IMG/VR virus record: IMGVR_UViG_3300028790_000011 | Coordinates: 1-36,283 of that record | Length of the DNA stretch: 36,283 nucleotides | Source: a virus | Reading direction: 5' to 3' (one strand) | The notes under the pieces: generated by a model | Told to the model about the DNA's origin: nothing | Database searches by the model: none | What the model saw: the letters and a program-made list of their open reading frames with translations, nothing else | Shown: positions 1 to 36,283 of the stretch, piece by piece | Position numbering within the stretch: position 1 is the first letter of the stretch | Layout: every line of letters starts with the position of its first letter | Position numbers and translations under genes: made by a program

Positions 1-6
1 GTCGAG

Positions 7-35
7 GACCGGGGAGGGGGGTCCCCTCCCCGGTC
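7..35. terminator. Strong GC hairpin at left edge, terminator-like or packaging-site structure
   Basis: GACCGGGGAGGGG (7-19) is followed by GGT and then its exact complement CCCCTCCCCGGTC (23-35). This gives a perfect 13-bp stem with a 3-nt loop. No T-run follows on either strand, so a classical intrinsic terminator is not proven, though actinobacterial terminators often lack one. If the window ends join, the hairpin lies between the small gene at 170-478 and the small terminase. It could therefore end the HNH transcript or be part of the cos region. The rest of bases 36-169 shows no gene I can support. Confidence 0.6.
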
Positions 36-169
36 TCACTTTGCACGAGAGGCCTCTATTTCGCCTTCTAACGGCCTTCGGGACCCTCTCCGGTACGGTC
101 TATGCCAAACGCCATCTCGAAGGCTTAGATCACCACAGAGCGGATCGGTCCTCCGGCGGCGGTCCTGAC

Positions 170-478
170 TCAATCCTGAAGTCGAGAGGCGTCCTCGGAC
201 GGCTCCCGCTCGAGTCCGGCCGCGCCCATCGCCCGCCCTTTCGGCTCGGGATCGAGCGACCCATCGTCGAGCGACGAGTTGCGAACGACGCCGATCGAGA
301 GATCGTCGCTCGCCGCGGCGAGCTCGTCGGCGAAGCGATCGACCTTCTCGGGATCGTCGTCGACGGACAGTTGCCGGATCGCTCGAACGATGGCGTCGAG
401 TAGCCGGCGGGTAGCCGACCGGGGGTCAGGGTCCTCGACGACTTCCTCGGTCAGGGCGGCCAGGTCAGTGATCATCAT
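170..478 (-). CDS. Hypothetical 102-aa acidic phage protein downstream of HNH
   Basis: I do not recognise a family. The protein starts with two consecutive Met codons (478 and 475). A good GGAGGA site lies 5-8 bases upstream. The first ATG overlaps the stop of the HNH gene (ATGA), so the two are translationally coupled. The sequence is acidic, with a predicted helical core at about residues 15-65 (TRRLLDAIVRAIRQL, then DRFADELAAA) and a charged, disordered C-terminal third. If the window ends join, this gene sits between HNH and small terminase. Small proteins at that spot in actinophages are often packaging-linked, but that is only positional inference. Confidence 0.7.
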   Translation of the reverse strand: MMITDLAALTEEVVEDPDPRSATRRLLDAIVRAIRQLSVDDDPEKVDRFADELAAASDDLSIGVVRNSSLDDGSLDPEPKGRAMGAAGLEREPSEDASRLQD

Positions 479-807
479 GGATTCCTCCGTTTCGTTTCCG
501 GTTTCACAAATCCGGGATGCTGTTCGATAGGACGCTCGGCTCGGAGCTCGGGACGCGGCGGAGTCCGTCGAGGACGACCGGCCACGGCCGCGGCGCCCTC
601 GGTACCCGTCTTCGAGCCGTGGCATCGCTTGCAGAGCGCCTGCAGGTTCGTTAGGCGGTGATCGTCTCCCGGCACGACGTGATCGACCTCCGTCGCCGTA
701 GCGCCGCAGCGTCGGCATCGGTAGCGGTCTCGCTGCAGGACGAGGATCCGGCGTCGAGCCCAGTCGACGGGAAGCCGCTTACGCCTCGTGCTTCGCTCCC
801 AGCCCAT
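475..807 (-). CDS. HNH endonuclease (packaging-associated)
   Basis: A 110-aa HNH nuclease. Visible motifs are a zinc-binding C31-x2-C34, the catalytic-type EVDHVVPG (D42-H43), H50, then NLQALCKRCHGSKTG (N54, C59, C62, H63). In cos siphoviruses of the HK97 type, a small HNH protein encoded next to the terminase genes is needed for cos cleavage. Here it lies at the left edge of the window, adjacent to terminase only if the ends are joined, which supports a whole-genome reading. ATG at 807 is preceded by GGAGG with a 9-base gap. The C-terminal 40 residues are Arg/Pro-rich and probably disordered. It could instead be a free-standing homing HNH, but length and context favour the packaging role. 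Confidence 0.85.
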   Translation of the reverse strand: MGWERSTRRKRLPVDWARRRILVLQRDRYRCRRCGATATEVDHVVPGDDHRLTNLQALCKRCHGSKTGTEGAAAVAGRPRRTPPRPELRAERPIEQHPGFVKPETKRRNP

Positions 808-827
808 CGCCTAAGCCTCCGGTCGCA

Positions 828-856
828 GAGCCGGCGCCGGGCTAGGGCGCCGGCTC
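828..856. terminator. 11-bp GC hairpin between early operon and HNH gene
   Basis: GAGCCGGCGCC (828-838), a 7-nt loop, and GGCGCCGGCTC (846-856) form a perfect 11-bp stem. It lies after the stop of the 128-aa gene (894), and its near edge is only about 20 bases from the HNH start. It may terminate the early transcript or act as an attenuator or processing site for HNH expression. No T-tract is seen. Confidence 0.55.
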
Positions 857-893
857 CACTAGGGAAACTCGCCGAGACGGGTTGCCCGGTCCG

Positions 894-1280
894 TCACGTC
901 GAGGGATCCGAGTATGCCAAGCCGGCGAGAACGTTCCGCGGACTTCGCTCCCAGACGGTCAGGTCCCGATGTCGTCGAGCGAACCGACTCGGCCGTAGCG
1001 ATCCCGTCTTTCGGATCTCGCCGGCACGCGCCGCGGCCAGGAAGATCGGACCGAGCGCGGCCAGGTTCACGCCGGTTAGCGGGACGCCGGCCGACGAGAG
1101 CGCCTCGAGAACGTCGTCCGCGGTGAAGTCGTCGAGGGCAACCGAGCGGTTACGTATCGCTTCTCTCGCCGCCGACCGCCACGCCGTCGAGACGCCGGAC
1201 GCCGCCATAGCGATCCCGGCGTCACGCGCCTTTGCCGCCTCGACCGGATCCGGCTCGTCCCAGAGTCCCGCCTGCCTCAC
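894..1280 (-). CDS. Hypothetical 128-aa protein, probable winged-helix DNA-binding fold
   Basis: GTG start at 1280 overlaps the previous stop (GTGA). After a helical N-terminal half, residues about 50-110 read FTADDVLEALSS, then NLAALGPIFLAAARAGEIRKTG, then RHRDLTVWE. This is the helix-helix-wing pattern seen in small actinophage proteins encoded at the end of replication operons. I infer a winged-helix DNA-binding protein, perhaps a replication or regulatory accessory factor. No catalytic motif is visible. It is the last gene of the overlapping early operon and is followed by a hairpin. Confidence 0.75.
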   Translation of the reverse strand: MRQAGLWDEPDPVEAAKARDAGIAMAASGVSTAWRSAAREAIRNRSVALDDFTADDVLEALSSAGVPLTGVNLAALGPIFLAAARAGEIRKTGSLRPSRFARRHRDLTVWERSPRNVLAGLAYSDPST

Positions 1281-1381
1281 CGCCGAGGCCTTCCCGCTCC
1301 GAAGAAGCCGAGGATCAGGACCGTGATCATGACGACGACGGTCATCCAGAGCGCCGCTTCCGGCCAGTTGAGATCGTTCAT
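1277..1381 (-). CDS. 34-aa single-pass membrane protein
   Basis: ATG at 1381 overlaps the stop of the upstream gene (ATGA), and the stop overlaps the next GTG start (GTGA), so it is locked into the operon. Residues about 8-28 (ALWMTVVVMITVLILGFF) form one hydrophobic helix, preceded by a short acidic end and followed by GAGRPRR, a positive cytoplasmic-type tail. Function is unknown. Small early membrane proteins in phages include superinfection-exclusion and membrane-anchoring factors, but nothing in the sequence selects one. It is too short to be a typical holin and is placed with replication genes. Confidence 0.65.
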   Translation of the reverse strand: MNDLNWPEAALWMTVVVMITVLILGFFGAGRPRR

Positions 1382-1593
1382 GATTCCCCTCCGAGTACGG
1401 CGTCGAGCATCTCCCGCTCCTGATTCGGTAGCTGTTCCCGTTCGAGACCGAGCGCCATCGAGACGACGAGCTCTCGAAGGATCTCGACCTCGATCCGGCG
1501 CTCGATCGCCTCGGCGCGCCAGTCCCGAGCGGTTCGGACCGGATCGGCTTCGATCCAGATCAGAAGTCGTGACAGCAGACCGGACATACCCAC
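1378..1593 (-). CDS. Hypothetical 71-aa helical protein
   Basis: GTG at 1593 has GGAG upstream at 8 bases; an in-frame ATG at 1587 is an alternative start. The protein is helical and charged (RTARDWRAEAIERRIEVEI), without recognisable motif. The N-terminal GLLSRLLIWIE is amphipathic and could touch membrane. It overlaps the 3' end of the upstream zinc-ribbon reading frame by about 30 bases and the next gene by 4. No function assigned. Confidence 0.6.
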   Translation of the reverse strand: MGMSGLLSRLLIWIEADPVRTARDWRAEAIERRIEVEILRELVVSMALGLEREQLPNQEREMLDAVLGGES

Positions 1594-1805
1594 ACCTCGT
1601 CTCCTGTTTCGGCCGGTAGCGGCGCTCCACGGTCGTCCGCGAATAGCGCTCTACCGGCGAGTTTCATCTCGTAGTCCTGGCGAATTAGTTCGTCTTCGGA
1701 CGGGAAGACGTGGAAGCACTCGCCGCAGATCCGGTAGGCGCCGTCGGGATTCTCGGTCTGCCCGCAGCCGGCGCACCAGTGCCGTCCGGCGGCGGCGGCG
1801 GCTTC
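1560..1805 (-). CDS. Zinc-ribbon protein segment in the -1 frame of the preceding gene
   Basis: This frame reads WCAGCG, then RICGECFHVFPSEDELIRQDYEMKLAGRALF, then VWVCPVCCHDF before a TGA stop. Four CxxC-type pairs indicate one or two zinc ribbons. The composition is protein-like throughout, but no ATG, GTG or TTG precedes the Cys-rich part in this frame, apart from an ATG at 1970 that would force an unnatural Arg/Pro-rich N-terminus. The natural start is the overlapping gene at 1963, whose own frame turns low-complexity just where this one becomes protein-like. The two are best explained as one protein joined by a -1 frameshift near a GCC repeat (about 1788-1803), either programmed, mutational or a sequence error. 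The start given is where the frame becomes convincing. Confidence 0.5.
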   Translation of the reverse strand, partial: EAAAAAGRHWCAGCGQTENPDGAYRICGECFHVFPSEDELIRQDYEMKLAGRALFADDRGAPLPAETGDEVWVCPVCCHDF

Positions 1806-1963
1806 CGGAGACCGGATGGCTTCCGCTGGCGCGCGCCGTCGATATCGCTCCGCATCGAAGCCAGAGCCTCCGCTACGGTCCCGTATCGCTTGATCTCCTT
1901 CCCGCAGTCCTGGCAGCGATGCCAGCCGTGGGACGGGACGATGTTCCGGCATGGACACGTCAT
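1685..1963 (-). CDS. Small zinc-ribbon protein, 92 aa, C-terminal part doubtful
   Basis: ATG at 1963 overlaps the stop of the upstream gene (ATGA). Residues 1-50 look real: MTCPCRNI, then WHRCQDCGKEIKRYGTVAEAL, a Cys4 zinc-ribbon pattern followed by a helix. After about residue 50 the frame becomes PPPPP and Ser/Thr/Ala-rich, typical of out-of-frame high-GC DNA, while the -1 frame continues with more Cys pairs to 1560. The full product is probably a two- or three-ribbon protein. Zinc-ribbon proteins of this size are common in phage early operons; the role is unknown. Confidence 0.6.
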   Translation of the reverse strand: MTCPCRNIVPSHGWHRCQDCGKEIKRYGTVAEALASMRSDIDGARQRKPSGLRKPPPPPDGTGAPAAGRPRIPTAPTGSAASASTSSRPKTN

Positions 1964-2454
1964 CGGTCATCGGCTTCTCCGGAAGCGAGCGCCGGTTGAT
2001 CCCGGAACTCGAAGGCTCGGACCTCGCCGATCCGGACGAGCTCGGTCGCCGTTCGGCGTCGACTCGACTCGGCCTCGATCGCCGCGGCGTAGAACTGGCG
2101 AAACTGCCGGACCGCCTGATCCTGAGCGTTACGCCGGTCCCACCAGACGTTCCGGGCGGCCACGGCGACGAGCGGATGCGCGTCCCAGTCGCCGGCCAGG
2201 TAGAAGCCGATCGCCGCGTCGAGAGCCGGCGGCGTCGTCCCGGCGAGCACCTCGGCGATCACGTCTCCGGGCGTCGGCGGGAAGCCTCCTGGCTCCATGC
2301 AGAGCCGGATCGTCGCCTGTACGGCCGCGTCGCCGTCGACGCCGGACGCTTCGAGAACGGCGTGCCAGGCGCGGAGTTCCTCGGACTTCACGTCCCGGTG
2401 ATGCGAGGTCATCGCCAGCGTGTAGCACTCGGCGACTTTCGCTCGGTCGATCAC
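1960..2454 (-). CDS. Helicase-loader-like replication protein
   Basis: A 164-aa helical protein. Start GTG at 2454 overlaps the replisome-organiser stop (GTGA). The pattern (short helices carrying out a YTLAM...W.AVLE repeat, a central GGFPPTPGDVIAEV, then a long C-terminal helix) resembles phage helicase loader or inhibitor proteins encoded directly after a DnaD-like initiator. In that model it would bring the host DnaB helicase to the origin bound by the upstream protein. The phage encodes no helicase or polymerase, which fits. The assignment rests on context and the PPTPGDV pattern; no Walker motif is present, so it is not a DnaC/DnaI ATPase. Confidence 0.5.
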   Translation of the reverse strand: MIDRAKVAECYTLAMTSHHRDVKSEELRAWHAVLEASGVDGDAAVQATIRLCMEPGGFPPTPGDVIAEVLAGTTPPALDAAIGFYLAGDWDAHPLVAVAARNVWWDRRNAQDQAVRQFRQFYAAAIEAESSRRRTATELVRIGEVRAFEFRDQPALASGEADDR

Positions 2455-3314
2455 GGCCGGCCTCCTTCGTTCAGGAAGTCCTCGACGACGGCGCGCTTTC
2501 GCTCGAGACGCGCTTCGTCGCCGTTGCTCGACGGCGGCGCGTATTTCCAGTCGCCGTTACGAAGCCAGCGGTCGAGACGCGGGATCCACCGGGTCGGCGT
2601 CTTCTCGTCGTCCCAGTAGCGCAACCAAGCGGTTGCACTTTCGAGAAGCCGTTCCTCGGTCGTCTCGGAGACGGCGCCGTTCCACGCGGCCTCGGCGTCG
2701 GTCGGTCTCTGCCGCTTCACCGCCGGCCAGGAGTCCCAGACGGATCCGAAGGCCGAGGTCGAAAGCACGGGGGGTGAGGACTTCCGGCCGGCGCCGTGGC
2801 CATCGAAGCACGGATCGGCGTCGCGCGCACGCGTCCCCTGTTTTCTCCTCTCCCCTCCTTTCCTCTCCTCTCCTCTCCTCTCCCCTTCCAGCGGCGAACC
2901 GCGGAATTCCGCGGAATTTCGCGGCGAACTATTCCGTGTGGCCGGCGTCACGTCATCGCCGGTCACGGACAGTCCCGACGGCGCCGCCGGATACTTCGAC
3001 CGGCCGGCGTTATCGAGACGCTGATTCTTCGCCCATCCGACGAGCTCAGCGAAGGTTTCTCCGTCGGCCTCGTAGATCCGGACGAGGCCGACGGCGACGA
3101 GTTCGGCCAGCCAGGAGCCGACGCTCTCGGCGGTCAGCGTCTCGTCGTCATAGGGGAACAGCCGATGCCTGAGGTACAGGTCACTTCCCCTGAATATTCC
3201 TGCGTCGTCGGCGATAGTTATGCAGAGAATGAACGTGAGACGTGCGTCACGCGAGCACTTTCCTAGTCGTTCATCTTCGGCAATATCCGGCTGAATCGTG
3301 CGAATCCGTGGCAT
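2451..3314 (-). CDS. Phage replisome organiser / DnaD-like replication initiation protein
   Basis: A 287-aa protein starting MPRIRTIQPDIAEDE, then ARLTFILCITIADDAGIFRG and RHRLFPYDDE. This is the conserved N-terminal winged-helix domain of phage replication initiators (residues about 1-110). A Gly/Glu/Arg-rich linker (about 135-175) is encoded by a purine-rich microsatellite. The C-terminal part (about 185-270) contains WDSWPAVKRQRPTDAEAAWNGAV and RWIPRLDRWLRNGDW, as in DnaD/DnaB-C-type phage proteins. It would bind the phage origin and recruit the host replisome. ATG at 3314 has AAGGGA about 10 bases upstream. It is followed by a GTGA overlap with the helicase-loader-like gene. Confidence 0.75.
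   Translation of the reverse strand: MPRIRTIQPDIAEDERLGKCSRDARLTFILCITIADDAGIFRGSDLYLRHRLFPYDDETLTAESVGSWLAELVAVGLVRIYEADGETFAELVGWAKNQRLDNAGRSKYPAAPSGLSVTGDDVTPATRNSSPRNSAEFRGSPLEGERRGEERKGGERRKQGTRARDADPCFDGHGAGRKSSPPVLSTSAFGSVWDSWPAVKRQRPTDAEAAWNGAVSETTEERLLESATAWLRYWDDEKTPTRWIPRLDRWLRNGDWKYAPPSSNGDEARLERKRAVVEDFLNEGGRP
2861..2883. repeat. Pentanucleotide tandem repeat inside the replisome-organiser gene
   Basis: On the plus strand the unit TCCTC is repeated about 4.6 times, flanked by further CT-rich sequence (2841-2889). On the coding strand it is GGAGA repeats, which encode a Glu/Gly/Arg linker and also resemble ribosome-binding sites. The unit length is not a multiple of three, so gain or loss of a unit would shift the frame. 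Confidence 0.9.
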
Positions 3315-3318
3315 TTCG

Positions 3319-3606
3319 TTACCGTCCCTTAGCGGAGAGCCGGCCTACCCACAGGCCGGGGATATCCGTGTGGAAAAGCCACTTACGGTGATAGGCCCGG
3401 TCGATCAGCGCCTTCGCTTCGAGCTCGGTTATCCGCGCGACGCCGGCGTAGTGACCCGGCGAGAAGGCAACGCGGGAATGGCCGAGTTGGTGGAGGACCT
3501 GCCACTTCCACGTCGCTCGCTCGTCGGCCGGAAGGTCGTCCCACGGCCGGCAGCACTCGAGACGCCGGCGTGGCGTCGGCCTCGGATCGGACTTCGGCGC
3601 GCTCAC
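3319..3606 (-). CDS. Hypothetical 95-aa early protein
   Basis: GTG at 3606 overlaps the RuvC-like gene stop (GTGA). Residues about 20-70 (LECCRPWDDLPADERATWKWQVLHQLGH, then ITELEAKALIDRAY) form a compact helical region with many aromatics. The C-terminus is FHTDIPGLWVGRL. No known motif. It lies four bases upstream of the replisome organiser and is presumably part of replication or recombination functions. Not recognised. Confidence 0.65.
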   Translation of the reverse strand: MSAPKSDPRPTPRRRLECCRPWDDLPADERATWKWQVLHQLGHSRVAFSPGHYAGVARITELEAKALIDRAYHRKWLFHTDIPGLWVGRLSAKGR

Positions 3607-4121
3607 CGCTCGACCGTCTTCGAGAGGCCGCGGATCCTCGAGACCGGGACCGCCGGTAGCGGATGGCCGAGAAGCGCCAGGCCGGCCGCTCGGAGCCAGA
3701 TGGCGTCGGCCTCGTCGTCCGATACGGTTTCGTAGCCCAGTCGTTCCCGCGCCGCGATCACCATCGCCGTCTTCGTCGCTCGGCCGTCGTCCGTCGCGAA
3801 TTTCTTCAGCGTCTTCGGCGCGAGCTCGACGACGACGATCGACTGTTGCCAGAGCTCCCACCGCAGGATCCCGCCGAGCTCGGCCTGCCCGATCGCCCCG
3901 AAGGTCGAGCCGTAGGAGTAGCCCTCGATCGCCACGAGATCGAGACCGCCGGCTCGCTCGATCTCGCTACGGACCTCGGAGACGATCCGGGCGATACGAC
4001 CCATCCGGACGCCGACCTTCGATCCCTTCGAGAGCGACGAGAGCCGGACGAGGCGGACCGAGCCGTCCGGTCGAGCGAGGCCGGTCGAGGTCGACGACGG
4101 GTCTATGCCGAGGACCTTCAC
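3603..4121 (-). CDS. RuvC-like Holliday junction resolvase
   Basis: A 172-aa RNase-H-fold nuclease. The acidic residues expected for RuvC are visible: D7 in LGIDPSSTSTG, E66 in LVAIEGYSYG, and the DDEADA cluster (D135, D136, D139). It should cut branched DNA, resolving recombination intermediates or concatemer branches before packaging. GTG at 4121 overlaps the previous stop (GTGA). It sits between the Gp3-like protein and replication initiator, the usual place for phage resolvases. Length matches bacterial RuvC (about 170). Confidence 0.88.
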   Translation of the reverse strand: MKVLGIDPSSTSTGLARPDGSVRLVRLSSLSKGSKVGVRMGRIARIVSEVRSEIERAGGLDLVAIEGYSYGSTFGAIGQAELGGILRWELWQQSIVVVELAPKTLKKFATDDGRATKTAMVIAARERLGYETVSDDEADAIWLRAAGLALLGHPLPAVPVSRIRGLSKTVER

Positions 4122-5635
4122 CAGTCGACCTCGGCGAAGACGATCCGGTTACCGTCCACGGCGTCGAATAGCGCCTCGCCGTTCCAGACCCAGCGGCCGG
4201 ACTGGACGAGCTCGAGCGCCTTGATTAGCGGGTCGGCGACGCCGTAGGGGATATCCGTCCTCGACGAGATGTCGGCCGACGCGCCCGCCCAGCGGGCGAT
4301 ACCGAGCTCGGCTTCCTTCCGGTAGGCGTCGACCTCCGTCGAGGTCGAGCCGTCCCACGCCGGGAAGGCCTCGGCCATCAGCGCGAAGCACTTCTTGTGC
4401 TGATTCGCCGTCATCCCGCGCCGGAAGCCGGTCGGCGCCTTCTTCGCCGGCGTCTCGGATTCCGGTTCCGGTTCGCTCGTCGTAGTAACGCCTGCGCCGG
4501 CCGGAGCGGGTTCAGCGAGCCCCACGGCCTCGCTAGACGAGCCGCTCCGACCGGCGTCCTGCCGCCGACCGCCGGCAGGATCAGGCGCCGTCGTCTCGAC
4601 GACGGTCTCGACCGCCGGCCGGCAGTCCCGGTGAACGTATCGCGACCCGCCGACCTCCGGATTCCGGACGAGCGGTCCGTCTCCGTAGGCCTTCCCGCAG
4701 GCCGAGCAGACCTTCTCGTCGGCGACCTGCGCGGCCGTCCTCGGCGCGAGGCCGGTGGCCGGTAGCTTCGGCGCGGTGTTCTTGCGCGGCTTCGGATCCT
4801 TCTCGACGCCGGCTAGCTGATCGGCGAACGACGGTGCGGCCGGCGCCGGCGGTAGCGCCTCCTGATCGACCGGACGCCATCCGGTAGGTTCGCCGACCGA
4901 GATCTCCGCAGGGCCGCCTATGGCCCTCAGGGCTTCTCTGGCGGGAAGCGACGCCGGCGGTAGGGAACCGAGCGCGGCGATCGACGTATCGAGGTCGAGG
5001 ACCGGGACGGCGAATTTCCGGACGACGGCCTTATCGTCGATGATCCGCCGGCGTTCCCGGAGCTCGATCAGCAGCCGCGCCGGGACCCGGTAGAGGCCCG
5101 CGGCGAAGGCCGACTCGATCAACTCGACGGAGCCGGCGAGCTCGGCCGCCGCATTGTGGCCCTTCGTCACGAGCGACCAGATCCCGAGGCCGACGACGTG
5201 GGGAAGGATCATGCCGAGATGCGTCGTCTTCGAGCAGAGCGGCTCGCCGTCGAGATCGCAGACGCACGGCTCCGGTTTCATCCGGCCTTTCGCCTGCGGG
5301 GTATAGCTCGTCTCGCCGTCACACATCCGGACGAGATGCCCGCCCTGCCACTGCTCTCGGCTCTGGGAGAAGGCGACGCCGCCGGTTATGAAGACGACGC
5401 TGATTTCAGAGGCTTCCGTGAAGACCTGCCACTCGCGCCGATCGCCCTCGGCCCACGGTTCGATCGTCCCGCCGTAGACGGAAGCGACCTGCTCGATCGC
5501 CGATCGGTCCGGAGACGTGAACCGGAACCGCTCGAGCTTGTGCGGGATCTTCTTTCCGCGTTCGTTCAGCGTCGAGTAGCCGATGCGGATCTTCCCGCGC
5601 TCTCGAAGCCGGCGCTGTTCGTCGACGAGTCTCAC
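4118..5635 (-). CDS. Gp3/RDF-like protein fused to zinc ribbon and C-terminal helical domain
   Basis: A 505-aa protein. Residues about 15-215 (IRIGYSTLNERGKKIP, RFRFTSPDR, YGGTIEPW, then a CDG and Cys cluster C105/C124/C126/C134) match actinophage proteins annotated as recombination directionality factors of the phiC31 Gp3-like family. That family switches a serine integrase from integration to excision. A Pro-rich linker follows, then a Cys/His zinc site (C310, C313, H335, C338), a disordered Glu/Pro/Ser linker (345-400), and a C-terminal helical domain (405-480, MTANQHKKCFALMAEAFP to VADPLIKALE) of the kind seen at the end of phage recombination proteins. GTG at 5635 overlaps the ParB-like stop, and GGGAGG lies 5 bases upstream. 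The RDF function is inferred by similarity; a role in DNA metabolism is the alternative. Confidence 0.6.
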   Translation of the reverse strand: MRLVDEQRRLRERGKIRIGYSTLNERGKKIPHKLERFRFTSPDRSAIEQVASVYGGTIEPWAEGDRREWQVFTEASEISVVFITGGVAFSQSREQWQGGHLVRMCDGETSYTPQAKGRMKPEPCVCDLDGEPLCSKTTHLGMILPHVVGLGIWSLVTKGHNAAAELAGSVELIESAFAAGLYRVPARLLIELRERRRIIDDKAVVRKFAVPVLDLDTSIAALGSLPPASLPAREALRAIGGPAEISVGEPTGWRPVDQEALPPAPAAPSFADQLAGVEKDPKPRKNTAPKLPATGLAPRTAAQVADEKVCSACGKAYGDGPLVRNPEVGGSRYVHRDCRPAVETVVETTAPDPAGGRRQDAGRSGSSSEAVGLAEPAPAGAGVTTTSEPEPESETPAKKAPTGFRRGMTANQHKKCFALMAEAFPAWDGSTSTEVDAYRKEAELGIARWAGASADISSRTDIPYGVADPLIKALELVQSGRWVWNGEALFDAVDGNRIVFAEVDW

Positions 5636-6462
5636 CGGACCTCCCACGTCCGGCCGTCGGCGGTGATCGGTACCGGGAACGGTTCGGGCTTCGCGCCGCC
5701 TCGGCGATAGTTGAGGACCCGGACCGGCGTCCCGGAGATCCACGCGTTCCACGCCTTGATCGTGAAGGCGAGCTCGTCGGTCGGCGTGATCCGGTACCGG
5801 CTGGCCGCCCTGTTCTGAAGCTGACGCCGGAGATGCAGGATCGAGCAGTCGTCGGAGAGGTTCGAGCCGGAGATCAGCAGCGAGACGAAGGCCGGTCCCT
5901 CGTCCTCGTCGATCCGGCCGAACTCGTAGGAGATCGCCGTACCGATGCTCGCCTTCATGCCGACGGATCGGCTTAGCGCCGCGCCGGGCTTCGTCGCCGG
6001 CCGGAGGCCGTCGTGACCGTCGAGCCACGCGGTCAGCGCCGAGAAGGTCGGATTATCGCCACCGGAGACCGGCACGCCGCGGGCCCAGCGGAGATGCAGC
6101 GCCGTACCGGCGGCGAGCGCCGTCGCGTGAGCTTCGCCGCGATGCGCCAGGAGATCGGCGAAGGTTCGCCGGCGTCCCGTATCCGTGTTCTCGATCACGG
6201 CGAGGGGAACGTTCCGCCGGACGAGGAACTCGACGGTCACGCCGGACTCGACGACGGCGAGAAGCCGATGCTGACCGTCGCCGAGCTTCCCGTCTTCGCC
6301 GAAGTCGATCGTTCCCGTCCCGATCACCCACTCGCCGCGCTCCATGTCGGCGGCGAGCCGGTGGACGTGATTCGCGTTCACCTTTCGCCAGTTGTCCGTA
6401 TTCAGGTTCAGGTAATCCTTCGCTAGAGCCGGCGAGATCCTTTCGATACGGCCTCTGATCAC
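5632..6462 (-). CDS. ParB/sulfiredoxin-fold protein
   Basis: A 276-aa protein whose N-terminal domain contains NANHVHRLAADMERGEW and the signature GDGQHRLLAV (residues 61-70). This is the nucleotide-binding loop of ParB-like (ParB/Srx) domains found in many phage early proteins. Residues about 90-240 are helical and unassigned. ParB-like folds bind NTPs and DNA or act as nucleases; which applies here cannot be read from the sequence. GTG at 6462 follows a strong AGGAGG. It is 10 bases after the nuclease gene and overlaps the Gp3-like start. It is not closely similar to the two ParB-methyltransferase N-termini in the head region. Confidence 0.7.
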   Translation of the reverse strand: MIRGRIERISPALAKDYLNLNTDNWRKVNANHVHRLAADMERGEWVIGTGTIDFGEDGKLGDGQHRLLAVVESGVTVEFLVRRNVPLAVIENTDTGRRRTFADLLAHRGEAHATALAAGTALHLRWARGVPVSGGDNPTFSALTAWLDGHDGLRPATKPGAALSRSVGMKASIGTAISYEFGRIDEDEGPAFVSLLISGSNLSDDCSILHLRRQLQNRAASRYRITPTDELAFTIKAWNAWISGTPVRVLNYRRGGAKPEPFPVPITADGRTWEVR

Positions 6463-6472
6463 GGTGGTCCTC

Positions 6473-7462
6473 CTAGTCGGTCGGCAGGCCGGCGAAGGGA
6501 TCGCCGGTCTCGGGTAGCGGGTACGGAGCGGCCATCTCGTCGCCGATGACGTTGCCGGCCTCGTTGAACAACCAGCGGGCGCACTCGAGCGTGTAGAGGA
6601 AGGCGGCGTGCTCGCGCTCGCCGCAGCGCGCCGGGTAGACGCCGAAGCGGTCCGGCGAGACGTGGATCACTACGCCGCCGTCGACCTCCGGGACCGGGAC
6701 GGCCGCGGCGCGCTCGTCCTCGTTCAGTAGGTAGTAGCGCCTCGACCGGTTGCCATTTCCGGAAGCCGAGTACCGGCGAGCGCGCCAGATGGCGGCCGCC
6801 TCGGCGTAGCGGTAGGCGGCTAGCTGCAGGCCGGCCTCCGGGTACGGCGCCTTCTCCTTGCCCGCCGCGGTGTACGAGGTCCGGCTCGTCTTGTAGTCGG
6901 CGATCAGGCGAACGCCGTCGATCGAGAGCCAGGCGTCGGCCTGGCCGCCGTAGCCGTAGGTCGAGTGGTAGACGACGGTCTCGCAGCCGAGGTAGTCCGG
7001 CTGAAACGTCTGAAGGAACCGGTCGAATTGATCGAGCATCCGGGAGACCGCTCGAACGTCCTCGTCCGTCAGGAGCTTTCCCTTCGAGGCGAAGTCCGGA
7101 TGCAGGTCGGCCGTCACCGCCGGCCGGCGACCGTCGAGCGCGTAGGTGTCGAATAGCTTGTGCGCCAGGGTCCCGAGCGCCGCGTCCGAGAGGTTCCCGC
7201 CGTTATCCCAGCGGAGATCCCGGACGTACTTCACGGCCGACTCCGGACCTTCTTCCTCGAGCCGGCGCTGCAGGAGCCGGAACCGCTCGACGACCCGATC
7301 GGCGGTGACGTTCACGGCCCACGGTACGAGCGCCGGCTTCTCAAGAACGCCGAGGCAGGTCGTGACCGAGTAGAGGACGAGATCGTCCGGTTGCCGGCTC
7401 GTGTCCCGGACCTCGCCGCGCCGCGGCAGCTTCGACGGCGGCGCGACCTGCAGGCCGGTCAC
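6473..7462 (-). CDS. PD-(D/E)XK exonuclease, RecB/Cas4-like
   Basis: A 329-aa nuclease. Motifs of the RecB/Cas4 clade appear in order: GTLAHKLFD (H101), E161, GGQADAW (D176), IADYKTS (D189, K191) and the QxxxY-type motif QLAAY (Q213). It would degrade or resect DNA ends during phage recombination, possibly with a single-strand annealing partner. The Cys residues for a Cas4 iron-sulphur cluster are absent in the pattern needed, so a plain RecB-family exonuclease is more likely. GTG at 7462 overlaps the HTH gene stop (GTGA). No CRISPR genes are nearby, so a Cas4 adaptation role is unlikely. Confidence 0.82.
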   Translation of the reverse strand: MTGLQVAPPSKLPRRGEVRDTSRQPDDLVLYSVTTCLGVLEKPALVPWAVNVTADRVVERFRLLQRRLEEEGPESAVKYVRDLRWDNGGNLSDAALGTLAHKLFDTYALDGRRPAVTADLHPDFASKGKLLTDEDVRAVSRMLDQFDRFLQTFQPDYLGCETVVYHSTYGYGGQADAWLSIDGVRLIADYKTSRTSYTAAGKEKAPYPEAGLQLAAYRYAEAAAIWRARRYSASGNGNRSRRYYLLNEDERAAAVPVPEVDGGVVIHVSPDRFGVYPARCGEREHAAFLYTLECARWLFNEAGNVIGDEMAAPYPLPETGDPFAGLPTD

Positions 7463-7764
7463 GAGGCTTCGAGAGCGCTACCGAGGACCTCGGCCCACGG
7501 CGCGCCGGTCTCGTCTCCGTCGATCGTTCCCCAGCCGGCGTAAAGCTGAAGAAGCTGAATGGCCCACGAGAACAGGAGCCGCTGATCGCCGGTCTCCCAT
7601 CGCTTGACGGTCGACTCGTGGACGCCGAGCGACCGGGCTACCTGCCGCTGGCTGAGGTCGGCGGCGACCCGCGCGGCCGATATGAAGGCGCCTACGGCCG
7701 CGTCAGAAGGCCTGACAGGGTGCGACCGAACGGGCGCGGGTTTAGTCGTTATAGGGCGCGGCAC
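7459..7764 (-). CDS. HTH (XRE-type) regulator at head of early operon
   Basis: A 101-aa protein with a helix-turn-helix at residues about 27-58 (AADLSQRQVARSLGVHESTV, then KRWETG), an XRE-family signature. GTG at 7764 is chosen because AGGAGG lies 6-7 bases upstream; longer readings toward 7911 are Arg-rich and unnatural. Upstream (7894-7944) lies a promoter with repeated sequence motifs that this protein may bind. It is the only clear transcription regulator in the window, so it is a candidate repressor, Cro-like protein or activator of the early operon. It is transcribed with the early genes, which argues more for Cro-like or autoregulatory function than for a lysogeny repressor. Confidence 0.75.
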   Translation of the reverse strand: MPRPITTKPAPVRSHPVRPSDAAVGAFISAARVAADLSQRQVARSLGVHESTVKRWETGDQRLLFSWAIQLLQLYAGWGTIDGDETGAPWAEVLGSALEAS

Positions 7765-7893
7765 GAGAGGCCTCCTATGGCGCTTGAGGGCGCCGGCTCT
7801 ACGCGCGGACAGCGCGAAGCCGGCGAGCCGACGGCTACGGAGGTCGGCCGGATCTCCCCCTCGGAGTGGTCCTGACCTCACGTTCCTCGTCGC

Positions 7894-7944
7894 ACGGTAC
7901 GCACTATGCACCTAAAGCGCAACCTATGCACAGTGCGCACTATG
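7894..7944 (-). promoter_or_regulatory. Early promoter with operator-like repeats
   Basis: On the minus strand TTGCGC (7922-7917), a 17-base spacer and TACCGT (7899-7894) fit an actinobacterial sigma-70-type promoter reading into the HTH gene. Overlapping it, CTATGCAC occurs at 7904 and 7924, exactly 20 bp apart. GCACTATG occurs at 7901 and 7937, and GTGCGCAC (7933-7940) is a perfect 8-bp palindrome. Such helically phased repeats are expected for repressor binding. Confidence 0.5.
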
Positions 7945-7965
7945 AATTACAAGCACGTAATGCAG

Positions 7966-8002
7966 GAAGCCGGCAGCCTCTATTCAGGAGACTGCCGGCT
8001 TC
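7966..8002. terminator. 11-bp stem hairpin downstream of integrase
   Basis: GAAGCCGGCAG (7966-7976), a 15-nt loop and CTGCCGGCTTC (7992-8002) form a perfect stem. It is placed to separate the integrase transcript from the early promoter region. T-runs on either side are weak. Confidence 0.6.
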
Positions 8003-8019
8003 GGTTTCGAGGCAGGTAT

Positions 8020-8037
8020 ACCGGCTAAATCGCCGGT
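8020..8037. terminator. Short 6-bp hairpin next to the main hairpin
   Basis: ACCGGC, loop TAAATC, GCCGGT. It is next to the 7966-8002 hairpin and may act in tandem with it as an integrase terminator. Confidence 0.35.
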
Positions 8038-8072
8038 TGCTATCCGGACCTATTCGGGATTAGCTGGCCGGC

Positions 8073-8300
8073 ATGGACGCCGAGCGCGAGCGGTTGCTGC
8101 GGGAGTGGGCCGAGGACATCGGCCTTCCGGCACGGATGGCGGATCCCGAGCTCGGTCGCCGCGTGCAGCGGATGCTCATGGCAGGACCTCGGCGAGAGGT
8201 CCGGCGCCGACGACGAGACGCTTCCGGATCGCCTTCTCCGACGCCGCCCAGCGGCCGCCGTGGGACGGAAGGACCGTCACCTCGCCGAGAGCCCATCTGA
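8073..8300 (+). CDS. Possible plus-strand small protein, convergent with integrase
   Basis: The first 36 codons (MDAERERLLREWAEDIGLPA, then RMADPELGRRVQRMLM) look like a natural helical protein with high GC at third positions. The remainder overlaps the integrase 3' end antisense and turns Arg/Ser/Pro-rich. No ribosome site is visible before the ATG. It could be a real small gene, a truncated remnant, or chance. On the opposite strand a 39-codon frame overlaps the integrase stop but has poor composition. Confidence 0.3.
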   Translation: MDAERERLLREWAEDIGLPARMADPELGRRVQRMLMAGPRREVRRRRRDASGSPSPTPPSGRRGTEGPSPRREPI

Positions 8301-9708
8301 CGACGCGCCAGCGCTCGACCTCGGAGATCCCGCCGTCGTCCTCGGCGAGCTCCCAGCGCTTCGCGATGTCGTCGTGCCGCTTCGACGCCGGTAGCGACCG
8401 GCGGCGTTCCGGCTCCTTCGCCCGCGCCCGCTCGAGATCGGCCAGGAGCGGCGTCCGCGCCTTCTCCCACTCGGCCTTCGTGATCGTCCGCTTCCCGCGT
8501 TCCTCGGCGAGCTCGGCGATCAGGGCTTCGATCTCGGAGACTTCGTTCCCGTCCTCGGCCGGCGTCGGTACGGCGTCGGCGTCCCACGGCAGGAGACCGA
8601 CGTAGAGGCCGACGAGATCCTGCAGGAGCGTCTCGGTCCGGCCGGCGTCGATCGTGACCTTCTGTGCGGCGTCCTTCGGCGAGCGGTACCCGCGCCGGCC
8701 GTAGGCGCCCGGTCCGGTCTGGCCGGCCGTCGGAAGCCGGCAACCTCGGAGCCAGAGGCCGGCGGGATCGACGAGCGTCCCGCGGAGCGGGTAGGTCCCG
8801 CGCTTCCGGGAGTGCTTCCGTTCCGGCTTCGCGAGCTCGGCGCGGAGAAGCTCCCACGTCGCTCGGTCGAAGATCGGCTCCCAGAGGCCGACGAAGTAGG
8901 CCTCGTCGTCGTCCGGGTCGGCGTACGGGTCGGCGATCAGGCCGGCGACCGTCGGCGAGAGAAGCGACTTCCGCAGGTCCGAGGGATCCCACGGCTTCCC
9001 GGACCGGCGGAACCGTCCGGCTCCGTTCAGGAAGCCGGCGGCGTCCTTCTGCGTCGCCGGCGTCACCGGGTCGAGGATCGCCTCGGCGGCGAGCCGGAGC
9101 GTCTCGGCCTCGTGCTCGATCACTTCGAGCGTCGCGCCGGCGTGGCGACCGAGGAAGATCCGCCGGTAGCCGAAGCCGGCGCGCTCCGGCGCGTGACCGA
9201 GCGAGCGAGCCTGCGCCCGCTGAAGCCGGATCCGTTCCGACTTCCGATCGGACTCGTGCTGAGCTCGAGCGGCGTCCATCCGGGCGTAGTAGCGGCCGTC
9301 GGCCGTCGTGAGGTCGTAGTAGGAGCCCTGCACGGCGAGAAGCTCCACGCCGTCGTCCGGGTTCTCGCCGAGCGCCCGGATGATGTCGGTCAGATCCTCG
9401 GTCCGGCGGTAGAGCCGGTCGGTAGCCCAGACGGCGACGAGATCGAACCGGCGCGCCGCGGCGTCTACGAGAAGGTCCTCGTACTCCGGTCGCTTCGCGC
9501 CAGACCACGCGGAGATGTTGTTGTCCGAGTAGACGCGGACGACTTCGTAGCGACCGGGACCGAATTCCCGATCGAGGCGGTCCCGGACGGCTTCCTCCTG
9601 CCGGTCGACGCCGAGCTCGCGGCCGTACTCGTCCTTCGAGATCCGGACGTAGATCGCTACGAGGACGACGGCCGAGACGACCCGCCGGCTCGCTATCCGG
9701 CGACTCAT
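8176..9708 (-). CDS. int: Large serine recombinase (phage integrase)
   Basis: A 510-aa serine integrase. The resolvase catalytic domain (about 15-160) contains VAIYVRIS with nucleophile S24, and DLVAVWATDRLYRRTEDL. The recombinase domain (about 170-300) and a coiled-coil-rich region (about 385-460) follow. It would recombine attP with a host attB, making this a temperate phage. The region where the zinc ribbon is expected (about 305-365) keeps the fold-like pattern but has only one Cys, so the usual zinc-binding Cys set is missing. ATG at 9708 overlaps the stop of a 44-aa gene (ATGA) and has no ribosome site of its own, so translation is probably coupled. The nested dyad at 9894-9949 is its likely attP. 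Confidence 0.92.
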   Translation of the reverse strand: MSRRIASRRVVSAVVLVAIYVRISKDEYGRELGVDRQEEAVRDRLDREFGPGRYEVVRVYSDNNISAWSGAKRPEYEDLLVDAAARRFDLVAVWATDRLYRRTEDLTDIIRALGENPDDGVELLAVQGSYYDLTTADGRYYARMDAARAQHESDRKSERIRLQRAQARSLGHAPERAGFGYRRIFLGRHAGATLEVIEHEAETLRLAAEAILDPVTPATQKDAAGFLNGAGRFRRSGKPWDPSDLRKSLLSPTVAGLIADPYADPDDDEAYFVGLWEPIFDRATWELLRAELAKPERKHSRKRGTYPLRGTLVDPAGLWLRGCRLPTAGQTGPGAYGRRGYRSPKDAAQKVTIDAGRTETLLQDLVGLYVGLLPWDADAVPTPAEDGNEVSEIEALIAELAEERGKRTITKAEWEKARTPLLADLERARAKEPERRRSLPASKRHDDIAKRWELAEDDGGISEVERWRVVRWALGEVTVLPSHGGRWAASEKAIRKRLVVGAGPLAEVLP

Positions 9709-9839
9709 AGCGCCACGTCGTTAGCGCGGAGCCAGACGACGGCCGCGAGGAACTGATCGAGCGCGACGCGGGCCCGCTCGAACTCGTCGAGCCGATAGAG
9801 CCACGGCCTCGCCGGTGGCCGTAAGGCGTTCGGGATCAT
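9705..9839 (-). CDS. 44-aa protein coupled to integrase
   Basis: ATG at 9839 is preceded by GAGAGGA at 7 bases. A longer reading from 9890 lacks any ribosome site and overlaps the dyad. The protein starts MIPNALRPPARPWLYRLDEF and ends in a helix (ARVALDQFLAAVVWLRAN). Its stop overlaps the integrase start, so it may only serve as a translational leader, or it could bind the integrase. No family recognised. Confidence 0.65.
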   Translation of the reverse strand: MIPNALRPPARPWLYRLDEFERARVALDQFLAAVVWLRANDVAL

Positions 9840-9888
9840 CGGTAGGTCCTCTCGTCCGAGCCGGCGGCGATCGCCGGCCGAGGGGACC

Positions 9889-9894
9889 ATTCTA
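9889..9894 (-). promoter_or_regulatory. Candidate -10 box for integrase operon
   Basis: TAGAAT on the minus strand matches the TANNNT consensus and overlaps the outer arm of the dyad. The -35 region (GACTTA at 17-base spacing) is weak. If real, any protein bound at the dyad would block it, giving autoregulation of the integrase. Confidence 0.3.
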
Positions 9895-9949
9895 ACTAGG
9901 TAATCAGTAGGTAAGTCCCCAAGGAGACTTACCTAGTCGGGACCTAGTT
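9894..9949. promoter_or_regulatory. attP: 56-bp nested perfect dyad, candidate attP
   Basis: Outer arms AACTAGGT (9894-9901) and ACCTAGTT (9942-9949), and inner arms TAGGTAAGTC (9908-9917) and GACTTACCTA (9926-9935), are perfect inverted repeats sharing the same centre (9921/9922). Spacers are 6, 8 and 6 bases. The centre reads CCC-AA-GGA, leaving a non-palindromic AA dinucleotide. Serine-integrase attP sites are about 50 bp, have two motifs per half-site, and carry an asymmetric central dinucleotide, so size, architecture and position just upstream of the integrase operon all fit. An operator or a hairpin terminator are alternatives. Confidence 0.6.
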
Positions 9950-10003
9950 CGGACGTACACTGTAGGACCCTAGATTTAGGCCCTCTCCTGCGCCTAACGG
10001 CCG

Positions 10004-10032
10004 AGAAGACGCCTTCGGCAGAAGACGCCTTC
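10004..10032. repeat. 13-bp direct repeat between accessory operon and dyad
   Basis: AGAAGACGCCTTC occurs at 10004-10016 and 10020-10032, a 16-bp period. Each copy is itself an imperfect palindrome (GAAG...CTTC), so the pair can fold or bind a dimeric protein. It lies in the 263-base non-coding stretch 9840-10102, which otherwise holds only the nested dyad and several scattered CCTAG motifs. Confidence 0.6.
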
Positions 10033-10102
10033 CCGGTGGATAGCCCCGCTCGGCGCGCTTCCGGCGGGACCGGTGCGTCCACTCGGCGAGGCGAGCCGGA
10101 TC

Positions 10103-10666
10103 CTAGTCCCGGACGACCTCCGTAGCCGGATCTCCGTTCTCTCGACGGCGGCCGGAGAACGGGTGACGATGCCAGCCTTCCGGCTCGCCGGTCCCGTCCC
10201 AGAGTGTCGCCGCGCGGATCGCCGCCTCGGACGACCGGTAGCACCAGCGGTCGTCGTAGAACGACGAGCCGGCGATATCCCGACCGACGATTACGGCCCA
10301 CGTAAACAGGAACGGAACGACCGCCACGTCTCGGCCGTCGTGAAGCCGTCTCACGAGGCCGTAGAGCTCTCCCCAGCGGAGTTCGGCCCAACCGGCGAAC
10401 TCGGCCTCCGGAGGATCGTCCTCGTAGCCGTAGGCCGGTCTCACGAGCTCGTCGTCGTACTTACCGAGCCACCAGCGCGCTAGCTGCGCGTAGACGGTCG
10501 CCACGTCGGCGAGCGGATAGGCCGTCCGTTCCCAGAGAACGAAGTCGATATCGTCCTCGTCGAGCTCGGCGGCGAGCTCGTCGCCGGCCGAGATCGCTAC
10601 GAGGTCCGCCCAGCTAAGCCAGGACCACGCCGGACCGAGCTTGTTGGTCGCCGGCGTCCGCTTCAT
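10103..10666 (-). CDS. Hypothetical 187-aa protein, last gene of accessory operon
   Basis: ATG at 10666 overlaps the preceding stop (ATGA). It is rich in Trp and Tyr (AWSWLSWADLVAISAGDELA; YAQLARWWLGKYDDE; AGWAELRWGELYGLVRR). The middle segment (AVVPFLFTWAVIVG) is hydrophobic but short for a membrane helix. The C-terminus is polar. No known motif is visible. Its place at the end of a coupled operon suggests joint action with the upstream genes, but no function can be assigned. Confidence 0.7.
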   Translation of the reverse strand: MKRTPATNKLGPAWSWLSWADLVAISAGDELAAELDEDDIDFVLWERTAYPLADVATVYAQLARWWLGKYDDELVRPAYGYEDDPPEAEFAGWAELRWGELYGLVRRLHDGRDVAVVPFLFTWAVIVGRDIAGSSFYDDRWCYRSSEAAIRAATLWDGTGEPEGWHRHPFSGRRRENGDPATEVVRD

Positions 10667-11205
10667 CCGTCGTACTCCTTCCGGAAGGACGAGAGGTCGG
10701 AGACCGCTTCGAGCGCTTCTTCCTCCGAGAGCTCGACGACCTCCCGGAGAATCTTCCGGTAAGTAGCGTCGAGATCGCCGACGGCTTCCGCTTCGTAGGC
10801 GAACGCGGCGTGACGGCGAAGTAGTTCCGGCGTCAGTTGCCCTACCGCCTGATCGTCGACGATGACGAGAAGAAACGGCTTACCGGCGGCGGTCAGGCCA
10901 GGCTCGTAGCGAAGCGAGCTCTCCTTCGCCGCGGCGTTAGCCGGCCGAAGGTGCCGGAAGGCCGCGATCGCGGCAAAGACGCTATCGGCCGGCGCTCCGG
11001 CGTCTCGTAGCTGCACGAAGATCGCCGCCTCGTACTCTGCCTCGGCGACCGCTCGGAGCGCGCCGGCGGCATAGCGACGGAGCTTGAACGGCGAGAGCGC
11101 CCAGATCCGATCGCCGTCGACGGAGACGGTCGCGACGTAGGAGCCGTCGTCACAAGGCTCGGACGAGATCCAGATCCCCTCGGTCTGATCCTTCGGCCGG
11201 CTCAC
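10663..11205 (-). CDS. Hypothetical 180-aa accessory-operon protein
   Basis: GTG at 11205 overlaps the previous stop (GTGA). It begins with a beta-rich segment (GIWISSEPCDDGSYVATVSV, then DGDRIWALSPFKLRRYAAG) followed by helices and FLLVIVDDQAVGQL. The C-terminal half is helical and acidic (YRKILREVVELSEEEALEAV). Similar-looking unassigned proteins occur in actinobacterial mobile DNA. No catalytic motif visible. Confidence 0.7.
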   Translation of the reverse strand: MSRPKDQTEGIWISSEPCDDGSYVATVSVDGDRIWALSPFKLRRYAAGALRAVAEAEYEAAIFVQLRDAGAPADSVFAAIAAFRHLRPANAAAKESSLRYEPGLTAAGKPFLLVIVDDQAVGQLTPELLRRHAAFAYEAEAVGDLDATYRKILREVVELSEEEALEAVSDLSSFRKEYDG

Positions 11206-11414
11206 CGGTTCACCTCCGGTAGCTCGAGAGCGAGGACCCGACCGACCGCCTCGGCGTAGAAGGCGACGAAGGCCGCTTCCTCGTCCGGATCGTCTCCGGT
11301 CTCGATCCGGCGGTAGGCGACCTGCATCGCTCGGACCGCTTCGGCGACCTCGACGAGCGCCTCGAACGCGGCCACTAGCTCGTCATCGCTCGGAAGATCG
11401 TCTAGGAAGGTCAC
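11202..11414 (-). CDS. Hypothetical 70-aa acidic helical protein
   Basis: GTG at 11414 overlaps the previous stop and the gene's own stop overlaps the next start (GTGA on both sides). It is strongly acidic and all-helical (DELVAAFEALVEVAEAVRAM; DPDEEAAFVAFYAEAVGRVL). It could be a dimerisation or adaptor protein, or a DNA mimic by charge, but nothing in the sequence proves this. Confidence 0.65.
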   Translation of the reverse strand: MTFLDDLPSDDELVAAFEALVEVAEAVRAMQVAYRRIETGDDPDEEAAFVAFYAEAVGRVLALELPEVNR

Positions 11415-11638
11415 CGGAGATCCTCGACGACGGCTAGGTAGCCCTCAGCTTGCATCCGCGCTACGAACTCGTCCCGGAACTCGCCCTCGAGAACGGTCGC
11501 CTCGGCTTCGGTCTCGAAGCGAGCGCTACCGATCAGGATCTCCTTCTCGCCCTCGTCGCCGGCAACCTCGACGATCACCGCCCAGCCGTCGACGAGCCGA
11601 CCGACGCCGATCCGAACCGAGTCGACCGAGGCCGTCAC
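11411..11638 (-). CDS. Hypothetical 75-aa accessory-operon protein
   Basis: GTG at 11638 overlaps the previous stop. An alternating pattern (VRIGVGRLVDGWAVIVEV, EKEILIGSARFETEAEA) predicts a small beta-sheet followed by a C-terminal helix. Acidic overall. No family recognised. Confidence 0.65.
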   Translation of the reverse strand: MTASVDSVRIGVGRLVDGWAVIVEVAGDEGEKEILIGSARFETEAEATVLEGEFRDEFVARMQAEGYLAVVEDLR

Positions 11639-12306
11639 GAGTCCGCTCCGTATCGCTTATCGAACGGTTCGAGCTTCTCCTGCATCTCGACGAGACCGGC
11701 GACGGTCTCCGGATCGTGCTCGAGCTCGACGACGCCGGCGGCGAGCCGGCGGACGGCTTCGGGTAGCTCCTGCCCGCGGACGGCGGCGACGACGAGCGGC
11801 TTATCGAACAGCATCGCCGCGCCGAGCTCGACGGCGAAGCGCGTCGAGGTCGTCGTCTCGGTTACCTCGCTGATCGGCCGGTTCCACACCTGCACGATGA
11901 ACGGACACGAGGCGATCTGTTCGAGTAGGCCGGCCTGCTCGACGCGCGCCGATAGCCCGCCGAGGTTCGCCTCCGGATCGAGCGGCGCGCCGGGCTCGAA
12001 GTCGGCCTCGGTTCCCCAGCGCATCCGGCGCGCTCCGGTCGTCTCGGCCGACTCGCCGTCGGCCGTCCACGCGCCTTCGTCGTGGGCCGCCTTGAAATGC
12101 CGAAGGTGGACCCGACCGCCGAGGTCCGCGGCCATATGCGCGAAGTCGAGCTCGAGTAGCGGTTCGAGGACGTTCGAGACGAGAGGCATCCACGTCTCGC
12201 CGCCGGTCGGCATCGCCGCTACGGCTTCTCCGTCGTCTCCCTCGGCGATCACCGCCCAGAGATTCGTAACGGTCTCGGCCTCCGGCTTGCTTCCGTTCGT
12301 CGTCAT
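11635..12306 (-). CDS. Unassigned 223-aa protein with deoxyribosyltransferase/SLOG-like segment
   Basis: ATG at 12306 has GAAGGGA 8 bases upstream, so this starts a second translational block within the operon. Residues 131-175 (CPFIVQVWNRPISEVTETTT, then FAVELGAAMLFDKPLVV) resemble the Rossmann-like pattern of nucleoside deoxyribosyltransferases and related SLOG-like folds, with a hydrophobic strand, polar loop, E-L-G-x-A and K-P. The N-terminal half (WAVIAEGDDGEAVA, HLRHFKAAHDEG) is not recognised. If correct, it might act on a nucleotide, as some defence-system effectors do. The match is by eye and weak. Confidence 0.6.
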   Translation of the reverse strand: MTTNGSKPEAETVTNLWAVIAEGDDGEAVAAMPTGGETWMPLVSNVLEPLLELDFAHMAADLGGRVHLRHFKAAHDEGAWTADGESAETTGARRMRWGTEADFEPGAPLDPEANLGGLSARVEQAGLLEQIASCPFIVQVWNRPISEVTETTTSTRFAVELGAAMLFDKPLVVAAVRGQELPEAVRRLAAGVVELEHDPETVAGLVEMQEKLEPFDKRYGADS

Positions 12307-12338
12307 AGCGTCGTCCCTTCGGTCGGTTTCCTCGCGCG

Positions 12339-12578
12339 CTAGTTCGCGGCGCGAGGTTCGAGCTCCATCAGCACGTCCGGTAGGTCGCCGGCCGGATCGT
12401 GCAGTAGTACCCGGACCGCCGCGCCGCCTTCGAGAAGGTAGGCGGCGATCTGTTGGTGCCTGCCGACGAGCTCGGGCGCGTCGTCGAGCGAGAGGCCGCC
12501 TTCGCAGTCGATCTCGTCGGAGAAGACGAGCCGGTCGCCGGCGAAGATCGAGACCTCGAGAACGTCGCGCCGGTTCAC
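12339..12578 (-). CDS. Hypothetical 79-aa accessory-operon protein
   Basis: GTG at 12578 overlaps the previous stop (GTGA). A beta-rich start (VLEVSIFAGDRLVFSDEID) leads into a helix (DAPELVGRHQQIAAYLLEGG) and a final strand (AAVRVLLHDP, LPDVLMELEP). Acidic, compact, no known motif. It is separated from the next gene by 32 bases, the only real gap inside the operon. Confidence 0.65.
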   Translation of the reverse strand: MNRRDVLEVSIFAGDRLVFSDEIDCEGGLSLDDAPELVGRHQQIAAYLLEGGAAVRVLLHDPAGDLPDVLMELEPRAAN

Positions 12579-12901
12579 GACCGTCTCCGCTCGTCGTAGC
12601 GGTCGAGCGCCTGACGGACCTTCCGGTAGATCTCGGCCGTCCGGTCGGCGGTCGCGCGGTCGCCGGCGTCTCGAAGTGCGTTCGTGAGCCAGCGGACCTC
12701 GGCGAGAGCGAGATGCACGATCGCCCGGAGATCGCTTCCGGCATCGCTCGAGAGGCTCGGCCCATCGGCTAGCGCCGTGTCGATGATCGCTAGCGCTCCG
12801 TCCGGTAGCGGAAGGAAATCGTCGTCGTGAAGGTACCGAAGGCAGGAGAGGACGAGCCGGAGATGCCGGACCTCGGCCTCGTAGTCGACCGGCGAGCTCA
12901 C
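12575..12901 (-). CDS. Hypothetical 108-aa helical accessory-operon protein
   Basis: GTG at 12901 overlaps the previous stop. All-helical (RHLRLVLSCLRYLHDDDFLP; SDLRAIVHLALAEVRWLTNALRD; AEIYRKVRQALDRYDERRR), with leucine spacing suited to a helical bundle. No motif that names a function. Confidence 0.65.
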   Translation of the reverse strand: MSSPVDYEAEVRHLRLVLSCLRYLHDDDFLPLPDGALAIIDTALADGPSLSSDAGSDLRAIVHLALAEVRWLTNALRDAGDRATADRTAEIYRKVRQALDRYDERRRS

Positions 12902-13944
12902 GACGGATCGTCCCGGACGACCCGGACGCGCTCCGGGACGACGAGCGGCTTATCCTTCGGTCCCTTCTCGAACGGAGCGATCCAGACCGGCCGATGCTCC
13001 GACCATCGCGGACCGCAGGCTTGTTGACGCCAGAAGCCGTCTTCGCCGCCGACGATCCAGCGCCGAGACCACTCGACCTTCCGGCCGGCGTCGGGCTCTG
13101 AGGGCTCCGATTTCGCCTCGACGAGCCGTCGGCGTACGTCGACGAGCCGGACATCCGACGAGAGGGCTCTACGAGCCGATCTGCGGGCCGCCGGCCGCGG
13201 AGACGGACGATCGGCTACGGAAACGACGAGAGGCTGAGCAGCGAGAAGCCAGAGCGTCGAGAGCCAGCGGCGATCTTCCTCCATCGAAGCGAGTTGGCTT
13301 ACGGCGAGACCGTCGAGGTTCGGATCGGCGGTCTCGGCGCCCCAGACCCACTCGGACCGGCCGAGCGGGATCCACGCGCCGCCGTAGAGCCGGCCGTAGG
13401 ACGAGATCGTCATCGCCTTCTGATCGCCCGGTCGGAGATCCTCGTCCGGTCCGTAGCCGTGCTTGACGTAGGCCCGGTGACCGTCGTCGAGGACGATCGT
13501 CCGTCCCCAGAGGATCGCTCCGACCTCGATCGTGTTCGTCTCGTCCTCGGCGTCGAGACCGACGAGCGGCTTCTCGAACAGGACGAAGCCGAACTCGTCG
13601 AGCGGTAGGCCGTCGTTCAGCGTCGTCGGCGGGAGGCTCGCCGCCGCCGTGACGATCCGCTCGGACATCTCGGCTGTGACCCACCAGAGCGAAGCCCGCG
13701 CCAGCGCCGGACCGTCGAATAGCGGCGCGTACTTTAGCGAGAAGTCGAGCTCGGTCAGCCGCCGGCCGGAGCGCCGGATCGTCGAGAGGTCGTCGAGCCG
13801 GATCATCCGCTCGAGCTCGGCCGCTCGACCGTAGAGGCCGTCGGGTCGCCACCGGTCGAGTAGGAGCATCCGGAGATCCGGGAGGTCCTTCGGTCCGTGG
13901 AGCTCGGGATCCGGAGGCGGTTCGCGGCGACGGTCGTCGTTCAT
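12898..13944 (-). CDS. Conserved actinobacterial mobile-element protein, 348 aa
   Basis: ATG at 13944 overlaps the SEC-C gene stop (ATGA). The N-terminal two thirds contain SERIVTAAASLPPTTLND, DEFGFVLFEKPLVGL, and TNTIEVGAILWGRTIVLDDG. The C-terminal block (about 285-345: VEWSRRWIVGG, GFWRQQACGPRW, RPVWIAPFEKGP, PLVVPERVRVVR) is a pattern I recognise from uncharacterised proteins of actinobacterial plasmids and phages. The conserved H/W/R residues there suggest nucleic-acid or ligand contact, but no activity is established. An upstream GTG at 13989 is less likely because the ATGA coupling fits the rest of the operon. Confidence 0.7.
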   Translation of the reverse strand: MNDDRRREPPPDPELHGPKDLPDLRMLLLDRWRPDGLYGRAAELERMIRLDDLSTIRRSGRRLTELDFSLKYAPLFDGPALARASLWWVTAEMSERIVTAAASLPPTTLNDGLPLDEFGFVLFEKPLVGLDAEDETNTIEVGAILWGRTIVLDDGHRAYVKHGYGPDEDLRPGDQKAMTISSYGRLYGGAWIPLGRSEWVWGAETADPNLDGLAVSQLASMEEDRRWLSTLWLLAAQPLVVSVADRPSPRPAARRSARRALSSDVRLVDVRRRLVEAKSEPSEPDAGRKVEWSRRWIVGGEDGFWRQQACGPRWSEHRPVWIAPFEKGPKDKPLVVPERVRVVRDDPS

Positions 13945-14588
13945 GCCCAGCAACACCGCTTCGCCTTCAGGCCCGACCCGCACGGACACGGCTCGTTACG
14001 CGCCGGCGGGACCGGGTACCAAGTGAAGACCGGGATCCCGAGGTCGAGACCGACGGCGGCGAGCGGTTCGGTCGACCGGTCCGGGTCGGCGAAGGCCTCG
14101 GCCAGTAGTTCGCCGAAGGCGCCCTCGACGACCTCGGCCTCCTTCGGCTCGGCGAGATCCGGGAAGGTCCATCGGACAGTCCGGTTCGGTCCGTACTCGA
14201 AGGGAAGCGCGGCGTAGATCGCCTTCTCGGCCGTAGCCGTCATGCACCAGACGATCTCCCGGACGTGGCGGTCGCCGGCCTTGAACAGCGCCTCGAGCGT
14301 TCCGATCGGCGCGTCCTTCGACGGTCCGTCGTCGTCCGGCCAGTGGCCGAAGTAGCTCTCGTGAACGTGCTGGATCATGTCGGCGCCGGTCCGCGGGACG
14401 GCGGTCCGGAACGCCTCGAGGACCTTCGGCCGGTCGACGGTCAGGACGAGGTAGCCGAGGCACTGTCCGTCATGCCAGAGACCGAGCATCGGAAGGAGCT
14501 CGGCGCCGGGTCCGTCGCGCCGGACGATCGTCTCCTTCAGGTCGCGTGCAGCGTTAATCGCCGCGCCTGCATAAGCGAGTTGGTCCAT
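13941..14588 (-). CDS. SEC-C motif protein, first gene of accessory operon
   Basis: A 215-aa protein ending in PCPCGSGLKAKRCC (residues 200-213), the SEC-C zinc-binding tail found in SecA and many unrelated proteins. The rest (LLPMLGLWHDGQCLGYLVLT; EIVWCMTATAEKAIYAALPF) is a mixed alpha/beta region without a known family. The ATG has no ribosome site, but TACGAT on the minus strand ends 8 bases before it, the spacing expected for a leaderless transcript. It would therefore be the promoter-proximal gene of the 14.6-10.1 kb operon. Function unknown; SEC-C tails usually bind zinc and assist protein contacts. Confidence 0.75.
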   Translation of the reverse strand: MDQLAYAGAAINAARDLKETIVRRDGPGAELLPMLGLWHDGQCLGYLVLTVDRPKVLEAFRTAVPRTGADMIQHVHESYFGHWPDDDGPSKDAPIGTLEALFKAGDRHVREIVWCMTATAEKAIYAALPFEYGPNRTVRWTFPDLAEPKEAEVVEGAFGELLAEAFADPDRSTEPLAAVGLDLGIPVFTWYPVPPARNEPCPCGSGLKAKRCCWA

Positions 14589-14596
14589 AACGCCGG

Positions 14597-14602
14597 ATCG
14601 TA
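14597..14602 (-). promoter_or_regulatory. Candidate -10 for leaderless accessory operon
   Basis: TACGAT on the minus strand, 8 bases before the ATG at 14588, fits TANNNT for a leaderless start. I see no clear -35. Confidence 0.35.
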
Positions 14603-14639
14603 GTCACGTCGCCGGCGTCGGCGCGGGACGGAACGCGAG

Positions 14640-14680
14640 AGCGCCCTCCGGCCGTCGAGGAACGTAGGCCGGAGGGCGCT
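14640..14680. terminator. 14-bp perfect hairpin in the structured gap
   Basis: AGCGCCCTCCGGCC (14640-14653), a 13-nt loop, then GGCCGGAGGGCGCT (14667-14680). It is the longest perfect stem in the window. On the minus strand it lies between the tail-fibre cluster and the accessory operon and could stop late transcription. It has no T-run. Flanking it are a second hairpin and a CTAGC/GCTAG dyad, so the whole 14589-14807 gap appears to be regulatory. Confidence 0.65.
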
Positions 14681-14703
14681 AGCAGGAGGCGACCGGCTTG
14701 GCC

Positions 14704-14730
14704 GAGATCATGAGGACCAACTCTGATCTC
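14704..14730. other. Second hairpin, 7-bp stem with 13-nt loop
   Basis: GAGATCA, 13-nt loop, TGATCTC. The loop length equals that of the neighbouring larger hairpin. A GAAGGAGG sequence follows at about 14734, but no start codon suits it. Confidence 0.45.
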
Positions 14731-14757
14731 AGCGAAGGAGGTACGCCACGGCCGAGC

Positions 14758-14769
14758 CTAGCTGGCTAG
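14758..14769. promoter_or_regulatory. Short dyad CTAGC-TG-GCTAG
   Basis: A perfect 5-bp dyad with a 2-base centre, about 40 bases upstream of the plus-strand membrane gene. It could be an operator. Confidence 0.3.
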
Positions 14770-14807
14770 TCTCCGGTCCCACGAGGACCGACGAGAGGAC
14801 GCTTCTA

Positions 14808-14930
14808 ATGGACGGATGGCGGATCGCCGGAGTCGTAGCGCTCGTCTGGATCGGAGCGTCCGTAGCGCTCGCCTACGCGTGGTCGAAGGGCTGGATCGGC
14901 GTCGAGCCGCGCGACCGTCCGCCGCGCTAG
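14808..14930 (+). CDS. 40-aa plus-strand membrane protein
   Basis: ATG at 14808 is preceded by GAGAGGA at 9 bases. Residues about 4-25 (WRIAGVVALVWIGASVALAY) form one transmembrane helix, followed by a polar tail ending in RDRPPR. Its TAG overlaps the stop of the convergent tail-region gene through the shared CTAG. It is the only well-supported gene on the plus strand and lies beside two strong hairpins. That suggests an independently expressed moron-type gene, perhaps active in the lysogen. Function (superinfection exclusion, holin-like, other) cannot be told from sequence. Confidence 0.6.
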   Translation: MDGWRIAGVVALVWIGASVALAYAWSKGWIGVEPRDRPPR

Positions 14931-15151
14931 CTCGTCTCGGCCGGAGCGTCGGCCGGCGCCTCGGCCGGTAGCTCGCCTACGTCTACCTGACGCTGAAGGA
15001 CCTCTCGGATATGGCCGAGGTCGAATAGCGCGGCGTCGGCCGCGGCGTACGGAACCGGATTGATCGGTAGCGGCGTGAGGTTCTCGCCGTCGTCGACGAC
15101 CGCCTCGATCGAGACGACGAAGCGGACGATCCGGACACGAGGTCGGTTCAT
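14927..15151 (-). CDS. Hypothetical 74-aa tail-fibre-associated protein
   Basis: ATG at 15151 overlaps the tail-fibre stop (ATGA). It begins with a beta-rich stretch (RVRIVRFVVSIEAVVDDG) and ends in an Ala/Pro/Glu repeat tail. It is the last gene of the late operon. It could be a small fibre accessory or chaperone by position only. Confidence 0.65.
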   Translation of the reverse strand: MNRPRVRIVRFVVSIEAVVDDGENLTPLPINPVPYAAADAALFDLGHIREVLQRQVDVGELPAEAPADAPAETS

Positions 15152-16923
15152 GCGATCAACCCTAGCGAGATCAGCTTCGCCCGGAGATCGTTCGCGAGCG
15201 CCATCGTCGTCGCCGGATCGGTAGCGGCCGCCGGCGTCGCGGTCGGCTGAACGACCGGCGTTGCGTTAAAGAAGCCGAGCTTCTGTAGGGCGGTCGTACC
15301 GATCTTCGTACCGGTAACCGTTCCGAGTTGCACGTTCGTCGCTTCGAGAAGCCGGAGAAGGTTCGAGCCCATGATCACGCTCTGGACGCCGCCCACCGTG
15401 AAGTCGATACCGCCGTTCGGAACGGTGACGGCCAGAGTGCCGACGGCGGTCTCGCCGATACTGACGCTATTGGCCGAGTTGTCGGCCTTCCGCCACGCGA
15501 TATAGGTGTTGTTGCTGAGACGGACGGCGCCGTTCGCGTTAGTCGCCGGGACCGGTCCTAGTCCTAGCTGGCCTGGAATCGTCACGATCCCTACGCTGCT
15601 GATCCTCAGGCGCTCGGTCAGGCTCCCGCCCATAGGCCGGGTCCACAGTGTCAGCGCTCCGGCGAAGTCCTCGGCCGTCGAGTTCTCCTTCGCTCCGACG
15701 ATACGGGCGAAGGGGCTATTAGCTCCCGCCGCCCCGTAGGCGCCGCCGAGGTTGATCGAGGCGCCTTGGTCGGCGGTTAGGTTGCTAGTGGACGTGGCGA
15801 ATACCTGAAGGTTGCCCGCCGTGAACTGGTCACGGAATCCGGCTCCGGCGACGTATAGGTCCGGACCGGTGCTCGTTCCGCTGACGCCGTTAGTGTTACC
15901 TCGACCGACCATCGCGGAATCGGGAAGCCGCAGGAGATCGGCTCCGGCTCGGTAGAGGTCGACATCGGCCCCGAGGCCGATCGTTCCGTTGGACTTCACG
16001 GAGGCTAGCGACGCTCCGGCCGAGTCCTGCCACTCGGTTAGGTGGGCGGTCTGTCCGGCGAGCGCCTGTACGACGAGCGGCTTGATCGTCGTTCCGGATG
16101 GCGAGAGAAGCACGGCGCCGAGAGCGTCGACGGTCGTCGGCGTATTGATCCGAAGCCGCTCGTTAACGCCTACGGCGTCTGTAAGCGTTCCGCCGACCTG
16201 GACGGTCGAGCCGGTAATCCGCATCCGTTCGAGCTGATTCGTCGTACCGATGTCCGTTGCGTAGAAGCTCATACGGGAGCCGGTATGGGTGGCATCCCAC
16301 GCCTCGCTAGTAAGGAAGTCGATACGAGGACCGTTAGCCCAGATCGCTCCGTTCCATCCGGTTCCGAACATCCGAGCGAGTCCGGCTCCGGCTCCGACCG
16401 GAGCCGGAGCGGCCACGGTGCCGCCCGAGCGTTGTCCGCGGAACTCCGGCGTTCCCGACGCCGCTATGAGGTTGAGCCGCGCGCCGTGGAGCGGATTCGG
16501 ATTACGGAGGTTGAGCATTCCGTTCTCGGCGGCGTCGGGATAGACCTGCACGGCGAAGGCGCCGGCGGTCATCGTTCCGCCGGTAAGCGGAAGGTAGGAC
16601 GCGAGCGCCGTCGTAAGGCCGGTGACCTGGCTCTGCGTGATCGTTACCGGATCGGTACCGGCCGAGCCGTGCGTAGAGGCGTGCGGAAGCGGCGCTACGG
16701 CGCTCGCCCAGGCCGTGTCGTAGTCGGTACCGGACGCCTTGACGAGCGCCTGTCCGGTCGTTCCTCCGGCGGCGACGCCTGGCCCCGCCGGACCGGTCTC
16801 GCCGTGGCCGGCGGTTAGCTCGATCACTTCCGGTAGCGAGACCGTTAGCGTCACGTTCTCCGGCGTACCGACTTCGAGCGTGATCTCGTCGGCCGGTAGG
16901 ACCGAGAGCTCGATCGCTTCCAC
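15148..16923 (-). CDS. Tail fibre / receptor-binding protein
   Basis: A 591-aa fibre. The N-terminus (about 1-60) attaches to the baseplate. A short collagen-like GETGPAGPG leads to GVAAGGTTGQALVKASGTDY, a linker typical of actinophage tail fibres, and HASTHGSAGTDPVTI. A long Ser/Thr/Gly/Asn-rich beta-structured shaft follows. The C-terminus (NVQLGTVTGTKIGTTALQKL, then GFFNATPVVQP, and a final helix) is the conserved trimer tip seen in many actinophage fibres and spikes. It should bind the host surface. GTG at 16923 has AAGGAG 9 bases upstream. Confidence 0.85.
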   Translation of the reverse strand: MEAIELSVLPADEITLEVGTPENVTLTVSLPEVIELTAGHGETGPAGPGVAAGGTTGQALVKASGTDYDTAWASAVAPLPHASTHGSAGTDPVTITQSQVTGLTTALASYLPLTGGTMTAGAFAVQVYPDAAENGMLNLRNPNPLHGARLNLIAASGTPEFRGQRSGGTVAAPAPVGAGAGLARMFGTGWNGAIWANGPRIDFLTSEAWDATHTGSRMSFYATDIGTTNQLERMRITGSTVQVGGTLTDAVGVNERLRINTPTTVDALGAVLLSPSGTTIKPLVVQALAGQTAHLTEWQDSAGASLASVKSNGTIGLGADVDLYRAGADLLRLPDSAMVGRGNTNGVSGTSTGPDLYVAGAGFRDQFTAGNLQVFATSTSNLTADQGASINLGGAYGAAGANSPFARIVGAKENSTAEDFAGALTLWTRPMGGSLTERLRISSVGIVTIPGQLGLGPVPATNANGAVRLSNNTYIAWRKADNSANSVSIGETAVGTLAVTVPNGGIDFTVGGVQSVIMGSNLLRLLEATNVQLGTVTGTKIGTTALQKLGFFNATPVVQPTATPAAATDPATTMALANDLRAKLISLGLIA

Positions 16924-16927
16924 GGCG

Positions 16928-17263
16928 TCACGCTCCTTCGTAGGAGAAGGACGGCAGGAGGTTCAGCGACCGGACGGAGAGCCAGGTGTAGTTATCCGGA
17001 GCGGTCTGACGGAGGTCGAAACCGAAGCCGGCCTCGACCTTCGCCGCCTCCGGCTCCGGAAGCGTAAGCGTGACCTTCCGCGCCGGCGCGTCGAAGGCGA
17101 CCGCCCAGTGAGCGACGATCGGACCGGTAGGCGTCCGCCGGATCGCCGCCTCGAACGTCCAGCCGGTCATATCCGCGCTCGTATTGATCGTCACGACCAT
17201 TTCGAGGTCGTCGGCGGTTACCGCCGGCTGCTCGACCGGCCACTCCGGAAGGACGGCGGCCAC
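16928..17263 (-). CDS. Baseplate/fibre adaptor-like protein, 111 aa
   Basis: GTG at 17263 is chosen: GAAGG lies 8 bases upstream and it begins 2 bases after the lysin stop. The sequence (DLEMVVTINTSADMTGWTFE, AAIRRTPTGPIVAHWAVAFD, KVTLTLPEPEAAKVEAGFGF) is a beta-sandwich pattern resembling the N-terminal domain of BppU-type upper baseplate proteins. Placed just before the tail fibre, it likely connects fibre to baseplate. Longer upstream readings overlap the lysin and are not protein-like. Confidence 0.6.
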   Translation of the reverse strand: MAAVLPEWPVEQPAVTADDLEMVVTINTSADMTGWTFEAAIRRTPTGPIVAHWAVAFDAPARKVTLTLPEPEAAKVEAGFGFDLRQTAPDNYTWLSVRSLNLLPSFSYEGA

Positions 17264-17265
17264 GG

Positions 17266-18426
17266 CTAGGCCTTCGGCGGCTGGCGGCGCCGCTGGATCG
17301 CCCGGAGGACCGCCGCGCCTTGCGCCGAGACGAAGGCGGCGATCAGCGCTGCGACGATCACGACCACGCCGACGATTCCCGCTATCTGCCACTGCGAGAG
17401 CTCGTACCAGTCGGCTTCGAGGCCGAGTTCGAGGCCGAGCCAGAGTAGAGCGACGAGGATGATCGCGAATAGGCCGGCGCCGGCCGCGCTCGCCGTCGTA
17501 GCGGTCGCTCCGGCGAGGTCCTCGACCTCGTGGTGGTAGCGCTGCTCCATGAAGATGTCCTCGACGAGCCAGGTATCGGCCGGCGAGATCCCCAGCCAGA
17601 AGCACTCCTGATTCACGAGGTCCATGCTCCAGAGGTAGCGCGCCGTCGCGCTCCCCTCGACGAGCGTCCAGTACGCCTCTCCGACGTTCGGAACGCCGAG
17701 GCGAGCCGAAGCCCACGCCGAGCCGGCCTTCGTCCGTACCACGCTTCTCGTAGGCATCTCGTCTTCCTCCTGCGGTTCGCCTTCTAGCATCTCGGTCCAG
17801 AACGCCGATCGCACCGTGTTCTGGTCGACCGTGTTCTCCGGTATCCCGTCGATCCTCGTCGTCGAGTTGAACTGCCACGCCGACCACGACTCGTCGGACC
17901 ACGCCGCCGGTACCGCCGGCGAGAAGCTCGTCGGCGGCGTCGTGCTCGGCGAGTTCGAGCCGTAGTTCGCCACCCATAGCGGACAGTCGCCGACCGGATG
18001 GCCGTACGTGAAGCCGACGCCGAAGTAGGCGCCGGTATAGACGATCGACTCGCGTCCGGTAAGCCGACCGACCTCGTTACAGAACTCGACGGCGAAGGCG
18101 TCGAGCTCGGCCGGCGAGAGGCCGTGCGGATTGTGCTCGATATCGAGGACCGGCCACATCGCTCCGGAGCCGTGGCCGTGGGAGACGGCGTGCTGCGCCT
18201 GCCTCGGAGCGTCGGCGTAGGCCGGCGAGGCGAAGTAGTAGGTCCCATAGGGGAGGCCGGCCGACTCGGCGCCGGCCTTGTTCGCCCACCACTTCGAGTC
18301 TTCGTAGAGGCCGCCGTCCGCGCCGGCGCACTTGATCCACGCGCCTTGAACGCCGGAATTCGCGACGGCGTAGAAATCTATCGTTCCCTGCCATCGGCTT
18401 ACGTCGATCGTCCACGCGTCGGCCAT
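17266..18426 (-). CDS. GH25 lysozyme fused to a C-terminal two-helix membrane domain
   Basis: A 386-aa protein. Residues 5-205 are a GH25 muramidase: IDVSRWQGTIDF (D8), GTYYFASPA, and WPVLDIEHNP with the catalytic D95-x-E97, then WQFN and the closing VDQN. Residues 225-305 form a linker domain. Two hydrophobic helices follow at about 313-335 (AAGAGLFAIILVALLWLGLE) and 347-367 (IAGIVGVVVIVAALIAAFVS), with a basic tail RRRQPPKA. It cleaves peptidoglycan, either as the endolysin or as a tail-associated lysin, and the helices would anchor it in the membrane or act as a holin. It lies between baseplate and fibre genes, and no separate holin is found. ATG at 18426 overlaps the previous stop by one base (TGATG). 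Confidence 0.82.
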   Translation of the reverse strand: MADAWTIDVSRWQGTIDFYAVANSGVQGAWIKCAGADGGLYEDSKWWANKAGAESAGLPYGTYYFASPAYADAPRQAQHAVSHGHGSGAMWPVLDIEHNPHGLSPAELDAFAVEFCNEVGRLTGRESIVYTGAYFGVGFTYGHPVGDCPLWVANYGSNSPSTTPPTSFSPAVPAAWSDESWSAWQFNSTTRIDGIPENTVDQNTVRSAFWTEMLEGEPQEEDEMPTRSVVRTKAGSAWASARLGVPNVGEAYWTLVEGSATARYLWSMDLVNQECFWLGISPADTWLVEDIFMEQRYHHEVEDLAGATATTASAAGAGLFAIILVALLWLGLELGLEADWYELSQWQIAGIVGVVVIVAALIAAFVSAQGAAVLRAIQRRRQPPKA

Positions 18427-19475
18427 CAGGTCACCTCGTCTCCGTAGAAGTGGAAAGCACGGAAGCCGCTACCACCCCAGCCGGTGTTATACCGGACCTT
18501 TATCGCTCGTACGTCCTGCGGCGTGTAGAAGAAGGACTGTTTCGTGGCGTAGTTCGTCGGTACGTCGTCGTTCGCGTAGCCGTCGAGCGACATCTCCCGC
18601 CAGGTCCCGTTCGTCGGAGTCGTAGCGTCGCTACTCAGCCAGTAGTTGACCGGGAAACCGCCGTCCGGTTCCTGCCAGGAGATGTAGTACGAGAGAAGCC
18701 GGTACAGGACCGGGAACAGGACTACGAAGTCGTACTCGTGAGGGAAACCGCCGTGACGGCCGTGGATCTCGTAGAAGTCGTTTGTGTAGTCGTGAGAGCG
18801 CTTATTCCACTCCTGCAGGACGCGTACCGGCGCGGGAGCCGGATCGGAGCCAACATCGCCGAGAAACCACGCCGTCGTCCCGTCCTGGTGGTACGGGATC
18901 AGCCGGCCGGTCTCGAACTCCGGATACGGCTGGCCCCAGTCCGGATCCCGCTGGTAGTAGACGGTGACCTCCGGTCCGCCCGGTCCTCCGGCGCCGCCGG
19001 CGATCGGCGCCGGCTCGACGACGTTCGGCATCGGCGTAGCGACGGACGAGGTTCCAGCCATAGCGCCTCGACCCATCCGGGCAATCGCCTGCTCGAAGCG
19101 TTCCTGCTGCGTCAGGATCACGTCGCGGAGCTCCGGAGCGAAGGAGAGGAAGCCGTTCTCGTCCTCGGCGACCGTCAGCGAGACCACGCGCTCGCCGGTC
19201 GTCACGCCGGCCGAGTTCGGGACGGAGACGACATCGCCGACGCCGAAGGCCGAGTACGGCGTATCGCTCGGCGCCGTCGGTACGAGGTCGACCTCGATCG
19301 CCTCGCGCGGTTCCTGGCCGAGTTGCCCGGTAGCGACCCGGATCACTTCGGCGAGGAACTCCTGAGCGCCGAGAGCGAGCGCCGCCTCGGACCGGCCGAG
19401 GGTCCCGATCGCGGCCTCGTCGACGACCTCATGCCAGCCGTGTCCCCAGCGGACGAGCAGAACGGTCGTCGTCAT
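18426..19475 (-). CDS. Minor tail protein (C-terminal half of Gp37/Tal-like protein)
   Basis: A 349-aa protein. Residues 1-140 (TTVLLVRWGHGWHEVVDEAA, VGDVVSVPNSAGVTTGERV, FAPELRDVILTQQERFEQAI) match the part that usually closes the siphovirus Gp37/tail-lysin-associated baseplate protein. A Gly/Pro linker (145-170) and an aromatic-rich beta domain (about 195-349, HDYTNDFYEIHGRHGGFPHE, SFFYTPQDVRAIKVRYNTGW) follow, likely carbohydrate- or wall-binding. ATG at 19475 overlaps the upstream stop (ATGA) and lacks a ribosome site, so the two halves are translated as a coupled pair. Confidence 0.65.
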   Translation of the reverse strand: MTTTVLLVRWGHGWHEVVDEAAIGTLGRSEAALALGAQEFLAEVIRVATGQLGQEPREAIEVDLVPTAPSDTPYSAFGVGDVVSVPNSAGVTTGERVVSLTVAEDENGFLSFAPELRDVILTQQERFEQAIARMGRGAMAGTSSVATPMPNVVEPAPIAGGAGGPGGPEVTVYYQRDPDWGQPYPEFETGRLIPYHQDGTTAWFLGDVGSDPAPAPVRVLQEWNKRSHDYTNDFYEIHGRHGGFPHEYDFVVLFPVLYRLLSYYISWQEPDGGFPVNYWLSSDATTPTNGTWREMSLDGYANDDVPTNYATKQSFFYTPQDVRAIKVRYNTGWGGSGFRAFHFYGDEVT

Positions 19476-20782
19476 AGGACGCGCCGGTGGACGAGCCCTC
19501 GGACGTTCCCGGAGAGCGGCCTATACGGGTCCGTAGCGCCGTGGAGGACGACCGGACGGTCAGAGCCTCGTCCGTCCTGCACCCACGCGTGTAGCCGCCA
19601 CGTAGCCGGATCGAGCCAGAGGTCGATATAGGTCGTACAGAGCTCGCGGGCGAAGGTCAGTACGTCGCCGCCGACGGCGGTCGCGATGTCGGCGGCTACC
19701 GGCCACGGCGACCCGTCGCTATCGGCGTCGTCCGTGAACGTCAGGACGAGCTCGCCGAGGACGCCTCGAGCCTGCGCTTCGGAGACGACGTGACGGAGCG
19801 CCTCGCCGGGCGTCATTCCCGGTACCGAGGCCGGATACGGGAGGACCTTCCACGAGCTATCGGAGACGACGAGCGGCGCCGGCGAGATCGGTCCGCCGGC
19901 GGCGTCGACGGCGTAACCGGCGAACAAGAACGCTCCGGGATTATGGAGCTCGTCGCCTTCGGGATCCACGTCGTTACCGACCCGCGCGGCGAGTTGGTGG
20001 ACGCCGGCCGAGAGCGGTACGGAGCCGGAGAACGTGTTCACGTTCGGTTCCTCGCCGTAGGTCCCGGTCGCGATCTGCTGGCCGTCGAGCCAGATCTCGC
20101 CTTCGGAGTCGAATAGCGCGTGGTACTGAAACGCGATCACGTTCGGCGGCGCCGTGAAGGTCGTCCGGAAGTAGACATCGCCGGCCGGCGACCACTCGAG
20201 CGGCCAGGTGATCGGCGCGCCGGCCGGTCCGGTCGAGGCCCAGATATAGCTGGCGCTCGGCGCCGGCCACTTCGGCATCGTGGCGTCGACCCAGTAGGAC
20301 GCCGAGTCCGTGTCATGGAGAACGCCGGAGCCCATACCCGGAGCGCGCTCGCCGCCCTGCGTCGCTAGCGGTACCGCCGTCGGCCACGCCGAGTCGTCGT
20401 AGTCGTAGGCCGGCCAGGAGAAAAGGCGGCGGTCCTGTACCGGCTGCGAGTCGAGACCCGGTAGCGGGTAGACGAGCGCCCGGTCGAGGACGGCCAGCAC
20501 GCCGGGTCCCGCGAGCTCGGTCGTCTGTTCGTCCGGCGTCTCGGCGATCGTGGCCGTCTCGCGTGACCGGACGATGAAGGCGAAGACGACCACGCCGTCT
20601 AGAAGGAACTGAGCTACGTCGCCGTCGAGGATCGCCGGTAGCGCCGGGTCGTCGTTCTGAAGGACGATCGAGCCGGATCCGGGCTGATTCAGTTGGTCCT
20701 GCCAGCGCCGGTCGCGCGAGAGCGGTAGGTCGGCGACGAAGGCGAGCGTCGGTCCGCGAAGGATCCGGACGGTAAGGCTCAC
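19472..20782 (-). CDS. Minor tail / baseplate protein (Gp37-like N-terminal part with beta insertion)
   Basis: A 436-aa protein. Residues 1-100 (VADLPLSRDRRWQDQLNQPG, IVLQNDDPA, VVFAFIVRSRE) are the conserved start of Gp37-like/Tal-type siphovirus tail proteins that form the tail tip. Residues about 145-285 (SASYWVDATMPKW, DVYFRTTFTAPPNVIAFQYH, EGEIWLDGQQIATG) look like an inserted galactose-binding or jelly-roll module. Residues 300-436 return to the tail fold. GTG at 20782 overlaps the previous stop, with GGAG about 7 bases upstream. The downstream gene appears to be the rest of the same ancestral protein. Confidence 0.72.
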   Translation of the reverse strand: MSLTVRILRGPTLAFVADLPLSRDRRWQDQLNQPGSGSIVLQNDDPALPAILDGDVAQFLLDGVVVFAFIVRSRETATIAETPDEQTTELAGPGVLAVLDRALVYPLPGLDSQPVQDRRLFSWPAYDYDDSAWPTAVPLATQGGERAPGMGSGVLHDTDSASYWVDATMPKWPAPSASYIWASTGPAGAPITWPLEWSPAGDVYFRTTFTAPPNVIAFQYHALFDSEGEIWLDGQQIATGTYGEEPNVNTFSGSVPLSAGVHQLAARVGNDVDPEGDELHNPGAFLFAGYAVDAAGGPISPAPLVVSDSSWKVLPYPASVPGMTPGEALRHVVSEAQARGVLGELVLTFTDDADSDGSPWPVAADIATAVGGDVLTFARELCTTYIDLWLDPATWRLHAWVQDGRGSDRPVVLHGATDPYRPLSGNVRGLVHRRVL

Positions 20783-21249
20783 CGGAGCGCTCCGGTAAGG
20801 ATCACGAGGTCGATCGTCGCCTTCGTGGCGTACTCGCCGAGGTCGCCGCCCAGCAGGAACGACTCGACCTCGACCGGCGCCGAGGCGATCACGCCGGCCG
20901 GCGTGACGACCTCGAGAAGCTTCGACCCGTCTCCCGTCGAGCCGGCCATCGGAGGATCCGTGACCGTCCGGAGATGCGCCACGTTCCGCCAGAGACCGAG
21001 CCGGAAGTCCGGATTAGGGATCCCCTGCCAGTCGAAGTCGCCGACGATCGAGAGCTCGAGCGTGACCGATCTCGCCGCGGCGACCCTCGGATAGCCCCGC
21101 GAGCCGGCGGCGCCGGGAATGATCACGTCGCCGCCTCTCGTCGCCGGTCCCGACCAGAGCTCCCACAGGTTCTCGTGAACCCACGCCGGCGTCTGAAGCG
21201 GGACGCCGCCGAGGACCGCGTACTCCGGAGAATTCGTCGAGTAGTTCAC
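20779..21249 (-). CDS. Distal tail protein (Dit-like), 156 aa
   Basis: GTG at 21249 overlaps the tape-measure stop (GTGA), with GGAG 8 bases upstream; longer readings run antisense inside the tape measure and are not protein-like. The protein (VLGGVPLQTPAWVHENLWEL, then GGDVIIPGAAGSRGYPRVAA, VTLELSIVGDFDWQG, ATIDLVILTG) is the phage distal tail pattern with a galectin-like beta core. It should form the hub ring between tail tube and tail tip. Confidence 0.72.
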   Translation of the reverse strand: MNYSTNSPEYAVLGGVPLQTPAWVHENLWELWSGPATRGGDVIIPGAAGSRGYPRVAAARSVTLELSIVGDFDWQGIPNPDFRLGLWRNVAHLRTVTDPPMAGSTGDGSKLLEVVTPAGVIASAPVEVESFLLGGDLGEYATKATIDLVILTGALR

Positions 21250-23750
21250 GTCGACGCTCCGGCCGGCTGATAGTTCACGCCGCCGAAGTAGGCGACGCGC
21301 CGAAGCTCTCGCGTGAGAGCGACGGCGGTATCCCTCGGCCGCTCCTGGCCGGTTACCTCGATCCGGTCGATATGCATCCCGGTACCGCCTCGACCCGGCG
21401 CGGCGAGGCGGTCCGCGGGGATCACGGTCCCGGCGCTCCGAGGCCGCCAGAGCTCCGGACCGAGCTCGCCGACGAGAGCGACCTCGCCGGCGGACATCCG
21501 GCCGCCGGTAGCGAGGCCGCGGATCTCGTCGATGTTCATCGTGTCCAGCGTGAAGCCGCCGATCTTCTTCCCGAGGATCTCGACCTCCGGGACCTCGAGC
21601 TTGAAATCGTTCCACGTCCGGATAATCCAGTTGATCGCCGCGATGAAGGCGTTCGCCACGCCGTTGAACATTCCGGAGGCGGCGTCCGTGATCTGTTTCG
21701 GTAGGCCGGCGACGAAGCCGATCAGGGCGGCGCCGAGCTCGACGAGCTTGCCCGGTAGCGACTTCGCCGCCTCGACGACGAAGGAGAGCAGCGCCGCGGT
21801 TAGCTCCTTGCCCTTCTCGAATAGCCAGGGAAGCGCTTCCGTGACGATCCAGACGCCGAGCTTCGCGAGGAACTCGGCGAGCTTGAACGGAAGCTCGATC
21901 GCCGCCTTGACGATCCAGAGAAGGAGACCGGCGACGAGGCTCGCCGCCTTCGAGAGAAGCGTCGGTAGGGCTTCCTCGACGATCCAGACGCCGAGAGCGG
22001 CGAGCCACTCGCCGAGCTTCGGGACGAGCCAGGCGATAGCGGAACCGATCCAGCCGACGAGCGCGCCGGCCAGACCTACGACGGCCGTCACGAGCGCCGG
22101 TATGCCGGTCGTGACGATCCACGTTCCGATCGCGGCGAGGATTCCCGGAAGCGCCTCGAGGACCTTCCCTCCCCACTCGAGAAGCTTCCCGGCGATCGAG
22201 CCGGCGAACTCGCCGATCTTCGCGATGATCGCTCCGAAGTCGAGCTCGCCGAGCCGGTCGCCGAGATGCAGGATGAAGTCGACGATCTTCGTAACGGCCG
22301 GCACGGCGTCGGTCATGATCGCCGCGGCGAACTCGACGACCTTCTCGATAATCGGAATCAGGAGCGGTAGGAGCTTCGCCAGCGCCTTCGACTGAAGCGT
22401 CAGGAGCTCGGCGATCAGCGGCGTGAGCGCGAGTAGGAGCTCGGCGAGCGGCGGGATCAGCGGTAGGAAGGCGTCGACGAGCTCCGGAAGGATCGGAAGC
22501 ATCGTCAGCATCACCGGTACGAGGCGCTCGACGAGCTCCTTGATCACCGGCACGAGCGCTACGGCGAGCTCGACGAGGATCTTCGCGAACTGGGAGATCA
22601 GCGTTCCGGCGAGCTCGGCGATTACCGGAAGGAGCGGTAGGAGCGCCTTAACGAGTTCGCCGAAGGCCGGAAGGATCACCGCAAGCGCCTCGTTGAGCTC
22701 GAAGCCGATGATATGAACGAACTCGGCGAGCCACGGCGTCATTTCCTGCACGATCGGCGCTAGCGACGCGATTACGGTCGCGAAGATTCCGCCGAGCATG
22801 TCGAGGACCGGAGCGATAACCGGTACGAGCGCGCCGAAGGCCGTAGCGAGCGAGCCGACGACGGAGCCGAGTAGCGGCCCGACCGTCTTCATCGCCTCGC
22901 CGAGCGATCCGGAGAGGCCGCCGAGCGCGTCCTTAATCGCCGGCATCGCCGGAGCGATCGCGTCGGCGAGACCCTGACCTACCGTGTCCTTCAGCGTCGA
23001 GATCATCCCGGTAAGCGACTGAGACTGTTTCTCCATCAGGCCGGAGAAGCGCTCGAGACCCTTACCGGATTCGAGCGCCACCATCAACGCGTCGAGCTCG
23101 GCCTTCCCGAGCTTCCCGGACTGCGCCATCCCGGCGAGTTCTTCCTTCGACTTCCCGGTAGCGGCGGCGAGAAGGTCGAAGACGGGAACGCCGGCGTCTC
23201 GTAGCTGATTCAGATCTTCGCCGGTGATCCGGCCGGCGGCGGACATCTGCTGAAGCGCGACGGTCGCCCGCTTGACGCCTTCGGCGCCGGTCCCCATCCC
23301 GGAGGTCACGTCGCCGAGGTTCTTCATGATCGGGAGGACCTTCGACGAGTCGACGCCGACGGAGATCAGGCTCGACGCGGCCTCCTGAAGCTCCGGGAAC
23401 TCGAACGGCGTCGTCGCCGCGAATTTCTTCATGTCGGTTAGGAAGCTCTGCGCCTTCTCGGCCGAGCCGAGCATCGTCTCGAAGCTGATCTGCGCCTGTT
23501 CGTTCTGGCCGGCGATCTTCACGCCGAAGCCGGCCGCCGCCGCTCCGATGCCAGCGAGACCGACGGCGCCGACCTTCGCGATCGTCGAGAGCTTCCCGGT
23601 GAAGCCCTTCACGAAGGAATCGCCCGCGTCGGAACCGGCCGCGCCGCCGGCCGCCGTCACGTCGCCGCCGATCTCCTTCCGGACGGCCGCGGAGAAGCCC
23701 CGCGCCGAAGGGATCAGCGAGACGACGGCGGTTCCGACCTCAATCGTCAT
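21246..23750 (-). CDS. Tape measure protein
   Basis: An 834-aa protein. The N-terminus (TAVVSLIPSARGFSAAVRKE) and the region about 75-260 (QAQISFETMLGSAEKAQSFL; GRITGEDLNQLRDAGVP) are the conserved tape-measure N-terminal domain. Residues about 260-670 are long hydrophobic helices with repeats of an LG-x-WIV-x-ALP type, which may form a membrane channel for DNA entry. At about 1.5 Angstrom per residue the tail would be roughly 125 nm. ATG at 23750 has GGAGGG 6-7 bases upstream and overlaps the frameshifted chaperone by 11 bases. No lysozyme or peptidase domain is visible in it. Confidence 0.92.
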   Translation of the reverse strand: MTIEVGTAVVSLIPSARGFSAAVRKEIGGDVTAAGGAAGSDAGDSFVKGFTGKLSTIAKVGAVGLAGIGAAAAGFGVKIAGQNEQAQISFETMLGSAEKAQSFLTDMKKFAATTPFEFPELQEAASSLISVGVDSSKVLPIMKNLGDVTSGMGTGAEGVKRATVALQQMSAAGRITGEDLNQLRDAGVPVFDLLAAATGKSKEELAGMAQSGKLGKAELDALMVALESGKGLERFSGLMEKQSQSLTGMISTLKDTVGQGLADAIAPAMPAIKDALGGLSGSLGEAMKTVGPLLGSVVGSLATAFGALVPVIAPVLDMLGGIFATVIASLAPIVQEMTPWLAEFVHIIGFELNEALAVILPAFGELVKALLPLLPVIAELAGTLISQFAKILVELAVALVPVIKELVERLVPVMLTMLPILPELVDAFLPLIPPLAELLLALTPLIAELLTLQSKALAKLLPLLIPIIEKVVEFAAAIMTDAVPAVTKIVDFILHLGDRLGELDFGAIIAKIGEFAGSIAGKLLEWGGKVLEALPGILAAIGTWIVTTGIPALVTAVVGLAGALVGWIGSAIAWLVPKLGEWLAALGVWIVEEALPTLLSKAASLVAGLLLWIVKAAIELPFKLAEFLAKLGVWIVTEALPWLFEKGKELTAALLSFVVEAAKSLPGKLVELGAALIGFVAGLPKQITDAASGMFNGVANAFIAAINWIIRTWNDFKLEVPEVEILGKKIGGFTLDTMNIDEIRGLATGGRMSAGEVALVGELGPELWRPRSAGTVIPADRLAAPGRGGTGMHIDRIEVTGQERPRDTAVALTRELRRVAYFGGVNYQPAGAST

Positions 23751-24144
23751 CCGAGCCCTCCGGTACCGGCTTGAACCGGCGTAGGAAGTCCATTACCTCG
23801 CTCGGCGAGGCGTCGGTCCGGCCGTATCGCTGACGCTGTTCGGTACCGGGTCGAGGTACCGGCCGAGGCCTCGGACCTTTCGCTCCGGCTCGCTGCCAGT
23901 TCGCGCCGGCCAGTGTGTCGAGGATACGCGCGAGAAGGTGTTCCGGAAGTCCCCAGAGCGCGTCTTCGCCGAGGATCGCCCGGACCGTCGCCGAGTCCGG
24001 CGGCAGGCCGCGTACGAGGCTTCCGAGGCGCCGTAGCGAGAGCTCGCCGGTCGTCACGCCGGCGAGCTCGATCCCGTAGTAGCGAGCTAGGTCCGCTTCG
24101 AGCGCCTGTCCGTTCTCGACTATGAGCCGGTACAGGCGCGCTAT
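23740..24144 (-). CDS. Tail assembly chaperone, frameshifted extension (gpT-like)
   Basis: This frame reads ARLYRLIVENGQALEADLAR, YYGIELAGV, then SLRRLGSLVRGLPPDSATVR and ending MDFLRRFKPVPEGSDDD. It is the typical second chaperone frame of actinophages. It has no start codon of its own near the join and is in the -1 frame of the 24141-24419 gene, so it is made as a fusion of about 226 aa. The fusion product helps wrap the tape measure during tail assembly. The start coordinate is the first codon after the inferred slip. Confidence 0.78.
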   Translation of the reverse strand: MARLYRLIVENGQALEADLARYYGIELAGVTTGELSLRRLGSLVRGLPPDSATVRAILGEDALWGLPEHLLARILDTLAGANWQRAGAKGPRPRPVPRPGTEQRQRYGRTDASPSEVMDFLRRFKPVPEGSDDD

Positions 24145-24419
24145 TCCGGGACTTCGACTCCGACGAAGGCGAGGTAGGCCCGGAGAAGGCCGCCGAGCGT
24201 GAGATCGTCGAGCGCGGCCGGCGAAGCCATGATCGCTTCCCACTGCTCGGCGCCGAGAAGGATCCGGAGCGCGTCGTTGAGCTTCTCGGCGTCGAGCGCG
24301 GCGAAGAAGCGGATATCGGGTCGCGCCGGCAGGTCGTACTCGTGGCCATCGAACCGGAAGTGAAACGGCTCGCCGCGAGCTTCGTTAGCCAGAGCGTCGA
24401 GGTCGAAGACATCGCCCAC
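24141..24419 (-). CDS. Tail assembly chaperone (gpG-like)
   Basis: A 92-aa protein (FDLDALANEARGEPFHFRFD; GHEYDLPARPDIRFFAALDA; LTLGGLLRAYLAFVGVEVPE) with the usual composition of the first chaperone frame between major tail and tape measure genes. GTG at 24419 follows the major tail stop by 2 bases, with AGGG upstream. A fraction of ribosomes should shift -1 near its end. Confidence 0.82.
   Translation of the reverse strand: MGDVFDLDALANEARGEPFHFRFDGHEYDLPARPDIRFFAALDAEKLNDALRILLGAEQWEAIMASPAALDDLTLGGLLRAYLAFVGVEVPE
24144..24150 (-). promoter_or_regulatory. Inferred -1 ribosomal frameshift site
   Basis: The gpG-like frame ends GTC-CCG-GAA-TAG. Slipping back one base at C-CCG-GAA (24150-24144) re-pairs CCG as CCC and GAA as GGA and continues into the chaperone extension, just before the stop. 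It is not a canonical X-XXY-YYZ heptamer; the true slip could be a few codons upstream. Confidence 0.45.
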
Positions 24420-24421
24420 GG

Positions 24422-25147
24422 CTAGCCCTGCGCCAGCGAAGGCATCTCGTAGGCCTGCGACGGATCGCCGGTCGGCTCACGGCGCGGGAGGCCGGTCGCC
24501 GGATCGGTCTCGGTCTCCGGATCGTAGGCCGGCGGCGGTTCGATCGGCTGGCCGTCCGGACCGGTCCGGACCTCGCCCTCGGTCCCTCGAGCGGCGAGCG
24601 CTCCGGCGAAGCCGTCGGCGTCGACGATCTTCACGGCGACGACGCCGTTATCGTCCGGGTAGGCGGTGATCGTCATCTCGTAGCCGATGGCGTCGGAGTT
24701 GTTGTAGGTGATCTCGCCGCGCTCGGTCACTTCGCCGCGGGCTACGACGATCCGAATATGATTCGAGCCGTCGACGATATCGAAGCCCCACGCTCGGATG
24801 TCCGGCTGAGCTCCCTTGATCTCGATCGTCGAGAAGCCGACGCCGGACGTGACCGTGGCTCCCTTGTGGTAGCGAGCGAGGACTTCCTCGCTCGTCTCGA
24901 TCGCGACGAAGTGGTAGGTCGCCGTCGAGCCGGTGATCACGGTCCGGACCGTCGTCCCGCCCTGCCACGCCTTGATCTCGTTTGAGTCGTCGGCGTAGCC
25001 CTCGGTAACGCCGTCCTCGGAGATCCAGCCGAGGTCGAGCCAGCCGGCCGCCCACGCGGTCGTAGGGTCCGCCGGTCCTGCGGTGCCGGCCGGCGCGGAC
25101 ATGACGGCTCCGGTTAGGGCTACGAGTACGGCATCGGAGTCAGGCAT
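24422..25147 (-). CDS. Major tail (tube) protein
   Basis: A 241-aa protein that builds the tail tube. The core (WLDLGWISEDGVTEGYADDS, NEIKAWQGGTTVRTVITGST, TYNNSDAIGYEMTITAYPDD) matches the siphovirus tube-protein fold. The last 45 residues are Pro/Glu/Asp-rich and disordered (EPPPAYDPETETDPATG). ATG at 25147 has a very strong AAGGAGG site, the best ribosome site in the cluster, fitting a protein made in bulk. It overlaps the tail terminator gene by 8 bases. Confidence 0.88.
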   Translation of the reverse strand: MPDSDAVLVALTGAVMSAPAGTAGPADPTTAWAAGWLDLGWISEDGVTEGYADDSNEIKAWQGGTTVRTVITGSTATYHFVAIETSEEVLARYHKGATVTSGVGFSTIEIKGAQPDIRAWGFDIVDGSNHIRIVVARGEVTERGEITYNNSDAIGYEMTITAYPDDNGVVAVKIVDADGFAGALAARGTEGEVRTGPDGQPIEPPPAYDPETETDPATGLPRREPTGDPSQAYEMPSLAQG

Positions 25148-25562
25148 CGAGGCCTCCTTCGGGTTTACGGCCGCGCACCGTTAGCGAGAGCGCGAATTGG
25201 TATCGAGGCTGATCGCTCAGCGCGTCGGGATCGTCGGCGAGACCTTCGGCGTCGTCGACCCGGTAGATGGGAACGCCGTCGACGACGGTCCCTCGTATCG
25301 AGTGGAGGATCGACCGGACCGCCTCGGCGAGATCGGCGGCGTCCTCGGCGGCCTGCGCCCACGCTTCGACGGCGATCCGGGCGTCCTCGGTTACGAGGTT
25401 CCGCCGCGTCCCGCCGGCGCGGGAGATCCGGACGAACTCCGGCGGCCTCGGCGACGGGACCCGCGTCCCGACCGGGACCGAGAGGCCGAGCGCGTCGAGG
25501 CCGGCGACCGAGACCTTTACGGCGATCTCGGCCACGTCCGGGAAGATCAGCGGCGCGCTCAC
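25140..25562 (-). CDS. Tail terminator protein
   Basis: A 140-aa protein (PDVAEIAVKVSVAGLDALGL; FVRISRAGGTRRNLVTEDAR; AEAVRSILHSIRGTVVDGVP; PRYQFALSLTVRG), with the alpha/beta pattern of lambda gpU-like tail terminators. It caps the tail tube at the head-proximal end. GTG at 25562 overlaps the previous stop (GTGA). Placed just before the major tail gene, as usual. Confidence 0.72.
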   Translation of the reverse strand: MSAPLIFPDVAEIAVKVSVAGLDALGLSVPVGTRVPSPRPPEFVRISRAGGTRRNLVTEDARIAVEAWAQAAEDAADLAEAVRSILHSIRGTVVDGVPIYRVDDAEGLADDPDALSDQPRYQFALSLTVRGRKPEGGLDA

Positions 25563-25807
25563 CGGGCGGCGTCCAGCGCGGCCGTTAGAGCGTGGGTCTC
25601 CCGCTCTCGGCGTGCGGCGGCCGGCGTGCTCGTCCGGACCTGCGCTCGAGCTCTCGTCCGGCCTTTCGCGGCGTCGACTTCGTGACCGGGACCGGCGGCC
25701 GAGGCGACCCGTCGAGCGCGCCGCTCGAGATCGAGCAGGACGCCGACGGACTTCAGCATCTCGCCGATTCCCTTCCGGTTCGCCGAGTAGTCGAGTTGAA
25801 CGGCCAC
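25559..25807 (-). CDS. Neck / head-tail joining protein (HK97 gp10-like), short
   Basis: An 82-aa protein beginning VQLDYSANRKGIGEMLKSVG and VLLDLERRARRVASAAGPGH, which resembles the N-terminal half of HK97 gp10-type neck proteins. It ends Arg/Ala-rich (ERETHALTAALDAAR). It is shorter than usual for that family (roughly 110-140 aa). GTG at 25807 has GAGGG upstream. The function is assigned from position between head closure and tail terminator genes. Confidence 0.6.
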   Translation of the reverse strand: MAVQLDYSANRKGIGEMLKSVGVLLDLERRARRVASAAGPGHEVDAAKGRTRARAQVRTSTPAAARRERETHALTAALDAAR

Positions 25808-25809
25808 GG

Positions 25810-26148
25810 CTAGCCCTCGACCCGCTCGAGACGGACGACGAGATGATGCTCGCCGGTCGGTCGCTTCGCGTGCTCGATATCGCCCATGATCCGATAGACC
25901 CGACCGTCGGCTTCGATCCGGTCGGCGAGGTCGATATCGGCGCCGGCGGCGAGCGTGAGCTCGGTCTGCGTCGTGATCGCCTGCCGGCCGCCGGTCGTCT
26001 CCGTCGTCGAGGTCGACGTAAGCCAGCCGGCGAGCTCGAGACGGTCGCCGGCGTCGTAGTCCGGGACCGAGTTCCCGTAGCGGTCGATCGTCCAGACCGG
26101 CCGGACGCGCTCGACCGTATCGACGAGGAAGCGAGCGAGCGGACTCAC
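25810..26148 (-). CDS. Head closure / stopper protein, 112 aa
   Basis: GTG at 26148 overlaps the previous stop (GTGA); a longer reading from 26337 lies antisense-like within the connector gene and is Arg-rich. The protein (SPLARFLVDTVERVRPVWTI, RLELAGWLTSTSTTETTGGR, LTLAAGADIDLADRIEADGR, YRIMGDIEHAKRP) is a small beta-barrel pattern as in SPP1 gp16-like head-closure proteins. It would seal the connector after DNA packaging. Confidence 0.65.
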   Translation of the reverse strand: MSPLARFLVDTVERVRPVWTIDRYGNSVPDYDAGDRLELAGWLTSTSTTETTGGRQAITTQTELTLAAGADIDLADRIEADGRVYRIMGDIEHAKRPTGEHHLVVRLERVEG

Positions 26149-26702
26149 GCCGGAGCCATCCAGACGGGACCGGCCGGCACGATATAGGCGTCGAGCGTCC
26201 GCTTTTCCTCGGCGAAGATCCCGACCGGACCGGCGGCGCCGACCGGACCGTAGGTCGAGGAATAGTTCGTGATCGACTCCTGCGTAAGCCCGCCGGTCTC
26301 CGGACCGGTTCCCAGCGTCCGCGCGGCCACGTTGCAAACTACGGCCACGATGTCGTCCGGGATCTCGTCGTAGCCGTGGCCGTAGGTCGCATCGAGGACG
26401 ACGTTCCGGAGCGCGGCGACTTCGAGGACGCCTAGACCGTTATGACGATACGCCGCCGGCGAGCCGTCGAGGCCGAGGACCTCGACGATCTCGGTTACCG
26501 GCCGCTGCGGGAGGATCAGGACGCCGGGAGGGACGACCTTCGTCCGGACCGTCGAGATCCGGTACGTGATCTCCTGCGAGGTATAGCGCCGTACCGCCGC
26601 CGACGCGTCCGCTATCGCGGCGTCGATCCGCTCGGCCGACGGCGGAGCCATCGAGAGGCGAGCGGCGAGTTGCTCGGGCGTAGCCAGCGGCGGTAGGGAC
26701 AT
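26145..26702 (-). CDS. Head-tail connector (adaptor) protein
   Basis: A 185-aa protein (PEQLAARLSMAPPSAERIDA, AIADASAAVRRYTSQEITYR, VLGLDGSPAAYRHNGLGVLE, PDDIVAVVCNVAARTLGTGP), the pattern of SPP1 gp15/HK97 gp6-like adaptors that form a ring under the portal. ATG at 26702 overlaps the previous stop by one base (TGATG). Confidence 0.78.
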   Translation of the reverse strand: MSLPPLATPEQLAARLSMAPPSAERIDAAIADASAAVRRYTSQEITYRISTVRTKVVPPGVLILPQRPVTEIVEVLGLDGSPAAYRHNGLGVLEVAALRNVVLDATYGHGYDEIPDDIVAVVCNVAARTLGTGPETGGLTQESITNYSSTYGPVGAAGPVGIFAEEKRTLDAYIVPAGPVWMAPA

Positions 26703-26917
26703 CAGGAGAAACCTCGGAGCTTCTCGGTAACTCGCTTCGGCGCCCGGACCTTCGTGCCGGAGTCGTTCGTGACGGTCGCCGGCTCGGCGTCCTTCTCGGC
26801 CTTCTCCGAGTCCTTCTTCGCCTTCTCGGCGTCCTTCTCGTCCTTCGCCTTCTCGTCGTCGGAGCGATGCGCTCCGGTCGTCTGACGGGTCGTCGGTCCC
26901 TTCGGTTCCTCTGGCAT
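26702..26917 (-). CDS. 71-aa highly charged protein
   Basis: ATG at 26917 has GGAGGA 8 bases upstream. The centre is a Lys/Glu/Asp/Ala repeat (DEKDAEKAKKDSEKAEKDAE) predicted to be a single long helix or disordered. The C-terminus (TKVRAPKRVTEKLRGFS) is basic. It sits between capsid and connector genes and is likely a small virion or assembly protein. No family recognised. Confidence 0.7.
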   Translation of the reverse strand: MPEEPKGPTTRQTTGAHRSDDEKAKDEKDAEKAKKDSEKAEKDAEPATVTNDSGTKVRAPKRVTEKLRGFS

Positions 26918-26932
26918 CGCTAGTTCCTCCGG

Positions 26933-27103
26933 TTACTTGAAACGGCCGTTCTTGTCACGGCTTCGCCTACCTGCCGCCTTCGACTGGCTGGCCGAGTTCC
27001 CGGCGCGCTGATCCTGGCGATACTTCCGACCGGGATTCGACGGCGGACCGGCGGCGGACTTCTTGTAGGCCTTGAATTTCGGAGCGCCTTTACGTGCGGC
27101 CAC
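26933..27103 (-). CDS. 56-aa very basic small protein downstream of major capsid
   Basis: GTG at 27103 is preceded by AAGGGAGA, and the TAA stop is at 26933. The product begins MAARKGAPKFKAYKK and continues GRKYRQDQRAGNSASQSKAA to an end RSRDKNGRFK. It has about 17 Lys/Arg and almost no acidic residues. It may bind DNA or the capsid interior. It fills an otherwise unexplained gap between capsid and connector genes. No family known to me. Confidence 0.7.
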   Translation of the reverse strand: MAARKGAPKFKAYKKSAAGPPSNPGRKYRQDQRAGNSASQSKAAGRRSRDKNGRFK

Positions 27104-27122
27104 GATCTCGTCTCCCTTCGGC

Positions 27123-28049
27123 CTACGGCGTAACGGCGTCGGTCAACTGGCAGAAGGACTGCACGTCGTTGACGAGCCAGCCGTACTCGGCCTCGGCGCG
27201 GATGGCGACGAGGTTGTGCTCGAACAGGGAGACGAGTTGGCCGTTGATCGTGACGGTCGCCTCGGTCGAAACGTCGTAGGAGATCCCGCCGACGACTCCC
27301 CATGCCGCCTGCTGCCAGTCGCCGCCGTAGCCGAGGATCATCGTCCCGTCCCGGATCTCACCCATGTACGACGGCCGGCCGAGAAGTCGACCCTGACGCG
27401 CCAGCGCGCCGGACGTGTCGTCCGTCGGGAGGTCGATATAGAGCGGCCGGCCGTTCAAGTCGACGGCCGACCAGAGGACCGGCTCGAGCTCGTTATCGAG
27501 GGCCCAGCCGGTCAGCCGCTTTCCGTCGGAGACGAGCGCGGCGAGCGCGGCGGCGAAGTCGCCGTGGATCCCGCCACCGGCCGGCGTCGTCGAGCCGATC
27601 TCGACGGCGGTCGTCGTCTGATCGAGCCAGGTCGAGAACGGACCGCCGCCGGCGACGCCGGTAGGCCCGGCGTCATGGAAAGCCGCCCAGTCGAAGGCGA
27701 TCGCGAAGGCCTCGCCGACCTGATTCCGGAGAATCTGCATGTAGTTGCCGGGATTCGCCCGGACGACCTCGGCCGAGACGACGGCGATCGTCGCGAGCTT
27801 GTGCGGCGTCATCGTCTTCAGAGCGAGAGCAGCTTCGCTCGCCGGCTTCGCCGCGCCTTCGGCGACCCATCCGGCCGAGAGCCGACCGGTCACGACCGGG
27901 ATCGACTTCCCCTCGGCGCCGAGCGGAACCTGCTGCGCCAGTTGCATGGCGACGGAGGCCTTCGCGGCCCGCTCGAAGATCGGAGCGGACATCTCCGGCG
28001 GAAGGAAGCCGGCGAAGTCGGCGCGGGTTCTAGGTGCGGTGATCGCCAT
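27123..28049 (-). CDS. Major capsid protein, HK97 fold
   Basis: A 308-aa protein. The N-arm (TRADFAGFLPPEMSAPIFER) and the following stretch (SIPVVTGRLSAGWVAEGAAK, MTPHKLATIAVVSAEVVRAN) are typical of phi-C31/HK97-type capsid proteins; the P-domain and A-domain follow (LGRPSYMGEIRDGTMILGYG). It has no N-terminal delta domain of HK97 size; a separate scaffold gene precedes it. ATG at 28049 has GAGAGGA 8 bases upstream. Confidence 0.9.
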   Translation of the reverse strand: MAITAPRTRADFAGFLPPEMSAPIFERAAKASVAMQLAQQVPLGAEGKSIPVVTGRLSAGWVAEGAAKPASEAALALKTMTPHKLATIAVVSAEVVRANPGNYMQILRNQVGEAFAIAFDWAAFHDAGPTGVAGGGPFSTWLDQTTTAVEIGSTTPAGGGIHGDFAAALAALVSDGKRLTGWALDNELEPVLWSAVDLNGRPLYIDLPTDDTSGALARQGRLLGRPSYMGEIRDGTMILGYGGDWQQAAWGVVGGISYDVSTEATVTINGQLVSLFEHNLVAIRAEAEYGWLVNDVQSFCQLTDAVTP

Positions 28050-28072
28050 AGCGGCGTCCTCTCGTTAGGTTC

Positions 28073-28645
28073 CTAGCGCCCTCCGAGGTTCAGCTTCGAC
28101 CGGAGGGCGTCTTCTAGAGGATCTCCGTTGAGCGGAAGCGGAACGCCGCGAGCGCCCTGGCCGAGATCCGGAAAGACCGGACCGCCGGCGCCGTTCGTCG
28201 GAGGCGCCGGAGCGATCGAGCCGACGAATTGACGGACGGCGGACTCGTCTACGTCGCCTTCGGCGGTCAGGAAGGCTCCGATGTCGAGCCGGTCGGCGAG
28301 AACGTCGACCTGATCGGCACTGAGCCGTCCTTCGGCCGCGGCGCGGATCTCGGCTCGTACAAGCCGACCTCCTAGCCGAGCCGTGACCTCCGAGACCGCG
28401 CGGTCGGCGGCCTCGGTAGCGACCCGTTCCTGTTCGCTCATGGAGTCCCGCTTGAGCCGTTCGAGCTCGGCGGCCGCCTCGGCGTTCCGCTTCGCTCGGC
28501 GCTCGTACTTATCGGCCTGAGACCGCCAGTAATCGGCGTCGCTCTGGCTCGAGTCCGTCTCGGACTTTGGACTCACGGCTTCGCCCGTCTCGGGCTTCTC
28601 GCTGGCGCCCGTCTCGGGCTCGGAGCCTTCCGGCTGCTGTTCCAT
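28073..28645 (-). CDS. Capsid scaffolding protein
   Basis: A 190-aa acidic protein. It opens with a Glu/Ser/Thr-rich disordered stretch containing two similar PETG repeats, followed by a coiled coil (about 38-85, DADYWRSQADKYERRAKRNA, AELERLKRDSMSEQERVATE), then a C-terminal acidic and Pro/Gly tail. This is the usual build of a phage scaffold, which fits its position just before the major capsid gene. No protease motif is seen, so the scaffold is probably released or cut by host proteases. The ATG at 28645 has only a weak ribosome site. Confidence 0.82.
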   Translation of the reverse strand: MEQQPEGSEPETGASEKPETGEAVSPKSETDSSQSDADYWRSQADKYERRAKRNAEAAAELERLKRDSMSEQERVATEAADRAVSEVTARLGGRLVRAEIRAAAEGRLSADQVDVLADRLDIGAFLTAEGDVDESAVRQFVGSIAPAPPTNGAGGPVFPDLGQGARGVPLPLNGDPLEDALRSKLNLGGR

Positions 28646-28672
28646 CTTGTCGTACTCGCTTTCATTTCGCTA

Positions 28673-29467
28673 CTACCCCACTATTTCGGACTCGACGGCG
28701 GTCGCCTGCTCGTCGACGCGCTTCGCCGAAGCGACCCGGTGAGGACCGGCGAAGTCGTTACCGGCTCGACCGAGGACCGGACCGATCTCGCCGTGCTCGT
28801 GAACGGCGACCTCCGTCCCCTCGGCCTCGGCCTTCGCCGCCGTCGCTCGGTTCGCCGCGTTCGTCATCGGACCGGGATCGGCGCCTCGCTCGACCGGAAC
28901 GGCCACGCAGTGACAGTGCGCGTGGATCGCCATGAGCTCCGAGGCCTTCGCCGGCCGGCCGGCGGCGAGAACGCATAGGTCGCAGCCGCCGGCGCGCGTC
29001 TTTCGCCGGAAGGTCGGCGTCGGGACGACGAGGCGAAACGCGTGCGTATGCGCTAGCTGAAGGTTCGTAGCGGCGAGATCCTTCGCCCGGTCGAGACCCA
29101 TCCGCATCGCGGCGACGAAGGCCGCTCCCTTCGATAGCTGCCACCAGACCTCGCGCGGCGGTCTCGTCCAGAGCTCGGCCGCCGGAACGCCGCGAAGCTT
29201 CTCCGACGAGAAGTCCTCGGCGGCGAGGCCGGCCGCCGGTTCGCCGGTAGCGATCGAGACGTAGGAGTCGGTAGCGCCGGCGACGAGACCCTGAGCGCGC
29301 TCGACGACCGGCGCGACCTGCGCCGCCCAGTCCCACGCGATCGCCTCGGTCATTCCCGGTAGCGCCTCCCACGTAACCGCTAGGTAGGCCTGCGTCGACC
29401 TCGAGAGCGACCGGAGATAGGTCTGAAACGCGACGGCGGCCGCTTCTACGTCGCTACGAGCCGGCAT
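28673..29467 (-). CDS. MuF-like minor head protein
   Basis: A 264-aa protein. The N-terminal half is helical. A C162-x2-C165 pair and a HAHCHCVAVPV segment (H182-C187) form the zinc-like signature of MuF-type minor capsid proteins in actinophages (CDLC ... H-x-HCxC). MuF proteins help DNA ejection and head assembly. GAGGCGG precedes ATG at 29467, which overlaps the upstream methyltransferase by 14 bases. Normally this gene follows the portal directly; here a ParB-methyltransferase is between them. Confidence 0.75.
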   Translation of the reverse strand: MPARSDVEAAAVAFQTYLRSLSRSTQAYLAVTWEALPGMTEAIAWDWAAQVAPVVERAQGLVAGATDSYVSIATGEPAAGLAAEDFSSEKLRGVPAAELWTRPPREVWWQLSKGAAFVAAMRMGLDRAKDLAATNLQLAHTHAFRLVVPTPTFRRKTRAGGCDLCVLAAGRPAKASELMAIHAHCHCVAVPVERGADPGPMTNAANRATAAKAEAEGTEVAVHEHGEIGPVLGRAGNDFAGPHRVASAKRVDEQATAVESEIVG

Positions 29468-30845
29468 CGGTCGCCGCCTCGAAGTCGTAGGTCTCGCCGG
29501 TCCCGTCGAGGATCGGCTTTATGCCGGTGACCTGCTGAAACCGGCGACAGGCTACGTCGACGTAGCCGGCGCTTAGCTCGATCCCGTGTCCGATCCGGCC
29601 GGTCTCGTGTGCGGCCAGGATCGTCGACCCGGACCCTACGAAGGGATCGAGGACGTGATCGCCGGCGTCGGTATAGGCCTTCACGAAGAAGCGCGGGAGA
29701 GCTACCGGGAAGGCGGCGGTGTGGCCGGTCTGGCGATCCTTCGCCAGCTTCGAGAGAAGCGTCGACGGGAACGCGAGACCGGGACCGGCGTCCTGCAGCT
29801 TCGTCCGGCGAGTTAGCTCGGGATCGCCCTGCTGATCGCGGACGCTGATCCGGGCGTCGAGGCCGCCGTAGGTAAAGGCCGCGTCGCTCGGATGCATGAC
29901 GGCCTCCGGCCGAAACTTATGAGCCCTCGACTGGACGAAGCCGTAGATCATCTCGAAGCCCTGCTTGAACCGGCCGCTCTGGCGCGGGTCGAGCGGCATC
30001 TGTCCGGCCGGCCACGCGTAGTCGTCGTGATAGAGCCAGCCCCAGTCGAGATGCGCTACGACGAGATCGAGGACGTAGCGCCGGCGAAGACGATCCTCGG
30101 CGCCCGGTGTGATGTTCAGAAACCACGATCCGTCAGTCGCTAGGTGCGCGGCGATGTTGGCGGCGACCGGCTCGAACCATTTCACGTAGTCGTCCGGCCG
30201 GATCGGCTTGAACCCGCTCGACGGGTCGTAGTCGCGCTGCTGCGCGTACGGCGGCGAAGTCATCGCCAGGTTCGCCGGGTCGCCGTCGAGCACGCGGGCT
30301 ACGTCGTCGACGTTCCGGCAGTCCCCACAGAGAAGGCGATGCGGACCGAGTAGCCAGAGGTCGCCGGGCTTCGTGATCTTCGGAGCGGTCGTCGGTACGT
30401 CGTCGAGATCCACGGCGACCGGCGGCGCCGGCGGCGACAGTCGCTCGAGAAGGTCCTCGAGATCGGATGCGTCGAAGCTGGCCGCGGCGAGAAGCGACTC
30501 GTCGGCCTCCTGCACTTCGGTCAGGAGGTCTAGTAGCGCCTGCTCGTCGTAGCCGCCGAGCTCCGAGGTCCGGTTATCGGCGAGCGCGAAGGCCTTCGCC
30601 GTCGCTTCGTCGGCGTCGGTCCGAACGACGGCGAGATGCGTCCAGCCGAGTTGCCGCGCGGCCATGAAGGTGTGATTCCCGGCGACGATCGTTCCGTCGA
30701 GACGAGCGACGATCGGCTTCAGTTGCCCGAAGCGCGCCAGGCTCCGAGCTACCGCGTCGACGTTCCCGCGCCGCGGATTCCCTTCGAGAAGGCGAAGCTC
30801 GTCGAGGCTCGTCGCTAGCGGCAGGAGGTTCTCGGCGATGGTCAT
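29454..30845 (-). CDS. ParB-like domain + beta-class DNA methyltransferase (copy 2)
   Basis: A 463-aa two-domain protein. Residues 10-130 form a ParB-like domain (LLEGNPRRGNVDAVARSL, TIVAGNHTFMAARQLGW, ALADNRTSELG). The methyltransferase has motif IV TSPPY (196-200) before motif I DPFVGSGST (400-408), the beta-class order used by N4-cytosine and N6-adenine enzymes. The region between (about 250-370), which recognises target DNA, differs strongly from copy 1, so the two likely modify different sites. The gene lies between portal and MuF, an unusual place. ATG at 30845 is 9 bases after the portal stop with no clear ribosome site. Role inferred: protection of phage DNA against restriction. Confidence 0.88.
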   Translation of the reverse strand: MTIAENLLPLATSLDELRLLEGNPRRGNVDAVARSLARFGQLKPIVARLDGTIVAGNHTFMAARQLGWTHLAVVRTDADEATAKAFALADNRTSELGGYDEQALLDLLTEVQEADESLLAAASFDASDLEDLLERLSPPAPPVAVDLDDVPTTAPKITKPGDLWLLGPHRLLCGDCRNVDDVARVLDGDPANLAMTSPPYAQQRDYDPSSGFKPIRPDDYVKWFEPVAANIAAHLATDGSWFLNITPGAEDRLRRRYVLDLVVAHLDWGWLYHDDYAWPAGQMPLDPRQSGRFKQGFEMIYGFVQSRAHKFRPEAVMHPSDAAFTYGGLDARISVRDQQGDPELTRRTKLQDAGPGLAFPSTLLSKLAKDRQTGHTAAFPVALPRFFVKAYTDAGDHVLDPFVGSGSTILAAHETGRIGHGIELSAGYVDVACRRFQQVTGIKPILDGTGETYDFEAATDAGS

Positions 30846-30854
30846 AGCGACGCA

Positions 30855-32291
30855 CTAAGCCTGCGTCGTCGGGACCGGAGCCGGCGCCGGCGTCGTCGAG
30901 AACGTCTGAGCGAGAGCGGCGTTCCGGATCGTCTCGGCGGCGCGCTCGGCCTCCCATCGGTCGATCTGCTGTTGAGAGGCGTCGAAGAACATCTCCATAG
31001 AGGCCCGCCACGGAAGGCCGGCGGCCTGCGCCTGCGAGGCGGCCGAGGCGCGCTGCGTCAGCGTCGCCCGCTCGACCGATTTCCAGATCACTTCCATGCC
31101 GGAGCGGTTCGCCCGCTCGAAGTCGCCGGCGATCTCGAAGGCGATCGACATCGTTTGTTCCCACGACTCGCCGGCTTGCTTGCATCGGTCCTCGGCGGTG
31201 AAGACGAGACCCTCGCGCTGATACTCGACGCCGGCGGCCGACTCGGCGTCGGGCTGCAGGTAGCCGACCGGCATCCGGGAGACGGCGGCGAGATGCTCCA
31301 CGTCGTCCCGGATCGCCGAGCGGATCGGTCCGAGGTCGACCTGCCCGGACTCCCAGAGCTCCGCCGTCTCCGGTAGCTGCCACAAGGCGCCAGGATCGGC
31401 GGCAAACACATTGTCGTAGTCGATTAGGTTCCCCTCGGCGTCGCGCTGCTGAAGGCCCTTCACGGCCCGCTGACGGAAGGCCTGAAGCGTGGCGATCTCA
31501 AGCCGGTTCAGGATCGAGTAGTTGATCCGGTCGAGGATCGGGATCACGAGCTCGAACTCGCCGATCGGCCGGCCGAAGATGTCCGGCCGATTCAGGAACG
31601 GGACGACCGGGATCCGCCGGCTCGGGATGATCTCGGCCGTCGAGGTCTCCCATTCCCAGCCAGAGAGGTCGAAGCTCTCCGACAGGTCTCCGAAGTCGAC
31701 GCCGGTCGGCGTCCGGATCGCCCGGTAGAGCCGACCGGGAAGGTAGAGGAAGGCCCGATCGGCGCCGAGGCGGTCGTCGTAGAAGACTTTGATCGCCGCT
31801 CGAACGATACGCCGGCGTATCGGATCGGTCTCGGCATAGACCTGCCGCGGATCTTCCGGCGTGATCACGACTTCGCCGGTTTCCTCGTCTCGGCCGATGA
31901 TCGTATAGCCGGCCGATAGAGCGAGCATCGACCGGTGGACGAGATCACAGTCGGCGTCGAGGCCGTTCGCCTGCCAGATGGCCCACGCGTCGGTATCGCC
32001 GCGCCGGTCCGGCGTCGCTCCGGTCCGGAAGCCTCCCGGCGACATCCGTTCCCGGATCGCCTCGACGATCAGGAGAGCGAAGTCCGTTCCGGAGATCGCC
32101 ATCAGCCGGCTATAGGCCTCGGCGACGGACCGGTTCGCGTGAACCGGAATCCCCTGCTCGCCGCGGTAGTAGGTATCGAGACGCGACGCCTTCGACGCCT
32201 GCGCCGAGAGGCCGCTAAGGAGACGAGCCAGCCACCATGCCGGCGTTCCCGGCGCGCCGGCCGTCTCCGACTGGATATCGACGAGGCTCAT
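30855..32291 (-). CDS. Portal protein
   Basis: A 478-aa portal of the SPP1 gp6-like family. It has RLDTYYRGEQGIPVHANRSV, VEAIRERMSPGGFR, and the stem/wing region VIPILDRINYSILNRLEIAT, followed by MPVGYLQPDAESAAGVEYQR. It forms the ring through which DNA enters and leaves the head. ATG at 32291 overlaps the terminase TAA by one base (TAATG), with AGGAGG 8-9 bases upstream. Confidence 0.92.
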   Translation of the reverse strand: MSLVDIQSETAGAPGTPAWWLARLLSGLSAQASKASRLDTYYRGEQGIPVHANRSVAEAYSRLMAISGTDFALLIVEAIRERMSPGGFRTGATPDRRGDTDAWAIWQANGLDADCDLVHRSMLALSAGYTIIGRDEETGEVVITPEDPRQVYAETDPIRRRIVRAAIKVFYDDRLGADRAFLYLPGRLYRAIRTPTGVDFGDLSESFDLSGWEWETSTAEIIPSRRIPVVPFLNRPDIFGRPIGEFELVIPILDRINYSILNRLEIATLQAFRQRAVKGLQQRDAEGNLIDYDNVFAADPGALWQLPETAELWESGQVDLGPIRSAIRDDVEHLAAVSRMPVGYLQPDAESAAGVEYQREGLVFTAEDRCKQAGESWEQTMSIAFEIAGDFERANRSGMEVIWKSVERATLTQRASAASQAQAAGLPWRASMEMFFDASQQQIDRWEAERAAETIRNAALAQTFSTTPAPAPVPTTQA

Positions 32292-33946
32292 TAGCGGATC
32301 CTCCTGGCTATGTATTCCTCACGGAAAGCTCCGGCGGCCACGGCGGCTAGCCGCGCCTGCCAGCAGTAGACGGCCGCCACGGCGGCGTCGATCTTCTGAG
32401 CCGAGTCCTCGTGCGGCTTACCGATCGCCATCGAGGTCCGGGTCGGCCGGCGTCGAGCGTGCAGGACGTGCTGCGTCAGCTTGAAACTACCGTCGTGCGT
32501 CATCTGCCGATCGAGGACGGCCGATTGAAACTGCTGAAGCGCTCGACCCATACGCGAGCTCGTCGAGCCGGCCTGCACGGTCGTCCACGACATAGGCCGC
32601 TGCGCCGAGACCTTAACGCGGAGCCGGCGCGCGTAGCGTCGTTCCCAGTTGGCTACTACGCCGTCCCAGAGCGTCGGGTCGGCGAACAGGCCGACGACGT
32701 TCCACGTCGAGAAGGCCATATCGACGGCCGCCTCGACCTCGGCTTGCGGGACCGCCCAGTTGACGCCGGCCGGTCCGAGCGGCTGCTCCCATACGCCGAT
32801 CTCGAATAGATGGCCGTCGGAGACCCGGCAACCGATCAGCGCCGTGGCGTCGGTAACGCCTTTCGTCCGCTGGCGCGAGCCGTCGAAGCCGAGCACGACC
32901 GTATCGCCGACGTGAACGACCTTCGTCGGATCCGCGCACCCTGCCCATTCCGGCTCGGCGATCCACGCGTCGACGGCCGCCGAGATCTGATTCAGGAAGT
33001 AGCGCCGGCTATCCGAGGCCGGCGTCGACGGGTCCCATACCTCGTCCCGGATCCGCGTCAGGTCGACCCAGTAGGAATCGCCGTAGGCCGCCTCGAGACC
33101 GGACATCAGGTCGTCCTCGTCCGCCATGTTGATATCCGGCGGCGCCTCTCGGGAGTCGTAAAGGAGCATCGAGGTTCGAGACCGGCCTTCTTCGCCGGCG
33201 AGCCACGCCTTATAGGAGCGCTCCGCTACGGAGTCTTCGCCGGCCGCGTGGGCGTTCGTCGTTTCCAGAAGCCGGCCTCCCGTCTTCGAGAGGTTCCGTC
33301 GGTCGACCCGATCGAGCTCGGTTCCGCGGTTCGAGTCGTTGTAGTGCTGCGTCTCGTCCTGATAGATCGCCGTCGGCCGCGCGCCCTCGGCCGTCGGCGC
33401 GGACGCCGTGATCGGCTCGAGCCGGCCGCCGTGTCCGGTGTAGATCCGCGTTAGGCCGAGGTCGAGCCGGTAGGCCTCGACGATCGGCGACTCGGCGCAC
33501 ATAGCCAGGACCATGCTCATAGTGTTCTTCGTCTGATCGAGGCTCACGCCGGCGAGTTGAACCCACGCGGCGGCTACCGGCCGGCCGATCACTTCGCCGG
33601 CTTCGTAGGGCTCGGTCCGCCACGGTCTCGTCTCGCCGCCGAGCGCGAACCGGTCGAAGCGAACCGGACCGCAGAGCTCGGCGAGAGCCAGCGCGGAGAC
33701 GAGCGGCGTCTTACCCCAGCCTTTCGAGCGCCGGAGGACGCCGCGGACGTAACGCCAGCGGCCTTCCTCGGAGATCGCGTACCACTGAAGGATGAAGCGG
33801 ACTTGCTCGGGCGTAAACCGCCATTCCTCGCCGACGTTCGGACCGTCGGGCTGACGGATGAAGCGGGTCGTCCACCAGAGGACTTCCCAGCCGAGCGTGA
33901 AGGCCGGCGGATCTTCGGGAAGCGAAGTGACGGCCGGCCTAGCCAT
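32291..33946 (-). CDS. Terminase large subunit
   Basis: A 551-aa ATPase-nuclease. The ATPase domain has the phage-type Walker A RRSKGWGKT (72-80) and Walker B TAIYQDE (192-198). The RNase-H-like nuclease domain has VLGFDGS (D355), FADPTLWDG (D423) and a late Asp in DSAQKIDAAVAAV. It cuts and pumps DNA into the head. ATG at 33946 overlaps the upstream methyltransferase by 8 bases; no clear ribosome site, so translation is probably coupled. Confidence 0.93.
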   Translation of the reverse strand: MARPAVTSLPEDPPAFTLGWEVLWWTTRFIRQPDGPNVGEEWRFTPEQVRFILQWYAISEEGRWRYVRGVLRRSKGWGKTPLVSALALAELCGPVRFDRFALGGETRPWRTEPYEAGEVIGRPVAAAWVQLAGVSLDQTKNTMSMVLAMCAESPIVEAYRLDLGLTRIYTGHGGRLEPITASAPTAEGARPTAIYQDETQHYNDSNRGTELDRVDRRNLSKTGGRLLETTNAHAAGEDSVAERSYKAWLAGEEGRSRTSMLLYDSREAPPDINMADEDDLMSGLEAAYGDSYWVDLTRIRDEVWDPSTPASDSRRYFLNQISAAVDAWIAEPEWAGCADPTKVVHVGDTVVLGFDGSRQRTKGVTDATALIGCRVSDGHLFEIGVWEQPLGPAGVNWAVPQAEVEAAVDMAFSTWNVVGLFADPTLWDGVVANWERRYARRLRVKVSAQRPMSWTTVQAGSTSSRMGRALQQFQSAVLDRQMTHDGSFKLTQHVLHARRRPTRTSMAIGKPHEDSAQKIDAAVAAVYCWQARLAAVAAGAFREEYIARRIR

Positions 33947-35327
33947 CGGAGCCGCAGAAGTCGTGAGCCTCGCCGGTCCCCTCGGCGACTGGCTTAATCC
34001 CGGTGACCTGCTGCCAGCGCCGGCAGGCGATATCGACGTACCGAGGGCTCAATTCGATACCGAAGCTGATTCGGCCTTCTTGGTGGGCGCCGAGGATCGT
34101 CGAGCCGGATCCCGCGAACGGGTCGAGAACGTAGTCGCCGGGATCCGTGAACAGACGGACGAGGAACGCCGGCAGGCCGACCGGGAAGGCCGCGGCGTGA
34201 CCGGTCGCCTGATGGGATCCCTGAAACGTCGGAAGCCGGTTGCCGGGATAGGCCCAGCCTTCTTGCACCATGCCGGGAAAGGCGTCGTACTTCTGGCCCT
34301 GCAGGTCGGCGAGATCGGTAAGCCGGTCCTTCGTCCCGCCGACGCCTTTCGCGATGATCGCTTCCTCGCTGAAGTGCCGGACGTTATCCGGTCGGAATTT
34401 CCACCGGGACTTCGCGAACTGGTAGATCGGCTCGAACTGATTCTTCAGCCGTTGAAACGGTCCCTTCGGGAAGCCGACGCGCTCCCAGCAGAACTCGGTC
34501 GCGAAATGCCAGCCCCAGCGCCGGACGTGAGCCGCTACGAGGTCGACGACGTAGAGGTCCGTATCGAGACCGTCGGCCGGCGGCTTGATGTTGATCAGCC
34601 AGGAACCGTCTTCGGCGAGATGCGCGCCGACGTTCGCGGCGACCGGCTCGAACCAGTCGACGTAATCCGGCGCGGGGATCGGGACGAAGCCGGAGCTCTC
34701 GTCGTAGTCGCGCTGCTCGGCGTACGGCGGTGAGGTCACGGCGAGGTTGACCGTCGCGCCGTCGAGGACGCGCGCCACGTCGGCCGGCGACCGGCAGTCG
34801 CCGCACAGAAGCCGGTGAGGGCCCAGAAGCCAGAGATCGCCCGGAGACGTGAGCTCCGGCGCCGAGTCCGGTACGTCGTCGACCTCGGCCGGTAGCGCCT
34901 CGCCGGCGGCGCCGGAGACGGCCGGCGAGTTCAGAAGGTCCTCGAGATCCTGAGCCGAGTAGGAGATCGCTTCGAGTAGCGCCTCGTCGGCTTCGGCGAC
35001 GCTCTGGATCAACTCGGCGAGAGCGATCGGGTCGTAGCTACCGAGCTCGGCCGTTCGGTTATCGGCGAGCGCCAGCGCGGCCGCTCTCGTCTCGTCGTCG
35101 GAGACCCGGACGACGGCCAGGCTCGGCCAGCCGAGTTGCCGAGCGGCTAGGAGCGTGTGATTCCCGGCGACGACGACGCCGGAGACGGTCGCGACGATCG
35201 GCTTCACCTGGCCGAACGCTTCGAGGCTCCGGGCGATGGCGTCCACGTCGCCGCGGCGCGGGTTGCCGGGAAATAGCGAGAGCTCGTCGAGCGGGACGGC
35301 GAGCCCTTCGAGTTCCTCGGCGATCAC
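33939..35327 (-). CDS. ParB-like domain + beta-class DNA methyltransferase (copy 1)
   Basis: A 462-aa paralogue of the 29454-30845 protein. ParB-like domain: LSLFPGNPRRGDVDAIARSL, VVVAGNHTLLAARQLGW, ALADNRTAELG. Methyltransferase: TSPPY (198-202), DPFAGSGST (402-410), and the shared ending VDIACRRWQQVTGIKP. Residues about 250-370 differ from copy 2, implying a different target. GTG at 35327 overlaps the small-terminase stop (GTGA), with GGAAG 8 bases upstream; an upstream extension to 35603 runs antisense-like and is rejected. It sits between small and large terminase, where such an enzyme is unusual. Confidence 0.88.
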   Translation of the reverse strand: MIAEELEGLAVPLDELSLFPGNPRRGDVDAIARSLEAFGQVKPIVATVSGVVVAGNHTLLAARQLGWPSLAVVRVSDDETRAAALALADNRTAELGSYDPIALAELIQSVAEADEALLEAISYSAQDLEDLLNSPAVSGAAGEALPAEVDDVPDSAPELTSPGDLWLLGPHRLLCGDCRSPADVARVLDGATVNLAVTSPPYAEQRDYDESSGFVPIPAPDYVDWFEPVAANVGAHLAEDGSWLINIKPPADGLDTDLYVVDLVAAHVRRWGWHFATEFCWERVGFPKGPFQRLKNQFEPIYQFAKSRWKFRPDNVRHFSEEAIIAKGVGGTKDRLTDLADLQGQKYDAFPGMVQEGWAYPGNRLPTFQGSHQATGHAAAFPVGLPAFLVRLFTDPGDYVLDPFAGSGSTILGAHQEGRISFGIELSPRYVDIACRRWQQVTGIKPVAEGTGEAHDFCGSDG

Positions 35328-36025
35328 GGCGCCATCTTCCGGTAGGTCTCCATCGCCGTGACCGAGGCGGTATCGGCTTCTCGGAGCTCGGCGCCGGAGT
35401 CGGGATCCCGGTAGCGGATCCGTAGGTCTCGACGAGCGTCCGCCGTCGTCCCCATCAGTTTCTCCCGAGTCCGGATCTCCGAAGCGAGGCGAAGGTCGCC
35501 GGCATGGAACGCGGCGACGAGAACGGCGGTATCGGCGGCGAACTGCCACTCCGGCTCGTCCCATAGAACGCAGTGCGGCATAGCGACGAGCGCTTTCCAC
35601 CACCGCTTCGTCGGCGCCGGCCAGACCATCGGCCGGTGATTCGCGCCGTCGAGCCGGAGAAGCCGGAGCGAAACGGTGATCTGATGGTCGAGCTTCCGGA
35701 GCGCTTCGCGTTCGTGCCAGTCGCCTTCTCGAAGGACGCGGATCCGAAGGCTTACCCGCTCGTCGAGTTGTTCGCAGAGAAGGAGAAGCGAGTCGGCGTC
35801 CGGCGTGACCTGGCTATCCCGCCAGGCTCGATCCCAGAGGGCTTGACCGGGCGCGCCGAGCGGTCTCGACGGCGGCGGCGGATCGACCGGCGGCTTCCGG
35901 TTCGGCGTTCTCGGTAGCGGCGGACCGTCGAGGAACGGCGTATTCGGTACGTCCGTCCAGTCGGCTCGCGGATTACGGCCTCGGATCTGATCCGGAGGCT
36001 TCGGTTTCCGGCCGGAGAGCGGCAT
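35324..36025 (-). CDS. Terminase small subunit, apparently chimeric
   Basis: A 233-aa protein. It begins MPLSGRKPKPPDQI and NPRADWTDVPNTPF, and later has TKRWWKALVAMPHCVLWDEP and EKLMGTTADARRDLRIRYRD, the standard blocks of actinophage small terminases. Between them (about 50-125) a helical segment (PGQALWDRAWRDSQVTPDAD, LLLLCEQLDERVSLRIRVLR) resembles the P27-type small terminase DNA-binding domain. ATG at 36025 is chosen because GAAGGA lies 8 bases upstream; a GTG at 36049 would put that ribosome site inside the gene. It recognises phage DNA for packaging. Confidence 0.82.
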   Translation of the reverse strand: MPLSGRKPKPPDQIRGRNPRADWTDVPNTPFLDGPPLPRTPNRKPPVDPPPPSRPLGAPGQALWDRAWRDSQVTPDADSLLLLCEQLDERVSLRIRVLREGDWHEREALRKLDHQITVSLRLLRLDGANHRPMVWPAPTKRWWKALVAMPHCVLWDEPEWQFAADTAVLVAAFHAGDLRLASEIRTREKLMGTTADARRDLRIRYRDPDSGAELREADTASVTAMETYRKMAP

Positions 36026-36131
36026 CTTCGGTCCTTCGGGTCGATGCACGGAAGGCAGGCGGCCACGCGCCCGGAGTGCAATCTACCGGTCGGGTCTCCG
36101 ACGACGCGAGATCCGAACCTCGACCCGGCGC

Positions 36132-36147
36132 GCTACGGGACCGTAGC
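36132..36147. promoter_or_regulatory. Perfect 7-bp dyad upstream of small terminase
   Basis: GCTACGG, GA, CCGTAGC. A 16-bp symmetrical site, suitable for a dimeric protein; it could be an operator or part of the terminase recognition region. Confidence 0.4.
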
Positions 36148-36188
36148 GGTAGGCCCTCGAGACCGGCCGGCCGAACCTCGGGAACGAC

Positions 36189-36217
36189 GACGGCCGCCGG
36201 CGGGATCGGCGGCCGTC
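36189..36217 (+). terminator. 10-bp hairpin followed by T-rich tract (plus-strand sense)
   Basis: GACGGCCGCC, 9-nt loop, GGCGGCCGTC, then TGTCTATTT on the plus strand. It resembles an intrinsic terminator reading rightwards, though no plus-strand gene is found upstream of it. It may instead be a structural element of the packaging region. Confidence 0.45.
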
Positions 36218-36251
36218 TGTCTATTTCCTGAATCGAGCGATCGGGTCGGAA

Positions 36252-36257
36252 ATTGTA
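36252..36257 (-). promoter_or_regulatory. Candidate -10 box upstream of late operon
   Basis: TACAAT on the minus strand is a near-perfect -10 hexamer about 225 bases before small terminase. No good -35 lies 16-19 bases upstream within the window. Confidence 0.3.
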
Positions 36258-36283
36258 CGTAGTCTGAGCCGGACGACCTTCTA

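Follow-up and report, generated by a model that had tools for sequence, protein, structure and literature searches.

A nested dyad upstream of a serine integrase gene in an uncultured virus contig as its probable attP site

The DNA analysed here is a virus contig of 36,283 bp from IMG/VR, recorded without a host genome and referred to over its whole length as the window. Most of its genes are on the minus strand, and the gene set resembles that of tailed phages of actinobacteria, with genes for terminase, portal, tape measure, endolysin, integrase, an HTH protein, exonuclease, a Gp3-like protein and a replication initiator. The closest phage relatives of the terminase infect Arthrobacter and Curtobacterium. 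Two DNA methylase genes (29454-30845 and 33939-35603, both on the minus strand) flank the terminase-portal pair, and the N-terminal part of both methylases matches phage ParB-type partition-protein families.

On the minus strand, the order of the features around the integrase gene (int) is an upstream gene, an RNA hairpin, a 56-bp nested dyad, a 44-aa ORF and int (Table 1). The hairpin is built from two tandem copies of GAAGGCGTCTTCT and sets the int operon apart from the genes upstream. The dyad centre lies 214 bp before the start of int; 54 bp separate the dyad from the 44-aa ORF, and the integrase is the second ORF downstream of the dyad. The small ORF is possibly translationally coupled to int. 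Moreover, the window encodes a Gp3-like protein that matches gp3 of phiC31 and phiBT1, while a query of IMG/VR for relatives of this protein returned none.

Table 1. Features of the dyad, the int operon and related genes in the window
Feature	Position	Strand	Basis or remark
Replication initiation protein, predicted	2451..3314		
Gp3-like protein (phiC31 type), candidate recombination directionality factor (RDF)	4118..6028	-	PF18897, E 3.5e-30
HTH protein, XRE-type	7459..7911		PF13560
Large serine integrase, 510 aa	8176..9708	-	catalytic motif YVRISKD, Ser24
44-aa ORF, no family match	9705..9839	-	stop overlaps int start by ATGA
TAGAAT, -10-like hexamer, putative promoter	9889..9894	-	sequence
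Nested dyad, probable attP, 56 bp	9894..9949		sequence, simulation, comparison with known attPs and relatives
Left half-site, P-type	9894..9920		would stay linked to int after AA crossover; from sequence and the serine-integrase mechanism
Outer arm AACTAGGT, 8 bp	9894..9901	+	half-positions 20-27; putative zinc-domain motif
Inner arm TAGGTAAGTC, 10 bp	9908..9917	+	half-positions 4-13; putative recombinase-domain motif
AA, predicted crossover dinucleotide (minus strand TT), non-palindromic	9921..9922	+	dyad centre; position predicted, matching the AA of the R4 attP dyad
Right half-site, P-type	9923..9949		would go to the other prophage end; predicted from sequence
Inner arm GACTTACCTA, 10 bp	9926..9935	+	perfect pairing with TAGGTAAGTC
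Outer arm ACCTAGTT, 8 bp	9942..9949	+	perfect pairing with AACTAGGT
Strong RNA hairpin, 16 bp, terminator-like without T run	10001..10036	-	-31.6 kcal/mol (56-nt stretch), z -4.8

The full sequence of the dyad is AACTAGGTAATCAGTAGGTAAGTCCCC-AA-GGAGACTTACCTAGTCGGGACCTAGTT. A sequence-only reading of this DNA had given its coordinates and sequence exactly, with perfect 8-bp and 10-bp arms around a common AA centre. The same reading described two independent inverted repeats; they are indeed perfect and co-centred, but they are not independent, as the core (C/G)TAGGT is present in all four arms and TAGGTAA in three of the four. The cores stand in tandem, 11 bp apart, inside each half and are inverted between the halves. 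With 21 of 28 positions paired, the dyad ranks first among all even-centred dyads in the window, the runner-up having 19. As chance model we used an order-1 Markov chain that keeps the dinucleotide frequencies. Among 5,000 simulations of the 394-bp intergenic region, none reached 21/28 and none contained perfect 10-bp and 8-bp arms sharing one centre; among 150 simulations of the whole window, 2.7% had 21/28 somewhere, while the nested arms were found in none. The dyad is well beyond chance.

The site adjoins the phage's own integrase gene. From its architecture, its position and the comparisons described below, we read positions 9894-9949 as the attP of the adjacent serine integrase, with a probability of about 85%. 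By the mechanism of serine integrases we infer how the site would be used: two integrase subunits would sit on the two 27-bp half-sites, each with its catalytic linker and recombinase domain on the inner arm and its C-terminal DNA-binding (zinc-type) domain on the outer arm. Cleavage would take place around the central AA, followed by synapsis with an attB carrying the same dinucleotide and by rotation, giving attL and attR, and the orientation would be set by AA, being non-palindromic. int would then keep beside it the -10-like element and the left half-site, and the terminator-like hairpin and the upstream genes would end up at the opposite end of the prophage. An RDF would be required for excision, and the Gp3-like protein is the candidate for this role.

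The sequence-only reading also had a candidate -10 element of the int operon overlapping the site, so that integration would rearrange integrase transcription. The overlap is real but consists of one base, and the promoter itself is weakly indicated: no -35 element is recognisable for TAGAAT, and the promoter scan found no promoter. The claim about transcription is weak, as an AA crossover would leave TAGAAT, and with it a -35 element spaced as usual, joined to int and would not by itself separate int from the promoter. Integration would alter the upstream neighbour and need not remove the core promoter. The integrase, when bound to its own attP, could also repress int transcription.

It speaks against the attP reading that one core recurs in all four arms, as a single DNA-binding protein with a repeated site would also give. 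The dyad could in that case be an operator, its four (C/G)TAGGT cores being bound on one helix face by a regulator of the int operon, for example the HTH protein; the 11-bp spacing of the cores in each half, the adjoining TAGAAT and the nearby gene for the XRE-type protein would fit. Phage repressors, however, usually have several operators, whereas the 10-bp inner-arm motif was found at this single site in the window with up to one mismatch allowed, the region upstream of the HTH gene included. Moreover, two co-centred pairs of arms over 56 bp would be unusual for an XRE operator, and unrelated phages have the same architecture upstream of their serine integrase genes. We therefore consider an operator improbable. 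Much less probable still is an RNA element, in which the dyad would act as a terminator or as the leader hairpin of the int transcript. The minus strand does fold to a nested hairpin (-28.8 kcal/mol, z -3.3), but long dyads fold anyway, and the symmetric internal loop is needed by a DNA site and not by an RNA. The dyad has neither a T run nor a match in Rfam, a better terminator-like hairpin lies upstream (Table 1), and the -10-like element, if real, puts the transcript start beyond the dyad. Least credible is a set of origin repeats for the phage replication initiator: the GC content of the dyad region, 49% per 100 bp against 68%, is the lowest in the window, an initiation protein is predicted and the cores stand 11 bp apart in tandem, but the initiator gene is 6.6 kb away, there are only two copies per orientation, and the repeats are centred as in an attP and lie beside int.

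We further focused on the integrase that would act on the attP. It has the resolvase domain PF00239 and the recombinase domain PF07508, and also matches phrog_95. In an alignment of 40 integrases Y20, R22, S24 and R98 are invariant, so that the nucleophilic serine and the conserved arginine are present. The structure model built from the 40 sequences reached a pLDDT of 83, against 37 for the single-sequence prediction, and its best structure matches are full-length solved serine integrases (Z 17-19, rmsd 13.8-14.4 Å over about 450 residues); such an rmsd is expected of domains placed differently. Both the recombinase domain and a coiled-coil C-terminal domain are present, and the spacing between the recombinase and zinc domains in the protein is an ordinary 38 residues.

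The use of zinc in recognising the outer motif is treated as a defining part of serine integrases. In the zinc region of the present integrase (residues ~298-372) one of the usual zinc-ligand cysteines is left, while all 39 aligned relatives have at least three; the four ligands of a zinc ribbon (or three and a His) are thus not found here. A frameshift hiding the cysteines was considered and rejected, as the other frames contain no cysteine cluster. As the fold is still predicted, the model points to a zinc-less variant of the domain and not to a different protein family. Tentatively, this integrase may lack zinc coordination in its outer DNA-binding domain, pair with an attP in which one core is copied in both the inner and the outer motifs, and read DNA zinc-free, perhaps in a changed way; we hold this combined reading to be possible, though rather unlikely. 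The activity of phiC31 integrase requires zinc (Rutherford 2013, PMC3783163). The RDF of phiC31, gp3, binds its integrase in this same C-terminal region (PMC5814800), so the loss of cysteines is worth noting beside the Gp3-like protein.

Related integrases were found at 55 loci in IMG/VR, and the 36 with enough upstream sequence were scored for dyads. A dyad scoring 18/25 or more lies upstream of int in seven of these 36 uncultured-virus loci, compared with 4 of 260 control stretches. In 12 sites (at least 16/25 and within 160 bp of int) the symmetry is concentrated at half-positions 2-9 and 18-26, zones that overlap the present arms (4-13 and 20-27), although this profile is descriptive only, the sites having been chosen by the score itself. 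One site stands out, that of IMGVR_UViG_3300019142_000011 (loci L143 and L178): as in the two half-sites here, half-positions 4-7 read GACT and half-positions 20-25 read ACCTAG in each of its halves. It shares the nested symmetry, with a dyad of 20/25 lying 64 bp from the matched int region, but it has a CA centre, its integrase retains the zinc-ligand cysteines, and the 12-kb stretch examined is not syntenic. The likeness has a shuffle p of 0.0026, or about 0.03 after 12 comparisons, and with integrases only 34% identical it is suggestive only. When the full shared signature pattern was searched in IMG/VR, only this contig matched.

Among 11 loci in bacterial genomes with related integrases, no dyad exceeded 17/25. 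In the 10 with adequate upstream sequence the best dyad is more than 130 bp from int, and the remaining one, L097, has only 68 bp upstream. We assume that these loci are mostly integrated elements, in which attP would be split. In L097, L103 and L109 the sequence just upstream of int looks, by eye, like the end of a Mg-chelatase-like gene, and this gene end is a possible attB for the group.

Single-protein searches of IMG/VR and 84,980 genomes found no close relatives of the integrase; an alignment of seven integrase sequences was too diverse as a search query. In IMG/VR, a half-site pattern with 14 fixed bases hit 73 stretches, which were judged to be chance matches and none of which contains the dyad. 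A longer half-site pattern had no match in 396 genomes of the phylum, and DNA similarity of the region to phage records was limited to a weak 39-base match that does not cover the dyad. As these searches (IMG/VR, the 84,980 genomes and the half-site patterns) yielded no host, attB, attL/attR pair or close-relative lysogen, the attP reading is unproven.

The predicted attP, its cognate integrase and the candidate RDF would together form a self-contained recombination module. Any further orthogonal pair helps to test how serine integrases discriminate between attP and attB, and a zinc-less integrase, if active, would allow a direct test of the need for zinc in the recognition of the outer motif.

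For comparison with known sites, we scored all even-centred dyads up to 450 bp upstream of int, out of 25, in seven phages with serine integrases. In R4 and phiBT1 the top dyad is the attP annotated in the record; in the R4 record (D38173), the attP core (254-265) lies inside a 50-bp repeat (231-280) adjoining int. The top dyads of phiC31 and TG1 and the second-best dyad of Bxb1 we take to be the attP sites; in the stretch shown, no attP is annotated in the records of these three phages. The attPs of TP901-1 and A118 were not recovered by this upstream scoring, and Bxb1 has a stronger dyad than its presumed attP elsewhere upstream of int; the dyad test is therefore not specific alone. The known sites score 15-17/25 and the present one 19/25. 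The remark that known sites are usually only imperfectly symmetric thus comes down to a difference of degree, relatives reaching up to 20/25.

An attP of this kind is about 50 bp long, with a motif for the recombinase domain and an outer motif for the zinc domain (Rutherford 2013, PMC3783163). In the Listeria integrase the half-site is about 25 bp, and the zinc-domain motif lies at positions 16-24 from the crossover base (Rutherford 2013, PMC3783163); the outer arms here are about 3-4 bp further out. The symmetry of the relatives reaches position 26, so this offset from the published half-site is modest. In Bxb1 the outer flanks matter for binding (PMC3642061). With its 56 bp and its AA centre, the latter as in R4, the present site has the two-motif half-site design and size that the sequence-only reading ascribed to attP, and the core of that reading, a likely attP, is well supported by the annotated sites of R4 and phiBT1 and by the uncultured-virus relatives.

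Among the known systems, the nested dyad of R4 also has AA at its centre and lies directly upstream of a serine integrase gene with the same orientation. The two integrases are members of one family, with about 32% identity in the part that matches, and the inner and outer motifs are partly alike, one side in R4 being GTGGTAC-N5-GTGGGTAC. The two differ in their arm sequences, in score and distance from int (17/25 and 37 bp in R4, 19/25 and 214 bp here), and in the 44-aa ORF that separates the dyad from int in the present phage; the R4 integrase also keeps more of the zinc-ligand cysteines. In phiBT1, phiC31 and TG1 the dyad likewise lies just upstream of int, and a Gp3-type RDF is again encoded in this group of phages, but their integrases are more distant and their outer arms stop closer to the centre, by about 2-4 bp. 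Bxb1 has two symmetric zones, the outer flanks and the inner motif, around a non-palindromic dinucleotide, as here, but with a GT centre, shorter outer arms and an attP 26 bp from int. Set beside these systems, the present site is ordinary of its kind, though clean.
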